The notes beneath the pieces were generated by a model. It was not told where the DNA came from, ran no database searches, and saw only the letters and a program-made list of their open reading frames with translations. The translations under genes and the position numbers were made by a program. 64,000 bases of DNA from Prochlorococcus sp. AG-442-M23 (GTDB lineage: Bacteria; Cyanobacteriota; Cyanobacteriia; PCC-6307; Cyanobiaceae). Within the stretch, counting starts at the first letter, position 1; each line of letters opens with the position of its first letter. Shown here piece by piece: positions 1-64,000 of the stretch. The stretch spans positions 155,904 to 219,903 of the forward strand of contig QCPW01000002.1 in NCBI GenBank assembly GCA_003209655.1, in the 5' to 3' direction.

Positions 1-1
1 T

Positions 2-331
2 GAATTTATTATTTCAAGTGATGATGTTGAATTTCATAAACCAAATCCTTTGCCTTATTTGAAGGCTATGAAATTGAGCGGTATAAGATCAAATAAATCT
101 GTAGTTTTTGAAGATTCTAGTAGCGGACTGAGATCATCATTAGCGGCTAATCTTCCTACTATTTATATTCCTTCAAATATACCTGGGTATATTGATAAAG
201 ATATAGATTTATATTGTTTTATAGATAGCTTGGGTAATGAAGATTGTAATTCTAATGTAATTAAAGGACCTAAACTAGATAGTCAATATGTTGATTCTGA
301 TTATCTAGAAAAATATTTATTGACAGTTTAA
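2..331 (+). CDS. HAD-family hydrolase, C-terminal part (5' end outside window)
   Basis: Frame is open from base 2 (EFIISSDDVEFHKPNPLPYLKAMKLSGIRSNKSVVFEDSSSGLRSSLAANLPTIYIPS); KPxPxxY and VFEDSxxG are HAD phosphatase motifs. Confidence 0.75.
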   Translation, partial: EFIISSDDVEFHKPNPLPYLKAMKLSGIRSNKSVVFEDSSSGLRSSLAANLPTIYIPSNIPGYIDKDIDLYCFIDSLGNEDCNSNVIKGPKLDSQYVDSDYLEKYLLTV

Positions 332-338
332 ATTTAAT

Positions 339-665
339 ATGCAAAAAACAAAATTCTCTAAAATAAATGATCAATTTAATAATTTATTGTTTGGTTTTTT
401 AAGTTCATCATGGAAATCAAAATCAATTAATATTATTTCAGTTTTGACAGGTTATTTTTTATTTGCAAACTTTGTTACTAAATTCATCTCTGAAGGTCGT
501 AATGAATTAATAATGGTTCCAATAATTATTTTAGTTATTGAATTAATAATTAGATTAAAGCCATCATCAAGTTCTAATTTATTTAATCTCTGGTCTGTAG
601 TTGATAAAGTTCGAATCGGAGCTACTTACGCTGTGATACTTGAAGCATTTAAATTAGGATCATAA
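339..665 (+). CDS. DUF565 / Ycf20-like membrane protein
   Basis: Two hydrophobic segments and C-terminal LWSVVDKVRIGATYAVILEAFKLGS resembling Ycf20/DUF565. Confidence 0.65.
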   Translation: MQKTKFSKINDQFNNLLFGFLSSSWKSKSINIISVLTGYFLFANFVTKFISEGRNELIMVPIIILVIELIIRLKPSSSSNLFNLWSVVDKVRIGATYAVILEAFKLGS

Positions 666-669
666 TCTG

Positions 670-843
670 TTATTCTTCACTTTCTTCCTCATCAATAGGA
701 TAAACAAACCCCTGTGCTTTGCCAGTTAAAACAGATTTGCCAAGTGAAATTGCTTTTTGTGCCGCCAAAGCTGCTTTACCTTTCCAAACAGCATGTCTAT
801 GATTTCTCTTGCTTCTTGATTTTTTCTTCTTTGGAACAGCCAT
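670..843 (-). CDS. rpmF: 50S ribosomal protein L32
   Basis: Reverse strand encodes [57 protein letters not shown] (57 aa); below ORF track cutoff. Confidence 0.93.
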
Positions 844-978
844 ACTAATTTAATATTTCCATCTAATAATATAACCTTTCAATGGTTATCTCCCAAATAT
901 TTGAGTATATTTGTTTTAAATAAAGCAATTCTTAAACGTATCTTTTAGGCTTTATTTATTATATTTTTTTGAAGATAA

Positions 979-2733
979 GTGTTCTTTAAATCAAATTTCC
1001 CATATACGAATTCTAATACAAGCTATTCTGACCTCTTATTAGAAATAGATTCTGGTAACATCCAATCTATATATTTCTACCCTAGGAAGAGGGAAATTGA
1101 TGTTTTATACAAAAATGGAAAAAAAGAAAAAGTTCCTATTTTATATAACGATCAACTAATTCTTGAAAAAGCATCTGAAAATAATGTTGAATTAACTGTT
1201 AATAACAGTAGAAAAGAGTCAGCAACAGCTAACTCTTTTGCATCAATTGGGATTTTTTTGATTTTTGTAATAGCCATAGTTTTAATACTGAGAAGCACAT
1301 CAAAACTTGCTTCAAGAGCTTTAGGATTTGGTAAAAATAATGCTAAATTTGTAACTATTGATGATGTAGATACACGATTTGATGATGTTGCCGGAGTTCC
1401 TGAAGCTGCGGAAGAGTTAAAAGAAGTAATAAAATTTCTAAATGAACCAAAAAAATTTACAGATCTTGGTGCAAAAGTACCTAAAGGTGTTTTACTAATA
1501 GGTCCTCCTGGCACTGGTAAAACATTGTTAGCAAAGGCCATTGCTGGAGAATCAGGAGTTCCTTTTATATCAATAGCGGCATCAGAATTCGTTGAATTAT
1601 TTGTAGGTGTTGGAGCTAGTAGAGTAAGAGATTTATTTGCAAAAGCAAAAGATAAGTCTCCTTGTATAGTATTTATCGATGAAATTGACTCTATAGGTAG
1701 ACAAAGGGGTTCAGGGATTGGAGGAGGAAATGATGAAAGGGAACAAACCCTTAATCAGCTTCTAACAGAATTAGATGGTTTTGCAGATAATTCTGGAGTA
1801 ATAGTCATTGCTGCCACTAATAGACCTGATATATTGGATTCGGCACTTCTAAGACCAGGACGATTTGATAGAAAGATAGAAGTTATGTTGCCTGATTTGG
1901 AAGGTAGAAAAAAAATACTTTCAGTTCATTCTTTATCTAAACCGCTTTCAAAAAACGTAGATTTGGCCTATTGGGCTACAAGAACAGTAGGTTTTTCTGG
2001 TGCTGATCTAGCAAATTTAATGAATGAAAGTGCTATTCATTGCGCTAGAGATGAATCCAAATCAATTAGCAACTTTCACATAGAAAATGCTTTAGATAAG
2101 ATTAATCTCGGTTTAAGAACCTCAGTTATTTCCTCTCTAAATATGAAAAAAATAATTGCATATAATGAAGTTGGACGAGCTATTGTATCAGCTGTTAGAA
2201 ATGGTATTGATTCAGTAGATAAAATAACAATTCTTCCTAGATCTGGTTATTTAGGCGGATATACTAAAATCAATCCAGACGAAGAAATTGTTTCTACTGG
2301 ATTAATTTCAAAGAAACTGTTGTTAAATAAAATTGAAATAGCTTTGGCAGGTAGAGCTGCAGAAACAATAGTTTTTGGTAAAAATGAAATTACTCAATGT
2401 TCAGTTAATGATATATCTTATGCCACAAACATTGTTAGAGAAATGGTAACTAAATATGGATTTTCTATCATAGGTCCTGTATCTATTGCTGATAGCAACG
2501 ATATATTAATTGGGGATAATTTTGTAAGCAATAAATCAACGATAGCGGATAATACTTATTCCAAGATAGATCATGAAATTATTAAAATATCAAAAATTTC
2601 TCTTAATAATGCTATAAATATTGTCAGTAAAAACAGAATTTTATTAGATAAATTGGTTGATATTTTAATAAATAAAGAAACTATAGAGAATAATATTTTT
2701 AGAAAGTTAACATTTGATTTATTAAAAGTATGA
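979..2733 (+). CDS. FtsH-like AAA+ membrane protein, predicted protease-inactive (HEXXH replaced by NEVGR)
   Basis: Walker A GPPGTGKT, Walker [31 protein letters not shown]; zinc motif region reads [13 protein letters not shown] start directly after an in-frame TAA. Confidence 0.9.
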
Positions 2734-2784
2734 TTTATTAAAAGTATGATTTAATATCGTTAGATTATCTTAATCTTCTTTACT

Positions 2785-3543
2785 TTGATAATAAAAATTA
2801 GCCCAGTAAGACTATTAATATTTTGTTTATTAGTAATACTTTTTCCCTTGATTCAACATCAATGGCTAAATTTATATTTATTTGATAAAAATAATTTTAG
2901 TTTTTACAAGATTTTATATTATTTAAGTGGACTCATTTTCCCAACTCTTGTTTGTTTGGTCTCATTAGGTAAATTTTCAGTTTATAAATTTAGAAATAAT
3001 ATTATTAAAAGAAATAATAATGTTGGAGGACGAGTATTACTAATAATAACTTTAATTTCATTATTTACGCTTGCAACTCTTATTTCAATTTATATATTTT
3101 TTAATTTAAAATTATTTTTTAATCAAATTATCAACACAGATAAATATTTAATTGATTTAGGGATTACTAATTTGATTTTATTTTCAGCAATTATAACTAT
3201 TTTATTATTTTTTAAAAAAACAAAATTACTTATTAAAAAGATAATATTAGTGAATTTTTTTATGATTTCATTAATTATTTGGTATTCAAAAATTAATAAT
3301 ATTATATTTAATAATTTATTTATCTTTGATAATTTTTTAAAATTTGAGAATTATAATTTTATAAATATATTTTTTATACTTTCAATAGAAATATTTTACT
3401 ATTTATGGTCTTACATTTCAGATGGTTCACATTTGAGTGATTGGAGTATTCCTTTTCCCAATAAAGTTATACTCTCACCCTTTTTTAGAATTATATTTTT
3501 TTATTTAATGGTAATTATATATTATGCAATACTATCTTATTAG
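2785..3543 (+). CDS. Hypothetical multi-pass membrane protein
   Basis: 252-aa ORF with TTG start and multiple hydrophobic segments; no family recognised. Confidence 0.7.
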   Translation: MIIKISPVRLLIFCLLVILFPLIQHQWLNLYLFDKNNFSFYKILYYLSGLIFPTLVCLVSLGKFSVYKFRNNIIKRNNNVGGRVLLIITLISLFTLATLISIYIFFNLKLFFNQIINTDKYLIDLGITNLILFSAIITILLFFKKTKLLIKKIILVNFFMISLIIWYSKINNIIFNNLFIFDNFLKFENYNFINIFFILSIEIFYYLWSYISDGSHLSDWSIPFPNKVILSPFFRIIFFYLMVIIYYAILSY

Positions 3544-3575
3544 ATAAAAAATTTAGATAAATTATCTATCAGTAC

Positions 3576-4160
3576 CTAAAGCGCAGAAAAATATTCTTTA
3601 CTACCTTTTGGATCTTCCAACATCGTTTTTTCTCCTGGAGTCCAGTTTGCAGGGCAGACCTCATCAGGATTAGCTGCTACATATTGATAACCTTGAAGTA
3701 TTCTTAGGGTCTCGTCAACATTTCGACCTACCGGCGCCTTGTTTACTGTAGTGTGCATTACAATTCCTTCAGGATTAATTAGAAATAAACCTCTGTCAGC
3801 TTCTCCATCATCATTAAGGACGTTATAAGCTAGGCAAATTTCTCTTTTTAAGTCTGATACCAATGGATAGTTAATCTCACCTATACCACCTTCATTTCTT
3901 GGTGTTTGTATCCATGCCAGATGGCAATGTTTACTATCTACAGATACTCCCAATATTTCTGTATTTAAGGTAGCAAATTTATCGTATTCATCACTAAAAG
4001 CTGTGATTTCGGTTGGACATACAAATGTAAAATCTAGTGGATAGAAAAATAATACAACCCACTTACCTCTATAAGCTGATAAGCTTATATCTTTGAATTC
4101 TTGATCATAAACTGCAGTAGCAGTAAAATCTGGTGCCTCTTGACCTACTCTTAAACTCAT
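3576..4160 (-). CDS. 2-Cys peroxiredoxin (AhpC/TSA family)
   Basis: [20 protein letters not shown]...[13 protein letters not shown]...[10 protein letters not shown]; start placed at the internal Met rather than the longer ORF start at 4211. Confidence 0.95.
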
Positions 4161-4486
4161 GGAAATTTTGATCCTATTTTGAATAAATTTTTTGGACTTT
4201 ACAGACCTCAAATTTTATTATAAATTTAACCTTAACAATATAGCAAGTAATTCTATAATCTGAATTTATGAAATGGCATCATTCCTTAACAAGAAAATTT
4301 ACAATTATGAACTACAACAAATTAATAAAAAATCTAAAACGAGAATTAATTAAATACCCAATAAATAGAAATAGCGAAAAATAGAATGATTAATAGTTAA
4401 ATTTGCATTTATTAATAACTTCAATATTTTTGTATTTTGTCTCCTATATTATCAATCAAATATTTTCTCAGGTATGAATAACAAGT

Positions 4487-4645
4487 ATGGCAAATTACAT
4501 AGAAAGATTAAAAGAAAAATTAAAAATTAAAAAATTTGACTCTGATCAGCCTTTAAATGCCTGGTTGTTCGTTTTAATATTAAATTTGGTCGGCTTTGCT
4601 GGATACTTTTATTTAAAAGTAAATGATATTAATTTAGGGGAATAA
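4487..4645 (+). CDS. Small single-TM hypothetical protein (52 aa)
   Basis: MANYIERLKEKLKIKKFDSDQPLNAWLFVLILNLVGFAGYFYLKVNDINLGE; amphipathic N-terminus plus one TM. Confidence 0.6.
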   Translation: MANYIERLKEKLKIKKFDSDQPLNAWLFVLILNLVGFAGYFYLKVNDINLGE

Positions 4646-4654
4646 TTATTTATC

Positions 4655-4867
4655 TTATTTTTTTTTAATAGATCGATAAAAGTTTTTATACCTTTCAACT
4701 CTTGTTAAGTCTGGTAATGTCCAAATTAATTCATTCTCAAATGATGGTTCATACCATTCCTTAAATTCTTTTTTTATTGAATCATTATTTATATCAGAAA
4801 GTTTTTTTGATCTAATACTAAAGTGTTTTTTAATTACTTTTAAATTTTTATTAATATATTCTCTCAT
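4655..4867 (-). CDS. Small hypothetical protein (70 aa)
   Basis: ORF with W/Y/R-rich C-terminus (LIWTLPDLTRVERYKNFYRSIKKK); convergent with 4487..4645. Confidence 0.55.
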   Translation of the reverse strand: MREYINKNLKVIKKHFSIRSKKLSDINNDSIKKEFKEWYEPSFENELIWTLPDLTRVERYKNFYRSIKKK

Positions 4868-4922
4868 GGTATTTTTAAACCTTTATTAAATTTACCATTT
4901 AATAGGATATCTAATTACTTAA

Positions 4923-5093
4923 TTATACGTTCTGGACAGCATGGAATAATCCGAATGAGTATCCTCCGATTAAAACCCAACCCAATACACTTGAAATTAT
5001 AGTTGATCTCCTATTGTGTCTACGTAGAGCATTTTCGATCATTTCGTTAACTTCTTCTTTACTTATGTAATCTGAAGTTGATTTTTTTTTCAT
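4923..5093 (-). CDS. Small single-TM hypothetical protein (56 aa)
   Basis: MKKKSTSDYISKEEVNEMIENALRRHNRRSTIISSVLGWVLIGGYSFGLFHAVQNV. Confidence 0.55.
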   Translation of the reverse strand: MKKKSTSDYISKEEVNEMIENALRRHNRRSTIISSVLGWVLIGGYSFGLFHAVQNV

Positions 5094-5320
5094 AGAAATT
5101 TTTTTTTTTACGTTAAACGAAAAGTGATAAAATTGGGGTTTTAAATTTTTTATATATCTTTTAAAAGATAAATTTATGTCTTTATTTTTTTTTGAAAAGG
5201 TAAAAAATATTTTATTCTCATAATTGAATAATTTTCAAGATAAAACTAATTATTGATTTCAAAAATCGTAATTTATTCCTATTATAAAATCAAGTTAATC
5301 AACTAAAAGTGTTAATTTGA

Positions 5321-5488
5321 ATGAATGTTAATGATTCTTCAGTACTAGAGATTATTAATAGTATTATTGCTGCAGATAGATTAAATAAAAATCAAATTCT
5401 TCAATTAGTAAATTTAGCATCAGTTTCTAGTAACATTAAAGAATTAAAAGATAATTTGAAATGGGAAAAATACAAATCTAAATATTAA
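5321..5488 (+). CDS. Small hypothetical protein (55 aa)
   Basis: MNVNDSSVLEIINSIIAADRLNKNQILQLVNLASVSSNIKELKDNLKWEKYKSKY. Confidence 0.45.
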   Translation: MNVNDSSVLEIINSIIAADRLNKNQILQLVNLASVSSNIKELKDNLKWEKYKSKY

Positions 5489-5553
5489 ATAAATATAAAA
5501 AATCAAGGAACTCATGACAGAACTAAATATTATTAGATGGAAATCTTTTAGAT

Positions 5554-5709
5554 ATGCACCCTAAATCAATTAAAAATAAAGAATTTAAAAAATATGATTT
5601 TGAGAGTATGAAGCAATCAGATGATTGCGAGGTAAGTAAAGCTAGTAATGAGATAATGCTTGATAGATTTTATAATGGAAAAAGGATAGAATTTCCATTT
5701 TCAAAATAA
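5554..5709 (+). CDS. Small hypothetical protein (51 aa)
   Basis: MHPKSIKNKEFKKYDFESMKQSDDCEVSKASNEIMLDRFYNGKRIEFPFSK; protein-like composition. Confidence 0.4.
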   Translation: MHPKSIKNKEFKKYDFESMKQSDDCEVSKASNEIMLDRFYNGKRIEFPFSK

Positions 5710-5722
5710 AATAAAATAATAT

Positions 5723-5872
5723 CTAAGTGTTATGAAGATTGTAAGAAGTTAAATAAAGGTTAGATTTTTTATCATTATCATTTGCTTTATTAAAAATAAG
5801 AATTGTTGAAATTACAATAATTAAAATAATTAATAAATCCCCAACGGTTACTCCTCTTTCTTTTAAATTCAT
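5723..5872 (-). CDS. Small single-TM hypothetical protein (49 aa)
   Basis: MNLKERGVTVGDLLIILIIVISTILIFNKANDNDKKSNLYLTSYNLHNT; hydrophobic segment after a conserved-looking N-terminus. Confidence 0.5.
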   Translation of the reverse strand: MNLKERGVTVGDLLIILIIVISTILIFNKANDNDKKSNLYLTSYNLHNT

Positions 5873-5908
5873 AATCAAAATTAATTACTAGAATTATAGC
5901 CGAATCAT

Positions 5909-6061
5909 TTAAAAACTACTTTTTAGAATATCTTGAAGCCTAGTTCTTTTTACAATATTTTCTTCTTCCCATATACAAGTAGCTTCATCATTATTTATTG
6001 GCTTTGCTTCATAAGCTAAATACCATAGAAGCAATCCAACTGGAATTATTAAAATTTGCAT
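5909..6061 (-). CDS. Small single-TM hypothetical protein (50 aa), divergent from 6130..6492
   Basis: MQILIIPVGLLLWYLAYEAKPINNDEATCIWEEENIVKRTRLQDILKSSF. Confidence 0.5.
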   Translation of the reverse strand: MQILIIPVGLLLWYLAYEAKPINNDEATCIWEEENIVKRTRLQDILKSSF

Positions 6062-6089
6062 TAAATTTATGTTGACTTAAATTTAATAT

Positions 6090-6124
6090 AGTGCAACACT
6101 AAAAATACGCAAGTGTCACAATAA
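6090..6124. promoter_or_regulatory. Candidate operator sites upstream of 6130 ORF
   Basis: AGTGCAACACT (6090-6100, AGTG-N3-CACT palindrome) and AAGTGTCACAAT (from 6111); similar sites flank the paralogue at 7128. Confidence 0.4.
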
Positions 6125-6129
6125 TTTTT

Positions 6130-6492
6130 ATGCCCTCTAAAAGAAAAAGAATTGGTTTTCTACCACGTGCAGAGATTCAGAACATAATAGATCAAATTTG
6201 CGAACAAAATAAATTAAGTCAATCAAAAGTTACTGGTATTTTGGTTGAAGAAGGACTTTCTTCTAAGGGATTTTTAAATAATTCTATAAATAATAAATCA
6301 TATCAACTATCGAGTAATAATAAAGATTTATCATTAATTAGCGATGATAGTATCAATAATCAAAAGCGTAATGAAATTGATAAATTAACTTTAGATGAAA
6401 TTAATATAAAAGATGAGGTACAAATGATCAACGACTACATTGAGTTTAAATTTTTCAAAAATATAATGAAACAAAATAAAAAATTTGGCTGA
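6130..6492 (+). CDS. Ribbon-helix-helix-like putative regulator, paralogue 1
   Basis: MPSKRKRIGFLPRAEIQNIIDQICEQNKLSQSKVTGILVEEGLSSKG: beta strand, helix, LSQSKV turn, helix; 29 of first 47 residues identical to 7128..7508. Confidence 0.65.
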   Translation: MPSKRKRIGFLPRAEIQNIIDQICEQNKLSQSKVTGILVEEGLSSKGFLNNSINNKSYQLSSNNKDLSLISDDSINNQKRNEIDKLTLDEINIKDEVQMINDYIEFKFFKNIMKQNKKFG

Positions 6493-6728
6493 ATAATGTC
6501 ACACTAAATTATCTTTATAACTATAAAAGTTGAACACTCTACATAAAAAATCTATTATGGATACTTTTTCCCTAAATCAGTTAATATTTAGCTTGAGGGG
6601 TAGATTGAAAAACATCAATAGAATTATTAATTAATTTCATTCAAATTGTTGCTATATCTAAAATTTTTCTTTGAACTTCTTTTAAGTAAATCTTCTTATT
6701 TAAGTCAAAATAAAATACTTTGAAATAG

Positions 6729-6914
6729 CTACTTAATAAGTCTTTGCTTTTTTATATATTTTAAATATGGGGTTGCCCATTTGCCTAATGTAATTGTAAC
6801 TTTCCAATTATAAGGTTTTAGCTTTATCGAATTAGCTAATGGTTTTTTGTGAGGTAGATATGTCTGTATTAAATAAAGAGTTATATCTAATAGAGAGTTC
6901 TGATTATCTTTCAT
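6729..6914 (-). CDS. Small hypothetical protein (61 aa)
   Basis: MKDNQNSLLDITLYLIQTYLPHKKPLANSIKLKPYNWKVTITLGKWATPYLKYIKKQRLIK; start overlaps stop of the upstream small ORF (TAATG). Confidence 0.45.
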   Translation of the reverse strand: MKDNQNSLLDITLYLIQTYLPHKKPLANSIKLKPYNWKVTITLGKWATPYLKYIKKQRLIK

Positions 6915-7051
6915 TAGATAAATAAATCCTCAATACCTGAGTAATCTTCTCTTTCACTTGGTGCTTTATCGTTCATTTCATAGATGTCATCTTTTGATTT
7001 ATAACATAGATAGCCAAGTCCAATAAATAGAAAAGTAAATGAAATGATCAT
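6914..7051 (-). CDS. Small single-TM hypothetical protein (45 aa), divergent from 7128..7508
   Basis: MIISFTFLFIGLGYLCYKSKDDIYEMNDKAPSEREDYSGIEDLFI; shares a GL..YL.Y..K pattern with 5909..6061. Confidence 0.5.
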   Translation of the reverse strand: MIISFTFLFIGLGYLCYKSKDDIYEMNDKAPSEREDYSGIEDLFI

Positions 7052-7099
7052 GATGTTTGGTTGACGGAAACTAAATATAATGCAAAAATATTTGTAGTC

Positions 7100-7113
7100 A
7101 AGTGCAACACATT
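7100..7113. promoter_or_regulatory. Candidate operator site upstream of 7128 ORF
   Basis: AAGTGCAACACATT, matching the upstream site of the paralogue. Confidence 0.4.
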
Positions 7114-7127
7114 GTTCACCTATTTAT

Positions 7128-7508
7128 ATGCCTACAAGTAGAAAAAGGATTGGCTTTTTACCCAGACCAGAGGTTCAAACAATACTTGATGACTTAAGTA
7201 TTGAAGAGAACCTAAGTCAGTCAAAGGTTGTTGGAATATTAGTAGAAGAAGCACTTAACTATCGTGGACTATTTGATAAAAAGAATGGAAAGCGTTTTCT
7301 TGGTAATCCTCATGATCACAATTTATCACAGAGTTTAATGAAAGGTGTTAGTACTGAAAATTTAGAGCTGATTGATGAATTAAGAAAAGATAATCCTAGC
7401 GCTAGGATTGAGCTCGTACCACGCAAGAAAAGATCCGATAATAGGGATGAAATGCTAGAAAAATTTGCCCAATTTTTAAAATTTCAGGAAATTATGGAAA
7501 ATTATTAA
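7128..7508 (+). CDS. Ribbon-helix-helix-like putative regulator, paralogue 2
   Basis: MPTSRKRIGFLPRPEVQTILDDLSIEENLSQSKVVGILVEEALNYRG; RHH-like pattern, homologous to 6130..6492. Confidence 0.68.
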   Translation: MPTSRKRIGFLPRPEVQTILDDLSIEENLSQSKVVGILVEEALNYRGLFDKKNGKRFLGNPHDHNLSQSLMKGVSTENLELIDELRKDNPSARIELVPRKKRSDNRDEMLEKFAQFLKFQEIMENY

Positions 7509-7969
7509 ATATACTCAGTATGTACTTAAGTGTTACATTATTTTACGCTTTTTTGTCGGTCATAAATTTAAAGGATAAGTTTTAAAGACGTATACTGAGA
7601 TTCAGTAGCCATGATGTTTTAGATGAAAAAGTCAATAATTCTATACAATACTTCCAAAGCCATTATGGTAAAGAATAAACTTCTATGGTTTTTTTCACCT
7701 TAATAACCAACTTTTTAAGATTTATTTGATAACTAATGCAGATTATAAGAAAAGTTGTAATTTAACATATTTTTTATAGTTTAAAATATTAGAAGATTTG
7801 TAATATTTCAAGGTTGATTGTTAATAAGAAATAGACATATGAAAATTATTTATATAGTTATCTTTTATTTATATTTAAATGAGAAAAACAGAATTTAAAA
7901 AATTTAAAACGTTAAATTATAAACAAAAAATGACTTCAAAGAAGCTAATTTATTAAATGGACTTGGGAA

Positions 7970-8043
7970 TGTCTCGAGCGTGACTTGAACACGCGACCTG
8001 TGGGCTATGAATCCACCGCTCTAACCAGCTGAGCTACCGAGAC
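7970..8043 (-). tRNA. tRNA with CAT anticodon (likely elongator tRNA-Met)
   Basis: Reverse strand GTCTCGGTAGCTCAGCTGGTTAGAGCGGTGGATTCATAGCCCACAGGTCGCGTGTTCAAGTCACGCTCGAGACA folds as a cloverleaf with CAT anticodon; Met vs lysidine-Ile not resolved. Confidence 0.9.
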
Positions 8044-8071
8044 ATTGTTTTATTTTAAATCATGACTAGTC

Positions 8072-8554
8072 TTAATTACCATTTTGAACATTTATTTGTT
8101 TATTAGCCTCATATATTGCTATTCCACATGCGACGGATAAATTAAGACTTCTAACCCCTTTTTTATCTTTATTTGATAACGATACATTTGGCATATTTAT
8201 TGATATTAATGAATCACAAGCATTAATGACGTAATCAGGTAATCCTGTGTCTTCTCTACCAAATAATAGGATATCCTCCTTAATGAATTTAAAGTCTTTC
8301 AAATAAATCCCATTTTTTTTGCTAAAGGCGATTATTCTTTTATTTCTTTTAGTATCCTTAAATATTTTAAAATTTGAATAATTTTTTAATTTAACTAAAG
8401 GCCAATAATCCAAGCCAGCTCTTTTTAAATATTTATCCTCTAAACTAAAACCTAAAGGTTCAATCAAATTTAATGTAATATCAAAAGCAGCACAAGTCCT
8501 TGCAATGCTTCCAGTATTTTGAGGAATTCTAGGTTCAAAAAGTGAAATTTCCAA
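8072..8554 (-). CDS. trmL: tRNA (cytidine(34)-2'-O)-methyltransferase, SpoU/TrmL family
   Basis: MEISLFEPRIPQNTGSIARTCAAF...LLFGREDTGLP...INMPNVSLSNKDKKGVRSLNLSVACGIAIYE. Confidence 0.9.
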   Translation of the reverse strand: MEISLFEPRIPQNTGSIARTCAAFDITLNLIEPLGFSLEDKYLKRAGLDYWPLVKLKNYSNFKIFKDTKRNKRIIAFSKKNGIYLKDFKFIKEDILLFGREDTGLPDYVINACDSLISINMPNVSLSNKDKKGVRSLNLSVACGIAIYEANKQINVQNGN

Positions 8555-8557
8555 ATT

Positions 8558-9106
8558 CTAAGAAGGTATTTCAAAGCTTATATTATCTAATTTTATCGCT
8601 CTCCCATTTAATGTAAGCCAATTCTCTTTTGATATCTTAGTTATTCTCTTTTGAAGATCTCCTAGTCTTTCTATATACTTATTACCAATTTCGTATTCAG
8701 AGACTAAACTCCAACCTACTTGTTCCCCAACAATTAATGTTGTTTTTGATCTTTTTTTTAAAATTTCTAAAAGATAATTTAATTTTTTATGCCATTCTTC
8801 ATCATTTCTATTTATATTTTCCATGATAAAACCGCCAATCGAATCAATTAATAAATGACCTTTTTCATTATGTAATGCACTTATTAGATCATTCGTCTCA
8901 ACTAAACCCCATTCTTTTGGTCTTCGTTTACGATGTACAAGAATTTTTTCTTGCCAATTTTTATCATTTGTTCTTGTTTCTGATAAAGCTATATAAGTTA
9001 TGTTTTTGATTTTTTTAGCTATATATTCTGCAAATTCACTTTTCCCACTCTTTGTACCACCGGTTATGAAAATGATTTTAGAAAATATATCTTCATTGAT
9101 TTCCAT
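8558..9106 (-). CDS. cobU: Adenosylcobinamide kinase / adenosylcobinamide-phosphate guanylyltransferase
   Basis: FITGGTKSGKSEFAEYIA P-loop, HRKRRPKEWGLVET, GEQVGWSLVSEYEIGNKYIERLGDLQKRI. Confidence 0.9.
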   Translation of the reverse strand: MEINEDIFSKIIFITGGTKSGKSEFAEYIAKKIKNITYIALSETRTNDKNWQEKILVHRKRRPKEWGLVETNDLISALHNEKGHLLIDSIGGFIMENINRNDEEWHKKLNYLLEILKKRSKTTLIVGEQVGWSLVSEYEIGNKYIERLGDLQKRITKISKENWLTLNGRAIKLDNISFEIPS

Positions 9107-9115
9107 AAATAAATA

Positions 9116-9427
9116 TTATTTAGAGAAATACCACCATGTTGCAAGAGGAATTATCGTAGCAGCAATTAGTAAGCCAACAACAATATAGGTGGCTGTTGAA
9201 CTTTCTGCATCCTCAGCTCTCATAGTATTAAAATTTGGATCTACTACTGGGTTATCAATTGATGATGGTTGACTTTTTTCGTAATTAATAATGGATTTTT
9301 GCTGACCAACTATAAAAAGGTCAGTTACATTATTAATGCTTCCTGCATAAGTTCTTATTGGTAATACGATGAAAAGAAAAACTATCATCAAAAATGAAAA
9401 AAAGGATTTATAAATAGACTTAGTCAT
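9116..9427 (-). CDS. Hypothetical protein with signal-like N-terminus and C-terminal TM
   Basis: Hydrophobic N-terminus and TATYIVVGLLIAATIIPLATWWYFSK C-terminus. Confidence 0.65.
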   Translation of the reverse strand: MTKSIYKSFFSFLMIVFLFIVLPIRTYAGSINNVTDLFIVGQQKSIINYEKSQPSSIDNPVVDPNFNTMRAEDAESSTATYIVVGLLIAATIIPLATWWYFSK

Positions 9428-9539
9428 TTTTTGGTATGTATCAATAATATAATAATAAACTATGAATCTCTTTTTCCTTGATATGAAAATCCAATATAAT
9501 TACTGAAAGTAATTATTAAGTTTTGTATATTATGTATTT

Positions 9540-10166
9540 ATGAATTTTAATGGTAAAACTTTAATAATTATTGGCTCTATACTTTTTTTCTGTCAATTAG
9601 TAAACTTTATTTCCATAGATTCGATATCACCAGCATTTGAAAGAGCTCAAGTTTTATCAGCTATATCATCAGTAATAATTGTATTGATTGGCTTTTTATT
9701 TAAACAATTTAATCCCAACAAAGGAGAGAGAGTTGAATTAGAAGGTGAAAATAAATTTATATTTGATCCAGATTTACCTACAGAAATATTAGATGAATTG
9801 GCATGGGGTTCAGAAGCAATTTTAACCTCAACAGCTGCTGCAACGATATTAATTCACAATGATGGTAAGAACATCTTAAGAAGAGGTATTACATCTGATA
9901 AGGTTTTCGAACCTGGCGAAACTTGTATGAGATCTGTTAAAGATATGAAATTAATTTCACTAGCAAACACAAAATTTTATCCTGGAAGAGATGAATTTTT
10001 TAGTTTTTGCCCAAACGTTCCATCAATAATAATAATACCTATAGATAATAAATCATTTATTTTAGTCGGGGGATGGAGTTGCAGATGTTTTACAAAGGCA
10101 GATGAAAAATGGATTAATAATTGGTCTAAGAAATTAAATAATATTTTCTTAAAAAATAGTTTTTAA
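9540..10166 (+). CDS. Cofactor assembly of complex C subunit B-like protein (CCB2/CCB4 family)
   Basis: Two N-terminal TMs followed by DELAWGSEAILTSTAAATILIHNDGKNILRRGI. Confidence 0.7.
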   Translation: MNFNGKTLIIIGSILFFCQLVNFISIDSISPAFERAQVLSAISSVIIVLIGFLFKQFNPNKGERVELEGENKFIFDPDLPTEILDELAWGSEAILTSTAAATILIHNDGKNILRRGITSDKVFEPGETCMRSVKDMKLISLANTKFYPGRDEFFSFCPNVPSIIIIPIDNKSFILVGGWSCRCFTKADEKWINNWSKKLNNIFLKNSF

Positions 10167-10176
10167 AAAGTTAACT

Positions 10177-10803
10177 CTAAAAATATATCTTAGACCGAAC
10201 CTTATTTTCCTCTGAACTGAAACTTACAGATTTTGTGTTTATATTGTAGAAAGCATTTTCAGAGTTAACTTCATATTTCTTTTCCTTATTCATATCATTA
10301 ACAGTATATTTAACTGGATTAAAAAATTCAATAATGTTATTCTTTTTGTCAAAAATAGCCTTATTTGAACTTAAAGAAATTTGATTATTTTTAAAATTTA
10401 CATTTCCAATTAACAAAAATTCAGAATTATTCATATCCCATATAATTTTATTTGAATATATTTCTTCTTCCTTTTTAATTAATGATCTTATTAGAACATT
10501 ACCATCTAATTCTAGTAATTTGTTATTGTTAGATAATTTTGATTTATCCGAAGATATTATAAATTCACTTTTATTATTCTTGAACAAATTTATTGTAGTC
10601 TCTTTAAGACTAAATACATTTTTATCATTATCATAGTTTGAATATGGACTTTTAATTGATAGAAATTTCTTACCTTCATTGGAAAATATATTCATATCCA
10701 TACTATTAATACTTTGAGTTATTATTGTTTGATTATTTGCTCTTGGATTGCATCCTATAATTAATAAAGTAATTATGAATAAAAGTTTATAGGAGCTATT
10801 CAT
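10177..10803 (-). CDS. lptC: LptC-like LPS export protein (lipoprotein)
   Basis: Lipobox-like LLIIGC N-terminus and repetitive beta-jellyroll pattern (LDGNVLIRS...LIGNVNFKN); overlaps metG by 8 bp. Confidence 0.65.
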   Translation of the reverse strand: MNSSYKLLFIITLLIIGCNPRANNQTIITQSINSMDMNIFSNEGKKFLSIKSPYSNYDNDKNVFSLKETTINLFKNNKSEFIISSDKSKLSNNNKLLELDGNVLIRSLIKKEEEIYSNKIIWDMNNSEFLLIGNVNFKNNQISLSSNKAIFDKKNNIIEFFNPVKYTVNDMNKEKKYEVNSENAFYNINTKSVSFSSEENKVRSKIYF

Positions 10804-12331
10804 AGTCTAGCTTTTCAATAATTGGATTTGGGATCGGAAGGTTTGAATTTTGTTTCAGCATTCCCCAAATTAATTGCTCATTCCATGGTTTATTTTTGTC
10901 GTATATTGAACCTAATTGTTTATCAATTTTTAATGATAAATCAGGTAATAAAGGTAATAATAATAAGCTAATAATTCTAACACTTTCCAATACATTATAA
11001 ATTATTTTACTTACCAGAGAAATATTATTATCGTCTTTAATTAAAGTCCAAGGTTGTTTTTCGTTAAGATATAAATTTGTATTAATAGCAAGATTAAGTA
11101 CTTCATTAGCTGCCAAGTCTAATTCGTAGGAATTAAAATGTTTTTTGAATTTTTCTACTTTTTCATTTGACAGTACTTCTAATGAATTATCAATAATGAA
11201 CTCCTCATTATTTGGAACTTTATTGTTAAACCACTTTCTAGACATTGAAGAACTTCTATTTAATAAATTACCAATTGTGTTAGCCAAATCATTATTAATA
11301 ATATCTACGAATCTTTTATTTTGAAAATCTCCATCATTACCCAAAGAGATATCTTTTAATAAGTACCATCTAACGGCTTCTTTACCATATTTAGATAATA
11401 AAAGAGTTGGATCTAAAACATTGCCTAAGCTTTTACCCATTTTTTGTCCTTCCCTAGTTAGAAAACCATGACCAAAAACTTTTTTAGGCACCTGCATGCC
11501 AGCAGAAAGAAGCATTGCAGGCCAATATACTGCATGGAATCTCAAAATATCTTTACCAATAAAATGAATATCTGCTGGCCATCCTTTATTAATTGAAGCC
11601 TCTAATGATGGATTATTCATATCTGTGCTAATTGCACTAACATAACCCAGTAAAGCATCAAACCATACATAAAAAGTATGATTATCAATGTCTGGGACAG
11701 ATATTCCCCACGAAACATTTGTTCTAGATATTGAGAAATCTTTTAAACCTTTAGATACAAAATTTATAATTTCATTTCTTCTTTCTTTTGGCTGAATAAA
11801 TGAAGGATTTTTTATAAGATCTTCTATTTGAGATTGGTATTTTGATAACCTAAAGAAAAGGTTTTCCTCATTCTTCCACTCCAATTTTTTTTGATGTATT
11901 GGGCATTTATAAGTTGATGAATTATCTGGATTATCTTTAAATTCCTCACAGCCTACGCAATACCACCCTTTTTGCACTCCCATATAAATATCATCAGATT
12001 TCTTTACTCTGCTGTAAAATTCACTAACTATTAATTCATGTTTTTTAGAACTCGTTCTTACAAATTTGTTATATGTTATGTCCCAATCTTTCCAGTTTTG
12101 TATAAAAATATTTGATACCTCATCGCAATGTATTTGAGGGGCAACTTCTTTATGATTTGCTGTTCTTTGTATCTTTAAACCATGTTCGTCTACTCCAGTA
12201 ATAAAAATAACTTCTTCGCCAGAGAGTCTCTTATATCTTGCTATTGAGTCACAAATTAAGGTGGTATATATGCTTCCTAAATGGGGTTTATCATTTACAT
12301 AATATAAAGGTGTAGTGATTATAAAACTCAT
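10796..12331 (-). CDS. metG: Methionyl-tRNA synthetase
   Basis: TTPLYYVNDKPHLGSIYTT; GMQVPKKVFGHGFLTREGQKMGKSLGN. Confidence 0.96.
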   Translation of the reverse strand: MSFIITTPLYYVNDKPHLGSIYTTLICDSIARYKRLSGEEVIFITGVDEHGLKIQRTANHKEVAPQIHCDEVSNIFIQNWKDWDITYNKFVRTSSKKHELIVSEFYSRVKKSDDIYMGVQKGWYCVGCEEFKDNPDNSSTYKCPIHQKKLEWKNEENLFFRLSKYQSQIEDLIKNPSFIQPKERRNEIINFVSKGLKDFSISRTNVSWGISVPDIDNHTFYVWFDALLGYVSAISTDMNNPSLEASINKGWPADIHFIGKDILRFHAVYWPAMLLSAGMQVPKKVFGHGFLTREGQKMGKSLGNVLDPTLLLSKYGKEAVRWYLLKDISLGNDGDFQNKRFVDIINNDLANTIGNLLNRSSSMSRKWFNNKVPNNEEFIIDNSLEVLSNEKVEKFKKHFNSYELDLAANEVLNLAINTNLYLNEKQPWTLIKDDNNISLVSKIIYNVLESVRIISLLLLPLLPDLSLKIDKQLGSIYDKNKPWNEQLIWGMLKQNSNLPIPNPIIEKLDYE

Positions 12332-12397
12332 AATATCTTTTTTTTTTATATTAACAAATTTAATTAATACATTAAGAAAAATAATATTATTTTTTAT

Positions 12398-13582
12398 TTA
12401 GTGAATAAATTCTAAAAGATTATTATCATTTAAATTATATTTAACCTTATATATTTTATTAGTATATGTTTCAATGGAAATATATAGAATTATAAGTAGT
12501 TCTAATGAATATTCTTGGAAATAGACCAAAGCAATATTTTTCTTATAATTAATCCATTTAATAAATATTATTTTATAAGAGGATTTTTTTTCGTTAATAA
12601 AAAATATTTTTAAATACTTTAATCGATTATTTTTATAAATATTATTATTTTCTAATTGTTTAGTTTTTGTTAAATCTATTATTTCATTGATCTTATTATA
12701 ATTCAGAAACTCCAGATTATTTAAGTAGTTAAAAACTTGTCTTTGAACAACTAAATCTAAATACCTTCTAAGTGGTGATGTACATTGTGTATACTTTATA
12801 AGTCCTAAAGATTCATGTTTATTAGCCTTTGTAGTAATGTAACTTTTACCCATATATTGTTTTAATATTGAAAACTTTATTTCACTATCACTATATTTAT
12901 TTAAAATCTCTTCGGCATTACAATTTATTTTATGAGTTCTGTAAGGAATTGGTATATTATTCTCAAATAAATATAGACTAGTAACATATCCCATCAATAT
13001 CATTGATTCAGATACGATTATTTGAGAAATACTTTTATAAATATTATTAATCTCGACTTTACCATTATTAATATTAATATTACAACTTGGAATATCAAAG
13101 GTAATTGCTCCTTGCGTTTTACGATAATTTAGACTACTAATTAATAAATTTTTTAGATAAATTATTTCAAATTCTTCCTTAGGTTCTAAGTCTATAATTT
13201 CATCTACATCTTCATATGTTAATTGATATTTAGGTTTTATTTTTGCCTCCATTATTTCATATTTATTTATTGAACCATCTTCATTAAATATAATCGAAGC
13301 ACTTATTGTATCTGATATCTTATTTTGATTTAAGTTAGCCTTTTCAATTATTTTAGTTGGTAACATTGGAACATATTCATCAATTAAATACAAACTGCTA
13401 CTTTTACTTCTTGCATCAATATCTATTTCAGAATCTGTTATAAATAATTTACAAGGATTACAAATATGTATCCATAATTTTTTTATGTTTCCTTCAATTA
13501 ATTCTAATGAGAGAGCATCATCTATCTCTTTTGGATCATTTGAATCTATTATAAAAGTTTTTAAATGAGTTAAATCTCTCAA
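12398..13582 (-). CDS. RNB-domain (RNase II family) exoribonuclease
   Basis: FIIDSNDPKEIDDALS catalytic motif; HKINCNAEEILNKY...YTQCTSPLRRYLDLVVQRQV; TTG start. Confidence 0.85.
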   Translation of the reverse strand: MRDLTHLKTFIIDSNDPKEIDDALSLELIEGNIKKLWIHICNPCKLFITDSEIDIDARSKSSSLYLIDEYVPMLPTKIIEKANLNQNKISDTISASIIFNEDGSINKYEIMEAKIKPKYQLTYEDVDEIIDLEPKEEFEIIYLKNLLISSLNYRKTQGAITFDIPSCNININNGKVEINNIYKSISQIIVSESMILMGYVTSLYLFENNIPIPYRTHKINCNAEEILNKYSDSEIKFSILKQYMGKSYITTKANKHESLGLIKYTQCTSPLRRYLDLVVQRQVFNYLNNLEFLNYNKINEIIDLTKTKQLENNNIYKNNRLKYLKIFFINEKKSSYKIIFIKWINYKKNIALVYFQEYSLELLIILYISIETYTNKIYKVKYNLNDNNLLEFIH

Positions 13583-13621
13583 ATATATAAAATATTATTT
13601 ATGTAACTGTTATTTTTAGAG

Positions 13622-13843
13622 TTAGCCTTCCGGATTAACAAATGGCAATAATGCAACAATTCGTGCTCTTTTTACTGCTAATGTAAGATCTCTTTGCTGT
13701 TTAGACGTTAATCCAGTCATCCTTCTAGGTAATATTTTACCTCTCTCTGTTATAAATTTTTTAAGAAGCTCAACATCTTTGTAGTCAATTGGATCACCGG
13801 GTTTGATTGGTGATAATTGTTTTTTAAAAATTGAATTTGGCAT
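13622..13843 (-). CDS. rpsR: 30S ribosomal protein S18
   Basis: [51 protein letters not shown]. Confidence 0.97.
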
Positions 13844-13858
13844 TGTTCTTTTTATAAA

Positions 13859-14053
13859 TTATTTGATTTCTTTGTGAATTGTCATCTTATTTAGATGTGG
13901 ATTAAATTTCTTAAGTTCCAATCTTTCTGTCGTATTTCTTTTGTTTTTTTCAGTTGTATATCTTGAAATACCATTAGATCTTCTAGGTTCTGAACTTGTT
14001 CTCGCTTCAGTACATTCTAAGGTTACTACAACTCTTGTACCTTTTTTCGCCAT
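13859..14053 (-). CDS. rpmG: 50S ribosomal protein L33
   Basis: [64 protein letters not shown]; start set at internal Met. Confidence 0.96.
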
Positions 14054-14154
14054 TTTGTTTAATACGCTGATGTATAATTTTCTATTGTACAACTTCAAGA
14101 AACTATTTTGCATATATTTACTTTTCTTTTAGTATCATTAGACAAAAATATTAA

Positions 14155-16614
14155 ATGAAGGTCTCTCAAAATTGGTTAAAAGCCCTTGTTGAAATAAATA
14201 CTACACCAGATGATTTGTCTGAAAAATTATCAATAGGTGGGTTTGAAGTTGAGTCACTTATTGATTGCTCATCAAATGTTAAAGGTATTCTTCTAGGAAA
14301 GGTTTTATCGGTAGTAAAACATGACAATTCTGATAAATTATCTATATGTAGAGTTGATATCGGAAGATCTAATATTCTGCAAATAGTTTGTGGTGCAAAA
14401 AATGTAAGACCAAATATATATGTTTATGTTGCCACTATTGGAACTCATCTATCAGCGAATAATATAACTATTAAAAAAAGCGAAATAAGAGGAGTAATGA
14501 GTGAAGGAATGATATGTTCATTAGAGGAATTAGGCATAGAAGAATCAAGTGAGGGAATTGCAATAATTAATGAAGAGATAGCTACAAAACATAATTTAGG
14601 TACATCAGCAGCACTTTTACTTGATTTGGAAGATCATATCTTTGATCTTGCTATTACCGCAAATAGACCTGATGGTATGTCAGTAATTGGAATCGCAAGA
14701 GAAATATCGGCCCTTTTAGAAACAAAGTTAACTTTTCCTAGATTAGACAAGAAATACAAAATTAATGTTTTTAAAAATTTTGATCTCTGCGCTAAAGCTA
14801 TTGAAAAAAATTGTATTTATACAATTACCCATATTGATTCTGTCAATGGTAAAGAATTATCTCCTCTATGGCTCAAGGATCGCTTAGATAAGTCCGGAAT
14901 TAAATCTATTAATCTTCTGGTTGACATAACAAATTACATTCTTTTAGAACAAGGCCAACCATTACATGCATTTGATAAAGATAAATTATCAAATTTAATT
15001 GGTAGAGATGTTCTACCTCAGGACTTCTCGGTTAGAAAAGCAAAGATTAATGAAACTCTTTTATGTTTGAATGGCGAGAATTATGAATTAAATGAAAACA
15101 TTACTATAGTTGCCTGTGACGATAAGCCAGTAGCTATAGCAGGTGTAATTGGTGGTCTTGAAACATCAGTAAATGACGAAACTTCTTCTGTTTATCTTGA
15201 AGGAGCAGTTTTTAATCCCGCAATTATAAGAAAATCATCAAAAGAAATAGGAATTAGAACGGAGTCAAGTAGTAGATTTGAAAAAGGAATTTCCTACAAA
15301 AATACTCTAGATTCAGTTACTAGAGCAATAAATATTTTAGAAGAATACTTTCAAATTTCAAATCCAATAATTAACACTTCAAATGAATTAGATAAAACAA
15401 AATTGTTAATACCCTTGAGAAGAGAAAGAATTCATAGAATTCTTGGTCCCTTAGTGATAAAGAATAAGGATTTTAATGAAAATAACCAAGTAAATAAGAG
15501 GAATTTATCAGATAATGAAATAACAGATAAATTAAAGCTAATTGGTTGCAACTTAAGCATTAAAGATTATGGATGGGATGTAGAGGTTATTCCAAATAGG
15601 TCACAAGATTTATTAAGAGAAATAGATTTGATTGAGGAAATTGCAAGATTAGTAGGTTATGACATGTTTGATTTGAATTTACCTAATCCTATAAAACCGG
15701 GTAAGCTCTCTAATGCTCAAATAGCTTTGAGGAAGTTAAAGATCGGATTTATAGATTGCGGATTTAACGAAGTATTGTCCTATTCTCTTGTACCAGAAAT
15801 TAATAAGGACTTAGTAAAAATTTCAAATCCATTATTACTTGAAACAAGTTGTTTAAGAGATAATATTTGGCAAGAACACATTAAAATATGTAATCAAAAT
15901 ATTAAATCTGCAATTGATTATTGTTGGATTTTTGAAGTAGGAAATATATTTCATAAAAAGCCCGATTTATCACAAGAGGAATTGTTAAGTGGATTAATTT
16001 ATGGAAAAAATAAACTTGAAAAATGGTCTAGTTCAAGTAAAAATGACCATTTAAATTATTTCGAAGCAAGAGGTAAGTTAAAGGAAGCTTTAACAGTCTT
16101 AAATTTAAAGATTGAGGATAAAACAACTGACTCGATAGATTTTCTTCATCCTGGGAGAGCTTCCAGGTTATTTACTGAAGGAAATGAAATAGGTTATTTT
16201 GGAGAAATTCATCCCAAGTTTATTTCTGAGAAAAAGGCACTAAAGAAAATGTATTTATTTAGTTTAAAGGTTAGCAAAATAACAGATGCAAGTACTAGAA
16301 AGAATAAATGGATTCCAGTCTATAAACAATATCCAACCGTCCCAAAAATGGAACGAGACGTTAATTTTATATTTAGCAAGAAATATCTTGTTAATGAAAT
16401 AATTTTACAGATAAGGAAATGTGGAAAAAAATTATTAGAAGATGTTAATTTAATTGATATTTATGATAATTTTGGTGGTGAATTTATAAGTTATACATTT
16501 AGATTGTCTTATAGAGATCCAGAAAAAACTTTATTAGATTCTGATATAGCTAGTCTCCATGACAATATTGTTGAAACTATAGAAAAAAAATTTAATACTA
16601 AATTAAGAGAATAA
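14155..16614 (+). CDS. pheT: Phenylalanyl-tRNA synthetase beta subunit
   Basis: MKVSQNWLKALVEI...GGFEVESL; full-length B1-B8 domain pattern; C-terminal ferredoxin-fold YKQYPTVPKMERDVNFIF. Confidence 0.97.
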   Translation: MKVSQNWLKALVEINTTPDDLSEKLSIGGFEVESLIDCSSNVKGILLGKVLSVVKHDNSDKLSICRVDIGRSNILQIVCGAKNVRPNIYVYVATIGTHLSANNITIKKSEIRGVMSEGMICSLEELGIEESSEGIAIINEEIATKHNLGTSAALLLDLEDHIFDLAITANRPDGMSVIGIAREISALLETKLTFPRLDKKYKINVFKNFDLCAKAIEKNCIYTITHIDSVNGKELSPLWLKDRLDKSGIKSINLLVDITNYILLEQGQPLHAFDKDKLSNLIGRDVLPQDFSVRKAKINETLLCLNGENYELNENITIVACDDKPVAIAGVIGGLETSVNDETSSVYLEGAVFNPAIIRKSSKEIGIRTESSSRFEKGISYKNTLDSVTRAINILEEYFQISNPIINTSNELDKTKLLIPLRRERIHRILGPLVIKNKDFNENNQVNKRNLSDNEITDKLKLIGCNLSIKDYGWDVEVIPNRSQDLLREIDLIEEIARLVGYDMFDLNLPNPIKPGKLSNAQIALRKLKIGFIDCGFNEVLSYSLVPEINKDLVKISNPLLLETSCLRDNIWQEHIKICNQNIKSAIDYCWIFEVGNIFHKKPDLSQEELLSGLIYGKNKLEKWSSSSKNDHLNYFEARGKLKEALTVLNLKIEDKTTDSIDFLHPGRASRLFTEGNEIGYFGEIHPKFISEKKALKKMYLFSLKVSKITDASTRKNKWIPVYKQYPTVPKMERDVNFIFSKKYLVNEIILQIRKCGKKLLEDVNLIDIYDNFGGEFISYTFRLSYRDPEKTLLDSDIASLHDNIVETIEKKFNTKLRE

Positions 16615-16619
16615 CAGTC

Positions 16620-17376
16620 TTACATATCTTGTATGAGACTTGTTCCTAGTCTTATTATAAATCTTATACGAGATAATTAATATTCATATAAATCCAATTG
16701 ATGAGATATAATTTACATTATGTTTAATTTCATCACTTTTTTATTATCTACAGTACTTTGGGTTCAAGTTCCGCAATGGTCTGACGATTGGTCCAAATGT
16801 GCAGTTGATATACCAGATGCATCTTGCCATTGGTACATAGCTGCTCCAGACAATACCTTTGGAGAAGGTTTTGATTGGGCAAGCGCTCCTTGGTTTGATG
16901 CGAATGGCTTGAGCGATGTACCTAGTATTGATAAGAAAACTGCAATTCAAAAGCTTCAGAATAGGTAGTACTGTCTTTAAGGCAGTACGGAGCGATATAA
17001 AAAGCTTGTATTGCAGTACTTTACAGGTAGCATTTATTTCTTGGACAAAGGACGGACATAATTTATAGATTATTAATCAACTTATAAATATTTTTTGCTT
17101 CTAAATAACTAGGGTAGATTATTTAAATTAATATATTTATTAATCTTACAAATCTATTTTAAGACTTTTTACTAGACTAATTTTAAGTCTCATATAAGAA
17201 TAGATATACAAGAAATTATTTTATTATTAGCAACGTAAATTATTTCTCAATTTCTTTTTTGTCAAAATAAATGTTTCTACTGATTTGACTAATAATTAAT
17301 TTTTAGTATCAGGAATGAGCAATCCTTAAACATCGCATATAAGACTAATGCTGAGACCTATTTCTAGTCTTATATG
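16620..17376. repeat. Three imperfect copies of a ~40-bp intergenic repeat (TATGAGACTTnnnnnTAGTCTTAT-like), one inverted
   Basis: Copies near 16627-16672, 17158-17200 (inverted) and 17336-17376; the last contains perfect 12-bp arms CATATAAGACTA/TAGTCTTATATG. Confidence 0.55.
16720..16968 (+). CDS. Hypothetical secreted/membrane-anchored small protein
   Basis: 82 aa with N-terminal TM and W/D-rich mature part with two Cys. Confidence 0.6.
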   Translation: MFNFITFLLSTVLWVQVPQWSDDWSKCAVDIPDASCHWYIAAPDNTFGEGFDWASAPWFDANGLSDVPSIDKKTAIQKLQNR

Positions 17377-17388
17377 AGAAGAAGTATA

Positions 17389-18402
17389 CTAATTTTTATA
17401 TAGATTTTTTAGTAATTGATACGCTTCATTTAATTTTCTCATTCGATCTGTTGATCCTCCAGCATCTGGATGAATCTCTAAGGCTAGGGATTTATAAGCA
17501 TCCCTAATTTTTCGTAATGTATGAGCTGATCCAGCTGATGTTGATAAATTCAATAATTTAAGTGCTCCATGTACCGTCATTGTTGAGTCCAAAGTTTCAA
17601 ATGAATTTGTTCTGTTATTTCTTTTAAATCTACTTACAAACCTCCTCACTAGTGTTGGTATCCTATTAATTAAATCTGATGTAGCAAAAGGGTCTTCTAA
17701 AACACCAATCATTAATAAAACAATTTCTAGAGATGGATTTTTTCTTATCCAAAATGGACATAATTCAGACATAAATTTATTGGCTGCACTCCACGTAAAG
17801 GGTAGATTTTCTGTTCCATCAAGATTTGGCCATATATCCCTGCTAAACCAATCCATCGAAGCCTCTAATACATGATCGTTAGGGTTAGTTCCATATAGGG
17901 TTTTCCAATGCCTAATTAAAGCTATTCGACATTTTATTAAATCATTTTCTTTAATTGTATTAATTTGAATATCATTAATATTCTCTTTTAATTTTTCACT
18001 ATTAATACTCCTTCTTAGATTCTTAACTTTTTTATCAACAAAATTGGGAAGGCTTATGTTTAAGTTTGCTTTTTCCTTATATTGATCATCATTTGAAACT
18101 ATTTTATTTAAAGATATTTCATTAACTTCTTTTTTTATGTCAGATTTAATTAATACCAATGATGTGTTTTCATCAATATTTAAATTTTCATTATTAATAT
18201 TGTTACCGCCAAAATCTATTTCTTGCTGTTGGTTCTTAGGTAGAAAATCATCTTCTTGAAGAATTTCTGTAAGTAACTTTTCAATTACGGGTCCTCTTGC
18301 TCTGAATCCCCACTCTTTTCGTAATTGATCAAACCTAGAAATTAGTTCCTCAGGTAAATCAATTGAAATTCTTTTTGTATTTGAATTTTCAGGAATATTC
18401 AA
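17389..18402 (-). CDS. Protein with N-terminal RHH-like segment and C-terminal J-domain
   Basis: N-term KRISIDLPEELISRFDQLRKEWGFRARGPVIEKLLTEIL; C-term LRKIRDAYKSLALEIHPDAGGSTDRMRKLNEAYQLLKNL with HPD. Confidence 0.8.
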   Translation of the reverse strand: MNIPENSNTKRISIDLPEELISRFDQLRKEWGFRARGPVIEKLLTEILQEDDFLPKNQQQEIDFGGNNINNENLNIDENTSLVLIKSDIKKEVNEISLNKIVSNDDQYKEKANLNISLPNFVDKKVKNLRRSINSEKLKENINDIQINTIKENDLIKCRIALIRHWKTLYGTNPNDHVLEASMDWFSRDIWPNLDGTENLPFTWSAANKFMSELCPFWIRKNPSLEIVLLMIGVLEDPFATSDLINRIPTLVRRFVSRFKRNNRTNSFETLDSTMTVHGALKLLNLSTSAGSAHTLRKIRDAYKSLALEIHPDAGGSTDRMRKLNEAYQLLKNLYKN

Positions 18403-18547
18403 TAATATCTTCCTTGAATAGTAAGGAATTTATTTAATTTTATTCAAAATAAATTGAAAGTCCATATGGAATAATGTTTTTAAATTAAAACCAAATTATT
18501 TTCATGTCACAAGTCTATTAACTATCTTTTTATAATTAAAATAAAAA

Positions 18548-18727
18548 ATGCTTAATTGTTATTTCAAGTCATCTAAAGAAAAAAAAAGTTTCTATCAACA
18601 TAAGAAATTAGAAATGCTTAATTACATTAAAGATTCACTTGAACGTAAAATCGCCTCAGTAACAGCTTCTATAGAAGTATTAGAAACCCAAATTAGCAGG
18701 GATAACGAAGCTGAAGTTACTCAATAA
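18548..18727 (+). CDS. Small hypothetical protein (59 aa; alternative Met start gives 37 aa)
   Basis: MLNCYFKSSKEKKSFYQHKKLEMLNYIKDSLERKIASVTASIEVLETQISRDNEAEVTQ; coiled-coil-like. Confidence 0.45.
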   Translation: MLNCYFKSSKEKKSFYQHKKLEMLNYIKDSLERKIASVTASIEVLETQISRDNEAEVTQ

Positions 18728-18730
18728 TAT

Positions 18731-19561
18731 TCAAACAAAACATTCTAGAAGTTTTTCAGGGCCAAATTTCTTTAAATAATTAATATTTGATTTTTCAGTT
18801 ACTAATAGATATCCTGCGAACCCTAAACCGTTTATACTAAAACCATGGATATGATCTTTTTTTCTCTTTATAATTGCGATCCATTTGTTAGTTATTAAAA
18901 TATTATAAGGGGATATAGGTTTCTTATTACTTCTAGGGTCCCCTATTCCTAGTTTCTTGCATAATTCCAAATACAATTCAAAAATAGATACTGAATTATC
19001 TAAAAAATTAAATTTGGATACAATAATATTTTTTTTAAGCTTACTATTTTTATCTTGCTCTAAGTTAATATCTAAAAACCACTTTTCTCTTGGGCATGAT
19101 ATTTCATCTCTAGATCTACGCAGAAGTTGAAAATGCCTGTGAGGTTGACTTGCTCCCGCGATTGGAGAACTATTAAAAAACCATAATCCACTTGTATCTT
19201 TATTAACTTGTTGGATAGCTTTCCAATCATTAATATCTAACCATCCATTTTGAGGTTTCCAATTATTTGTAATTAGTAAAATATGTCCTTTTTGAACAGG
19301 GTACTTATTTAATATTAATTGATGATCATCACCAATTTTGTCAATTTCTAGTATCTTTTCCCATGGACAAAATGGATTCTGCTTAGGACCATAAAGGTTT
19401 TTTTTATTAAATTTTGAAGTATCGAGCTTCCTAATTATGAAGTCATCTTTTTCATATAAATCGCTTGTAATAATATCAGTTTTTAGAGGATATAATGCAT
19501 TATCCTCAATTGATAATCGAGTTTGTTCTAGTGCTTTATTCCAATATATTTCTAAACTCAT
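18731..19561 (-). CDS. ATP adenylyltransferase (Ap4A phosphorylase-like)
   Basis: NPFCPWEKILEIDKIGDDHQLILNKYPVQKGHILLIT...PIAGASQPHRHFQLL. Confidence 0.85.
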   Translation of the reverse strand: MSLEIYWNKALEQTRLSIEDNALYPLKTDIITSDLYEKDDFIIRKLDTSKFNKKNLYGPKQNPFCPWEKILEIDKIGDDHQLILNKYPVQKGHILLITNNWKPQNGWLDINDWKAIQQVNKDTSGLWFFNSSPIAGASQPHRHFQLLRRSRDEISCPREKWFLDINLEQDKNSKLKKNIIVSKFNFLDNSVSIFELYLELCKKLGIGDPRSNKKPISPYNILITNKWIAIIKRKKDHIHGFSINGLGFAGYLLVTEKSNINYLKKFGPEKLLECFV

Positions 19562-19609
19562 TTAAAATAAATTATCATAATCATTTTAAAAAAAATAATA
19601 AATTTGTAA

Positions 19610-19993
19610 TTACTTTTTATTAAATTGATATTCTTTCAATTTTTCTAATGATACTGATTCTAAAACTACAATATTTGTTGATTCTAATATGACTTTTGGC
19701 GCAAGTCCGTCTAATAATGCTTGTCTCCACCTATCGAGACAAATACACCAGTGATCACCATTCTTTAGTCCTGGGAAGGAATAAATAGGCATGGGGGTTA
19801 TTAAATCATTACCTTGTGATTTACTGTAGTTCAGGAAATTATCATCCATTACACAACATATAGAATGATTCCCTCCATCATTTTTGTCATAATTGCAAAA
19901 TCCATCTCTGAACCAGCCTGTCATAGGTTCACAACTACAAACCTCAATTTTTTCTCCTAAGACATTCAATTGAACTTGATTGTTTATGGTCAT
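19610..19993 (-). CDS. DUF2237 family protein
   Basis: LNVLGEKIEVCSCEPMTGWFRDGFCNYDKNDGGNHSICCVMDDNFLNYSKSQGNDLITPMPIYSFPGLKNGDHWCICLDRW. Confidence 0.85.
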   Translation of the reverse strand: MTINNQVQLNVLGEKIEVCSCEPMTGWFRDGFCNYDKNDGGNHSICCVMDDNFLNYSKSQGNDLITPMPIYSFPGLKNGDHWCICLDRWRQALLDGLAPKVILESTNIVVLESVSLEKLKEYQFNKK

Positions 19994-20094
19994 TGATTTT
20001 TTTTAAATAATAATAAAACACCAACATTTCTTAAAAAAAGGTTGACGAGTATGGGGGGTAAGGAGGTAATAATTCTAATAAGGTTTTTTTCATT

Positions 20095-20313
20095 ATGGAT
20101 TGGGACTTTACTGAAAACATAGCATTTAAATCTCTTTATGATGCCTTTAATGAAAGTGATGAAACTTCCGCATTAGAGTTTTTATCTAGTGATGGTGCTT
20201 CATACTATCTTGAATTAATGCAGGACGCAGCAGGTGAGGGATTTGATCTGGGTGATAATGAAATGATGGAAGAACTTCAGGATGAAATTATTGAGTATCT
20301 AGAAAATAACTAA
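20095..20313 (+). CDS. Small acidic hypothetical protein
   Basis: 72 aa, strongly acidic C-terminus (GDNEMMEELQDEIIEYLENN). Confidence 0.55.
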   Translation: MDWDFTENIAFKSLYDAFNESDETSALEFLSSDGASYYLELMQDAAGEGFDLGDNEMMEELQDEIIEYLENN

Positions 20314-20322
20314 AGATTTAGC

Positions 20323-23300
20323 TTAAGCGCTGAAATATTTAGCTTTTGAGTGTAGTGAAATGATTGCTGTAGTACTTTGTTCTGGATGTAGTTGTTCAGA
20401 TTCATCCATGGTCAAGTTAATTCTTTTTGCATCCAACAATGATAATTGTATGTTTGAATCAGATACTTTTGGACATGCAGGATATCCAAAAGAATATCTA
20501 GCACCTCTATATTTTTGAGCTAGTATTTCTCTGTTTTTGTCTGGTTCTTCAGTCTTAAACCCACATTCAAAACGAATTAATGCATGTACATACTCAGCTA
20601 GAGCTTCTGCTAATTGCACTGTAAGTCCATGGAATAATAAATAATCGCTATATTTATCTTCTTTAAATAATTTTTGAGAATATTCACTTGCTATGTCACC
20701 CATTGTTACTGCCTGCATAGGAAATATATCTATTGGCTTATCATTTTTTAAATCACAATAGAAATCAGCTATGCAAAGATTATTCCCAGATTTTTGTCTT
20801 GGAAAATTGAATTGGGAAATTTTATTTAAAGATTTATTATCAAATAAAAATACACTATTATCTTTTCTACCACATTTGAAATATCCATAAACTGCTTTTG
20901 GTGAAATAAGATTTTTTTCTACAATTGTCTCTAACCATTTATCTAACAACGGTTTAGCATATGAATCCAAATAGTAATTATATTCATCTACGCTTTGGTT
21001 TTTTCCTTTTTTTATTTGCCATTGTCCGCTAAATAGAGCTTTCTTATCTAAATAAAAAATTAACTTGTTTAAATCTATATCAACGTCGTATAAGACCTTC
21101 GTTCCCAAAAAAGGAGCTTGAATTGGTTCTTCTTCATTTATAAATTTAGATCTTGTAAGATTTTCTTTTAGATTTAGTTTGGAAGTCTCAGTATATATGG
21201 ATATTGATTTATTAACCACTTCAGAGTTTGTTTTTGATGAGGCTAAATTAATATTGATACCCTCATTATTAATAAATCCCTCTGTATTTGACCAATTTCC
21301 CTTTTTTTTATTATCCATATATTCATTCATGAATTTTAGATCAGTGAAGGCATCTTTTCCGTACAATATTTTCCCTTTATATATTTTGCTGCAGTCCTCA
21401 TTTACAAATTTTGGGGTTAAGGCTGCGCCTCCTAATATTACTGGTACAGTAATATTCTCATTGTTAAAAGCTTCTAAATTATCTTTCATAAAAGCAGTTG
21501 ATTTAACAAGCAATCCGCTCATAGCGATGCAATCTGCTTTGTGCTTCTTTTGTGCATCAATAATTGCTGAAACATCTTGCTTTATTCCAAGATTTATTAC
21601 GTCATAACCATTATTTGTAAGTATGATGTCAACCAAATTTTTTCCAATATCATGAACATCGCCTTTGACAGTTGCAATTAAGAGTTTTCCATTTGATATG
21701 TTTTCATCTACAGTTTCCATATATGGTTCTAAAATTGAAACAGCAAATTTCATTGTTTCAGCGGATTGGAGTACAAATGGCAATTGCATTTGACCTGAGC
21801 CAAATAAATCTCCTACAACTTTCATCCCATCTAGTAGAAAGGTATTAATTATTTCAAGAGGTTTATATTTTTTTAACGCTTTATTTAATTGATCCTCTAA
21901 ACCTATTTTTTCTCCATCAATAATATGATTTTTTAGACTTTCTTCCAGAGTAAGGTTTTTATTTTCTGAAGATGCTTTTTTGAAATCTTGAATAGATAAA
22001 TCCTGAAAAGCCTTTGTTAATTCTACTAATGGATCATAAATACATATATCATCTTCAAATTCTCTTTTGTCATAAATCAAGTCTAAGCAAAGCTTTTTAG
22101 TTTCTTCAGAAATTTTAGATAATGGCAAAATTTTATTTGGTGCGATGATAGCAGAATCCAATCCTGCTTTAATGCATTCATCTAAAAATATTGAATTTAG
22201 ATTAATTCTAGATAATGGTGAAAGACCAAAACTAATATTTGATATTCCAAGTATGATATGAATTTCTTGGAAATTTTCACGAATTTTTGATATAGCAGTA
22301 ATTGTTTCTTTAGCGTTTAATCTATCTTCTTCTATCCCAGTAGATATTGGCAGTGCTAATGGATCAAAAAAGAGCTCATAATCTGACAAACCACATTCTC
22401 TGGTTCTATTAATAGCTCGTTTAACAATGTTATATTTTTTATCTGCATTCCTTGCCATTCCATCTTCATCAATAGTTCCGACAACAAGACCTGAACCATA
22501 CCCCAAGGCTAAATTTAGAACTTGATCAAATCTTTTATCACCGTCTTCGTAATTGGTTGAATTTATAATACATTTACCACCAGCTGACTTTAATCCACTT
22601 TCCATTTTGTCAGCATCTGTAGAATCAATCATTAAAGGTAAATTTATGTTGGTAACTAATCTTGAAGTAATTTCTTTCATATCCTTCACACCGTCCCTTC
22701 CTACATAGTCAACATTTACATCAAGAACATGTGCATTTTCTTTTTGTTGTTGCTTGGCAATTGAAACTAGACCATCCCAATCGTCGTTATTTAGCAACTC
22801 CCTTACCTTTTTAGATCCACTTGCATTTAATCTTTCTCCTACAATCAAAATTGAATTGTCTTGTTTGTATGGCACAGAATTATATATTGATGATGCAGAA
22901 GGAATATATCCACTTAAATTATCCTTACCTTTATCGTTATATCTTTCGTTATCAATAATTTCATCAATTATTGAAGAAAGATATTTAATATGATCAGGTG
23001 TTGTCCCACAACATCCACCTATTAATTGAACATTAAAATCATATATAAAATTCATTAACTGCATTTTTAATTCTATTGGCTTTAATCTGTAGTGAGCCAC
23101 ACCTCCAATATTTTCAGGTAGTCCTGCATTGGGAATACAACTTATAGCGAAGGGTGAATTTTCAGACAAATATTTAATATGTTCTTTCATTTGTTCTGGA
23201 CCAGTTGCACAATTAAGTCCAAGGATATCTATATTAAATGGCTCTAATATTGTTAATGCAGATGCGATATCAGATCCAACAAGCATAGTTCCTGTTGTTT

Positions 23301-23889
23301 CCATTGTTATAGATACCATTATAGGGATATCTAAATTTTTACTATTAAGTACTTCTTTTGATGCTAATAAGGCAGATTTAATTTGCAATACATCTTGGCA
23401 AGTTTCAATTAAAAGAAGATCAACTCCTCCATCTATAAGACCATATATTTGTTCTTTATATGATTGCTTTAATTCATCAAAATCTATATGTCCTAATGTA
23501 GGTAATTTAGTGGTTGGTCCAATTGAACCAGCAACAAACCTTGGTTTGTTAACCGAGGCATATTTCAAAGCAGCGTTTTTTGCTATTAATGCAGCATTTT
23601 TATTTATTTCATATGCTTTATACGCAATACCATATTCTTCAAGAACTATGGATGACGCTCCAAACGTATTAGTTTCTATAACATGACAACCTGCTTCTAA
23701 GAATGAATTATGAACTTTTTCAACTACTTTTGGTGATGATAAAACAAGGTTTTCATTACAACCTTCTAATTCTTTTCCTCCAAAGTCATCTGAAGAAAGA
23801 TTTAAGTTCTGAAAAGATGTTCCAGTACCTCCGTCAAAAATAATTAATGGCTTATCTTCTCTATTTAGATAGGTTCTGAAAGATTCCAT
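20323..23889 (-). CDS. metH: Cobalamin-dependent methionine synthase
   Basis: Hcy-binding GGCCGTTPDHI, pterin domain GERLNASGSKKVRELL, B12 domain VKGDVHDIGKNLV. Confidence 0.97.
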   Translation of the reverse strand: MESFRTYLNREDKPLIIFDGGTGTSFQNLNLSSDDFGGKELEGCNENLVLSSPKVVEKVHNSFLEAGCHVIETNTFGASSIVLEEYGIAYKAYEINKNAALIAKNAALKYASVNKPRFVAGSIGPTTKLPTLGHIDFDELKQSYKEQIYGLIDGGVDLLLIETCQDVLQIKSALLASKEVLNSKNLDIPIMVSITMETTGTMLVGSDIASALTILEPFNIDILGLNCATGPEQMKEHIKYLSENSPFAISCIPNAGLPENIGGVAHYRLKPIELKMQLMNFIYDFNVQLIGGCCGTTPDHIKYLSSIIDEIIDNERYNDKGKDNLSGYIPSASSIYNSVPYKQDNSILIVGERLNASGSKKVRELLNNDDWDGLVSIAKQQQKENAHVLDVNVDYVGRDGVKDMKEITSRLVTNINLPLMIDSTDADKMESGLKSAGGKCIINSTNYEDGDKRFDQVLNLALGYGSGLVVGTIDEDGMARNADKKYNIVKRAINRTRECGLSDYELFFDPLALPISTGIEEDRLNAKETITAISKIRENFQEIHIILGISNISFGLSPLSRINLNSIFLDECIKAGLDSAIIAPNKILPLSKISEETKKLCLDLIYDKREFEDDICIYDPLVELTKAFQDLSIQDFKKASSENKNLTLEESLKNHIIDGEKIGLEDQLNKALKKYKPLEIINTFLLDGMKVVGDLFGSGQMQLPFVLQSAETMKFAVSILEPYMETVDENISNGKLLIATVKGDVHDIGKNLVDIILTNNGYDVINLGIKQDVSAIIDAQKKHKADCIAMSGLLVKSTAFMKDNLEAFNNENITVPVILGGAALTPKFVNEDCSKIYKGKILYGKDAFTDLKFMNEYMDNKKKGNWSNTEGFINNEGININLASSKTNSEVVNKSISIYTETSKLNLKENLTRSKFINEEEPIQAPFLGTKVLYDVDIDLNKLIFYLDKKALFSGQWQIKKGKNQSVDEYNYYLDSYAKPLLDKWLETIVEKNLISPKAVYGYFKCGRKDNSVFLFDNKSLNKISQFNFPRQKSGNNLCIADFYCDLKNDKPIDIFPMQAVTMGDIASEYSQKLFKEDKYSDYLLFHGLTVQLAEALAEYVHALIRFECGFKTEEPDKNREILAQKYRGARYSFGYPACPKVSDSNIQLSLLDAKRINLTMDESEQLHPEQSTTAIISLHSKAKYFSA

Positions 23890-23907
23890 TTATTGCAAAA
23901 TCGATTT

Positions 23908-24825
23908 TTATATTGAGATTCTGGTTACCCAATTATCATAGTCTTGAGAACGTCCTTCTGTTATTTCTATAAGCTTATTTTTTAATTTATTCATTATCGG
24001 TCTTTCAACATTTAATTCAGTTGATTCAATTTTTTTAACTGGTGTAATTTTTGCTGCTGTACCAGTTAGAAAAACTTCATCTGCGATTAATAATTCTGTT
24101 TTATCAACAGGCCTTTCAATTACATTTATTCCAAATGATTTTGCTAATTCAATTACACTAGCTCTAGTAATCCCCTCAAGGATATCTTGATCAACACCTG
24201 GAGTGATTAAGTCTCCATTTCTTACAATAAATAAATTCATACCACTAGCCTCGCTTACCTTACCACTTGAATTTAATAGCAAGGCTTCATCAAACCCAGA
24301 TAAACTAGCTTCTGTTTTAGCTAATGAACTAGTAATATAAGCACCACTTATTTTTCCTCGTAATGGGAGAGATCTATCTTCTTGCCTAGTCCAACTACTC
24401 ATTCTACAAGAAACACCATCTGGTGATAGATAATCTCCAAGTTCAATACAATAAACAAAGAAATCTGTTTCAATATTGTGTAACCTTGGAGCTATACCTA
24501 AATCGCTTGTATATACAAATGGTCTTATATAAATAGGGTTTTTTGGCTTGTTTCTTTTTATAACTTCTTCTAAGGCTTTAAAAATATATTCTTCAGAAAT
24601 ATCAGTTAAGAGTAATTTTGCACTTTGAGATAATCTTTTTATATGTTTATCAGTTCTAAACAAAAGGAATTCTTCCTTATTCGAAGGGTTAGGTATAGCT
24701 CTCATTCCTCCAAATGCAGCAGTACCATAATGTAATGCATGAGTAGCTATTGATATTTTTGCTTCTTTAAATGGAATACATTTACCTTCGAACCAGGCGT
24801 ATGGAAGAAATTCATGCATATTCAA
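23908..24825 (-). CDS. ilvE: Branched-chain amino acid aminotransferase
   Basis: AWFEGKCIPFKEAKISIATHALHYGTAAFGGMRA...EASGMNLFIVRNG. Confidence 0.93.
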   Translation of the reverse strand: MNMHEFLPYAWFEGKCIPFKEAKISIATHALHYGTAAFGGMRAIPNPSNKEEFLLFRTDKHIKRLSQSAKLLLTDISEEYIFKALEEVIKRNKPKNPIYIRPFVYTSDLGIAPRLHNIETDFFVYCIELGDYLSPDGVSCRMSSWTRQEDRSLPLRGKISGAYITSSLAKTEASLSGFDEALLLNSSGKVSEASGMNLFIVRNGDLITPGVDQDILEGITRASVIELAKSFGINVIERPVDKTELLIADEVFLTGTAAKITPVKKIESTELNVERPIMNKLKNKLIEITEGRSQDYDNWVTRISI

Positions 24826-24891
24826 TTTATTTAATTAAGGTAAACTTGTTTTATCCTACTTACGTATTCTAAACCTTATTTATATATAAAA

Positions 24892-27800
24892 ATGCACAGG
24901 ATATTAAATATAGCAGGAAATGAAAAGAATAAGGATGATTTAATTGAGCAACCAGCGGCAGATTTTATTTTTATAACAAGTGTCAAAGCTGATTTAAATC
25001 TCATATCAAAATTATTGTTAGAAAATGAATTTGCTTCATTAAAAAATAATATAAGAGCTTTAGAAATTTCTAATTTAAATTCCTCAGCTCAAATAGATAA
25101 TTATTTACTAAAAACAATTAATTATGCAAAAGTTGTCGTACTAAGAATTTTCGGAGATAAAGGTACATGGAACTATGGAATTGAACAACTTTTAAATTGG
25201 CAAGCAGTAAATAAAAAAAGGAAGTTAATAATCCTATCAGGTACCGTTGATCAGGAAGTATCCTTATGTGAAATAAGTAGTATAGATAAAAATATTGCAT
25301 TAAATCTCTCTAGATTACTAAGATCGGGAGGACTGGATAATTATAGAAAATTTCTTAATTGTTTAAATTATCTACAGGTAAATGAAACATTAATTCCTGA
25401 TGAGTTTTTGAATATTACTATTTATGCAGATCCTTATTTATATGATTGGGAAATTGAAAAAGGTGAAAAGATAGGAATAATATCCTATAAATCACTTTTT
25501 TTGGCTAATGAAATTGAAGTAAACGAAAAACTTAACTTGCAGTTAAGAAAATGCGGACTATCGCCTAAAACATTTTTTATTTCAACACTAAAAGATCATA
25601 TTATACAAAAGAAATTAATAGAAATTTTTAAAAAAGAAGATATCAAACTAATAATTACCACAACTTCATTTTCTTCATCTCAAATCAAAAATAACGAATT
25701 AATTGAAAATTCTAACAATATTTTTACTTCTCTTAAAATTCCAATTTTACAGCTTCTTTCCTCCAATAGATCTAGAAAGGATTGGTTAAATTCATCCATT
25801 GGAATGAATTCATCTGATTTATTAATGCAAATAATTATTCCTGAATTTGATGGAAGAATTACTACCTGTCCTTCTGCATTTAAAGAAATAATTTCTGAAA
25901 AAAATACACTCTACAGTGAAATAAGTAGTTACAAAGCTGATCAAGTAGGTATTAAATGGATAACAAAATTAGCAACAAATTATGTGAAACTTCAAAAACT
26001 TAATAATTTTGATAAAAAAATTTGTTTAGTAATAAGTAATTATCCTGTAAAGAATGGAAGAATCGGTAATGGTGTTGGTCTTAATACACCATCTTCAATA
26101 ATAAATATTCTTAACTGGTTAAAAGGAGAAGGTTATGATCTTGGATCTTGTAATTATCCTCAAGATTCTTCGGAATTAATGTCAATACTTATAAAAACTA
26201 GAACTAATGATCTTGAATCTCAAAATAATAAACCATTAGATTACTTACCACTTAGTGAATATTTAAAATATTGGAATTATTTAGAACTTGAACCGAAAAA
26301 TATTATTGTTAATCGTTGGGGGAAACCATCAGAAGCAATCGATCTTGATAATGAAGGCTTCTCAATAAATGGTCTTAGATTTGGAAAAATAACATTATTA
26401 ATTCAACCTCAACGAGGATACGATGCTTACACTGATAAAGATATTCATTCTCCTGATCTTCCTCCTCCTCATAGATATTTAGCTCAATATTATTGGATAG
26501 AAAAAGTTTTTAATGCAAATGCTATATGTCATATTGGTAAACATGGAACTGTTGAATGGTTACCTGGAAAATCTATAGGTCTCAGCAATAAATGTTTCCC
26601 AAATATTATTTGCCCAGCTGTACCTAATATATATCCCTTTATCGTAAATGATCCTGGAGAAGGTTCCCAGGCTAAAAGAAGAACTGCTGCCACAATTATT
26701 GATCATTTAACACCTCCTTTGGATAGGTCAGAATTATATGGAAAATATTCAATTTTAGAAAATTATTTAGACGAATATTATGAGGCAAAATTATTAAATT
26801 CTAATCGTATTGAAATTATAGAAAAGTCCATTTTTGATTTAATTAAAAAAGATTTTAGCGAAATTACTTTAAATATTAATAATAATAAAATTGAAGAGAT
26901 TGATTCCTTTCTTTGCACAATTAAAGAATCTCAAATTAGGACAGGTTTGCATGTTTTTGGTAATAGGCAGAATGAAATTAATGAAATAAATTTATTCTTG
27001 TGTATTGCTAGAGTGCCAAATGCCAATCGAATTGGTGTTGTGCAATATATAGCAAAACATTTAAAACTAGATTTGGATCCTTGGACAAATAAATATGATC
27101 AAAAGTTAAGTGAAAACGATAAAAAAATATTATTGACTTTTTCTAACAAAAACATTTTAAACTTTAGAATGGCCATTGAGTTTTTGGAACAACAAGCAAA
27201 ATATATAATATATTTGTTTTTTTATAAAAAGAAAGCCAATATAATAAATCTTGAAAAATATAAAATTCAAAAAATAATAGACTATTTCTTTAATGAAAAA
27301 AAGCATAATAAGTATTTTTTATTATTAAAAAATGAAATCCTATATCCAATTATTAATTCATCACATAATGAGAAATTATCATTTATTAATTCATTAAATG
27401 GACAATATGTAAAAAGTGGCCCATCTGGAGCCCCTACGAGAGGTAAAACTGAAGCTTTACCTACGGGTAAAAATTTCTTTTCAGTTGATTCTAGAGGACT
27501 GCCAACTGAATCAGCATGGAGTGTTGGTTGTCAATCCGCGTCTCAAATACTTGATTTATACAAACAAGACAATGGAGAAGATTTAAAAAATATAGCAATA
27601 TCTGTATGGGCAACATCCACAATGAGAAATGGTGGTGAAGACATTTGTCAAATACTATATTTATTAGGAGTACAACCTATTTGGGATGGACCTTCAAGAA
27701 GAGTAATAGATTTAGAAATCATACCTTTGTCTATTCTCGAAAGACCCAGGGTTGATGTTACTTTAAGGATTTCAGGAATGTTTAGAGATGCATTTCCCCA

Positions 27801-28629
27801 GTTAGTTAATTTAACGTCTAAAGCAATAAATCTTATTTCTAATCTTAATGAGAATGTTGAATTTAACCCTCTTGCTGGAGCATTAAAAGATGGTGATCCA
27901 ATTAATCGTATATTTGGTTCAGCGCCAGGATCATATGGAGCTGGTCTACAAGAACTAATTTCAAATTCTAATTGGGAAAATATTGATGATTTTGGAGAAT
28001 CTTTTCTTAATTGGAGTAAATGGATTTACAATGATACTCTTGAACCTTTAGAGGACAAAAAATCATTAGAAAACGCTCTTAAAAATGTTCAGCTAGTTGT
28101 TCATAACCAAGATAATAAGGAACATGATATTTTAGATTCTGATGACTATTATCAGTTTCAGGGTGGTTTATCTTCAGCTGTAAAAAAGTTGAGCGGTAAA
28201 TTACCTGAAATATATCATGGCGATTTATCTAAATTTGGATTATCTAAAATTTCAAAATTACAAGATGAAATTAATAAGGTTGTTATATCAAGAATTCTTA
28301 ACCCTAAATGGATAAACGGAATGAAGGATAATGGTTATAAAGGAGCATTTGAATTTTCAGCGACACTTGATTACTTATATGCTTTTGATGCTTCTACTGA
28401 AGTAGTATCAGATTGGTGTTATGAGGAAGTTTATAAATCATGGTTGTGTGATCGGGAACTTAAGAATTTCTTTCAGGAAAATAATCCATGGGCTTTAAGA
28501 GATATTGCACAAAGATTTCTTGAAATTGTCAATAGAAAAATGTGGAATAATTGTTCTTCTGATGTTATTGAAAATTTAAAAAATATAATTATTAATACTG
28601 ATTCAATAATTGAAAAAAACGAATTCTGA
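24892..28629 (+). CDS. cobN: Cobaltochelatase subunit CobN
   Basis: 1245 aa with LIQPQRGYDAYTDKDIHSPDLPPPHRYLAQYYWI, HIGKHGTVEWLPGKS, ATSTMRNGGEDICQILYLLGVQPIWD. Confidence 0.93.
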   Translation: MHRILNIAGNEKNKDDLIEQPAADFIFITSVKADLNLISKLLLENEFASLKNNIRALEISNLNSSAQIDNYLLKTINYAKVVVLRIFGDKGTWNYGIEQLLNWQAVNKKRKLIILSGTVDQEVSLCEISSIDKNIALNLSRLLRSGGLDNYRKFLNCLNYLQVNETLIPDEFLNITIYADPYLYDWEIEKGEKIGIISYKSLFLANEIEVNEKLNLQLRKCGLSPKTFFISTLKDHIIQKKLIEIFKKEDIKLIITTTSFSSSQIKNNELIENSNNIFTSLKIPILQLLSSNRSRKDWLNSSIGMNSSDLLMQIIIPEFDGRITTCPSAFKEIISEKNTLYSEISSYKADQVGIKWITKLATNYVKLQKLNNFDKKICLVISNYPVKNGRIGNGVGLNTPSSIINILNWLKGEGYDLGSCNYPQDSSELMSILIKTRTNDLESQNNKPLDYLPLSEYLKYWNYLELEPKNIIVNRWGKPSEAIDLDNEGFSINGLRFGKITLLIQPQRGYDAYTDKDIHSPDLPPPHRYLAQYYWIEKVFNANAICHIGKHGTVEWLPGKSIGLSNKCFPNIICPAVPNIYPFIVNDPGEGSQAKRRTAATIIDHLTPPLDRSELYGKYSILENYLDEYYEAKLLNSNRIEIIEKSIFDLIKKDFSEITLNINNNKIEEIDSFLCTIKESQIRTGLHVFGNRQNEINEINLFLCIARVPNANRIGVVQYIAKHLKLDLDPWTNKYDQKLSENDKKILLTFSNKNILNFRMAIEFLEQQAKYIIYLFFYKKKANIINLEKYKIQKIIDYFFNEKKHNKYFLLLKNEILYPIINSSHNEKLSFINSLNGQYVKSGPSGAPTRGKTEALPTGKNFFSVDSRGLPTESAWSVGCQSASQILDLYKQDNGEDLKNIAISVWATSTMRNGGEDICQILYLLGVQPIWDGPSRRVIDLEIIPLSILERPRVDVTLRISGMFRDAFPQLVNLTSKAINLISNLNENVEFNPLAGALKDGDPINRIFGSAPGSYGAGLQELISNSNWENIDDFGESFLNWSKWIYNDTLEPLEDKKSLENALKNVQLVVHNQDNKEHDILDSDDYYQFQGGLSSAVKKLSGKLPEIYHGDLSKFGLSKISKLQDEINKVVISRILNPKWINGMKDNGYKGAFEFSATLDYLYAFDASTEVVSDWCYEEVYKSWLCDRELKNFFQENNPWALRDIAQRFLEIVNRKMWNNCSSDVIENLKNIIINTDSIIEKNEF

Positions 28630-28630
28630 A

Positions 28631-29278
28631 TTATCTGCCTAATAGTGAAAGTCCATGACTATCTGTTCCGCACGTTTTTAGCATTGAATATTTATCTGCT
28701 AATTTATCTATTTCTGAACAGACAAATAAACTAGGATTCCATACTTCATTAAGTTCATAATCGTACCAAACCTCTATTCCATCAATACCTTGTATTTTGG
28801 CTTCTGGAATTAATTTATAAAAGGGAATCCTATACCTCGCAGGATGTGCAAGAAATGATAAACCACCAGCTAAATTTATTGCTTTTACAACTGATTTAAT
28901 ATTTAAATCATTACCTATTGGAGATTCTCCAAGAATGTAGGGATTAAGGTATCTACTTTTTATATCTATTCCCAATCCAATTACATGTACTAAACATCCT
29001 AGAATCAAACAATTAATTTCTATTCCGGAAATTAATGTAAAAGAATCTTTAGGATAAATTTTTAGTATATTATTTTTTTTAATATATTCATGAGCTTTAA
29101 TTGTATGATGATCGGTTATTGATAAAAATTTCAAATTATTTTTATAAGCTTGTTCTAAAAGTTCATAAGGTTCTAGACTTCCATCACTAAATTTTGTATG
29201 ACAGTGAAAATTAATATTTTTAGGACAACTATATTTATTAATATTGGAAGTTAATTTTATTAAGTCTTCCCTATTCAT
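28631..29278 (-). CDS. PHP-domain metal-dependent phosphoesterase
   Basis: NFHCHTKFSDGSLEPYELLEQA...SITDHHTIKA...GTDSHGLSLLG. Confidence 0.88.
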   Translation of the reverse strand: MNREDLIKLTSNINKYSCPKNINFHCHTKFSDGSLEPYELLEQAYKNNLKFLSITDHHTIKAHEYIKKNNILKIYPKDSFTLISGIEINCLILGCLVHVIGLGIDIKSRYLNPYILGESPIGNDLNIKSVVKAINLAGGLSFLAHPARYRIPFYKLIPEAKIQGIDGIEVWYDYELNEVWNPSLFVCSEIDKLADKYSMLKTCGTDSHGLSLLGR

Positions 29279-29837
29279 TACTTAATGAATTCTCATTTTT
29301 CTTTCTAATTTTTGCATATAATTGTATTGAAGCCAACATGAAAATAACAAGTCCAACTACACTCCATGTAGCAACACTGGTTGGAAAATTATTTTTAAAA
29401 ATAACTAAAAGTACAATTATAAATAACAATAAAGTAGGCAATTCATTTAATAATCTTAGGTTTTTTGCTGAAATGGTTGAGGTACCATTTTGTAATGAAT
29501 ACATTATTTTGTAACAATAAGAATGATAAATTACTAATCCCAAAACAAAAGAGATTTTAATTTGCAACCACTTCTCACTTAACCAACTTGGTTGCATAAT
29601 AACCATACATATAGCCATACTTAAAGCTAATATCATCCCAGGAGTTGTGATTATATTCGCCAGCCTTTTTTCCATCAAGGTGTATTGTTTATTAAAGGCA
29701 ATTTTTAATTCAGTATCCATATTTTTAGATTCTTCATGATATATAAAAAGTCTTACTAAATAAAAAAGTCCGGAAAACCAAACGATTACACCAATAATGT
29801 GAAGTGATTTAAACCAGAGATATGCTTCAGCTGCCAA
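29271..29837 (-). CDS. hemJ: Protoporphyrinogen oxidase HemJ
   Basis: MAAEAYLWFKSLHIIGVIVWFSGLFYLVRLFIYHEES...RLANIITTPGMIL...LRLLNELPTL. Confidence 0.93.
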   Translation of the reverse strand: MAAEAYLWFKSLHIIGVIVWFSGLFYLVRLFIYHEESKNMDTELKIAFNKQYTLMEKRLANIITTPGMILALSMAICMVIMQPSWLSEKWLQIKISFVLGLVIYHSYCYKIMYSLQNGTSTISAKNLRLLNELPTLLLFIIVLLVIFKNNFPTSVATWSVVGLVIFMLASIQLYAKIRKKNENSLSNE

Positions 29838-29925
29838 ATTAATAGATTAATTTATAAATATATATTTTTAATATAGTTATATTTAACAATATCAAGAAAT
29901 CTATTTTTCAAAAATTAATTAATAT

Positions 29926-31884
29926 TTATAACTCGTGAAAATATTCATATATATCATTTACTGAATTTTTTCCAAGTCCTTTAACTTTTGATAAATCCTC
30001 TTTAGTTGCTATTCTTATCGCGTCTATTGATTTAAAATGCTCAAGCAATTCTCTTATTCTTGATGGTCCTAATCCACTGATTTGGGACAATTGCGACCTA
30101 TTCATTCTTTTAGATCTTTTTTCTCTATGAAAAGATAATGCAAATCTATGTGCTTCATCTCTTATCCTTCTTAATAAGAGAACTCCTTTTTGATTTTCAT
30201 CAGTATCAAGAGGCTTAGTAAAACCTGGAATAAATATTTCTTCCTTTTTTTTTGCCAATGAACATATAGTAACTTCTTCCTCAAGATTTAATTCTTTTAA
30301 TGCTTTAATAGCTGAATTTAACTGCCCTTTACCTCCGTCAATCATTATTAAATCAGGCCAATCTGATAAAAGTTCATTGTCTAATTTGCTATTCGTTTTA
30401 TCATTTAATATTGAAAAATCACCTCCGCTTTTTTTAAATCTTGACCATTTTCTAAACCTTCTATGTATTACTTCATATATCGAGGCAAAATCATCACTAT
30501 GACCTATAAAAACGTTTGTATCTTTAATTTTATATTTCCTATAGTGCTGTTTAGAAGGAATACCATCTATAAAAACGACTTGTGATGCTACAGGGTCTGT
30601 ACCTTGAATATGGCTTATATCATAACCTTCAATTCTTTTAGGTTGTTCGCTTAATTCAAGTATTTGAGCAAGATCCTCAATTGATGATTCATTATCTTGT
30701 ATCCCATTTAATATTCTATCTAATTCCAATTTCGCATTTTTTATAACCATCTCTACAGTTTCATGTTTTTTATTTCTTTTTGGGATTATGATCTTTACTT
30801 TCTTTTTTCTTAGCTCAGTTAACCAATCCTCTATGGTTGTCTGTTTTGGCAGTTTATATTGGATAAGAATTTCTGATGGTATTTCTACGCCTTCAACATT
30901 CATATAATGCTCTTCTAATACTCTTTGTAGAATAAGATTCTCATCTTCATTATTTAATTTTTGACTATATCCAATTCTCCCAATGAGCTTACCAGACCTC
31001 ATTTGGAAAATTTGTATACTAGCTACATTTTTTTCTGAAACTATTCCAAATATATCTCTATTAATTGAAGAATCTGGTATTGATATTTTTTGTGATTCAG
31101 TTAATAATTTTAAACCTGAAATTTGGTCCCTTATTTTTGCTGCATTCTCATAATCTAAATCATTTGAAAATTGCAACATTTTTTTTTGTAAAAATATTTC
31201 TAAGTCATCATTTCTACCCTGAAATATCATAGATACTTGTTTCATTATTTTTTTATAATCGTCAGATGATATTACTTCTTGGCAAACACCTGGACATCTT
31301 CCTATTGAAAAATTCAAACAAGTTCTATCTTTATATACTGGCCTAGGTCTTTGTCTAAGTGGAAATATTTTTTTTATCGTAAATAATGTTCTCCTTAATA
31401 ATCCGACGTCAACATAAGGGCCATAATATCTATCTAAATTATTTCTATTTCTTCTTCTTCTTGTAATAAATATTCGAGGATATTTTTCGCTCCAAGTTAT
31501 GCAAAGATATGGATATTTCTTGTCATCCTTTAAAAGAATATTAAAGTATGGTTTGTTTGTTTTTATTAAATTTGACTCTAAATTTAGTGCTTCATATTCG
31601 CTATCTGTGACTATAATTTCTATTTCAGTTATTTGACGAACCATCAAACTTAATCTTGGAGTTAAATCTGAAAAATTATTGAAATAACTACTTACTCTAC
31701 TGCGTAGTTTTTTAGATTTACCAATATAAAGTAAATTATTATCTATGTCTTTAAAAAGATAACAACCAGATGACTTTGGAATTTCGGATAATCTTGATTT
31801 TAATAGATCCTTATTATTAATTAATTTATATTCAATTTTTAGATTATATTTGTTATCTATTTTTTCGATATAGGAATTACTCAT
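29926..31884 (-). CDS. uvrC: Excinuclease ABC subunit C
   Basis: GIY-YIG GCYLFKDIDNNLLYIGKSKKLRSRVSSYF; EGYDISHIQGTDPVASQVVF; C-terminal HhH. Confidence 0.97.
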   Translation of the reverse strand: MSNSYIEKIDNKYNLKIEYKLINNKDLLKSRLSEIPKSSGCYLFKDIDNNLLYIGKSKKLRSRVSSYFNNFSDLTPRLSLMVRQITEIEIIVTDSEYEALNLESNLIKTNKPYFNILLKDDKKYPYLCITWSEKYPRIFITRRRRNRNNLDRYYGPYVDVGLLRRTLFTIKKIFPLRQRPRPVYKDRTCLNFSIGRCPGVCQEVISSDDYKKIMKQVSMIFQGRNDDLEIFLQKKMLQFSNDLDYENAAKIRDQISGLKLLTESQKISIPDSSINRDIFGIVSEKNVASIQIFQMRSGKLIGRIGYSQKLNNEDENLILQRVLEEHYMNVEGVEIPSEILIQYKLPKQTTIEDWLTELRKKKVKIIIPKRNKKHETVEMVIKNAKLELDRILNGIQDNESSIEDLAQILELSEQPKRIEGYDISHIQGTDPVASQVVFIDGIPSKQHYRKYKIKDTNVFIGHSDDFASIYEVIHRRFRKWSRFKKSGGDFSILNDKTNSKLDNELLSDWPDLIMIDGGKGQLNSAIKALKELNLEEEVTICSLAKKKEEIFIPGFTKPLDTDENQKGVLLLRRIRDEAHRFALSFHREKRSKRMNRSQLSQISGLGPSRIRELLEHFKSIDAIRIATKEDLSKVKGLGKNSVNDIYEYFHEL

Positions 31885-31893
31885 TTATAATGA

Positions 31894-32382
31894 TTAACCT
31901 CCGTAATTCCAGCCAGTTGAAGATAAATTTAGTGAGTCAACATCATTATTCAAATAAGCAGATTGTACTTCTCCTACAAAAACGGTATGGTCTCCATGAA
32001 TAACACTTCCAACAACATTACATTCAACTCCACCCACACTATCAACTAAAATAGGCAATCCAAGCTCACCCAAATTAAATTCAACAGATTCAAATCTACC
32101 TCCTAATGCTTTTTGGGGTTTAAAGAAAACAGCTGCCAGATCCTTTTGATCACTTTTGAGCACATTTAATGAGAACTTATTGGTGGAGTTTATTATTTCA
32201 TGACTAGAACCCTCTGCTCTAACTGCCATTACGACTAATGGGGGAGTGAATGAACCTTGGGTCACCCAACTAGCAGTAAATCCATTCACCTCATTTTTGT
32301 CCTCGTCTCTAACTCCACAAATGAATAATCCGTGAGGTATTTTTCTTAATAAGATTTTTTTTGCTTCTAGATTTAATGTCAT
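31894..32382 (-). CDS. Flavin reductase-like domain protein
   Basis: GLFICGVRDEDKNEVNGFTASWVTQGSFTPPLVVMAV...HTVFVGEVQSA. Confidence 0.85.
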   Translation of the reverse strand: MTLNLEAKKILLRKIPHGLFICGVRDEDKNEVNGFTASWVTQGSFTPPLVVMAVRAEGSSHEIINSTNKFSLNVLKSDQKDLAAVFFKPQKALGGRFESVEFNLGELGLPILVDSVGGVECNVVGSVIHGDHTVFVGEVQSAYLNNDVDSLNLSSTGWNYGG

Positions 32383-32441
32383 AATTGATTTATCTAATAA
32401 ACTTATTTTAACTAAATTTCTTATTCGATCATAATAAATTC

Positions 32442-32915
32442 ATGAAAATTCTTTATCCAGGTACATTTGATCCTTTAACAAATGGGCATATTGATTTAAT
32501 AGAAAGGGCTGAAAAACTATTTAGCAATCTAGTAGTAGCTGTTTTAGAAAATACTTCTAAAACACCAACATTTAATCTTCAAAGAAGAATATTACAAATA
32601 AAAAATTCTCTTTCTCATTTACCTAATATTGAAGTTATTTCTTATTCCGGACTGACTGTCGATTGTGCAAATGATCTAAAAGCAAATCTTATTCTAAGAG
32701 GTTTAAGAGCAATGAGTGATTTTGAGTATGAACTCCAGATTGCTCATACAAATAAATCTCTTAATAATGATATTGAAACTATATTTTTATCGACAAATAC
32801 AAATTATAGTTTTCTTAGTAGTTCTTTAGTAAAAGAAGTGGCAAAATTTGGTGGTGAAATTAATCACATGGTACCTCCCTTTGTCGAAAGGGATTTAAAA
32901 GAATATTTTAATTAA
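32442..32915 (+). CDS. coaD: Phosphopantetheine adenylyltransferase
   Basis: [23 protein letters not shown]...[24 protein letters not shown]. Confidence 0.97.
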
Positions 32916-32919
32916 TATT

Positions 32920-34149
32920 TTATTTACAAGATTTCAAGTAATAAATATCACGTAATAATTTATAGGCTTTTTCTTTGTCAATATCATTAGAATTTTGGAT
33001 AATGCTTATAATTATTGGCTTTTCATTTTTATATAAAAAACCAGATAAAGCAAAGACATTTGAGAGAGTACCAGTTTTTCCAAAAAACTTTCCAGACAAT
33101 TCACTATTTACAAATGTATTAGCTAATGTTCCTCTTACTCCCATAATTGAGAGTGAAGATTGATAAGTTTGAAAATCGTTAGAATATCTCATTTTATCTA
33201 AAAACAATACAACTAACTTTGTAGTAATTTTATTTTTTCTAGACAATCCACTAGCATCTGCAAAGTATGTATTAGTTAATGGGAGCCCTTTATTTTCTAA
33301 CCATTTTTTCAATTTTATGTAGTCATTATCGTTCCATGTATTTGAAGCATTTTTAAAGAGAGATTCAGCTGTAAAATTATGACTTTCAGAATTTGTTAGA
33401 GTTAATAATGAAAGAATTGGAGTTGAATATATTTTATTTATCTCTTTAATATCTTTTAAATAAAATGTTTTTTTTGAATCAAAAAAATCTATATTTACTT
33501 TTGAATTTGGAAATTTATTTTTTAAATAGTTTTTAATAAAATTTTTTAAAGCATAAATATCTTCATATTTATTTTTATTACTTTCTATTGCCAGAGATGT
33601 AATTGGAGATCCATATTCGTAAAGTTTATCAGTATTTGTCCAACCATTAGGCCAATTTAATTTTGAATCAATTTCTACAATATTAAAGTTAATAATTTTA
33701 TTTTCTTTAACATTTGAAATTAGTTCGATTATATTTTCATAATTAAGATCTGGATCACCTTGACCGAGCAAATAATAATTGTTTTTATTTTTTTTAAATA
33801 AGGAAGTTTTTAAATTATTATTTAATTTATATTTACTTAAAACATAAGCTGAAGAGAATAATTTTTGATTTGATGCTGGCAACCTCGGAACTTCATCATT
33901 GTAGGAACTAATTATTGTGCCAAAATTATTGATAATTGATACACTAAAAGAATCATCAAGCGTTTGATTCAATAAAGCATCATAAGTAGGACATTTTTTA
34001 TTTTTAGTAATTATTCCAGGGAAATTAAAATAAATACTATTTAAAATAGTTATTTTCTTATTTGTTAGTAAATATCTTATTAAGAAGGGAGATATTACTA
34101 ATAAAATAAAAATTAAGAAAAATGAATAAATTTTTTTTATCACATTCAA
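32920..34149 (-). CDS. dacB: D-alanyl-D-alanine carboxypeptidase/endopeptidase (peptidase S13 family)
   Basis: LPASNQKLFSSAYVL (SxxK), DASGLSRKNKIT, GKFFGKTGTLSNVFALSGFL (KTG). Confidence 0.88.
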   Translation of the reverse strand: MNVIKKIYSFFLIFILLVISPFLIRYLLTNKKITILNSIYFNFPGIITKNKKCPTYDALLNQTLDDSFSVSIINNFGTIISSYNDEVPRLPASNQKLFSSAYVLSKYKLNNNLKTSLFKKNKNNYYLLGQGDPDLNYENIIELISNVKENKIINFNIVEIDSKLNWPNGWTNTDKLYEYGSPITSLAIESNKNKYEDIYALKNFIKNYLKNKFPNSKVNIDFFDSKKTFYLKDIKEINKIYSTPILSLLTLTNSESHNFTAESLFKNASNTWNDNDYIKLKKWLENKGLPLTNTYFADASGLSRKNKITTKLVVLFLDKMRYSNDFQTYQSSLSIMGVRGTLANTFVNSELSGKFFGKTGTLSNVFALSGFLYKNEKPIIISIIQNSNDIDKEKAYKLLRDIYYLKSCK

Positions 34150-34150
34150 T

Positions 34151-34777
34151 CTATAAATTTAAAAAAATAGATTCATTATCGGGTTTAATTTCAAATTCTT
34201 TTTTAAAAAAATATTTATTGTTTTCTTCCTTGAAAAGCAACCAGTTATTTGGATAAATATGCATAAGGGCAGCTTTATTTAAAGGCTGAAGAAAATAAAT
34301 ATTTTTCCATGTTTTGACAAAGGTTTTACGTCTCTCTCTAATAACGCTTCCTATACCAATATTTACATCTTCAAATTTTGGATTTAAAGAATAATGTGTT
34401 CCTTGATAATTATAAGACATAGGTTCAAATGAATCGAAATCATATGACTGAGGTAGTATCGATATCATTGCACTATCAATATTGTTTATATTATTTGATT
34501 CATTAAATGATTTAAAAGTAAAAATTTTATCTTTGATATCTGGATAGTCTCTTTGAGCCAAAGCCACAGCACCTTGATCAGCAAAAGTTATGAAAACATT
34601 ACTATTTTTAGCTAATATCTTGTAGATAGTTATTCCAATTCTGTTAAACTTCAATCCTTCAAAATTAAATTCAATAGTAAATCTTTTATTTGAATCTAAT
34701 AAACTTGGAATAATTGCATCCTCCATGTTCTTAAGAGATTCATTTAAATCTTTAGGTAGTCTGTAATTAGTTTCCAT
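34151..34777 (-). CDS. DUF1995 family protein
   Basis: LPKDLNESLKNMEDAIIPSLLDSNKRFTIEFNFEGLKFNRIGITIYKIL...FADQGAVALAQRDYP. Confidence 0.75.
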   Translation of the reverse strand: METNYRLPKDLNESLKNMEDAIIPSLLDSNKRFTIEFNFEGLKFNRIGITIYKILAKNSNVFITFADQGAVALAQRDYPDIKDKIFTFKSFNESNNINNIDSAMISILPQSYDFDSFEPMSYNYQGTHYSLNPKFEDVNIGIGSVIRERRKTFVKTWKNIYFLQPLNKAALMHIYPNNWLLFKEENNKYFFKKEFEIKPDNESIFLNL

Positions 34778-35949
34778 TAAAATTTATAAATACATATTTG
34801 AATAAGTTCTAAAAATTTATCTATTTCTGACTTATTGTTTATTGAACCTAAACTAACACGAATATTTGAATATAGTTCATCATCTTTTAAACCAATATTT
34901 TTAAGTGTTGAGCTAGGTTTCCCAGATGAGCTTGAACAAGCACTTCCACTACTTATAGCTATTCTATTTTCTGACATGAAATTAACGATCTTATAGGCCC
35001 TTATAGGCTCAAATAGTTTATTTAATAGTAAAAAAGAAATATGATTGGGAAGCCTATGTTTAATACTACCCGTAATCTTTATGTGATTATTATCCTTAAT
35101 TTTTTGAAAAAAATAATTTTTAAGTTTATCAATGTTATTAGAAGGAAATTCAGTTATGTAATCATATAATTTTATTTTCCCTTTAATATTCTTTAATGAT
35201 TCATACATTCCAGCGATTAATGGCAAAGATTGGGTACCTTGTCTAATTGAATATTCCTGAGTAATTGATATGTCTTTATTTTTTAAAATTTGTCTAGAAT
35301 TTTCTCTTGTTAAAAGAATACCGATACCTTTTGGACCTCCAAATTTGTGAGCAGATAAACTTAAAAAATCACATTTAAGATTTTTCCAACTGAATATTCC
35401 ATTACTTAAAATTTGAGTTCCATCTAAATGGAACAATATATTTAATTCTTCACATTTTGAACCTATAAATTGAACAGGTTGTATTGTCCCAATTTCACTT
35501 TGTCCCCAAATAATTGATGCAAGCTTAGTCTCTTTAGTTAACATTTTATCGATATTAGAAATATTTAAAATTCCATCATTATTTACCTTCCATTCGAATA
35601 TATCCCAATTTTGTTTTCTTAGTTTATTAGCACAAATAATTGTTGCTTGATGTTCAACATTTGAAATAACAACTCTAGCATTTTTAAATTTCTCATAAAT
35701 ATTATTAAATACAATATTTGTTGATTCCGAGGAACCAGAAGTAAAAATTATATCCTCTGGTTCTGCTTCAAATATATAAGCAATTTCAGATCTAATTTTT
35801 TCAAGATATGTAGAGCATTTAATCCCTAGCTCATATGTAGATGATGGGTTATGCCAATAATTCCTATAAGTTGAATTTATTTTATTTAAAACATTCTCAG
35901 ATAATGGAGTTGTGGATGCATTATCTAAATAGATAAAATTATTTTCCAT
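34777..35949 (-). CDS. Cysteine desulfurase (NifS/IscS family)
   Basis: YLDNASTTPLSENVLNKI...IFTSGSSESTN...LSAHKFGGPKGIG...SSGSACSSSSGKPS. Confidence 0.93.
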   Translation of the reverse strand: MENNFIYLDNASTTPLSENVLNKINSTYRNYWHNPSSTYELGIKCSTYLEKIRSEIAYIFEAEPEDIIFTSGSSESTNIVFNNIYEKFKNARVVISNVEHQATIICANKLRKQNWDIFEWKVNNDGILNISNIDKMLTKETKLASIIWGQSEIGTIQPVQFIGSKCEELNILFHLDGTQILSNGIFSWKNLKCDFLSLSAHKFGGPKGIGILLTRENSRQILKNKDISITQEYSIRQGTQSLPLIAGMYESLKNIKGKIKLYDYITEFPSNNIDKLKNYFFQKIKDNNHIKITGSIKHRLPNHISFLLLNKLFEPIRAYKIVNFMSENRIAISSGSACSSSSGKPSSTLKNIGLKDDELYSNIRVSLGSINNKSEIDKFLELIQICIYKF

Positions 35950-36809
35950 TAATTCACTAAAATTGATCCTGAGAAAACCTTTTTAGCATTACCGGTCATC
36001 ATGACTTCACAATCTTCTGTTGACCAATCAATTTTAAGATTACCTCCTGGTAAAGTTACTATGGTTTTTGAATTACAAAAGCCTAATTTATAAGCTGCCA
36101 CATGAATAGCACAGGCACCAGTTCCACAGGCTAAGGTTGGGCCTGCACCTCTTTCCCATACTTTTACTTTGATATTATCTCTATTTAAGATTTGACAAAA
36201 ATGAACATTAGTTTTTTCTGGAAATAATTCATTTTTTTCAAATATAGGCCCAAGTCTAGAAAGTTCAATTGACTCTAAATCTTGTAAAAAGAATATTAAA
36301 TGAGGATTTCCCATTCCTATGGCATAACCTTTGTTATTAAAATTCTTATCAATAAATTCATGTGAAGGAATTGAATTGATTTTTTTTTCAATTGTTGTTG
36401 GTATATTTTTACTATCTAAAATTGGAACTCCCATTTTTACTGTAATTTCATCATTTAAGTATTTTGCAATTTTTATACCTGCTTTAGTCTCAATTTTATA
36501 TTCTATATTTTTATTCTTCATTGAATCATTAACATGGAGATACTCAACTAAACACCTAATTCCGTTACCACACATTTGTGCTTCAGAGCCATCTGAATTA
36601 AAGATTATCATTTTTGCATAATTATCTTCATTAGGTTCTTCTATAAAAATCACACCATCTGCTCCAATACCAAATTGCCTGTTGCAAATTTTTTTTATAT
36701 CAAAAAATTTATTTGTCTTATAATTTTTATATAAATCATTTCCTCTGGAATCAATTACTACGAAATCATTTCCATTACCTTGATATTTTTCAAAAGTTAT
36801 ATTTTTCAT
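35949..36809 (-). CDS. dapF: Diaminopimelate epimerase
   Basis: FEKYQGNGNDFVVIDSR...AQMCGNGIRCL...WERGAGPTLACGTGACA. Confidence 0.97.
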   Translation of the reverse strand: MKNITFEKYQGNGNDFVVIDSRGNDLYKNYKTNKFFDIKKICNRQFGIGADGVIFIEEPNEDNYAKMIIFNSDGSEAQMCGNGIRCLVEYLHVNDSMKNKNIEYKIETKAGIKIAKYLNDEITVKMGVPILDSKNIPTTIEKKINSIPSHEFIDKNFNNKGYAIGMGNPHLIFFLQDLESIELSRLGPIFEKNELFPEKTNVHFCQILNRDNIKVKVWERGAGPTLACGTGACAIHVAAYKLGFCNSKTIVTLPGGNLKIDWSTEDCEVMMTGNAKKVFSGSILVN

Positions 36810-36916
36810 TTGTAGATAATATATTTTAAATTTTAATTATAAATTATTCCTTTTAACAATCTATTTCTATTTTATACAATGGATATTAAAATAATAATTT
36901 AACAAATAAAAATTAA

Positions 36917-39487
36917 GTGATTTCTCCCGATAAACAATATGAGGCTGATACCAATTTATATAATCCATCTGAAATAGAAAATAAATGGCAGTCAATATGG
37001 TCAGAAAACAAATTATATAAAACCAATGAATTAACTGAGAATAGCGATAAATTTTATGCCTTATCAATGTTCCCCTACCCTTCAGGTAATCTTCATATGG
37101 GACATGTTAGGAATTATGTTATTACAGACTTAATAGCTCGGTTTCAAAGATTTAAGGGTAAATCTGTTTTGCATCCAATGGGTTGGGACGCTTTTGGTTT
37201 ACCTGCTGAGAATGCTGCGATTGAAAGAGGAATTAGTCCAAGTGTCTGGACTAAAAAAAATATTTCTCATATGAAGTCACAATTAAAGCTTTTGGGACTA
37301 TCAGTTGATTGGGATAGGGAATTTGCGACCTGTGATGAAAATTACTATATTTGGACACAATATCTATTTTTAGAGTTATACAAGGCAGGTCTTGTATATC
37401 AAAAGGAATCAGAAGTTAATTGGGATCCGGTAGATAATACAGTCTTAGCGAATGAACAAGTTGACTCTGAGGGTAAATCCTGGAGATCTGGGGCAATAGT
37501 TGAAAAGAAATTATTAAAGCAATGGTTTTTAAGGATTACCAATTATGCAGATGAGTTATTAAAGGATTTAGAAAAATTAGATAACTGGCCAGAAAGAGTA
37601 AAAATAATGCAAGATAATTGGATTGGTAAGTCAATTGGTACAAATATTAATTTCAATATCATTAGTAATCCAGAAGATAAAATAACTGTATTCACAACAA
37701 GAGCAGATACTTTATTTGGAGTTACATATTTAGCAATTTCTGTTAATAATTCATTAATTAAAAATATTTCTGATGAGGCAATCTTACAAGATATAGATAA
37801 ACTAAAACAATATCTAAATAAAAATAAAAACAATGAACTTGAAAAAATTGGAATAAAAACCAACTTAATAGCTATAAATCCAATTAATTCTGAACCTATA
37901 CCTATTTGGGTTGCAAGTTATGTTCTTGATGAATATGGTACAGGAGCTGTTATGGGTGTACCAGCTCATGATCTAAGGGATTTTGAATTTGCTAGGAAAA
38001 ACAATATTGATATTAAACAAGTGATAATAAAGGATAAAAGCGAACTATTTAACGAGCTTGATAATGCTTATTTAGAAAATGGATATCTTATTAATTCAAA
38101 TCAATATGATGGTATAGCAAATACTATTGCTAAATTAAAAATTTCAGAGGAGGGTGTAAATAATGGATGGGCCGAAAATAAGATCCAATATCGTTTAAGA
38201 GATTGGTTAATATCTAGACAAAGATATTGGGGATGTCCAATACCCATAGTTAATTGCAAAAAATGTGGATCTGTTCCTTTAAACCAAACGGAATTGCCTG
38301 TTTCCTTACCAAAAGATATAGAAATCTCTGCTAATAAGATTAATGCTTTAGGTGAGAATAATAATTGGATAAATACAACATGTCCAAAATGTGGAATAGC
38401 GGCAAGAAAAGAAACTGATACTATGGACACTTTCATGTGTTCATCTTGGTATTTTTTAAGATATCCATCTTCAAAATGTTCAACTAAACCATTTGAAAAG
38501 ATAGAAATTAATAAGTGGTTGCCTGTAGATCAATATGTTGGAGGAGTAGAGCATGCAATCTTGCATTTGTTATATGCAAGATTTTTCACTAAAGCCTTGC
38601 GTGATAATGAACTTTTTGAAATTGATGAACCATTCAAAAAACTATTAACGCAAGGAATGGTTCAGGCAGCAGCCTATAAAAACAATAAAACTGGTAAATA
38701 TATTTCACCTTCCGATATTACTGACCTATCAAATCCTACAGATCCAATTGACAATTCTAAACTCGAAGTTCTTTTCGAGAAGATGTCTAAGTCAAAATAT
38801 AATGGAATAGACCCTGAATCAGTAATAAAAAAATATGGGGCAGATACAGCAAGAATGTTTATATTATTTAAAGCACCACCAGAAAAAGATTTAGAATGGG
38901 GAGATACAGATGTTGAAGGACAATTTAGATTTTTAAGTAGGATTTGGAAGCTTTATATAAATTGTTCAAAAGATATAAATAGTAAAAGTAAGTTCTATCC
39001 AGATAAAGAAAAATCTTTAATTAAGTCAATGAACATTGCTATAAAAGAAATCTCAAATGACATATTAAATAACCAATTTAATACTGCGATTTCAGAACTA
39101 ATGAAGTTTTATAATTCATTATCAAATTCCATTAATGACGTAAACAATAATTTAAAAAAAGAGGCTTTAAAAACATTTTGCATTTTGTTGGCTCCATTTG
39201 CACCTCATATTGCAGAAGAAATATGGCATCTTATAGGTTTTAAAAATTCTGTGCATTTAGAACACTGGCCTTCCTTTAATGCCGAAGCACTAAAGGAAGA
39301 TTCATATGAACTAGTGATACAAGTGAATGGAAAAGTTAGAGATAAAGTTAATATTAATAATGATATGAATGAAGATCAAATTAAAGAATTGACTCTTAAA
39401 AGGCTTAACATATTAAAGTGGACTCAGGATAAGGAAATAAGAAAAATAATTATAGTTAAAGGAAAAATTATTAATATTGTTGTTTAA
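36917..39487 (+). CDS. leuS: Leucyl-tRNA synthetase
   Basis: [31 protein letters not shown] start. Confidence 0.97.
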
Positions 39488-41067
39488 GAATTTGTTTTTT
39501 GAATGACTAATGAATTTGGATTTGACCAATCGCCCTTAACTAAATAATCATCATTACCGAAACACATTTCACGGAGTATGAAAAATATAGGTTCACTTAC
39601 TGAATTATCAAATAATGTTGTTATGTCCTTTATAGAATATTCCCCTCCATCGTCTAGTAAATTACTTACTTTTTGTTGATACTCAATAATATTTGCTGCT
39701 GCTTTCTTTCCAGCTTCAACTCCAGGTTGATCATATGCATTTATATTTACCATTTCAGCGTAGAAGGATACAGCCCTCTCAAATAAAGCGATTAAGGCAC
39801 CTAGAGAAAAACAATTTAATTTTTCTAATGTGATAGTGATACTTTGTCTGTTTTCACTAGATAGTGCTGATCTGGTTCCTTGCAAAAAACCAGAAAGATA
39901 TTCTTTAGGATTCTCTTTATCATCAAAAATATTAGTAGATGGAGAATCTAATAATTCTATAAAAATACAAAAGAAATTATCAATTCCATCTCTCAGTTGC
40001 TGAACATAAGCATGTTGATCTGTAGATCCTTTATTACCAAAAACGGAAATACCTTGATTAACTACTTCACCATTCCTATCAAATTTCTTACCTAATGATT
40101 CCATAACTAATTGCTGAAGATATTTACTAAATACCTGTAACCTATCTCTATAAGGTAATACGACCATATCTCTCTTTCCAACACCATTCCCAGTTAAATA
40201 CCATGCAGATGATAATAATGCTGCGGGATTATTTTTAAAATCACTTATACGTGTGGCATCATCCATTAATGATGCACCTTTAATAAATTCAAATATATTT
40301 TCATTAATAAGAGCTAATGGAAGTAATCCTACAGAGCTTGTGATACTCGTTCTACCTCCAACCCAATCTTGTAAATTAAATATTTTTAACCAATTTTCAG
40401 AGGTTGCTTTTTTAAATAATTTACTATCTTTCATAGTTATAGCTATAGCATTGGAATTCCATTCAAGAGAATTATTTTCGCAATGACTTTTAATAATTTC
40501 CATAGCAATTCTAGGTTCGGGCGTACCACCTGATTTACTTACTACTACAAATAATGTGGTTGATAATTTTTCAGATAACTCTTCTAACTTTTCGCTAATT
40601 AAAAAAGGATCAACATTATCGATATAAGAAAAATTTAAGCCTTTAGAGCACTTCTGTAGTGACTCTGTAATAAGTAATGGGCCTAAACCACTTCCACCAA
40701 TTCCTATCCAAAGAACATCAGTATATTTCTGATTATTTATATTGTTAATATCTCCATTTAAAATTTGTTTTCCAAATTCAGAGATTGCATTAATATCTGC
40801 GCTAATTTCCTCTCCTATTTTTGAAGATGGAGAAATTGATGGATTTCTAAGCCAATAATGTCCAACTTGTCTATTTTCATCAATATTTGAGATTGCACCA
40901 TTTTCTAATTCTTTTATTGATGAAAATACATCTATAAATTTCTCTTCTAAATTTTTTATCTCTTTACTAGTGAAATTAATTTTGCTTATGTCTAACCAAA
41001 TATTTAATTTTTTATCAAACCAAAGATAATTACAAAATTTGTCCCAACTTTCAAAATCTTTATTCAT
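39484..41067 (-). CDS. pgi: Glucose-6-phosphate isomerase
   Basis: [44 protein letters not shown]. Confidence 0.96.
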
Positions 41068-41251
41068 TTTATATTTTTGATTTTCTTAATTTTTCTTATT
41101 ATATCTAGTTTAATGTAAGTCAATCCTAATCATTTCAAATTATTTAGTTATATTATTTTTAGATAATATTGTTTGTGAATTTAAATAAATAATATTAGGG
41201 GTTTTAATTATTTATATCTCAATTATTATTCAAATAAAAAAATATCAAATT

Positions 41252-41908
41252 TTGGATAATTCATTCGATTTTTTAATCTCTCCTAATATTTTAAAACCAA
41301 AGAGATTTTCACCAAAATTAAGAATTGCGATTTTAGCTTCTGGTGAAGGTTCAAATTTTCAAGAATTGATTTACCTATCTAAATCCAATAAATTGGATAT
41401 TGACATAAAAATTTTAATCTCAAATAGACCAGAAGCTGGTTGCATATTAAAAGCTAAAAAGTCTAATATTTGCTTCAAGATAATTAAAAACTCTGATTAT
41501 GAAAAAAAGGAATCTTTTGAGAATGAAATTATAAATACAATTAAAAAAACCGACGTGGAGCTTATTGTTATGGCAGGTTGGATGAAAATAATGTCTTCGA
41601 AATTTGTTAATGAATTTAAAAATAAAATTATAAATATACATCCATCTCTGCTTCCATCTTTTAAAGGTAATAATGCAATTAATGAAGCAATGAGTTGTTG
41701 TTCTAAGATTACAGGTTGTTCTGTACATTTTGTAGAACCAGAAGTTGATAGCGGGAGATTAATTATGCAGGCAGCTTTATCTATTACTAATGAAGACAAT
41801 TTAGAAACTTTAAGTAAGAAAATACATTTCTTGGAACACAAAATACTTCCACTATCAATTTCTCAAGCTGGATTTATGCTTAGAAATGATCTTAAGGATA
41901 ATGATTAG
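41252..41908 (+). CDS. purN: Phosphoribosylglycinamide formyltransferase
   Basis: RIAILASGEGSNFQELI; VMAGWMKIMSSKFV; NIHPSLLPSFKG; GCSVHFVEPEVDSGRLI. Confidence 0.95.
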   Translation: MDNSFDFLISPNILKPKRFSPKLRIAILASGEGSNFQELIYLSKSNKLDIDIKILISNRPEAGCILKAKKSNICFKIIKNSDYEKKESFENEIINTIKKTDVELIVMAGWMKIMSSKFVNEFKNKIINIHPSLLPSFKGNNAINEAMSCCSKITGCSVHFVEPEVDSGRLIMQAALSITNEDNLETLSKKIHFLEHKILPLSISQAGFMLRNDLKDND

Positions 41909-42947
41909 TCATTTCAAGTCCTTCATTTATTGGTATTCCAGATAAAAGATTAAGATTTTGAATGGCTTGGCCTGTTTGACCTTTAATTAAATTATCTATT
42001 ACAGATAATATTATAATTCTTCCATTTCTATTATCGACCTTAACAGATATATGGATTTCATTTGTATTCTTTACCCATTTGGTTGAAGGATAAATATCAA
42101 CAGGTAAAACCTTGATATTTGAATGATTTCTATAGAAGTTATCTAATAGAATTTGACAATCAGATGAGGTTAAGCCTGGATCTCTTAATCTTCCATATAT
42201 AGTCGAATGCATACCTCTTACTATTGGTATTAAATGCGGTGTAAATAGTAATTCAATATCATGACCTGATATTAAACTTGCAATTTGTTCTATTTCAGAA
42301 GTATGCCTGTGATTTATCAATCCATATGCAGAAAGAGCATCTCCGCATTCTGAAAATAATAATTTTTGATTTGGGTCTCTTCCTCCACCTGAAGTTCCAC
42401 TTTTTGAATCAATTACAATACCTTCATTATCAATAATCCCTTGCGATAGAAATGGAATCAGAGGAATTAGAGCTGATGTAGGGTAACAGCCAGGACATGC
42501 AATTAATCTTGCTTTAGAAATATCATTTTTGTTAATTTCAGGAAGACCATAAACTGCCTCGTTACACAAATCATCATCATTTCTTTCATATCTAGCAGCC
42601 TCATTGGAATAGACTTTTTTCCATTGATCTAAGGATTTATATCTATAATCTGCTGACAGGTCTATTACTTTAACACCCTTTTCTAGTAAACCTCTAGTTA
42701 AAGTAGAAGAAATTCCATTAGGTAAGCAAAGTAATGCAACATTAGCTTTATTAGCAATACTTTCAATGGATATTTTTTCAATAAAAATATCCGATTCTAG
42801 ATTTATAAATGGGAAATTATCACTCCATTTTGATCCTGATGTTTTATTACCACCTAGATATGTGATTTTATAATTTTTATTATCTTTCAATAAATTTACT
42901 GCTTGTATTCCGCCGTATCCAGTAGCACCAAGTATTGCAACATTCAT
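41892..42947 (-). CDS. argC: N-acetyl-gamma-glutamyl-phosphate reductase
   Basis: MNVAILGATGYGGIQAVNLL; CPGCYPTSALIPL; SGTSGGGRDP. Confidence 0.96.
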   Translation of the reverse strand: MNVAILGATGYGGIQAVNLLKDNKNYKITYLGGNKTSGSKWSDNFPFINLESDIFIEKISIESIANKANVALLCLPNGISSTLTRGLLEKGVKVIDLSADYRYKSLDQWKKVYSNEAARYERNDDDLCNEAVYGLPEINKNDISKARLIACPGCYPTSALIPLIPFLSQGIIDNEGIVIDSKSGTSGGGRDPNQKLLFSECGDALSAYGLINHRHTSEIEQIASLISGHDIELLFTPHLIPIVRGMHSTIYGRLRDPGLTSSDCQILLDNFYRNHSNIKVLPVDIYPSTKWVKNTNEIHISVKVDNRNGRIIILSVIDNLIKGQTGQAIQNLNLLSGIPINEGLEMTNHYP

Positions 42948-43035
42948 ATCTTTTTATTGGCAGTCTTTAAGTTAGGATTATAAGTGTTTAGATAAATAAT
43001 ACTGAAAACACTTTTTTCTATATTGAATAGTAATA

Positions 43036-44769
43036 ATGAAAGAAACAAGTCCCAAATCAAATAATGGAACACTTTTGGACAATAATGAAGATTTTAAAAT
43101 AGAGTTTGATCCTATAAGTGACGCATTAGCTGCTATTAGAAATGGAGAATGTATAATTGTTGTTGATGACGAGAGAAGGGAAAATGAAGGAGATTTAATC
43201 TGTGCGGCACAGTTCGCAACTCCTCAACAAATCAATTTTATGGCTACAGAGGGAAGAGGACTAATATGTTTAGCAATGCAAGGCGACAAGTTAGATGCAT
43301 TAGATCTCCCTCTAATGGTTGACAGAAATACAGATGAAAATCAAACTGCTTTTACTATTTCTATAGATGCAGGTCCAGAGAATAATGTTACTACTGGAAT
43401 ATCAGCTGAAGATAGAGCTAAGACTATACAAGTTGCAATCAACCCTTCAACTAAGCCAGAGGATTTACGACGACCTGGACACATATTTCCATTAAGAGCT
43501 AAAAAGGGTGGGGTACTAAAAAGGGCAGGTCATACTGAAGCAGCTGTTGATATTGCTTCAATGTCTGGACTATATCCTGCAGGTGTTATTTGCGAAATTC
43601 AAAATGCGGATGGTTCTATGTCTAGACTTCCTCAACTTAAGGAATATGCAAAAGAATGGGGGATGAAGTTAATATCTATTGCAGACCTTATTAGTTATAG
43701 ATTTCAAACTGAAAGATTTGTATTTAGAAAATCTGATGCTGTCCTCCCAAGTATTTTTGGTAATTTCAAAGCTTATGGTTATGAAAACGAACTTGATGGT
43801 TCTGAACATATTGCACTAGTTAAACAAAAGTCAAATAAATTAAGTGAACCAGTTTTAGTAAGAATGCATTCAGAATGCTTAACAGGAGATGCTTTTGGAT
43901 CATTAAGATGTGATTGTAGACCACAACTAGAAGCTGCATTATCCAGAATTGAAAAAGAAGAGGAGGGTGTAGTTGTCTATTTAAGACAGGAAGGAAGAGG
44001 TATTGGTTTGATAAATAAATTAAAAGCTTACAGCTTGCAAGATGGTGGATTAGATACTGTGGAAGCAAATGAAAAATTAGGTTTTCCAGCAGATTTAAGG
44101 AATTACGGTGTTGGAGCTCAAATCTTATCTGATCTAGGAATTAAAAAGCTGAAACTTTTAACCAATAATCCAAGGAAGATAGCTGGATTAGGTGGTTATG
44201 GAATAGAGGTTACAGAGAGAGTACCATTAGTAATTTGTCCTAGTGATCATAATGCTGAATATTTAAATGTAAAAAGGAATAAGCTTGGTCACATGTTAGA
44301 CGAAGAAAAATTTGACGCTAGAAACATAGATCCATACATAGCTATATTCCTTGATGGTGAATATAAATCAATTGATTTAGTTCCAATTAAAAATAAAGCT
44401 TTTGAGTTTTGCAACGATAATCAGATAAATATAATTTTAGAAAGCTCACCCAGATTACAAGCTTTTTGGAATAGGCCAAAATTAGTTTGGAGAATATTGC
44501 ATGATAAAAAAAGGGACGATTTTACAATAAATGATAATGAAATTAAAAAGATAGAAATCTTTATTCAGTTGCTATCAGAATATAGTAAGAGCTCAAAAGT
44601 TGGAATTATCGTATCAAAAAATCTTGAACAAGCATTACACCCAAAAAACAGTATTAAATTGAAAAAAACAAAATTTTCGGCAAATAACGAAATTTTGTAT
44701 TCATCCACAAGGAAATTTAATCTTGATAGAGAAACCTTCAGTATTATATTTGATAAAACTTTATCCTAA
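43036..44769 (+). CDS. ribBA: Bifunctional DHBP synthase / GTP cyclohydrolase II with C-terminal extension
   Basis: [50 protein letters not shown]; ~140 aa after the GCH II core. Confidence 0.95.
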
Positions 44770-45203
44770 ACTAAACTTGCTTTTATAATTTTTGAACCGT
44801 TTGAAAGTTTTAAGACAATATCCATATCTTCAGTTTTTCCAAAAACTGTATGAAATCCATCTAAATGAGGCTGCGCTTCATAAACTATAAAAAATTGACT
44901 ACCACCAGTATCTTTGCCTGCATGTGCCATAGAAAGTGATCCTTTGAGATGTTTATTACTATTAATTTCACATTTGATATTGTATCCAGGACCTCCTGTG
45001 CCAGGCATACCTGATGATCCTTGCCGAGTATTAGGGCAACCCCCTTGGGCCATGAAACCAGGGATAACACGATGAAATGCTAAGCCATCGTAAAATCCCT
45101 CACTTATTAATTTTGTAAAATTATTAACTGTATTAGGTGCCGCATCAGAAAATAATTCAATATTAATATTTCCTGCATCAGTTTCAAATAGAGCTTTGGT
45201 CAT
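44766..45203 (-). CDS. Peptidyl-prolyl cis-trans isomerase (cyclophilin type)
   Basis: [32 protein letters not shown]...[23 protein letters not shown]. Confidence 0.95.
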
Positions 45204-45236
45204 CGTAAATGTTTTCTTTAATATCTATTTTAGAGG

Positions 45237-45644
45237 TTAAAGGAGCTTTTCAAGATTCTCCTTAATGGAATTTAAATCTACATTATCCTCTTTGCTTTCA
45301 TTAATACTCCAATTATCCACTTCAAGATTTTTTTGAGGTGGAGAGATTAACAATCTATCTTCAACTGTTTTTGGAACAAAATTCCTCTCAACTAATTTAC
45401 ATTCATAGTTTAAATTTGCACAAAAATCCCTTATCTCATCAATGTTGATAATTTCTACAGTTGGTAGTGGAAAATCTTGTGCCTCTAATAGGCCGCAATA
45501 TCGTTCAGCATCATCTTTTTCCTCAAACATTAAGACTATAGTCCTACCTCTTAGTTCAATTGAATGAATACCTTCCTTTTCAGTTTGGGAGTTATATAGT
45601 AAAACAAAAACATTCATAAAAACATTTTTAATATGATCATACAA
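45237..45644 (-). CDS. DUF3110 family protein
   Basis: MNVFVLLYNSQTEKEGIHSIELRGRTIVLMFEEKDDAERYCGLLEAQDFPLPTVE. Confidence 0.8.
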   Translation of the reverse strand: MYDHIKNVFMNVFVLLYNSQTEKEGIHSIELRGRTIVLMFEEKDDAERYCGLLEAQDFPLPTVEIINIDEIRDFCANLNYECKLVERNFVPKTVEDRLLISPPQKNLEVDNWSINESKEDNVDLNSIKENLEKLL

Positions 45645-45651
45645 TATTTAA

Positions 45652-46596
45652 TTATCTTTCAGATAGTGATAACTCTTGAAGCCTCGTATACAATGCTATT
45701 TCTTCATCATTAGTATCTGCTGGAATAACAACTAGAATTTCAACGAACTGATCACCTATATTATCTCCGGAGATTAATCCTCTACCCTTAAGCCTTAATA
45801 ATCTTCCTGTTGATGATTTTGGTGGCACTTGAAGAGTAACATTTCCATCAAGAGTAGGAACATCTACAGCACAACCAAGGAGAGCATCCGGGGGAAATAA
45901 CTCCAACTTATATAAAACACGTAAACCATCAATGCGAAGACCATTTTCAGTTTGGACTTTTAATTGCAAATAATGATCCTTTCCTCCTTTGGCAACATTC
46001 TCTAATCTTAATCTCCAACCATCTCCAGCAAATGGTGGAGTATCAACTTCTACAACTGTTTGATCCTCAAGTTCTATCAATATAGAAGCACCATTCAAAG
46101 CTTCATCTGGGGTTAATTCAATAATAGTTTCTATATCTTGATAAAGTTTTACTGGGGGTGGTTCATCTGGTGATGTGGCTGGGTAACCATAATTTTCAAA
46201 TTTATCGTCATTTAAACTTTCTTCAAACTCTTCATCTTCATAAATATCCTTTGATTTATCAACATATTCTTCTTTAAATGAATCTGATTCATATTCAAAT
46301 CCGAATAATGAATTAAGGTAATCTTGATATTCAGGAAAGCCTGTCCTAAAGTTATTATCATTGCGATCATTAAAAGGATTTACATTATTGTTTTTATTTC
46401 TTTTTTCAGGATCGCGTAAGAATTCATAAGCTTCATTAATTAGTTTAAATCTATCTTCAGCGTTAATATCATTTTTATTTAAATCTGGATGCCATTTTCT
46501 TGCTTCCCTTCGAAAAGCTTTTTTGAGTTCAATATCGTCAAATTCGTAGGATAAACCTAAAATCGACAAGTAGTCTTTTTTAGAGGAAGTAGTCAT
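45652..46596 (-). CDS. dnaJ: DnaJ-type co-chaperone (J-domain plus C-terminal domain, no Zn-finger)
   Basis: KDYLSILGLSYEFDDIELKKAFRREARKWHPDLNKND; start placed at MTTSSKK; overlaps dnaK 3' end. Confidence 0.9.
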   Translation of the reverse strand: MTTSSKKDYLSILGLSYEFDDIELKKAFRREARKWHPDLNKNDINAEDRFKLINEAYEFLRDPEKRNKNNNVNPFNDRNDNNFRTGFPEYQDYLNSLFGFEYESDSFKEEYVDKSKDIYEDEEFEESLNDDKFENYGYPATSPDEPPPVKLYQDIETIIELTPDEALNGASILIELEDQTVVEVDTPPFAGDGWRLRLENVAKGGKDHYLQLKVQTENGLRIDGLRVLYKLELFPPDALLGCAVDVPTLDGNVTLQVPPKSSTGRLLRLKGRGLISGDNIGDQFVEILVVIPADTNDEEIALYTRLQELSLSER

Positions 46597-48577
46597 TGTC
46601 CCATGGATCGTCGTCCCTAGAATTACCATACCTCGAATTTCTATAATTACTATTTATTTGGTTATCCCAGGGATCATCTTCCCAATAGTCATCTGAAAAT
46701 AATTCATCTTTTAATGATCCAAATGTGTTTTTAATACTTTGTAAGGGATTACTATCAATTTTTTTCTCAGCAGCAATTCTTCTATTTAAACCGAAAAGTG
46801 CTTCTTGTAATGAGCTTACAGAAATTTCTAATTCTTGAGGATCATCATCATCTATAAACTCTTCCACGTCTTGAATTGCTAATTCTACAGCCCTCTGCTG
46901 TCGTTCTGCTCCATATGGACCAAACTCTAGCGATGCGTCTCTTAATCTTCTCTCTGCTTGAGCAATTAATGTTAGAGCATTGTTTTTTCTATCTATAACT
47001 GATCTTTTAATCCTATCTTCTGCTGCTTTAGATTTAGCCTCAGCAATCATCTTATTAATTTCTTGTTCATTTAAATTCGAACCACCAGAAATACTTACTG
47101 TTTGCTTCCTTCCGGTAGTTCTATCAGTAGCACTGACCTCTAATAAGCCATTTGCATCAATATCGAAAGCAACTTGAACTTGAGGAATACCTCTCGGCGC
47201 TGGAGGTATTCCTGACAATCTAAATTTACCCAATGATTTATTCTCCGAGGCTAAAGGCCTCTCGCCTTGTCTTACTTGAACTACAACAGATGATTGATTA
47301 GATTCTGATGTACTAAAAACATCTGATTGTCTTACTGGTATGGGGGTATTACGTGGTATAAGAACTTTCATTAGACCACCAATAGTCTCTAATCCTAAAG
47401 ATAAAGGGGTCACATCATTTAAAAGGAGGTCCCGTAAATCACCATTAATAATTCCTGATTGAATTGCAGCTCCTATAGCTACAACCTCATCAGGATTTAC
47501 AGATTGACAAGGTTCATTAGGTACAAGAGTTTTTACTAGTTGTTGCACCATAGGTATACGAGTACTACCTCCAACAAGAACAACTTCATCGATTTCATCA
47601 GCTTCCCAACCAGAATCATCTAATGCAACCTGAACAGGTTCAAGTAATCTATCTAAAAGATCCTCAGATAACGATTCAAATAGTTTCCTATCAAATTCCT
47701 CCTCTATATGTAGTGGACCATCATCACTAGTGGTAATAAAAGGTAATGAAATTTTCGTTTTTTGTAAACCTGACAATTCACATTTAGCCTTTTCTGCCGC
47801 TTCAGTAAGTCTTTGAAGAGCTTGTCTATCTCGTCTTAAATCAATTTTATGTTTCTCAAGGAAACCTTCAGCAAGCCAATCAACTATTTTAGAGTCAAAA
47901 TTATTGCCTCCTAGCTGTGTATCTCCACAAGTAGCTTTTACATCAAAAACACCATTAGATATCCTTAACAAGGAAACATCAAAAGTACCTCCACCTAAAT
48001 CAAAAACCAATACATTATTAGATGAACTTTTTTCAAAACCATATGCTAAAGCAGCAGCAGTAGGTTCATTTAAAATTCTTTTAACTTTTATCCCAGCTAG
48101 TACTGCAGAATCTTTTGTAGCTTGCCTTTGAGACTCATTAAAATAAGCAGGAACTGTAATTACAGCCGAATCAATTGAATCTCCTAAATAAGTTTCTGCA
48201 TCATTTATTAATTTACGTATTATTGAGCTTACTAACTCCTCAGGAGCATACTCACGTTCAGTAAATGGACTAAGAATTCTTACATTTCCATTGTCATTAG
48301 ATTTAACATTATAGGGAACAGAAATACTTGTTTCATCAAGTTCATCCCAATCACGTCCTATAAATCTCTTTAAATTATAAAAAGTATTTTTAGGGTTTAA
48401 AACAAGTTGTCTGCGAGCTTGATCACCGATAACAATTTCAGAATTTTTAGTGAAACCAACTATTGAAGGTGTAGTTCTTGTACCTTCTGAATTTGCTATT
48501 ATAATTGGCCGACCGGCTTCTATAACTCCTACGACGGAGTTTGTGGTACCCAAATCAATTCCAACTATTTTCCCCAT
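46580..48577 (-). CDS. dnaK: Hsp70 chaperone DnaK
   Basis: MGKIVGIDLGTTNSVVGVIE; VPAYFNESQRQATKDSA; FDLGGGTFDVSLL. Confidence 0.96.
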   Translation of the reverse strand: MGKIVGIDLGTTNSVVGVIEAGRPIIIANSEGTRTTPSIVGFTKNSEIVIGDQARRQLVLNPKNTFYNLKRFIGRDWDELDETSISVPYNVKSNDNGNVRILSPFTEREYAPEELVSSIIRKLINDAETYLGDSIDSAVITVPAYFNESQRQATKDSAVLAGIKVKRILNEPTAAALAYGFEKSSSNNVLVFDLGGGTFDVSLLRISNGVFDVKATCGDTQLGGNNFDSKIVDWLAEGFLEKHKIDLRRDRQALQRLTEAAEKAKCELSGLQKTKISLPFITTSDDGPLHIEEEFDRKLFESLSEDLLDRLLEPVQVALDDSGWEADEIDEVVLVGGSTRIPMVQQLVKTLVPNEPCQSVNPDEVVAIGAAIQSGIINGDLRDLLLNDVTPLSLGLETIGGLMKVLIPRNTPIPVRQSDVFSTSESNQSSVVVQVRQGERPLASENKSLGKFRLSGIPPAPRGIPQVQVAFDIDANGLLEVSATDRTTGRKQTVSISGGSNLNEQEINKMIAEAKSKAAEDRIKRSVIDRKNNALTLIAQAERRLRDASLEFGPYGAERQQRAVELAIQDVEEFIDDDDPQELEISVSSLQEALFGLNRRIAAEKKIDSNPLQSIKNTFGSLKDELFSDDYWEDDPWDNQINSNYRNSRYGNSRDDDPWDNDYFL

Positions 48578-48792
48578 AGTGTTACTTGATTAATTAAAAG
48601 TTATCTACAACTAATAATTTAATCAATTTAAATTTTTTAATATGTACATATAATAGTAAAAATCAAATATTTTCAACTTTATTTAAATAAATAAGATTAT
48701 TTATAACTTGTCAAAAAAATTACTATCTATTTTAAAACATTCTTTACAAACAAAAATGTTGATGTGGTTAACCAAAATAAACTAATATAAAA

Positions 48793-48879
48793 CGGAGAGA
48801 GAGGGATTCGAACCCTCGATAAAGTTGCCCCTATACAGCATTTCCAGTGCTGCGCCTTCAACCACTCGGCCACCTCTCC
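48793..48879 (-). tRNA. tRNA-Ser (anticodon GGA)
   Basis: Reverse strand GGAGAGGTGGCCGAGTGGTTGAAGGCGCAGCACTGGAAATGCTGTATAGGGGCAACTTTATCGAGGGTTCGAATCCCTCTCTCTCCG; long variable arm, G discriminator. Confidence 0.95.
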
Positions 48880-48928
48880 CAAGATAATTATCTTAACCCT
48901 TTATCATCCCATTTTTGAGGAAAGTTAT

Positions 48929-49303
48929 TTGAAAAAGACTTTCACAGTCACGATTAAAAATAAGCAAACCGGAAAGGTCTACCAAGAGCAGGTTAATAGT
49001 GATGCTTATATACTTAAGGAATTTGAAAAGAGAGGTTTCAAACTTGCATTTTCATGTAGAAATGGTTGCTGTACAAGTTGTGCAGTTAAAATAATATCTG
49101 GTTCTTTGCAACAACCTGAAGCCATGGGTGTATCTCAATCCTTAAAAGAAAAAGGTTATGCACTACTTTGTGTTGCTAAAGCAACTTCAGATCTTGAGGT
49201 GGAAACTACTTATGAAGATGAAGTTTACGATTTACAATTTGGACAATATTTTGGGAAGGGAAGTACAAGAGTTGCGCCACCATGGGAATTTGAGGAAGAA
49301 TAA
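48929..49303 (+). CDS. 2Fe-2S ferredoxin
   Basis: AFSCRNGCCTSCAVKIISG...YALLCVAKATSDLEVET; TTG start. Confidence 0.9.
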   Translation: MKKTFTVTIKNKQTGKVYQEQVNSDAYILKEFEKRGFKLAFSCRNGCCTSCAVKIISGSLQQPEAMGVSQSLKEKGYALLCVAKATSDLEVETTYEDEVYDLQFGQYFGKGSTRVAPPWEFEEE

Positions 49304-49308
49304 TTATC

Positions 49309-50157
49309 ATGTTTAAATTAAATGAAATAGATGAACTTGCAAATAAAGTAAACATATCCAGTTTGTATGAAGTAGCCAAGAACTCCGCTCAAATTGGTAA
49401 TGAAATTCTAAAATTGAATTACAATAAAATTCAGAAAATATCATCAAAGGGTAGGAAAGGTGATCTTGTAACCAATGTAGATTTGGAAGTTGAAAATAAA
49501 ATAAAAGAATATTTAATAGAAAAAACACCAAACATATCTATCAATGCAGAGGAGTCGGGGAAATTAAATAAATCCTCGGATTTAACATGGTGTATAGACC
49601 CATTAGACGGTACAACAAATTATTCCCATGGTTACCCTTTTTTTGGAACATCTATTGGTCTTGTATATAAAAACAAGCCAATTATAGGGGCTATATCAGT
49701 ACCTTATTTAAATGAATTATATTCAGCCTGCATCGGTTTAGGATCATTCTGCAATGATAGTGAACTTAGAGTATCGAGTCCTTCTAATCTTTCTGATAGT
49801 TTACTCGTAACTGGTTTCTCTTATGACAGATTTGAGATAGAGGATAATAATTATGCTGAATTTTGTTATTTAACACATAAAACTAGAGGAGTTAGAAGAG
49901 GAGGAGCAGCAGCAGTTGATCTAGCATTTGTTGCTGCAGGTAAGGTTGATGGATACTGGGAGAGAGGATTAGAGGTATGGGACCTAGCGGCCGGTGCTAT
50001 TATTGTTAAAGAAGCTGGTGGTATTATTTCTGATTATCCATCAGGAAAATTTAATTTAAGTTCTGGAAGAATTTTAGCTTGTTCTCCCAGCCTTGAAAAT
50101 GAATTAAAAAATGAACTAGATAAAGTTTCACCATTTAAAAAAAATCTCTATACCTAA
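49309..50157 (+). CDS. Inositol monophosphatase family protein
   Basis: GRKGDLVTNVDLEVENKI; WCIDPLDGTTNYSHGYPFFGTSIGL; WERGLEVWDLAAGAIIVKEAGG. Confidence 0.92.
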   Translation: MFKLNEIDELANKVNISSLYEVAKNSAQIGNEILKLNYNKIQKISSKGRKGDLVTNVDLEVENKIKEYLIEKTPNISINAEESGKLNKSSDLTWCIDPLDGTTNYSHGYPFFGTSIGLVYKNKPIIGAISVPYLNELYSACIGLGSFCNDSELRVSSPSNLSDSLLVTGFSYDRFEIEDNNYAEFCYLTHKTRGVRRGGAAAVDLAFVAAGKVDGYWERGLEVWDLAAGAIIVKEAGGIISDYPSGKFNLSSGRILACSPSLENELKNELDKVSPFKKNLYT

Positions 50158-50175
50158 AATTTGTAAAATATTAAA

Positions 50176-51327
50176 ATGACAGATATAAAGGAAATTAAAT
50201 TAGTCGATGTCAAAAATAACTCTAATATCATAAATAATTTAAATAGTATTTATAAACTATGGGGTTATGAAGAGGTTTCACCCTCATTTATTAATACCTT
50301 AGAGACGATAAAAGGCCGTGGCATTATTGATGAAAATCAAGTTGTGGGAATAGTAAGTAATAATTCATTATGTCTTAGGCCAGAAATGACAACATCTATT
50401 GTTAAATTATCATCTACTAGATTAATAAATAAGAAAAGACCTATAAGATTATTCACCAATGGAATGGTTTTTGATAAAAAACAAAATAATAAAAATACAT
50501 TTAATTTACAAGAGAAGCTGCAGAGTGGAATTGAATTAATTGGATATGATACAAAATACCCAGAAATTGAAGTTATTAATATTTTGTTTGATGCAATCGA
50601 TAATATTAATTTGAAGGATAGTTGTAATTTATTTCTACTAGTAAGCACCACAAAAATAATGGATTTAATCTTAAATAAATATAAGAATAATAATTTTGAA
50701 GAAATTAAGAAAAGTCTGGTTAATTTTGATCAAGATAATTTATCTAAATTAGGAATTGATGAGGATGATAAATATATTCTTAAAGATATCTTATTCACTA
50801 GAGGAGAACCTACTGAAATATTAAAAAAATTGAAAACTAAATATGGCGCAAGTAAAACTTTAGATGACTTAAATTATTTATTTGAAACATTATCAAAAAT
50901 ATCAAATAAATATGGTGTTAAATTACAACTTGATCCCACATTTCAACCTCACTTGAATTTATATGAAGGAATAGTTTTTCAACTAATAGGGGATAATGGT
51001 AAAAATAAAAGCGTGATAGCAAAAGGGGGAAGATATGATGAATTAGTAAGATTCTTTAGTCCTAGTGAGAAAATCTTAAATGGTATTGGATTTACAATTT
51101 CAATAGACATTTTAAGAAATTTGGTTAGAGAAGAAAAGACAGATAAAAAAAAGATTTTATTAATGTTTAAGGATTCTTATTTGTTAGAAAAAGGTATGAA
51201 TGAACAAAAAGAACAACAGAAAAGAGGAAATATTGCTGTCTTACACTTAAATCCATGTGATGACTTGGCTAAAGCCAATCAAATAATGAAAGAAAATAAT
51301 TGTAGTGAGATTTTGTGGGTTAAATAA
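50176..51327 (+). CDS. hisZ: ATP phosphoribosyltransferase regulatory subunit-like (HisZ)
   Basis: Class II synthetase-like fold: WGYEEVSPSF, LRPEMTTSIVKLSSTR, GGRYDELVRFF. Confidence 0.8.
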   Translation: MTDIKEIKLVDVKNNSNIINNLNSIYKLWGYEEVSPSFINTLETIKGRGIIDENQVVGIVSNNSLCLRPEMTTSIVKLSSTRLINKKRPIRLFTNGMVFDKKQNNKNTFNLQEKLQSGIELIGYDTKYPEIEVINILFDAIDNINLKDSCNLFLLVSTTKIMDLILNKYKNNNFEEIKKSLVNFDQDNLSKLGIDEDDKYILKDILFTRGEPTEILKKLKTKYGASKTLDDLNYLFETLSKISNKYGVKLQLDPTFQPHLNLYEGIVFQLIGDNGKNKSVIAKGGRYDELVRFFSPSEKILNGIGFTISIDILRNLVREEKTDKKKILLMFKDSYLLEKGMNEQKEQQKRGNIAVLHLNPCDDLAKANQIMKENNCSEILWVK

Positions 51328-51353
51328 AACCTTTTAAAAGGTTATTTAAGTTT
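51328..51353 (+). terminator. Possible terminator downstream of hisZ-like gene
   Basis: Perfect palindrome AACCTTTTAAAAGGTT followed by ATTTAAGTTTTT. Confidence 0.35.
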
Positions 51354-51445
51354 TTAAATTCATATATTGTTCGGACAATACTCCTAATAAAACTTGATTA
51401 ACTAGTTTTTAGGAAATAGTATTTTATATATTTGATTTTTTTTAA

Positions 51446-53350
51446 ATGGAAAAAGGCGAAATTCGTATTAATACCGAAAATATTTTCCCAATTATCAAAA
51501 AGGCAGTATATTCTGACCATGAAATCTTTTTAAGAGAACTTGTTAGTAACGGTGTTGACGCAATAAGTAAACGAAGAATGGCCTCTATGGCTGGCGACTG
51601 CGAAAATACTGAAGAAGCTCAAGTAAAAATATCTATTGACCGAGAGAAAAATACCCTAACAATTTCTGATAATGGAATTGGAATGAATGATGAAGAAATT
51701 AAGAAGTACATAAACCAAGTAGCATTCTCGAGCGCAGAAGAATTCCTAACAAAATACAAAAAAGATAATGATGAATTTATAGGTCATTTTGGACTTGGTT
51801 TTTATTCAAGTTTCATGGTGGCAGATAGAGTTGATATATTAACTAAGTCAGCAATTCAAGAATCAAAAGCTTTCAAATGGTCTTGTGATGGATCGCCCAA
51901 TTTCACATTAGAGGAGGCAGAAAGAGAGACAATAGGTACAGATGTAGTACTTCACCTACTTGAAGAAGAAAAAGAGTTTATTGAGCCTGAAAGGATTAAA
52001 TCATTAATAAAAAAATATTGTGATTTTATGCCAATAGATGTCTTATTAGAAGGTGAGACAATTAATAAAAAAAATCCTCCTTGGAGAAAACAACCTAGTG
52101 AATTAAAAGATGAAGATTATATTGAGTTATATAAATACCTTTATCCTTTTCAGGGAGATCCACTTTTATGGATTCATCTAAATACAGATTATCCATATGA
52201 CATACAAGGAATATTGTATTTCCCTAAATTGTCTGGTAGAGCTGACTGGGAAAAAGGAGAAATTAAACTGTTTTGTAATCAAGTATTCGTAAGCGATTCA
52301 ATTAAAGAAATAGTACCAAAATATCTTTTACCTCTAAGAGGGGTAATTGACTCTACAGATATACCACTAAATGTTAGTAGAAGCGCATTACAAACAGACA
52401 GAAAAGTAAGATCTATTTCATCATTTATCTCAAAAAAAATTGCTAATAAATTGAAGGATTTGATAAAAAATTCTCCAGAATTTTATTCGGAGATATGGGA
52501 TTCCATCTCTGCTTTTATTAAAATAGGTGCTATAGAAGATGAAAAATTTGCTGATTTAGTCAATAACAGTATAATTTTCGAAACGATCATAAATTCAGAG
52601 AAAGACGTAACTAAAGATATTGAAAATAAATCACTTATCAAATCCAATGATAAATATTTCACAACTCTCGCAAATTATAAAGAACGAAATAAGATAACTG
52701 ATTCTAAAAAAATAATTTACTGTTCAGATTTGATTGCTCAGTCAAGTGCATTAAATATCTGTTTATCTGATAACAAAGAAGTTATAAAATCAGATCCATT
52801 AATTGATGCACAATTTCTACCATGGTTAGAAAGTAAAAACGAAGATTATCAATTCCAAAGAGTTGATTCAGAAATAAATGAACTAGAAGATAAAGAATCT
52901 AAAGAAATTGTAGATAAGGATGGCAAATCAAACACAGATACTCTTAGAGATACGATCGTTAAAGCACTTAACAATGAGAAAGTAACAGTTAAAGTGCAGT
53001 CACTTCAAAGTAAAGCTGCTCCACCTGCGATGATCTTGCTTCCAGAACAAATGAGAAGAATTAATGATATGGGGGCTTACATGGAACAAAAGATGCCTGG
53101 CTTACCTGAATATCATGTTCTCTTAATTAACAAAGTACATCCACTTATTGTTGGCCTTAATAAAATTACAGGCAATAAAATTATAATTGATAAAAAAGAT
53201 CCTATTGAAAATCCATTAGCATCTAAAATTGCTAATCATGTTTACAATATGGCTAAACTATCAGTTGGTGGATTAGATCAAGAACAGATTATTAATTTAC
53301 AAAATAATAATGCCGAATTAATTTCAGAATTGCTTAAATCAATAAATTGA
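51446..53350 (+). CDS. htpG: Hsp90 chaperone HtpG
   Basis: IFLRELVSNGVDAISKRR; ISDNGIGMNDEEI; GHFGLGFYSSFMVAD. Confidence 0.96.
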   Translation: MEKGEIRINTENIFPIIKKAVYSDHEIFLRELVSNGVDAISKRRMASMAGDCENTEEAQVKISIDREKNTLTISDNGIGMNDEEIKKYINQVAFSSAEEFLTKYKKDNDEFIGHFGLGFYSSFMVADRVDILTKSAIQESKAFKWSCDGSPNFTLEEAERETIGTDVVLHLLEEEKEFIEPERIKSLIKKYCDFMPIDVLLEGETINKKNPPWRKQPSELKDEDYIELYKYLYPFQGDPLLWIHLNTDYPYDIQGILYFPKLSGRADWEKGEIKLFCNQVFVSDSIKEIVPKYLLPLRGVIDSTDIPLNVSRSALQTDRKVRSISSFISKKIANKLKDLIKNSPEFYSEIWDSISAFIKIGAIEDEKFADLVNNSIIFETIINSEKDVTKDIENKSLIKSNDKYFTTLANYKERNKITDSKKIIYCSDLIAQSSALNICLSDNKEVIKSDPLIDAQFLPWLESKNEDYQFQRVDSEINELEDKESKEIVDKDGKSNTDTLRDTIVKALNNEKVTVKVQSLQSKAAPPAMILLPEQMRRINDMGAYMEQKMPGLPEYHVLLINKVHPLIVGLNKITGNKIIIDKKDPIENPLASKIANHVYNMAKLSVGGLDQEQIINLQNNNAELISELLKSIN

Positions 53351-53389
53351 GTCTTGTGTTAGAATTTTTAAAGATATAACTCAAAAAAT

Positions 53390-53626
53390 ATGTCAAGAGT
53401 TTGTGAATTAACTGGTGCAAAGGCTAATAACGGGATGGCCGTGAGTCATTCACATATTCGTACAAAAAAATTGCAACAAGTTAATCTCCAAAAAAGGAGA
53501 CTTTGGTGGGAAGGAGGCAACAAATGGGTAAATATGAAAATTAGTACCAAAGCACTAAAATCTATTCAAAAAGTAGGTTTAGATAAATTTGCTAAATCAA
53601 ATGGAGTTGATTTAAAAAAATTCTAA
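53390..53626 (+). CDS. rpmB: 50S ribosomal protein L28
   Basis: [42 protein letters not shown]. Confidence 0.96.
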
Positions 53627-53628
53627 AT

Positions 53629-54165
53629 TTGATGAGAAATTTAGTTGTAAGTATATTAATACCATTTATTCTCTTATTTAACTGTAACTCAGCGTTAGCT
53701 TTTGACTTTGCTCCAGAAATTGGGGATCCTGCTCCAAACTTTCATTTAGAAGGTATTAATAAAAACATAAAAACAAAAACAATTTGGGAATTAAGTGATT
53801 TTCAAGGTAAGTGGCTTGTTGTGTATTTTTATCCAAAGGACTTTACAGCAGGCTGCACTCTTGAAGCTAAAGGTTTTTCAGAATTAAAAAAAAATTTTTC
53901 AAGATATAATGCAGAAATTGTTGGTATTAGTGCTGATAATCAAGATTCTCATGAAAGTTTCTGCAGTGAGAAATCCATAAACTACACTTTATTATCTGAT
54001 CCTGATGGAATTATTAGCAATAAATATGGTTCTTGGATTCCACCATATTCAGATAGAAATACTTTTTTGATTTCTCCTAAGGGAAAAATTTCTTATAGAT
54101 GGATAAGTGTTTTACCTATAAATCATGCCAAAGAAGTACTTAACGTACTAAAGAATAAAATATAA
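53629..54165 (+). CDS. Peroxiredoxin Q/BCP family, with signal-like N-terminus
   Basis: GDPAPNFHLEGI...VVYFYPKDFTAGCTLEAKGFSEL. Confidence 0.92.
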   Translation: MMRNLVVSILIPFILLFNCNSALAFDFAPEIGDPAPNFHLEGINKNIKTKTIWELSDFQGKWLVVYFYPKDFTAGCTLEAKGFSELKKNFSRYNAEIVGISADNQDSHESFCSEKSINYTLLSDPDGIISNKYGSWIPPYSDRNTFLISPKGKISYRWISVLPINHAKEVLNVLKNKI

Positions 54166-54168
54166 ATT

Positions 54169-54471
54169 TTGCACGAGCTATCATTTGGAACTTGGTTAAT
54201 ACATATCTCTTCAGTCATTGAATGGATATTTGCTATATTCGTCGTATATAAAATTTCTACCTATAAAAAATATAATTTATTTTTTTGGTTAAGTTTAGCT
54301 ATGGTCCCAAATTTAATAGGAGCTATGTGCGCTATTACTTGGCATATTTATGATAATCAAGATGCATTATATGGATTAGTAACACTTCAAGGGATATTTA
54401 CATTTATTGGAAATTCAACATTAGCTCTAGCATCATTTAATATTTTTATAAAAAAAGAGACTTATGAATGA
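54169..54471 (+). CDS. DUF2499 family membrane protein
   Basis: MHELSFGTWLIHISSVIEWIFAIFVVYK...WLSLAMVPNLIGAMCAITWHIYDN; TTG start. Confidence 0.75.
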   Translation: MHELSFGTWLIHISSVIEWIFAIFVVYKISTYKKYNLFFWLSLAMVPNLIGAMCAITWHIYDNQDALYGLVTLQGIFTFIGNSTLALASFNIFIKKETYE

Positions 54472-54799
54472 TTTGTTTATAAAATTTATAGAAAAATTAG
54501 GTTTAATTGACAATACAGCTCTGTTCGCAGTATCTATATTCCCATATTCAATTTTTTTGTTTTACTTATATAAAATTAATTCTGTGAATAAACTTGTAAA
54601 AACAGGTTTTTCCTTAACAGTTTTATTTGTGTTTATAACTATAGTAATTTCTATCATCACGTTAAATTATTACGACAAAACGCTTGTTGAAGTTGATTTT
54701 CTTCATGGTACGGCAGAATTCTTTTTAACATTGAGCGACTTTGTTATATTGTTTGGATTTACAAGGATGTTAAATAAATTAGAAGTAAACAACTCTTAA
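54464..54799 (+). CDS. DUF3593 family membrane protein
   Basis: LFAVSIFPYSIFLFYLYKI...DFLHGTAEFFLTLSDFVILFGF; overlaps upstream ORF. Confidence 0.72.
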   Translation: MNDLFIKFIEKLGLIDNTALFAVSIFPYSIFLFYLYKINSVNKLVKTGFSLTVLFVFITIVISIITLNYYDKTLVEVDFLHGTAEFFLTLSDFVILFGFTRMLNKLEVNNS

Positions 54800-54865
54800 G
54801 ACCTTTAACAATTTTGTGTTTTTTAGGTAAAAGTATTAGACAATATATAAAAATAACGAATTTTT

Positions 54866-55129
54866 ATGTTTACTACATTATTTGCAGCTGCTTCTGCTCC
54901 AGCAACATTCGAATGGTCACCAAAGTGTGCCGTTGTTATGATTGCATGTAATGTTTTTGCTTATGCAATTGCTAGAGCAACTATAAGAAAACCAAATGAA
55001 GGTTTTGAAATACCAAATTCAAAATTCTATGGTGGTTTAAGTCATGCTTCTGTTGTAGGAGCAAATTGCTTGGGACATATTTTTGGTATAGGTGCGATAC
55101 TTGGATTAGCATCTAGAGGTGTTTTATAG
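54866..55129 (+). CDS. psaK: Photosystem I reaction centre subunit PsaK
   Basis: EWSPKCAVVMIACNVFAYAIARATI...SHASVVGANCLGHIFGIGAILGLASRGVL. Confidence 0.92.
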   Translation: MFTTLFAAASAPATFEWSPKCAVVMIACNVFAYAIARATIRKPNEGFEIPNSKFYGGLSHASVVGANCLGHIFGIGAILGLASRGVL

Positions 55130-55143
55130 AATTTTTTATTTAT

Positions 55144-57033
55144 TTAATTTTTTAAATTAAATTTCTTAATAATTTTATCTGTCATTTGATCAGGTTGAAG
55201 ACCTAATTTCTCTTTACTCTGATCAGGTGATGCATGATCAACAAGAACATCAGGAATACCAATTCTATAAACTGGTATATTAATTTCATTGTCGTTTAGC
55301 ATTTCAACAATAGCCGAACCAAATCCCCCGATTAAAGTTCCCTCCTCCATCGTCACAACTCTTTTGATTTTACTAACTAGAGGAATTAATAAGTCTTTAT
55401 CGAGGGGTCTAACAAATCTTGCATTTACAACACATACACTTAAACCTTTTTCCTTTAGCATTCCTGCAGTTAATGTAGCTGAAGCAACCATAGATCCATA
55501 AGCAATTATTAAAATATCATCTCCTTCCTCCAATATTTCACCCTTACCAATCTCTAAAGGTTCCCAACCTTCATCCATTACAGCCACACCTAATCCTGAG
55601 CCTCTAGGTATACGAAGCGCAGTAGGTCCTTGATAGTTGATAGAGGTAATTAACATTCTTTGTAGTTCAGATTCGTCTTTAGGAGCCATAAGAACAAAAT
55701 TAGGAATTGCTCTCATATAGCTAATATCATATTGTCCCTGATGTGTTGGTCCATCTGCTCCAACAATTCCTGCTCTATCTAAGACAAAAGATACAGGCAG
55801 TTTCTGAATTCCAACATCGTGAATTAGTTGATCAAAAGCACGTTGCAAAAATGTACTATAAATAGCAACTACAGGTTTAAGTCCATCACAGGACATCCCT
55901 GCTGCTAAAGTTACTGCATGTTGTTCAGCTATACCAACATCAATATATTGTTCAGGAATACTCTTTTGCAATAAATCTAGTCCAGTTCCAGTAGCCATTG
56001 CTGCTGTAATTCCGATAACCTTGCTATCCTGTTCACAAATTTTTAAAAGTGTTTGGCCAAATATCTTACTATAACTAATTGGCTTCGGTTTATTCGATGG
56101 GATTGATTTACCAGTAGAAATATTAAATGCTGACTGGGCGTGGTAACCTACTTGATCTGCTTCTGCGTATGGATAACCCTTGCCTTTTGTTGTAACAACA
56201 TGCACAAGCACGGGTTTTTTTAGTTTATGAGCTGCATTAAAAGTATTGATAAGATTAGAAATATCATGTCCATCAATTGGGCCCATATATTTAAAACCAA
56301 GCTCTTCAAAAACAGCACCAACCTTTGGTACTGCTAATCGTCTAACACTTCCTTTAATATTGTTTAATTCTTCTGGTAAATCTTTACCTATAATTGGGAT
56401 ATTTTTGACACTTTCTTGAACACTGTCTGACAAAAACTGCAATGGAGGACTAAGTCTTACTCTATTTAAATAAGTTGAAAGGGCTCCAACAGGAGGTGAT
56501 ATGGACATATCATTATCATTAAGGACAACAACCAGAGGAGTATTCGGCATATGACCTGCATGATTTATAGCTTCTAGAGCCATTCCACCTGTTAATGCTC
56601 CATCGCCTATAACTGCAACACATTTATGTTTTTCGCCTTTTCTATCTCTTGCTATTGCCATTCCTAGGGCTGCTGATATTGATGTACTAGCATGTCCAGC
56701 ACCAAAATGATCAAATTCACTTTCACTTCTTTTAAGGTAACCAGCAACACCTTTTTGTTGTCGAAGTGAATCAAAGTTTTTAAAGCGACCTGTAATTAAC
56801 TTATGTGGATAGGCTTGATGGCCTACATCCCAAACAACCTTATCGAAATCAAGATCAAGTGTTTGATATAAAGCAAGAGTTAGTTCAACTACTCCTAATC
56901 CAGGGCCAAGGTGACCTCCACTAGTGGAAACAACCTGCAAATGTCTTTCTCTAATTTGACAAGCAATTTCTTCTAATTGTGATACCGTTAAGCCATGCAG
57001 CTGGTTAGGGTGACTTAACTCGCTTAAAAGCAT
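55144..57033 (-). CDS. dxs: 1-deoxy-D-xylulose-5-phosphate synthase
   Basis: [50 protein letters not shown]; start placed at MLLSELSHP. Confidence 0.96.
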
Positions 57034-57151
57034 TATATTAAAATGTTTACTTATATAATCTAAAACGTGAAGGTGCAAAATGAGTCATTTTAAAGAAATA
57101 GATTATGTAATGTTTTATTAGATTAATATTTAATGATAAATATATATATAT

Positions 57152-58693
57152 ATGGAAGACTATTTTAAAAAAATACTTCAGGCTCAAGTCTATGAAGTAG
57201 CAAAAAAAACACCTTTAGAAAAAGCAAGTAATTTAAGTAAAACACTTAATAATAATATCTACTTAAAAAGAGAAGATCTGCAAGATGTTTTTTCTTTTAA
57301 AATTAGAGGTGCATTTAATAAAATGCGAAAATTATCAAAAGAAAAACTTGCAAATGGAGTTATAACATCAAGTGCTGGTAATCATGCGCAAGGTGTCGCC
57401 TTAAGCGCATTGAGATTAAATTGTAGTGCAACTATATTGATGCCAAAAACTACACCTTTAGTTAAAGTAAATGCTGTTAAAAATCTAAAAGCAAAGGTTA
57501 TATTGTTTGGCGATAATTACGATGAAACATATAAAGAAGCATTACGTATAAGTAAAGAAAATAATTTATGTTTTATCCATCCATTTGATGATGCTGAAGT
57601 AATAGCTGGGCAAGGTACTATAGCTATTGAACTTGAAGAACAACTATCAGATCCTCCAGATTCAATATACATTGCTGTTGGAGGAGGAGGTTTAATATCT
57701 GGTATTTCCGTTTATATTAAAAAAATTTGGCCTTCAGTAAAAATTATTGGTGTAGAGCCTGAAGATGCTGATGCTATGACAAAATCTTTAAAAAATTTAA
57801 AAATAATAGAATTATCCTCAGTTGGTCAATTTGCAGATGGTGTTGCAGTGAAAAAAGTGGGAGAAAAAACATTTGAAATCTGTAAGAAATATATAGATAA
57901 AATGATCACTGTAAATACTGATGAAATATGTGCTGCGATAAAGGATGTTTTCGAGGATACCAGATCTATTTTAGAACCAGCGGGAGCTTTATCTGTTGCA
58001 GGGATGAAAAAAGATATATTTGAATCAAATTATACTAATAAAAAAATGATTGCTATTGCATGTGGCGCAAATATGAATTTTGAGAGGCTGAGATTTGTTG
58101 CAGAACGAGCTGAACTCGGTGAATACAAAGAGTCAATGTTAGCCGTTGAAATTCCAGAAAAAGCTGGCAGTTTGATAGATTTCTGTAATTTGTTAAATAA
58201 TAGAAATCTAACCGAATTTAGTTATAGAATGTCAAATTCCAAAAATGCACAAATATTTGTTGGAATTGAAGTTAACGGTCTAAAAGATAAAGAGAAACTA
58301 ATTAATCAATTTAAAAACTCTAATTATCCTTTTATAGATATAAGTAATGATGAATTATCAAAAAATCATCTAAGACATATGGTTGGTGGTAGGTTACCTC
58401 AACAATTTACTGAATTAAAATATTCAAACTACGTAGAATTGCTTTATAGATTTGAATTTCCAGAGAGACCGGGAGCTCTAATAAATTTTTTAAAAAACAT
58501 GAAATCAAATTGGACAATTAGCATCTTTCATTACAGAAATCATGGTGCTGACGTAGGGAAAATTGTTATTGGAGTATTAATAGACGATTCTGAGATTGGA
58601 GACTGGAAAAATTTTATTGAATTATTAGGATATAAATATTGGGATGAGTCTAAAAATCAAACATATAAATTATTCCTTGGTGCATCAGATTAA
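57152..58693 (+). CDS. ilvA: Threonine ammonia-lyase, biosynthetic
   Basis: YLKREDLQDVFSFKIRGAFNKM; SAGNHAQGVALSA; GGGGLISGI; two C-terminal ACT-like regions. Confidence 0.95.
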   Translation: MEDYFKKILQAQVYEVAKKTPLEKASNLSKTLNNNIYLKREDLQDVFSFKIRGAFNKMRKLSKEKLANGVITSSAGNHAQGVALSALRLNCSATILMPKTTPLVKVNAVKNLKAKVILFGDNYDETYKEALRISKENNLCFIHPFDDAEVIAGQGTIAIELEEQLSDPPDSIYIAVGGGGLISGISVYIKKIWPSVKIIGVEPEDADAMTKSLKNLKIIELSSVGQFADGVAVKKVGEKTFEICKKYIDKMITVNTDEICAAIKDVFEDTRSILEPAGALSVAGMKKDIFESNYTNKKMIAIACGANMNFERLRFVAERAELGEYKESMLAVEIPEKAGSLIDFCNLLNNRNLTEFSYRMSNSKNAQIFVGIEVNGLKDKEKLINQFKNSNYPFIDISNDELSKNHLRHMVGGRLPQQFTELKYSNYVELLYRFEFPERPGALINFLKNMKSNWTISIFHYRNHGADVGKIVIGVLIDDSEIGDWKNFIELLGYKYWDESKNQTYKLFLGASD

Positions 58694-58732
58694 ATATTAA
58701 GGTAAATTAGGAAAGAGTTTAGGTCATAAAAA

Positions 58733-59260
58733 ATTATTCATTCTGATCTTGTCACTAAAAAATCACCAAATATAGAACTAGTTACAAAGGTTGAAGCTGT
58801 TTTATATCTAAAAGGTAAACCTATCTCCAAAAAAAATCTTTCAGAAATTACTAATTCGGATATTAATTCTATTATTAAGGCCATAGAGCAATTAAAGCAA
58901 AAATATTCAAATTCAAATTCTGCAATAGAAATAAATGAGACAAATAATTCATATAGTCTTGAATTGAAATCTACATTAAATGAATTTGTAGAGGATTTAT
59001 TACCATCTGAATTAAGGACATCAGAATTAAGGACACTTGCAACAATTGCAATTAAAAAAAAGGTCTTGCAATCCGATCTAATAGTTTTAAGAGGCTCTGG
59101 TGCTTATGACCATATAAGAGAATTAATAAATAAAAAATTTATTATTAAACGAAAGCAAAAAGATGGAAGATCCTATTGGCTTTCATTATCTGAAAAATTT
59201 TTTCAGACTTTTGCTGTAAGCAATGAATTTCTTTCTCAAATAGGCGGCAATAAAAAGTAA
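58733..59260 (+). CDS. scpB: Chromosome segregation/condensation protein ScpB (start uncertain)
   Basis: Homologous frame begins upstream of the ORF-track TTG at 58964: KKSPNIELVTKVEAVLYLKGKPISKKNLSEI...LRTLATIAIKKKVLQSDLIVLRGSGAYDHIREL; only ATT candidate starts at the frame's 5' end. Confidence 0.75.
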   Translation: MIHSDLVTKKSPNIELVTKVEAVLYLKGKPISKKNLSEITNSDINSIIKAIEQLKQKYSNSNSAIEINETNNSYSLELKSTLNEFVEDLLPSELRTSELRTLATIAIKKKVLQSDLIVLRGSGAYDHIRELINKKFIIKRKQKDGRSYWLSLSEKFFQTFAVSNEFLSQIGGNKK

Positions 59261-59291
59261 ATGTTAGAATAAAAAAAACAATCTGAAAATA

Positions 59292-59570
59292 ATGTTATCT
59301 GAAATTTTTGCTGTTTTAGGTCAAACTTTATCTATTTATTCTTTTATTTTAATAATTAGAATATTGCTAACATGGTTTCCAGGAATAGATTGGAGTAATG
59401 GAATATTATCAGCATTAACATCAATTACAGATCCTTATTTGAATATATTTAGAGGAATTATTCCTCCGATTGGAGGATTTGATATTTCTTCTTTATTAGC
59501 TTTTCTATTACTTAATGTCATACAAAACCTTATTACAAATCTACAATATGCCAGTTTAGGTTATGGTTAG
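59292..59570 (+). CDS. YggT family (Ycf19-like) membrane protein
   Basis: YSFILIIRILLTWFPGIDW...LTSITDPYLNIFRGIIPPIGGFDISSLLAFLLL. Confidence 0.88.
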   Translation: MLSEIFAVLGQTLSIYSFILIIRILLTWFPGIDWSNGILSALTSITDPYLNIFRGIIPPIGGFDISSLLAFLLLNVIQNLITNLQYASLGYG

Positions 59571-59573
59571 AAA

Positions 59574-59903
59574 TTAACGATCATCACCGGAACCAGAAAT
59601 ATTACCCATATCAGCTCTTTTTCTCAGTTTTTCTAAATTTTGTAAAGCAACTTCATCCAAGCTAAAATTAAATTCAGTGCAAAGATTAGATAGGTACCAT
59701 AAAACATCTCCTAATTCCTTTTTAATTGCCATTTTAGATTCCTCATCAAATATTCCTTTTTTATCTCTAATTACTTTCTTAACTTTTTCTGCGACTTCAC
59801 CAGCTTCTCCAACTAATCCTAATGTTGGATATATATTGTTTGAACCTAAATCTGGATATTGGGCTGTTAATCTAGCTTTTTTCTGATAAGTTTTAAAATC
59901 CAT
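59574..59903 (-). CDS. MazG-like nucleoside triphosphate pyrophosphohydrolase
   Basis: GLVGEAGEVAEKVKKVIRDK...KKELGDVLWYLSNLCTEFNFSLDEVA. Confidence 0.88.
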   Translation of the reverse strand: MDFKTYQKKARLTAQYPDLGSNNIYPTLGLVGEAGEVAEKVKKVIRDKKGIFDEESKMAIKKELGDVLWYLSNLCTEFNFSLDEVALQNLEKLRKRADMGNISGSGDDR

Positions 59904-59964
59904 AGATTAAATATCTAACTTTATGTATGTTAAATTTACTTATATCTAGCAATATTATCTATAT

Positions 59965-61755
59965 ATGTCGAATATTGATTTGAAAAGGAGAACAAAAATT
60001 GTTGCGACAATAGGACCAGCTACTCAGTCTGAAGAAGTAATTGCTGATCTTATAAAGGCTGGGGTAACAACATTCCGATTAAATTTTTCCCATGGCGATC
60101 ATAAAGATCATGAAGAAAGGATTAAAACTATAAGAAAAGTATCAAAAAAGCTTGATCTAGACGTTGGAATACTACAAGATCTTCAAGGACCTAAGATCCG
60201 CTTAGGAAGATTTAAAGAAGGTCCAGTAAGAGTAAAAAAAGGAGATAAATTCTCATTAACATCCAATGAAGTTGAATGTACAAAAAGTATCGCTAAGGTA
60301 ACATACAACAAACTTGCTCAGGAAGTTACTGAAGGGAAAAGGATTTTATTAGACGACGGTAAGATCGAAATGATTGTAGAGAAAGTTGACAAACCTAATA
60401 ATTTATTAGAGTGCAAGGTGACAGTAGGTGGGGTTCTTTCCAACAACAAAGGTGTAAATTTTCCAGATGTTCAATTATCAGTTAAAGCTTTAACTGATAA
60501 AGATATAGAAGATCTAAATTTTGGTTTAACCGCTGGAGTCGATTGGATAGCTCTTAGTTTTGTAAGAAATCCATCAGACATTAATGAAATAAAAAATCTA
60601 ATCAATAAGAATGGTCAATCAATACCAGTTGTAGCAAAAATTGAAAAATTTGAAGCGATAGATCAAATAGATTCAATATTACCTTTATGTGATGGAGTAA
60701 TGGTTGCAAGAGGAGATTTAGGAGTTGAAATGCCTGCAGAAGAAGTTCCTCTTTTACAAAAAGATTTAATAAGAAAAGCAAATACATTAGGAATACCAAT
60801 TATTACAGCGACACAAATGCTCGACTCAATGGCATCAAACCCGAGACCAACCCGTGCAGAAGTAAGTGATGTCGCCAATGCAATTCTTGATGGTACTGAT
60901 GCTGTTATGCTTTCAAATGAAACAGCAGTTGGAGACTATCCAGTTGAGGCTGTCGAAACTATGGCTACAATTGCCAGAAGGATTGAACGTGATTATCCAC
61001 TTAAAGCAATCGAAAGTCATCTTCCTAGCACTATCCCAAATGCAATAAGTGCAGCAGTCAGCAATATAGCTAGACAACTTGACGCAGGCGCAATAATTCC
61101 TTTGACTAAATCAGGTTCTACAGCACGTAATGTAAGTAAATTTAGACCGCCTACTCCTATCCTCGCAACCACTACCGAAAGGAGTGTGGCAAGAAGATTA
61201 CAATTAGTATGGGGAGTAACTCCTTTATTAGTAAAGAATGACGATAGAACTGCAAGAACATTCAGTATCGCAATGCAATTAGCACAGGAAATGGGGATTC
61301 TTAATCAAGGAGACTTGGTAGTACAGACTGCTGGCACAGTGACAGGGATAAGTGGATCTACGGACCTAATAAAAGTTGGTTTAGTAAGAAAAGTTGTAAC
61401 ACGAGGAATTTCAATAGGAGAGATTGGTATCACTGGTAAAGCAAGAAATATAAAGACTAATCTTGATTTATCGCTTATATCTCCAGGTGAAATTTTATTT
61501 GTACCAAAAAATTTTTTAGTAGACCTACCTTTTTCGAAGGCTATTAGTGGAATAGTTACTGATGAATCTGTTGATGAATGCTATAAAATTTTCAAAAAAA
61601 ATAATATCAAAATATCTACAATTTGTAATTTGAGTAGTGTCGAGAATCATGTTTTAAATGGAGATTTAATAACACTACAACTAAACGAGGGAGTAATTTA
61701 TATGGGACAGATTGATGAAGATGAAGATGTTCTAGATAAATATAAATATGTCTAG
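59965..61755 (+). CDS. pyk: Pyruvate kinase with C-terminal PEP-utilizer-like domain
   Basis: TKIVATIGPATQSEEVI; MVARGDLGVEMPAEEVPLLQK; TATQMLDSM. Confidence 0.96.
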   Translation: MSNIDLKRRTKIVATIGPATQSEEVIADLIKAGVTTFRLNFSHGDHKDHEERIKTIRKVSKKLDLDVGILQDLQGPKIRLGRFKEGPVRVKKGDKFSLTSNEVECTKSIAKVTYNKLAQEVTEGKRILLDDGKIEMIVEKVDKPNNLLECKVTVGGVLSNNKGVNFPDVQLSVKALTDKDIEDLNFGLTAGVDWIALSFVRNPSDINEIKNLINKNGQSIPVVAKIEKFEAIDQIDSILPLCDGVMVARGDLGVEMPAEEVPLLQKDLIRKANTLGIPIITATQMLDSMASNPRPTRAEVSDVANAILDGTDAVMLSNETAVGDYPVEAVETMATIARRIERDYPLKAIESHLPSTIPNAISAAVSNIARQLDAGAIIPLTKSGSTARNVSKFRPPTPILATTTERSVARRLQLVWGVTPLLVKNDDRTARTFSIAMQLAQEMGILNQGDLVVQTAGTVTGISGSTDLIKVGLVRKVVTRGISIGEIGITGKARNIKTNLDLSLISPGEILFVPKNFLVDLPFSKAISGIVTDESVDECYKIFKKNNIKISTICNLSSVENHVLNGDLITLQLNEGVIYMGQIDEDEDVLDKYKYV

Positions 61756-62977
61756 GAATATATCTCTTCAAGAAGCCTTTAAAATGGCAGCTAAGACATT
61801 AGTTTCCAATAAGTTAAGAAGTTCTCTTACTATGCTAGGCATAATTATAGGAAATGCTTCAGTAATAACACTTGTTGGACTTGGCAGAGGAGCTCAAACA
61901 TTAGCAAAAAATCAATTAAGTAATTTAGGGGCTAATGTATTATTTATTGTCCCAGGTAATAATGACACCAGAAGAAGAGGTATAACATTTCCCAAAAACC
62001 TAGTTTTAGAAGATTCAATTGCAATTAATAATCAAGTGCCAAGTGTAAAAAAAGTTGCTCCACAAATCTCTGCGAATGAAATTGTTCAGTCAAATTCAAA
62101 AAGTTTAAATATTTCAATTGCTGGTATTACACCAGAATTTTTAGACGTACGTAGTTTTGAAGTCGATGAAGGAAGATTTATTTCTAAAAGTGATGTTAAT
62201 TCAGCAAGAAGTTTTGTAGTTATTGGGCCCGATCTTAAAGAAGAGTTTTTTAAGAATAAAAAAGTAATTGGAGAAAAAATAAGAATAAAAGATCATACCT
62301 ATGAAGTAATTGGTATTCTTAAACCTAAGGGAGCCGTTTTTGGAAGTAATCAAGATAAAAATGCTTACATACCACTTACTACAATGGTCAATAGGATAAC
62401 TGGGAAAGATCCAACTTATGGAATTAGTTTAAGTTTTATTAGTGTAGAAGCTATTAATAAAAATAAAACTAATGCTGCCAAGTTCCAAATAACAAATCTT
62501 TTACGTCAAAGACATAACATAATAAGAGACGATGATTTTGCGGTAAGATCGCAAGAAGATGCTTTAAATATAGTAACTAATATCACAAGTGGACTTACAT
62601 TTCTATTGGCTGGTATAGGAGCAGTATCACTTGTTGTTGGTGGTATAGGAATAATGAATATTATGCTTGTTTCTGTTAGTGAGAGGACGGAGGAAATTGG
62701 TTTAAGGAAAGCCATAGGCGCGAAACAATCAGATATTCTTGTACAATTCTTATTCGAAGCATTAATTTTATCTAGTATTGGTGGCTTGGTTGGAACAACC
62801 ACAGGCTTAACAGGTGTATTTCTTTTAGGAATAGTAACTCCTCTACCAGCATCTGTGGGATTAACAACTACAATTTCTACAATGATTATTTCAGGTTCAA
62901 TAGGATTAATCTTTGGAGTATTACCCGCGAAGAGAGCCTCACAATTAGATCCCATTGTTGCTCTAAGAAGTTTGTAA
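61748..62977 (+). CDS. MacB/FtsX-type ABC transporter permease
   Basis: LRSSLTMLGIIIGNASVI...GGIGIMNIMLVSVSERTEEIGLRKAIGAKQSDILVQFLFEALIL. Confidence 0.92.
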   Translation: MSRNISLQEAFKMAAKTLVSNKLRSSLTMLGIIIGNASVITLVGLGRGAQTLAKNQLSNLGANVLFIVPGNNDTRRRGITFPKNLVLEDSIAINNQVPSVKKVAPQISANEIVQSNSKSLNISIAGITPEFLDVRSFEVDEGRFISKSDVNSARSFVVIGPDLKEEFFKNKKVIGEKIRIKDHTYEVIGILKPKGAVFGSNQDKNAYIPLTTMVNRITGKDPTYGISLSFISVEAINKNKTNAAKFQITNLLRQRHNIIRDDDFAVRSQEDALNIVTNITSGLTFLLAGIGAVSLVVGGIGIMNIMLVSVSERTEEIGLRKAIGAKQSDILVQFLFEALILSSIGGLVGTTTGLTGVFLLGIVTPLPASVGLTTTISTMIISGSIGLIFGVLPAKRASQLDPIVALRSL

Positions 62978-62991
62978 ATCTTTATAGGTTT

Positions 62992-63558
62992 ATGATCAAA
63001 TATTTTAAGGTTATTGAGATAATTATAAGTGTTCAATTAATAATAATCTCTACATTTATCCCTGTTTATCTATCAATACCTTTTACATCTAAAGTTTTAC
63101 GTCCAATTGAATTACCAATTACTTGGCAAGTGCCAATTATAATCATATTAACCTTAATTTTTAGAAGAGATATAGTAATAAAAGCATTTAGTATTTATCT
63201 AATAATAGGTTTATTTTTTATTCCAGTATTTCATCAGGGAGGTTCATTAGGATATTTATTAACTCCAAACTTTGGATACCTGTTGGGAATGTATCCATTA
63301 ATCACTATTATTGATAATTTAAATAGAAATAAAAAGATTAATTACATTAATTTTTTAAAAAATGGAGTATTAGGAATAATTAGTATGCACTTGATTGGGA
63401 TGATTTATGTCTTTATTCAAACGGCTTATTATAAACAATCTGATCTTTTTTTCTATAGTATTGCAAAATATTCATTTGGAAATTTTGGATTTCATTTGTT
63501 AATGCTTACACCAATTACATTATTGATTAAACTAAAAAAAATGAATAATATGCGCTAA
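62992..63558 (+). CDS. bioY: BioY family biotin transporter
   Basis: VYLSIPFTSKVLRPIELPITWQVPII...FHQGGSLGYLLTPNFGYLLGMYP. Confidence 0.8.
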   Translation: MIKYFKVIEIIISVQLIIISTFIPVYLSIPFTSKVLRPIELPITWQVPIIIILTLIFRRDIVIKAFSIYLIIGLFFIPVFHQGGSLGYLLTPNFGYLLGMYPLITIIDNLNRNKKINYINFLKNGVLGIISMHLIGMIYVFIQTAYYKQSDLFFYSIAKYSFGNFGFHLLMLTPITLLIKLKKMNNMR

Positions 63559-63563
63559 AAGAA

Positions 63564-64000
63564 ATGTTAAATACTAAATATAGAAAATTTTATTTTATTT
63601 TAATATCACTAATTATTATCCTGTCTGATCAATATACAAAACATATAGTAAATAAAAATCAATCACTGATTAATAAAGACTTAATATTATTTAGCCTTGA
63701 ATATGTTAAAAACTTTGGAGCAGCTTTTAACTTATTTAGTGGAAGTAGAATCTTCTTATCCATCGTAAGTATATTAATTACTATTATTCTTTTATACATT
63801 ATCTTACGTGAAAATAAGATAAGTAATATAGATTTATTTAGTTATAGTTTTATTTTAGGAGGAACAGTAGGTAATGGAATTGATCGGATAATTAGAGGTT
63901 ATGTTATTGACTTTATTAATTTAAATTTTATAAATTTTCCTGTTTTTAATATTGCAGATATATCTATAAATATTGGTGTTTTAATTATTATTTATAGTTT
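63564..64000 (+). CDS. lspA: Signal peptidase II, truncated by window end
   Basis: ILSDQYTKHIV...LEYVKNFGAAFNLFSG...GGTVGNGIDRIIRGYVIDFINL...FNIADISINIG. Confidence 0.93.
   Translation, partial: MLNTKYRKFYFILISLIIILSDQYTKHIVNKNQSLINKDLILFSLEYVKNFGAAFNLFSGSRIFLSIVSILITIILLYIILRENKISNIDLFSYSFILGGTVGNGIDRIIRGYVIDFINLNFINFPVFNIADISINIGVLIIIYS

Follow-up and report, generated by a model that had tools for sequence, protein, structure and literature searches.

Two divergently oriented gene pairs lie close together in the window (the whole 64,000-nucleotide stretch of DNA that was analysed), each consisting of a single-pass membrane micropeptide and, on the opposite strand, a protein of the ribbon-helix-helix (RHH) type. 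Each unit fairly likely forms an autoregulated divergent module complete in itself, in which an RHH repressor would act on its own gene and on that of the micropeptide; the RHH protein probably represses both genes. This reading builds on what can be seen in the sequences, namely the open reading frames (ORFs), their conservation and purifying selection, the geometry of the operator-like sites and the decay of promoter boxes after loss of the peptide. An activator, or a regulator with both roles, would be expected to leave nearly the same traces in the sequence as a repressor.

The locus and its features

The host genome (G000:C2) comprises 1.63 Mb in 27 contigs. All four ORFs were found where a first-pass annotation of this DNA had placed them (Table 1). 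That annotation had called P0001 and P0002 paralogues, and 29 of 47 N-terminal residues are indeed identical; it had also given each micropeptide one N-terminal membrane segment, in agreement with the single hydrophobic stretch found in each (best 15-residue mean hydropathy 2.2 and 2.1). The intergenic regions, likewise thought to be homologous, share TTGAC...AATATA.TGCAA at 6072-6096 and 7061-7085, and 34 of 51 bases are identical between 6072-6122 and 7061-7111. Since orthologues or relatives of each unit occur across the genus, the similarity of the units is not due to chance. An Rfam scan of the window returned two tRNAs only, with no known ncRNA in the intergenic region, and the literature searched contained no study of these genes.

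Table 1. Genes and putative regulatory elements of the two units (window coordinates)
Feature	Position	Strand	Remarks
Module B micropeptide P0003	5909..6061	-	50 aa; single TM helix at the N-terminus, second helix predicted at 25-49
Inferred RHH-B -35 TTGACT	6072..6077	+	17 bp before AACACT 6095-6100
Inferred peptide-B -10 TATATT (AATATA on +)	6085..6090	-	
Operator-like palindrome 1 AGTGCAACACT	6090..6100	.	in 38/38 class B modules; one of the two perfect intergenic sites next to RHH genes in the host genome
Inferred peptide-B -35 TTGCGT	6107..6112	-	16 bp from -10; class B has TTGCxx-type box there
Operator-like palindrome 2 AGTGTCACAAT	6112..6122	.	exactly 22 bp from site 1
Module B RHH-type protein P0001	6130..6492	+	120 aa, family alignment
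Operator-like palindrome 3 AATGTCACACT	6495..6505	.	just 3' of RHH-B stop
A-like micropeptide P0004	6914..7051	-	45 aa, one TM, C-terminal DLFI
Inferred P0002 -35 TTGACG	7061..7066	+	17 bp before AAAAAT 7084-7089; position homologous to conserved TTGACT
Inferred P0004-side promoter TTGACT-16-TATATT	7074..7101	-	10/12 matches; conserved in class A
Degenerate operator-like site 1 of second unit, AATGCAAAAAT	7079..7089	.	
Operator-like site 2 of second unit, AGTGCAACACA	7101..7111	.	22 bp from site 1
Second RHH-type protein P0002	7128..7508	+	126 aa, AlphaFold + Foldseek
Operator-like site 3 of second unit, AGTGTTACATT	7529..7539	.	3' of P0002 stop

Module classes and their history

Judged by sequence comparison, modules A and B are two ancient paralogues. 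The unit at 5909-6492 is module B, and its neighbours, a peroxiredoxin on one side and trmL/cobU on the other, are those seen in MED4 (we take genome G015 to be MED4 and G022 to be MIT 9515). The unit at 6914-7508 is an extra A-like module, assigned by its peptide and unique to the host among 267 genus genomes. The suggestion that a whole divergent unit had been duplicated stands in part: the membrane peptide, shared promoter and RHH protein are paralogous as a unit, but a local duplication of B is not supported. Specifically, tandem copying of unit B was rejected because A and B are far apart throughout the genus (usually 45-115 kb in other genomes, 14 kb in G146) and P0002 has no close orthologue among the 267 genomes.

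The host genome contains four RHH paralogues rather than two (P0001, P0002, L002 at C2:118456 and L004 at C2:47117). L002 is the ancestral A locus, where the RHH gene is intact and the peptide is present only as a remnant, KEEDNLYKDLDDLF. In one simple scenario, the new A-like unit would have replaced this decayed ancestral unit. A mobile, phage or plasmid origin was rejected, as searches of phages, plasmids and IMG/VR found no relatives. The stretch from RHH-B to the tRNA gene at 7970-8043 (7509-8043) accommodates the extra A-like unit here and a cluster of small ORFs in MED4 (L240 10448-13633), and a tRNA-like sequence directly follows RHH-B in related strains (L065-L077); the interval looks like an insertion hotspot. 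Module A of MED4 lies ~3.6 kb upstream of a cluster of hli (high-light-inducible) genes (L239 11027-15837), and a link to light stress is possible.

The divergent peptide/RHH pair is intact in 114 of the 118 class A modules read and in all 38 of class B (two peptides with GTG starts were scored as intact by inspection), counts that include many close relatives and, because the loci were fetched by similarity, are biased towards recognisable modules. The proposed conservation of the divergent pair is thereby upheld for classes A and B, where a peptide sits beside nearly every RHH gene, but it does not extend to class C or to the usual sister-genus RHH copy, neither of which has a divergent membrane peptide. 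As these RHH relatives lack the peptide, the pairing arose as an innovation within this genus.

The micropeptides

In each module the peptide and RHH genes are divergent and about 50-77 bp apart. Median pairwise dN/dS is 0.23 for the A peptide and 0.20 for the B peptide, which makes it most likely that these frames are translated and under selection, and these substitution patterns indicate that both micropeptides are real genes under purifying selection; with dN/dS at ~0.2 in both classes, the concern that the frames might not be conserved is answered. Profile searches found the B peptide in 24/24 and the A peptide in 23/24 near-complete genus genomes (part of a 300-genome family sample); a search of 151 genus genomes gave B peptide matches in 120, with incomplete genomes and some weak matches counted. 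Outside the genus, the same profiles gave few matches in the family sample, all of them weak (E above 0.004) and unconvincing. The A peptide of MIT 9515 is interrupted by a stop codon.

Class A peptides follow the pattern MILPTTLLLGALGYLFY.SKKE...DDLYKDLEDLFI and class B peptides MHILLFPVGFILWYLAYEAKP..NDE.T..WEE.N..KR.KLLNII.ESF; P0004 is 39-55% identical to class A peptides. AlphaFold predicts helices 2-18 and 25-49 in P0003. A further conserved single-TM micropeptide follows the B peptide downstream in the same orientation (5723-5872, minus strand, MNLKERGVTVGDLLIILIIVIST...), with orthologues near module B in MED4 (L240 9086-9244), G108 and G022. A 61 aa ORF at 6729-6914 (minus strand) has a one-base overlap with the stop of P0004 and may be an operon partner, or a chance frame.

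The RHH proteins

The first-pass assignment of both proteins to the RHH type is supported by structure prediction. The AlphaFold model (49 relatives) has helices at residues 14-27 and 31-45 with high pLDDT, a disordered linker and a helix at 103-125, and the two ~14-residue helices joined by a short turn reproduce the strand-helix-helix arrangement of RHH (MetJ/Arc/CopG) proteins. The best PDB matches in Foldseek were RHH proteins (3ft7, CopG and Arc), with a probability of at most 0.94 and a target TM-score of at most 0.77; no E-value fell below 0.001, the domain being small, and it is the consistent set of hits that carries support. CopG and Arc differ in that they have 45-53 residues, without the long linker and C-terminal helix, and belong to phage or plasmid contexts. 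In Pfam and NCBIfam the RHH proteins of the window match no model above the cut-off (among relatives the most frequent weak match in Pfam is RHH_5, in 6 of 49, best E 0.033), and a profile search of the PDB recovered no RHH chain. The fold can exist without such a sequence match, and is therefore not excluded by a missing one. From the predicted fold and the layout, P0001 and P0002 are treated here as RHH proteins.

RHH relatives occur in 139/151 genus genomes, and in 51/51 of those that are at least 90% complete. Their layout comprises a conserved stretch of ~50 residues at the N-terminus, then a hypervariable linker, and at the other end a C-terminal helix that is class-specific (FLKFQEMM in A vs EFIEFKYFKKVM in B), the overall patterns being MPTKKKRVGFIPR for class A and MPSPRKRIGFLPS for class B. 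The linker is dispensable, with members L045 and L061 having 90 and 98 aa. The N-domain of P0002 is nearest to an extra RHH copy in AG-402-P18, of the sister genus (38/50 residues identical), and on this ground P0002 was rejected as an A/B chimera; a 50-column tree was unresolved. In AG-402-P18 (L130 1501-2012) this extra copy is preceded by TGTGCGACACT, and the frame after it, which encodes a 57 aa TM protein in the same orientation, overlaps it.

Inferred promoters and operator-like sites in the shared intergenic region

The modules share a near-invariant intergenic core, TTGACTTA..AATATAGTGCAACACT, and two operator-like palindromes of the form AGTGNNNCACT, the second of which is often degenerate in class A. 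In 154/155 modules of classes A and B, sites 1 and 2 are separated by exactly 22 bp, which places both palindromes on the same face of the DNA. In-phase operator spacing is expected for RHH dimers, and the candidate sites have the character of an RHH-type operator, being short palindromes set in phase along one side of the DNA. Site 1 sits between the inferred -35 and -10 boxes of the peptide, in their 16-bp spacer, and on the inferred RHH -10. With the divergent orientation conserved and a candidate operator over both inferred promoters, the locus has the organisation of an autoregulated divergent pair; autoregulation, one of the options in the first-pass annotation, is thus backed by conserved operator-like sites. 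The RHH-side TTGACT is kept in 38/38 B modules, in 111/113 A modules with a peptide and in 4/4 where the peptide was lost.

Of the 12 perfect AGTGNNNCACT sites in the host genome, two lie between genes next to an RHH gene, and nearly all the others fall in coding frames. Across 20 other genomes, the sites that recur are mainly module sites, and other sites are mostly non-recurrent. A wider regulon read from perfect sites was rejected, since the two beside RHH genes alone are clearly promoter-placed; the coding position of nearly all the rest fits autoregulation, with no visible wider regulon. Class C promoters (L004, L141-L143), which have no peptide, carry the related sites AAGTGTTACAAT and TTGACAGAAGTGTTACAAT, a hint at cross-regulation.

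A third operator-like site 3' of the RHH gene

A palindrome with at most 1 mismatch lies within ~35 nt after the RHH stop in 146/157 rows (109/118 A and 37/39 B, one of the 39 B rows being from the sister genus). None of the 157 control stretches 100 nt further on contains it, nor do any of 13 other sister-genus rows. In class B, the flanking sequence shows poor conservation between clades and no gene has its start there, so that looping between the 5' and 3' operators, or a road-block, is a likelier role than that of a promoter; on the same grounds, an antisense or downstream promoter was not favoured.

Modules that have lost the peptide

The peptide is broken in four class A modules (L002 in the host genome, L016, L257 and L258), with lesions that differ among them, and the losses therefore look independent. 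All four retain the RHH ORF, AGTGCAACACT and the RHH-side -35 TTGACT. The peptide -35 (AGTCAA), by contrast, is gone in 4/4 of them vs 2/114 intact modules (Fisher p = 2e-6, phylogeny ignored). ATATAG is kept in 151/151 modules with a peptide and altered in two of the four after its loss, and the peptide -10 is accordingly changed in 2/4 vs 0/151 (p = 5e-4, phylogeny ignored). This decay assigns the boxes to their genes and indicates that the RHH gene on its own keeps the operator in place. The repeated joint loss of the peptide and its promoter is a clean natural dissection of the divergent promoter.

As the RHH gene outlives the peptide, its protein must matter beyond it. The RHH protein might mainly regulate itself and its paralogues, in a small network of classes A, B and C, with the peptide as a separate conserved membrane protein that happens to share the intergenic space. 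The related site AAGTGTTACAAT in class C promoters, the persistence of RHH genes without a peptide and the sister-genus RHH proteins that have none would all suit such a network; yet the peptide and RHH gene are paired genus-wide and were duplicated jointly (A, B), and site 1 falls within the inferred promoter of the peptide. We hold this reading to be very unlikely.

The same losses bear on a toxin-antitoxin (TA) function, which the first-pass annotation had raised and which would make the peptide toxic (e.g. by membrane depolarisation) and the RHH protein its antitoxin and repressor. A small single-TM peptide does adjoin an RHH protein, and in the inspected loci no peptide was seen without RHH, whereas the RHH gene has outlasted the peptide in four cases, an asymmetry compatible with such a unit (in L058, an apparent exception, the locus is cut by the contig end and the RHH start is visible). 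RHH antitoxins of type II systems (ParD, VapB, TacA) also resemble the present proteins in having an extra C-terminal segment, autoregulation and a small partner gene. However, in every module read the genes are divergent rather than operonic, so that the co-directional antitoxin-toxin operon of type II systems is absent, as is a match to a known toxin or antitoxin family; the partner is a TM peptide, conserved strongly along its whole length and not in hydrophobicity alone. Type I TA peptides (of the TisB, Ldr and Hok type) are short single-TM peptides, but no antisense RNA antitoxin was seen here, the regulator is a protein, and the peptide has a long conserved soluble tail. Nearly all genus genomes carry one A and one B copy, vertically inherited as part of the core and with conserved synteny, and no PADLOC match and no relatives in phages, plasmids or viral contigs were found. 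A classical TA locus is disfavoured, and a TA-like unit of any kind appears quite improbable.

A proposed mechanism

In the autoregulated module that we favour, the protein of 120-126 aa would be a repressor with its RHH domain in residues 1-50, followed by a variable linker and a helix at the C-terminus. Dimers of this protein would bind two 11-bp palindromes, AGTGNNNCACT, that lie 22 bp apart between the two genes, in the stretch in which the inferred promoters overlap (TTGACT-17-AACACT for RHH; TTGACT or TTGCxx-16-TATATT, on the opposite strand, for the peptide). Dimer binding would silence both genes, so that repressor and single-pass micropeptide would be held low and inducible, and the third site may strengthen repression via a ~400 bp loop. 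The micropeptide would be the output of the module, a small membrane protein made once repression is lifted. The RHH binding, the repression, the inducing signal and the looping are steps that we infer.

Alternatively, the peptide could be a membrane-tethered anti-repressor, whose cytoplasmic tail would bind the C-terminal helix of its own RHH protein and pull it off the DNA, giving feedback. What makes this attractive is that peptide tails (DDLYKDLEDLFI in A vs KR.KLLNII.ESF in B) and RHH C-terminal helices are both class-specific, with a dispensable linker between the helix and the RHH domain; the charge pattern, too, suggests a cytoplasmic tail. The helix is nevertheless found in sister-genus relatives without an adjacent peptide and is still conserved after peptide loss (L002, L257, L258), and so did not arise for the peptide, which weakens the case for it as a peptide-specific dock. 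An anti-repressor is accordingly unlikely, if deserving of some weight. A combined version, in which the operators bracket the RHH gene (two 5', one 3') and form a ~400-bp repression loop, the peptide tethers the repressor to the membrane, and A and B act as parallel sensors of membrane or light stress in a streamlined phototroph that has very few regulators, would be rather more speculative, and we doubt it.

Comparison with known regulators and significance

MetJ of E. coli (metJ-metBL) is an RHH repressor that acts on the overlapping divergent promoters of itself and its target, the arrangement proposed here; its target is a biosynthetic operon, its corepressor S-adenosylmethionine and its sites are arrays of met boxes, and no sequence relationship to the modules was detected. 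Among cyanobacteria, TrcR of Anabaena PCC 7120 (All0854) is a proven autorepressing RHH protein whose conserved motif (ATACTACACTTGTATTAC) overlaps the -10 box; it has a multi-gene translation regulon and, in the text consulted, no divergent membrane peptide (PMC10272220). Autorepressing RHH proteins thus occur in cyanobacteria, although TrcR itself is missing from Prochlorococcus according to its authors (PMC10272220). Compared by domain type and motif, TrcR and the candidate autorepressors of the modules agree in the former and differ in the latter.

Prochlorococcus ranks with the most abundant of phototrophs and possesses very few transcription factors. The mapped candidate operator would give directly testable predictions of promoters and binding, and two near-universal modules without a matching family model would add a regulatory circuit, together with two conserved families of membrane micropeptides, to the core genome of Prochlorococcus.
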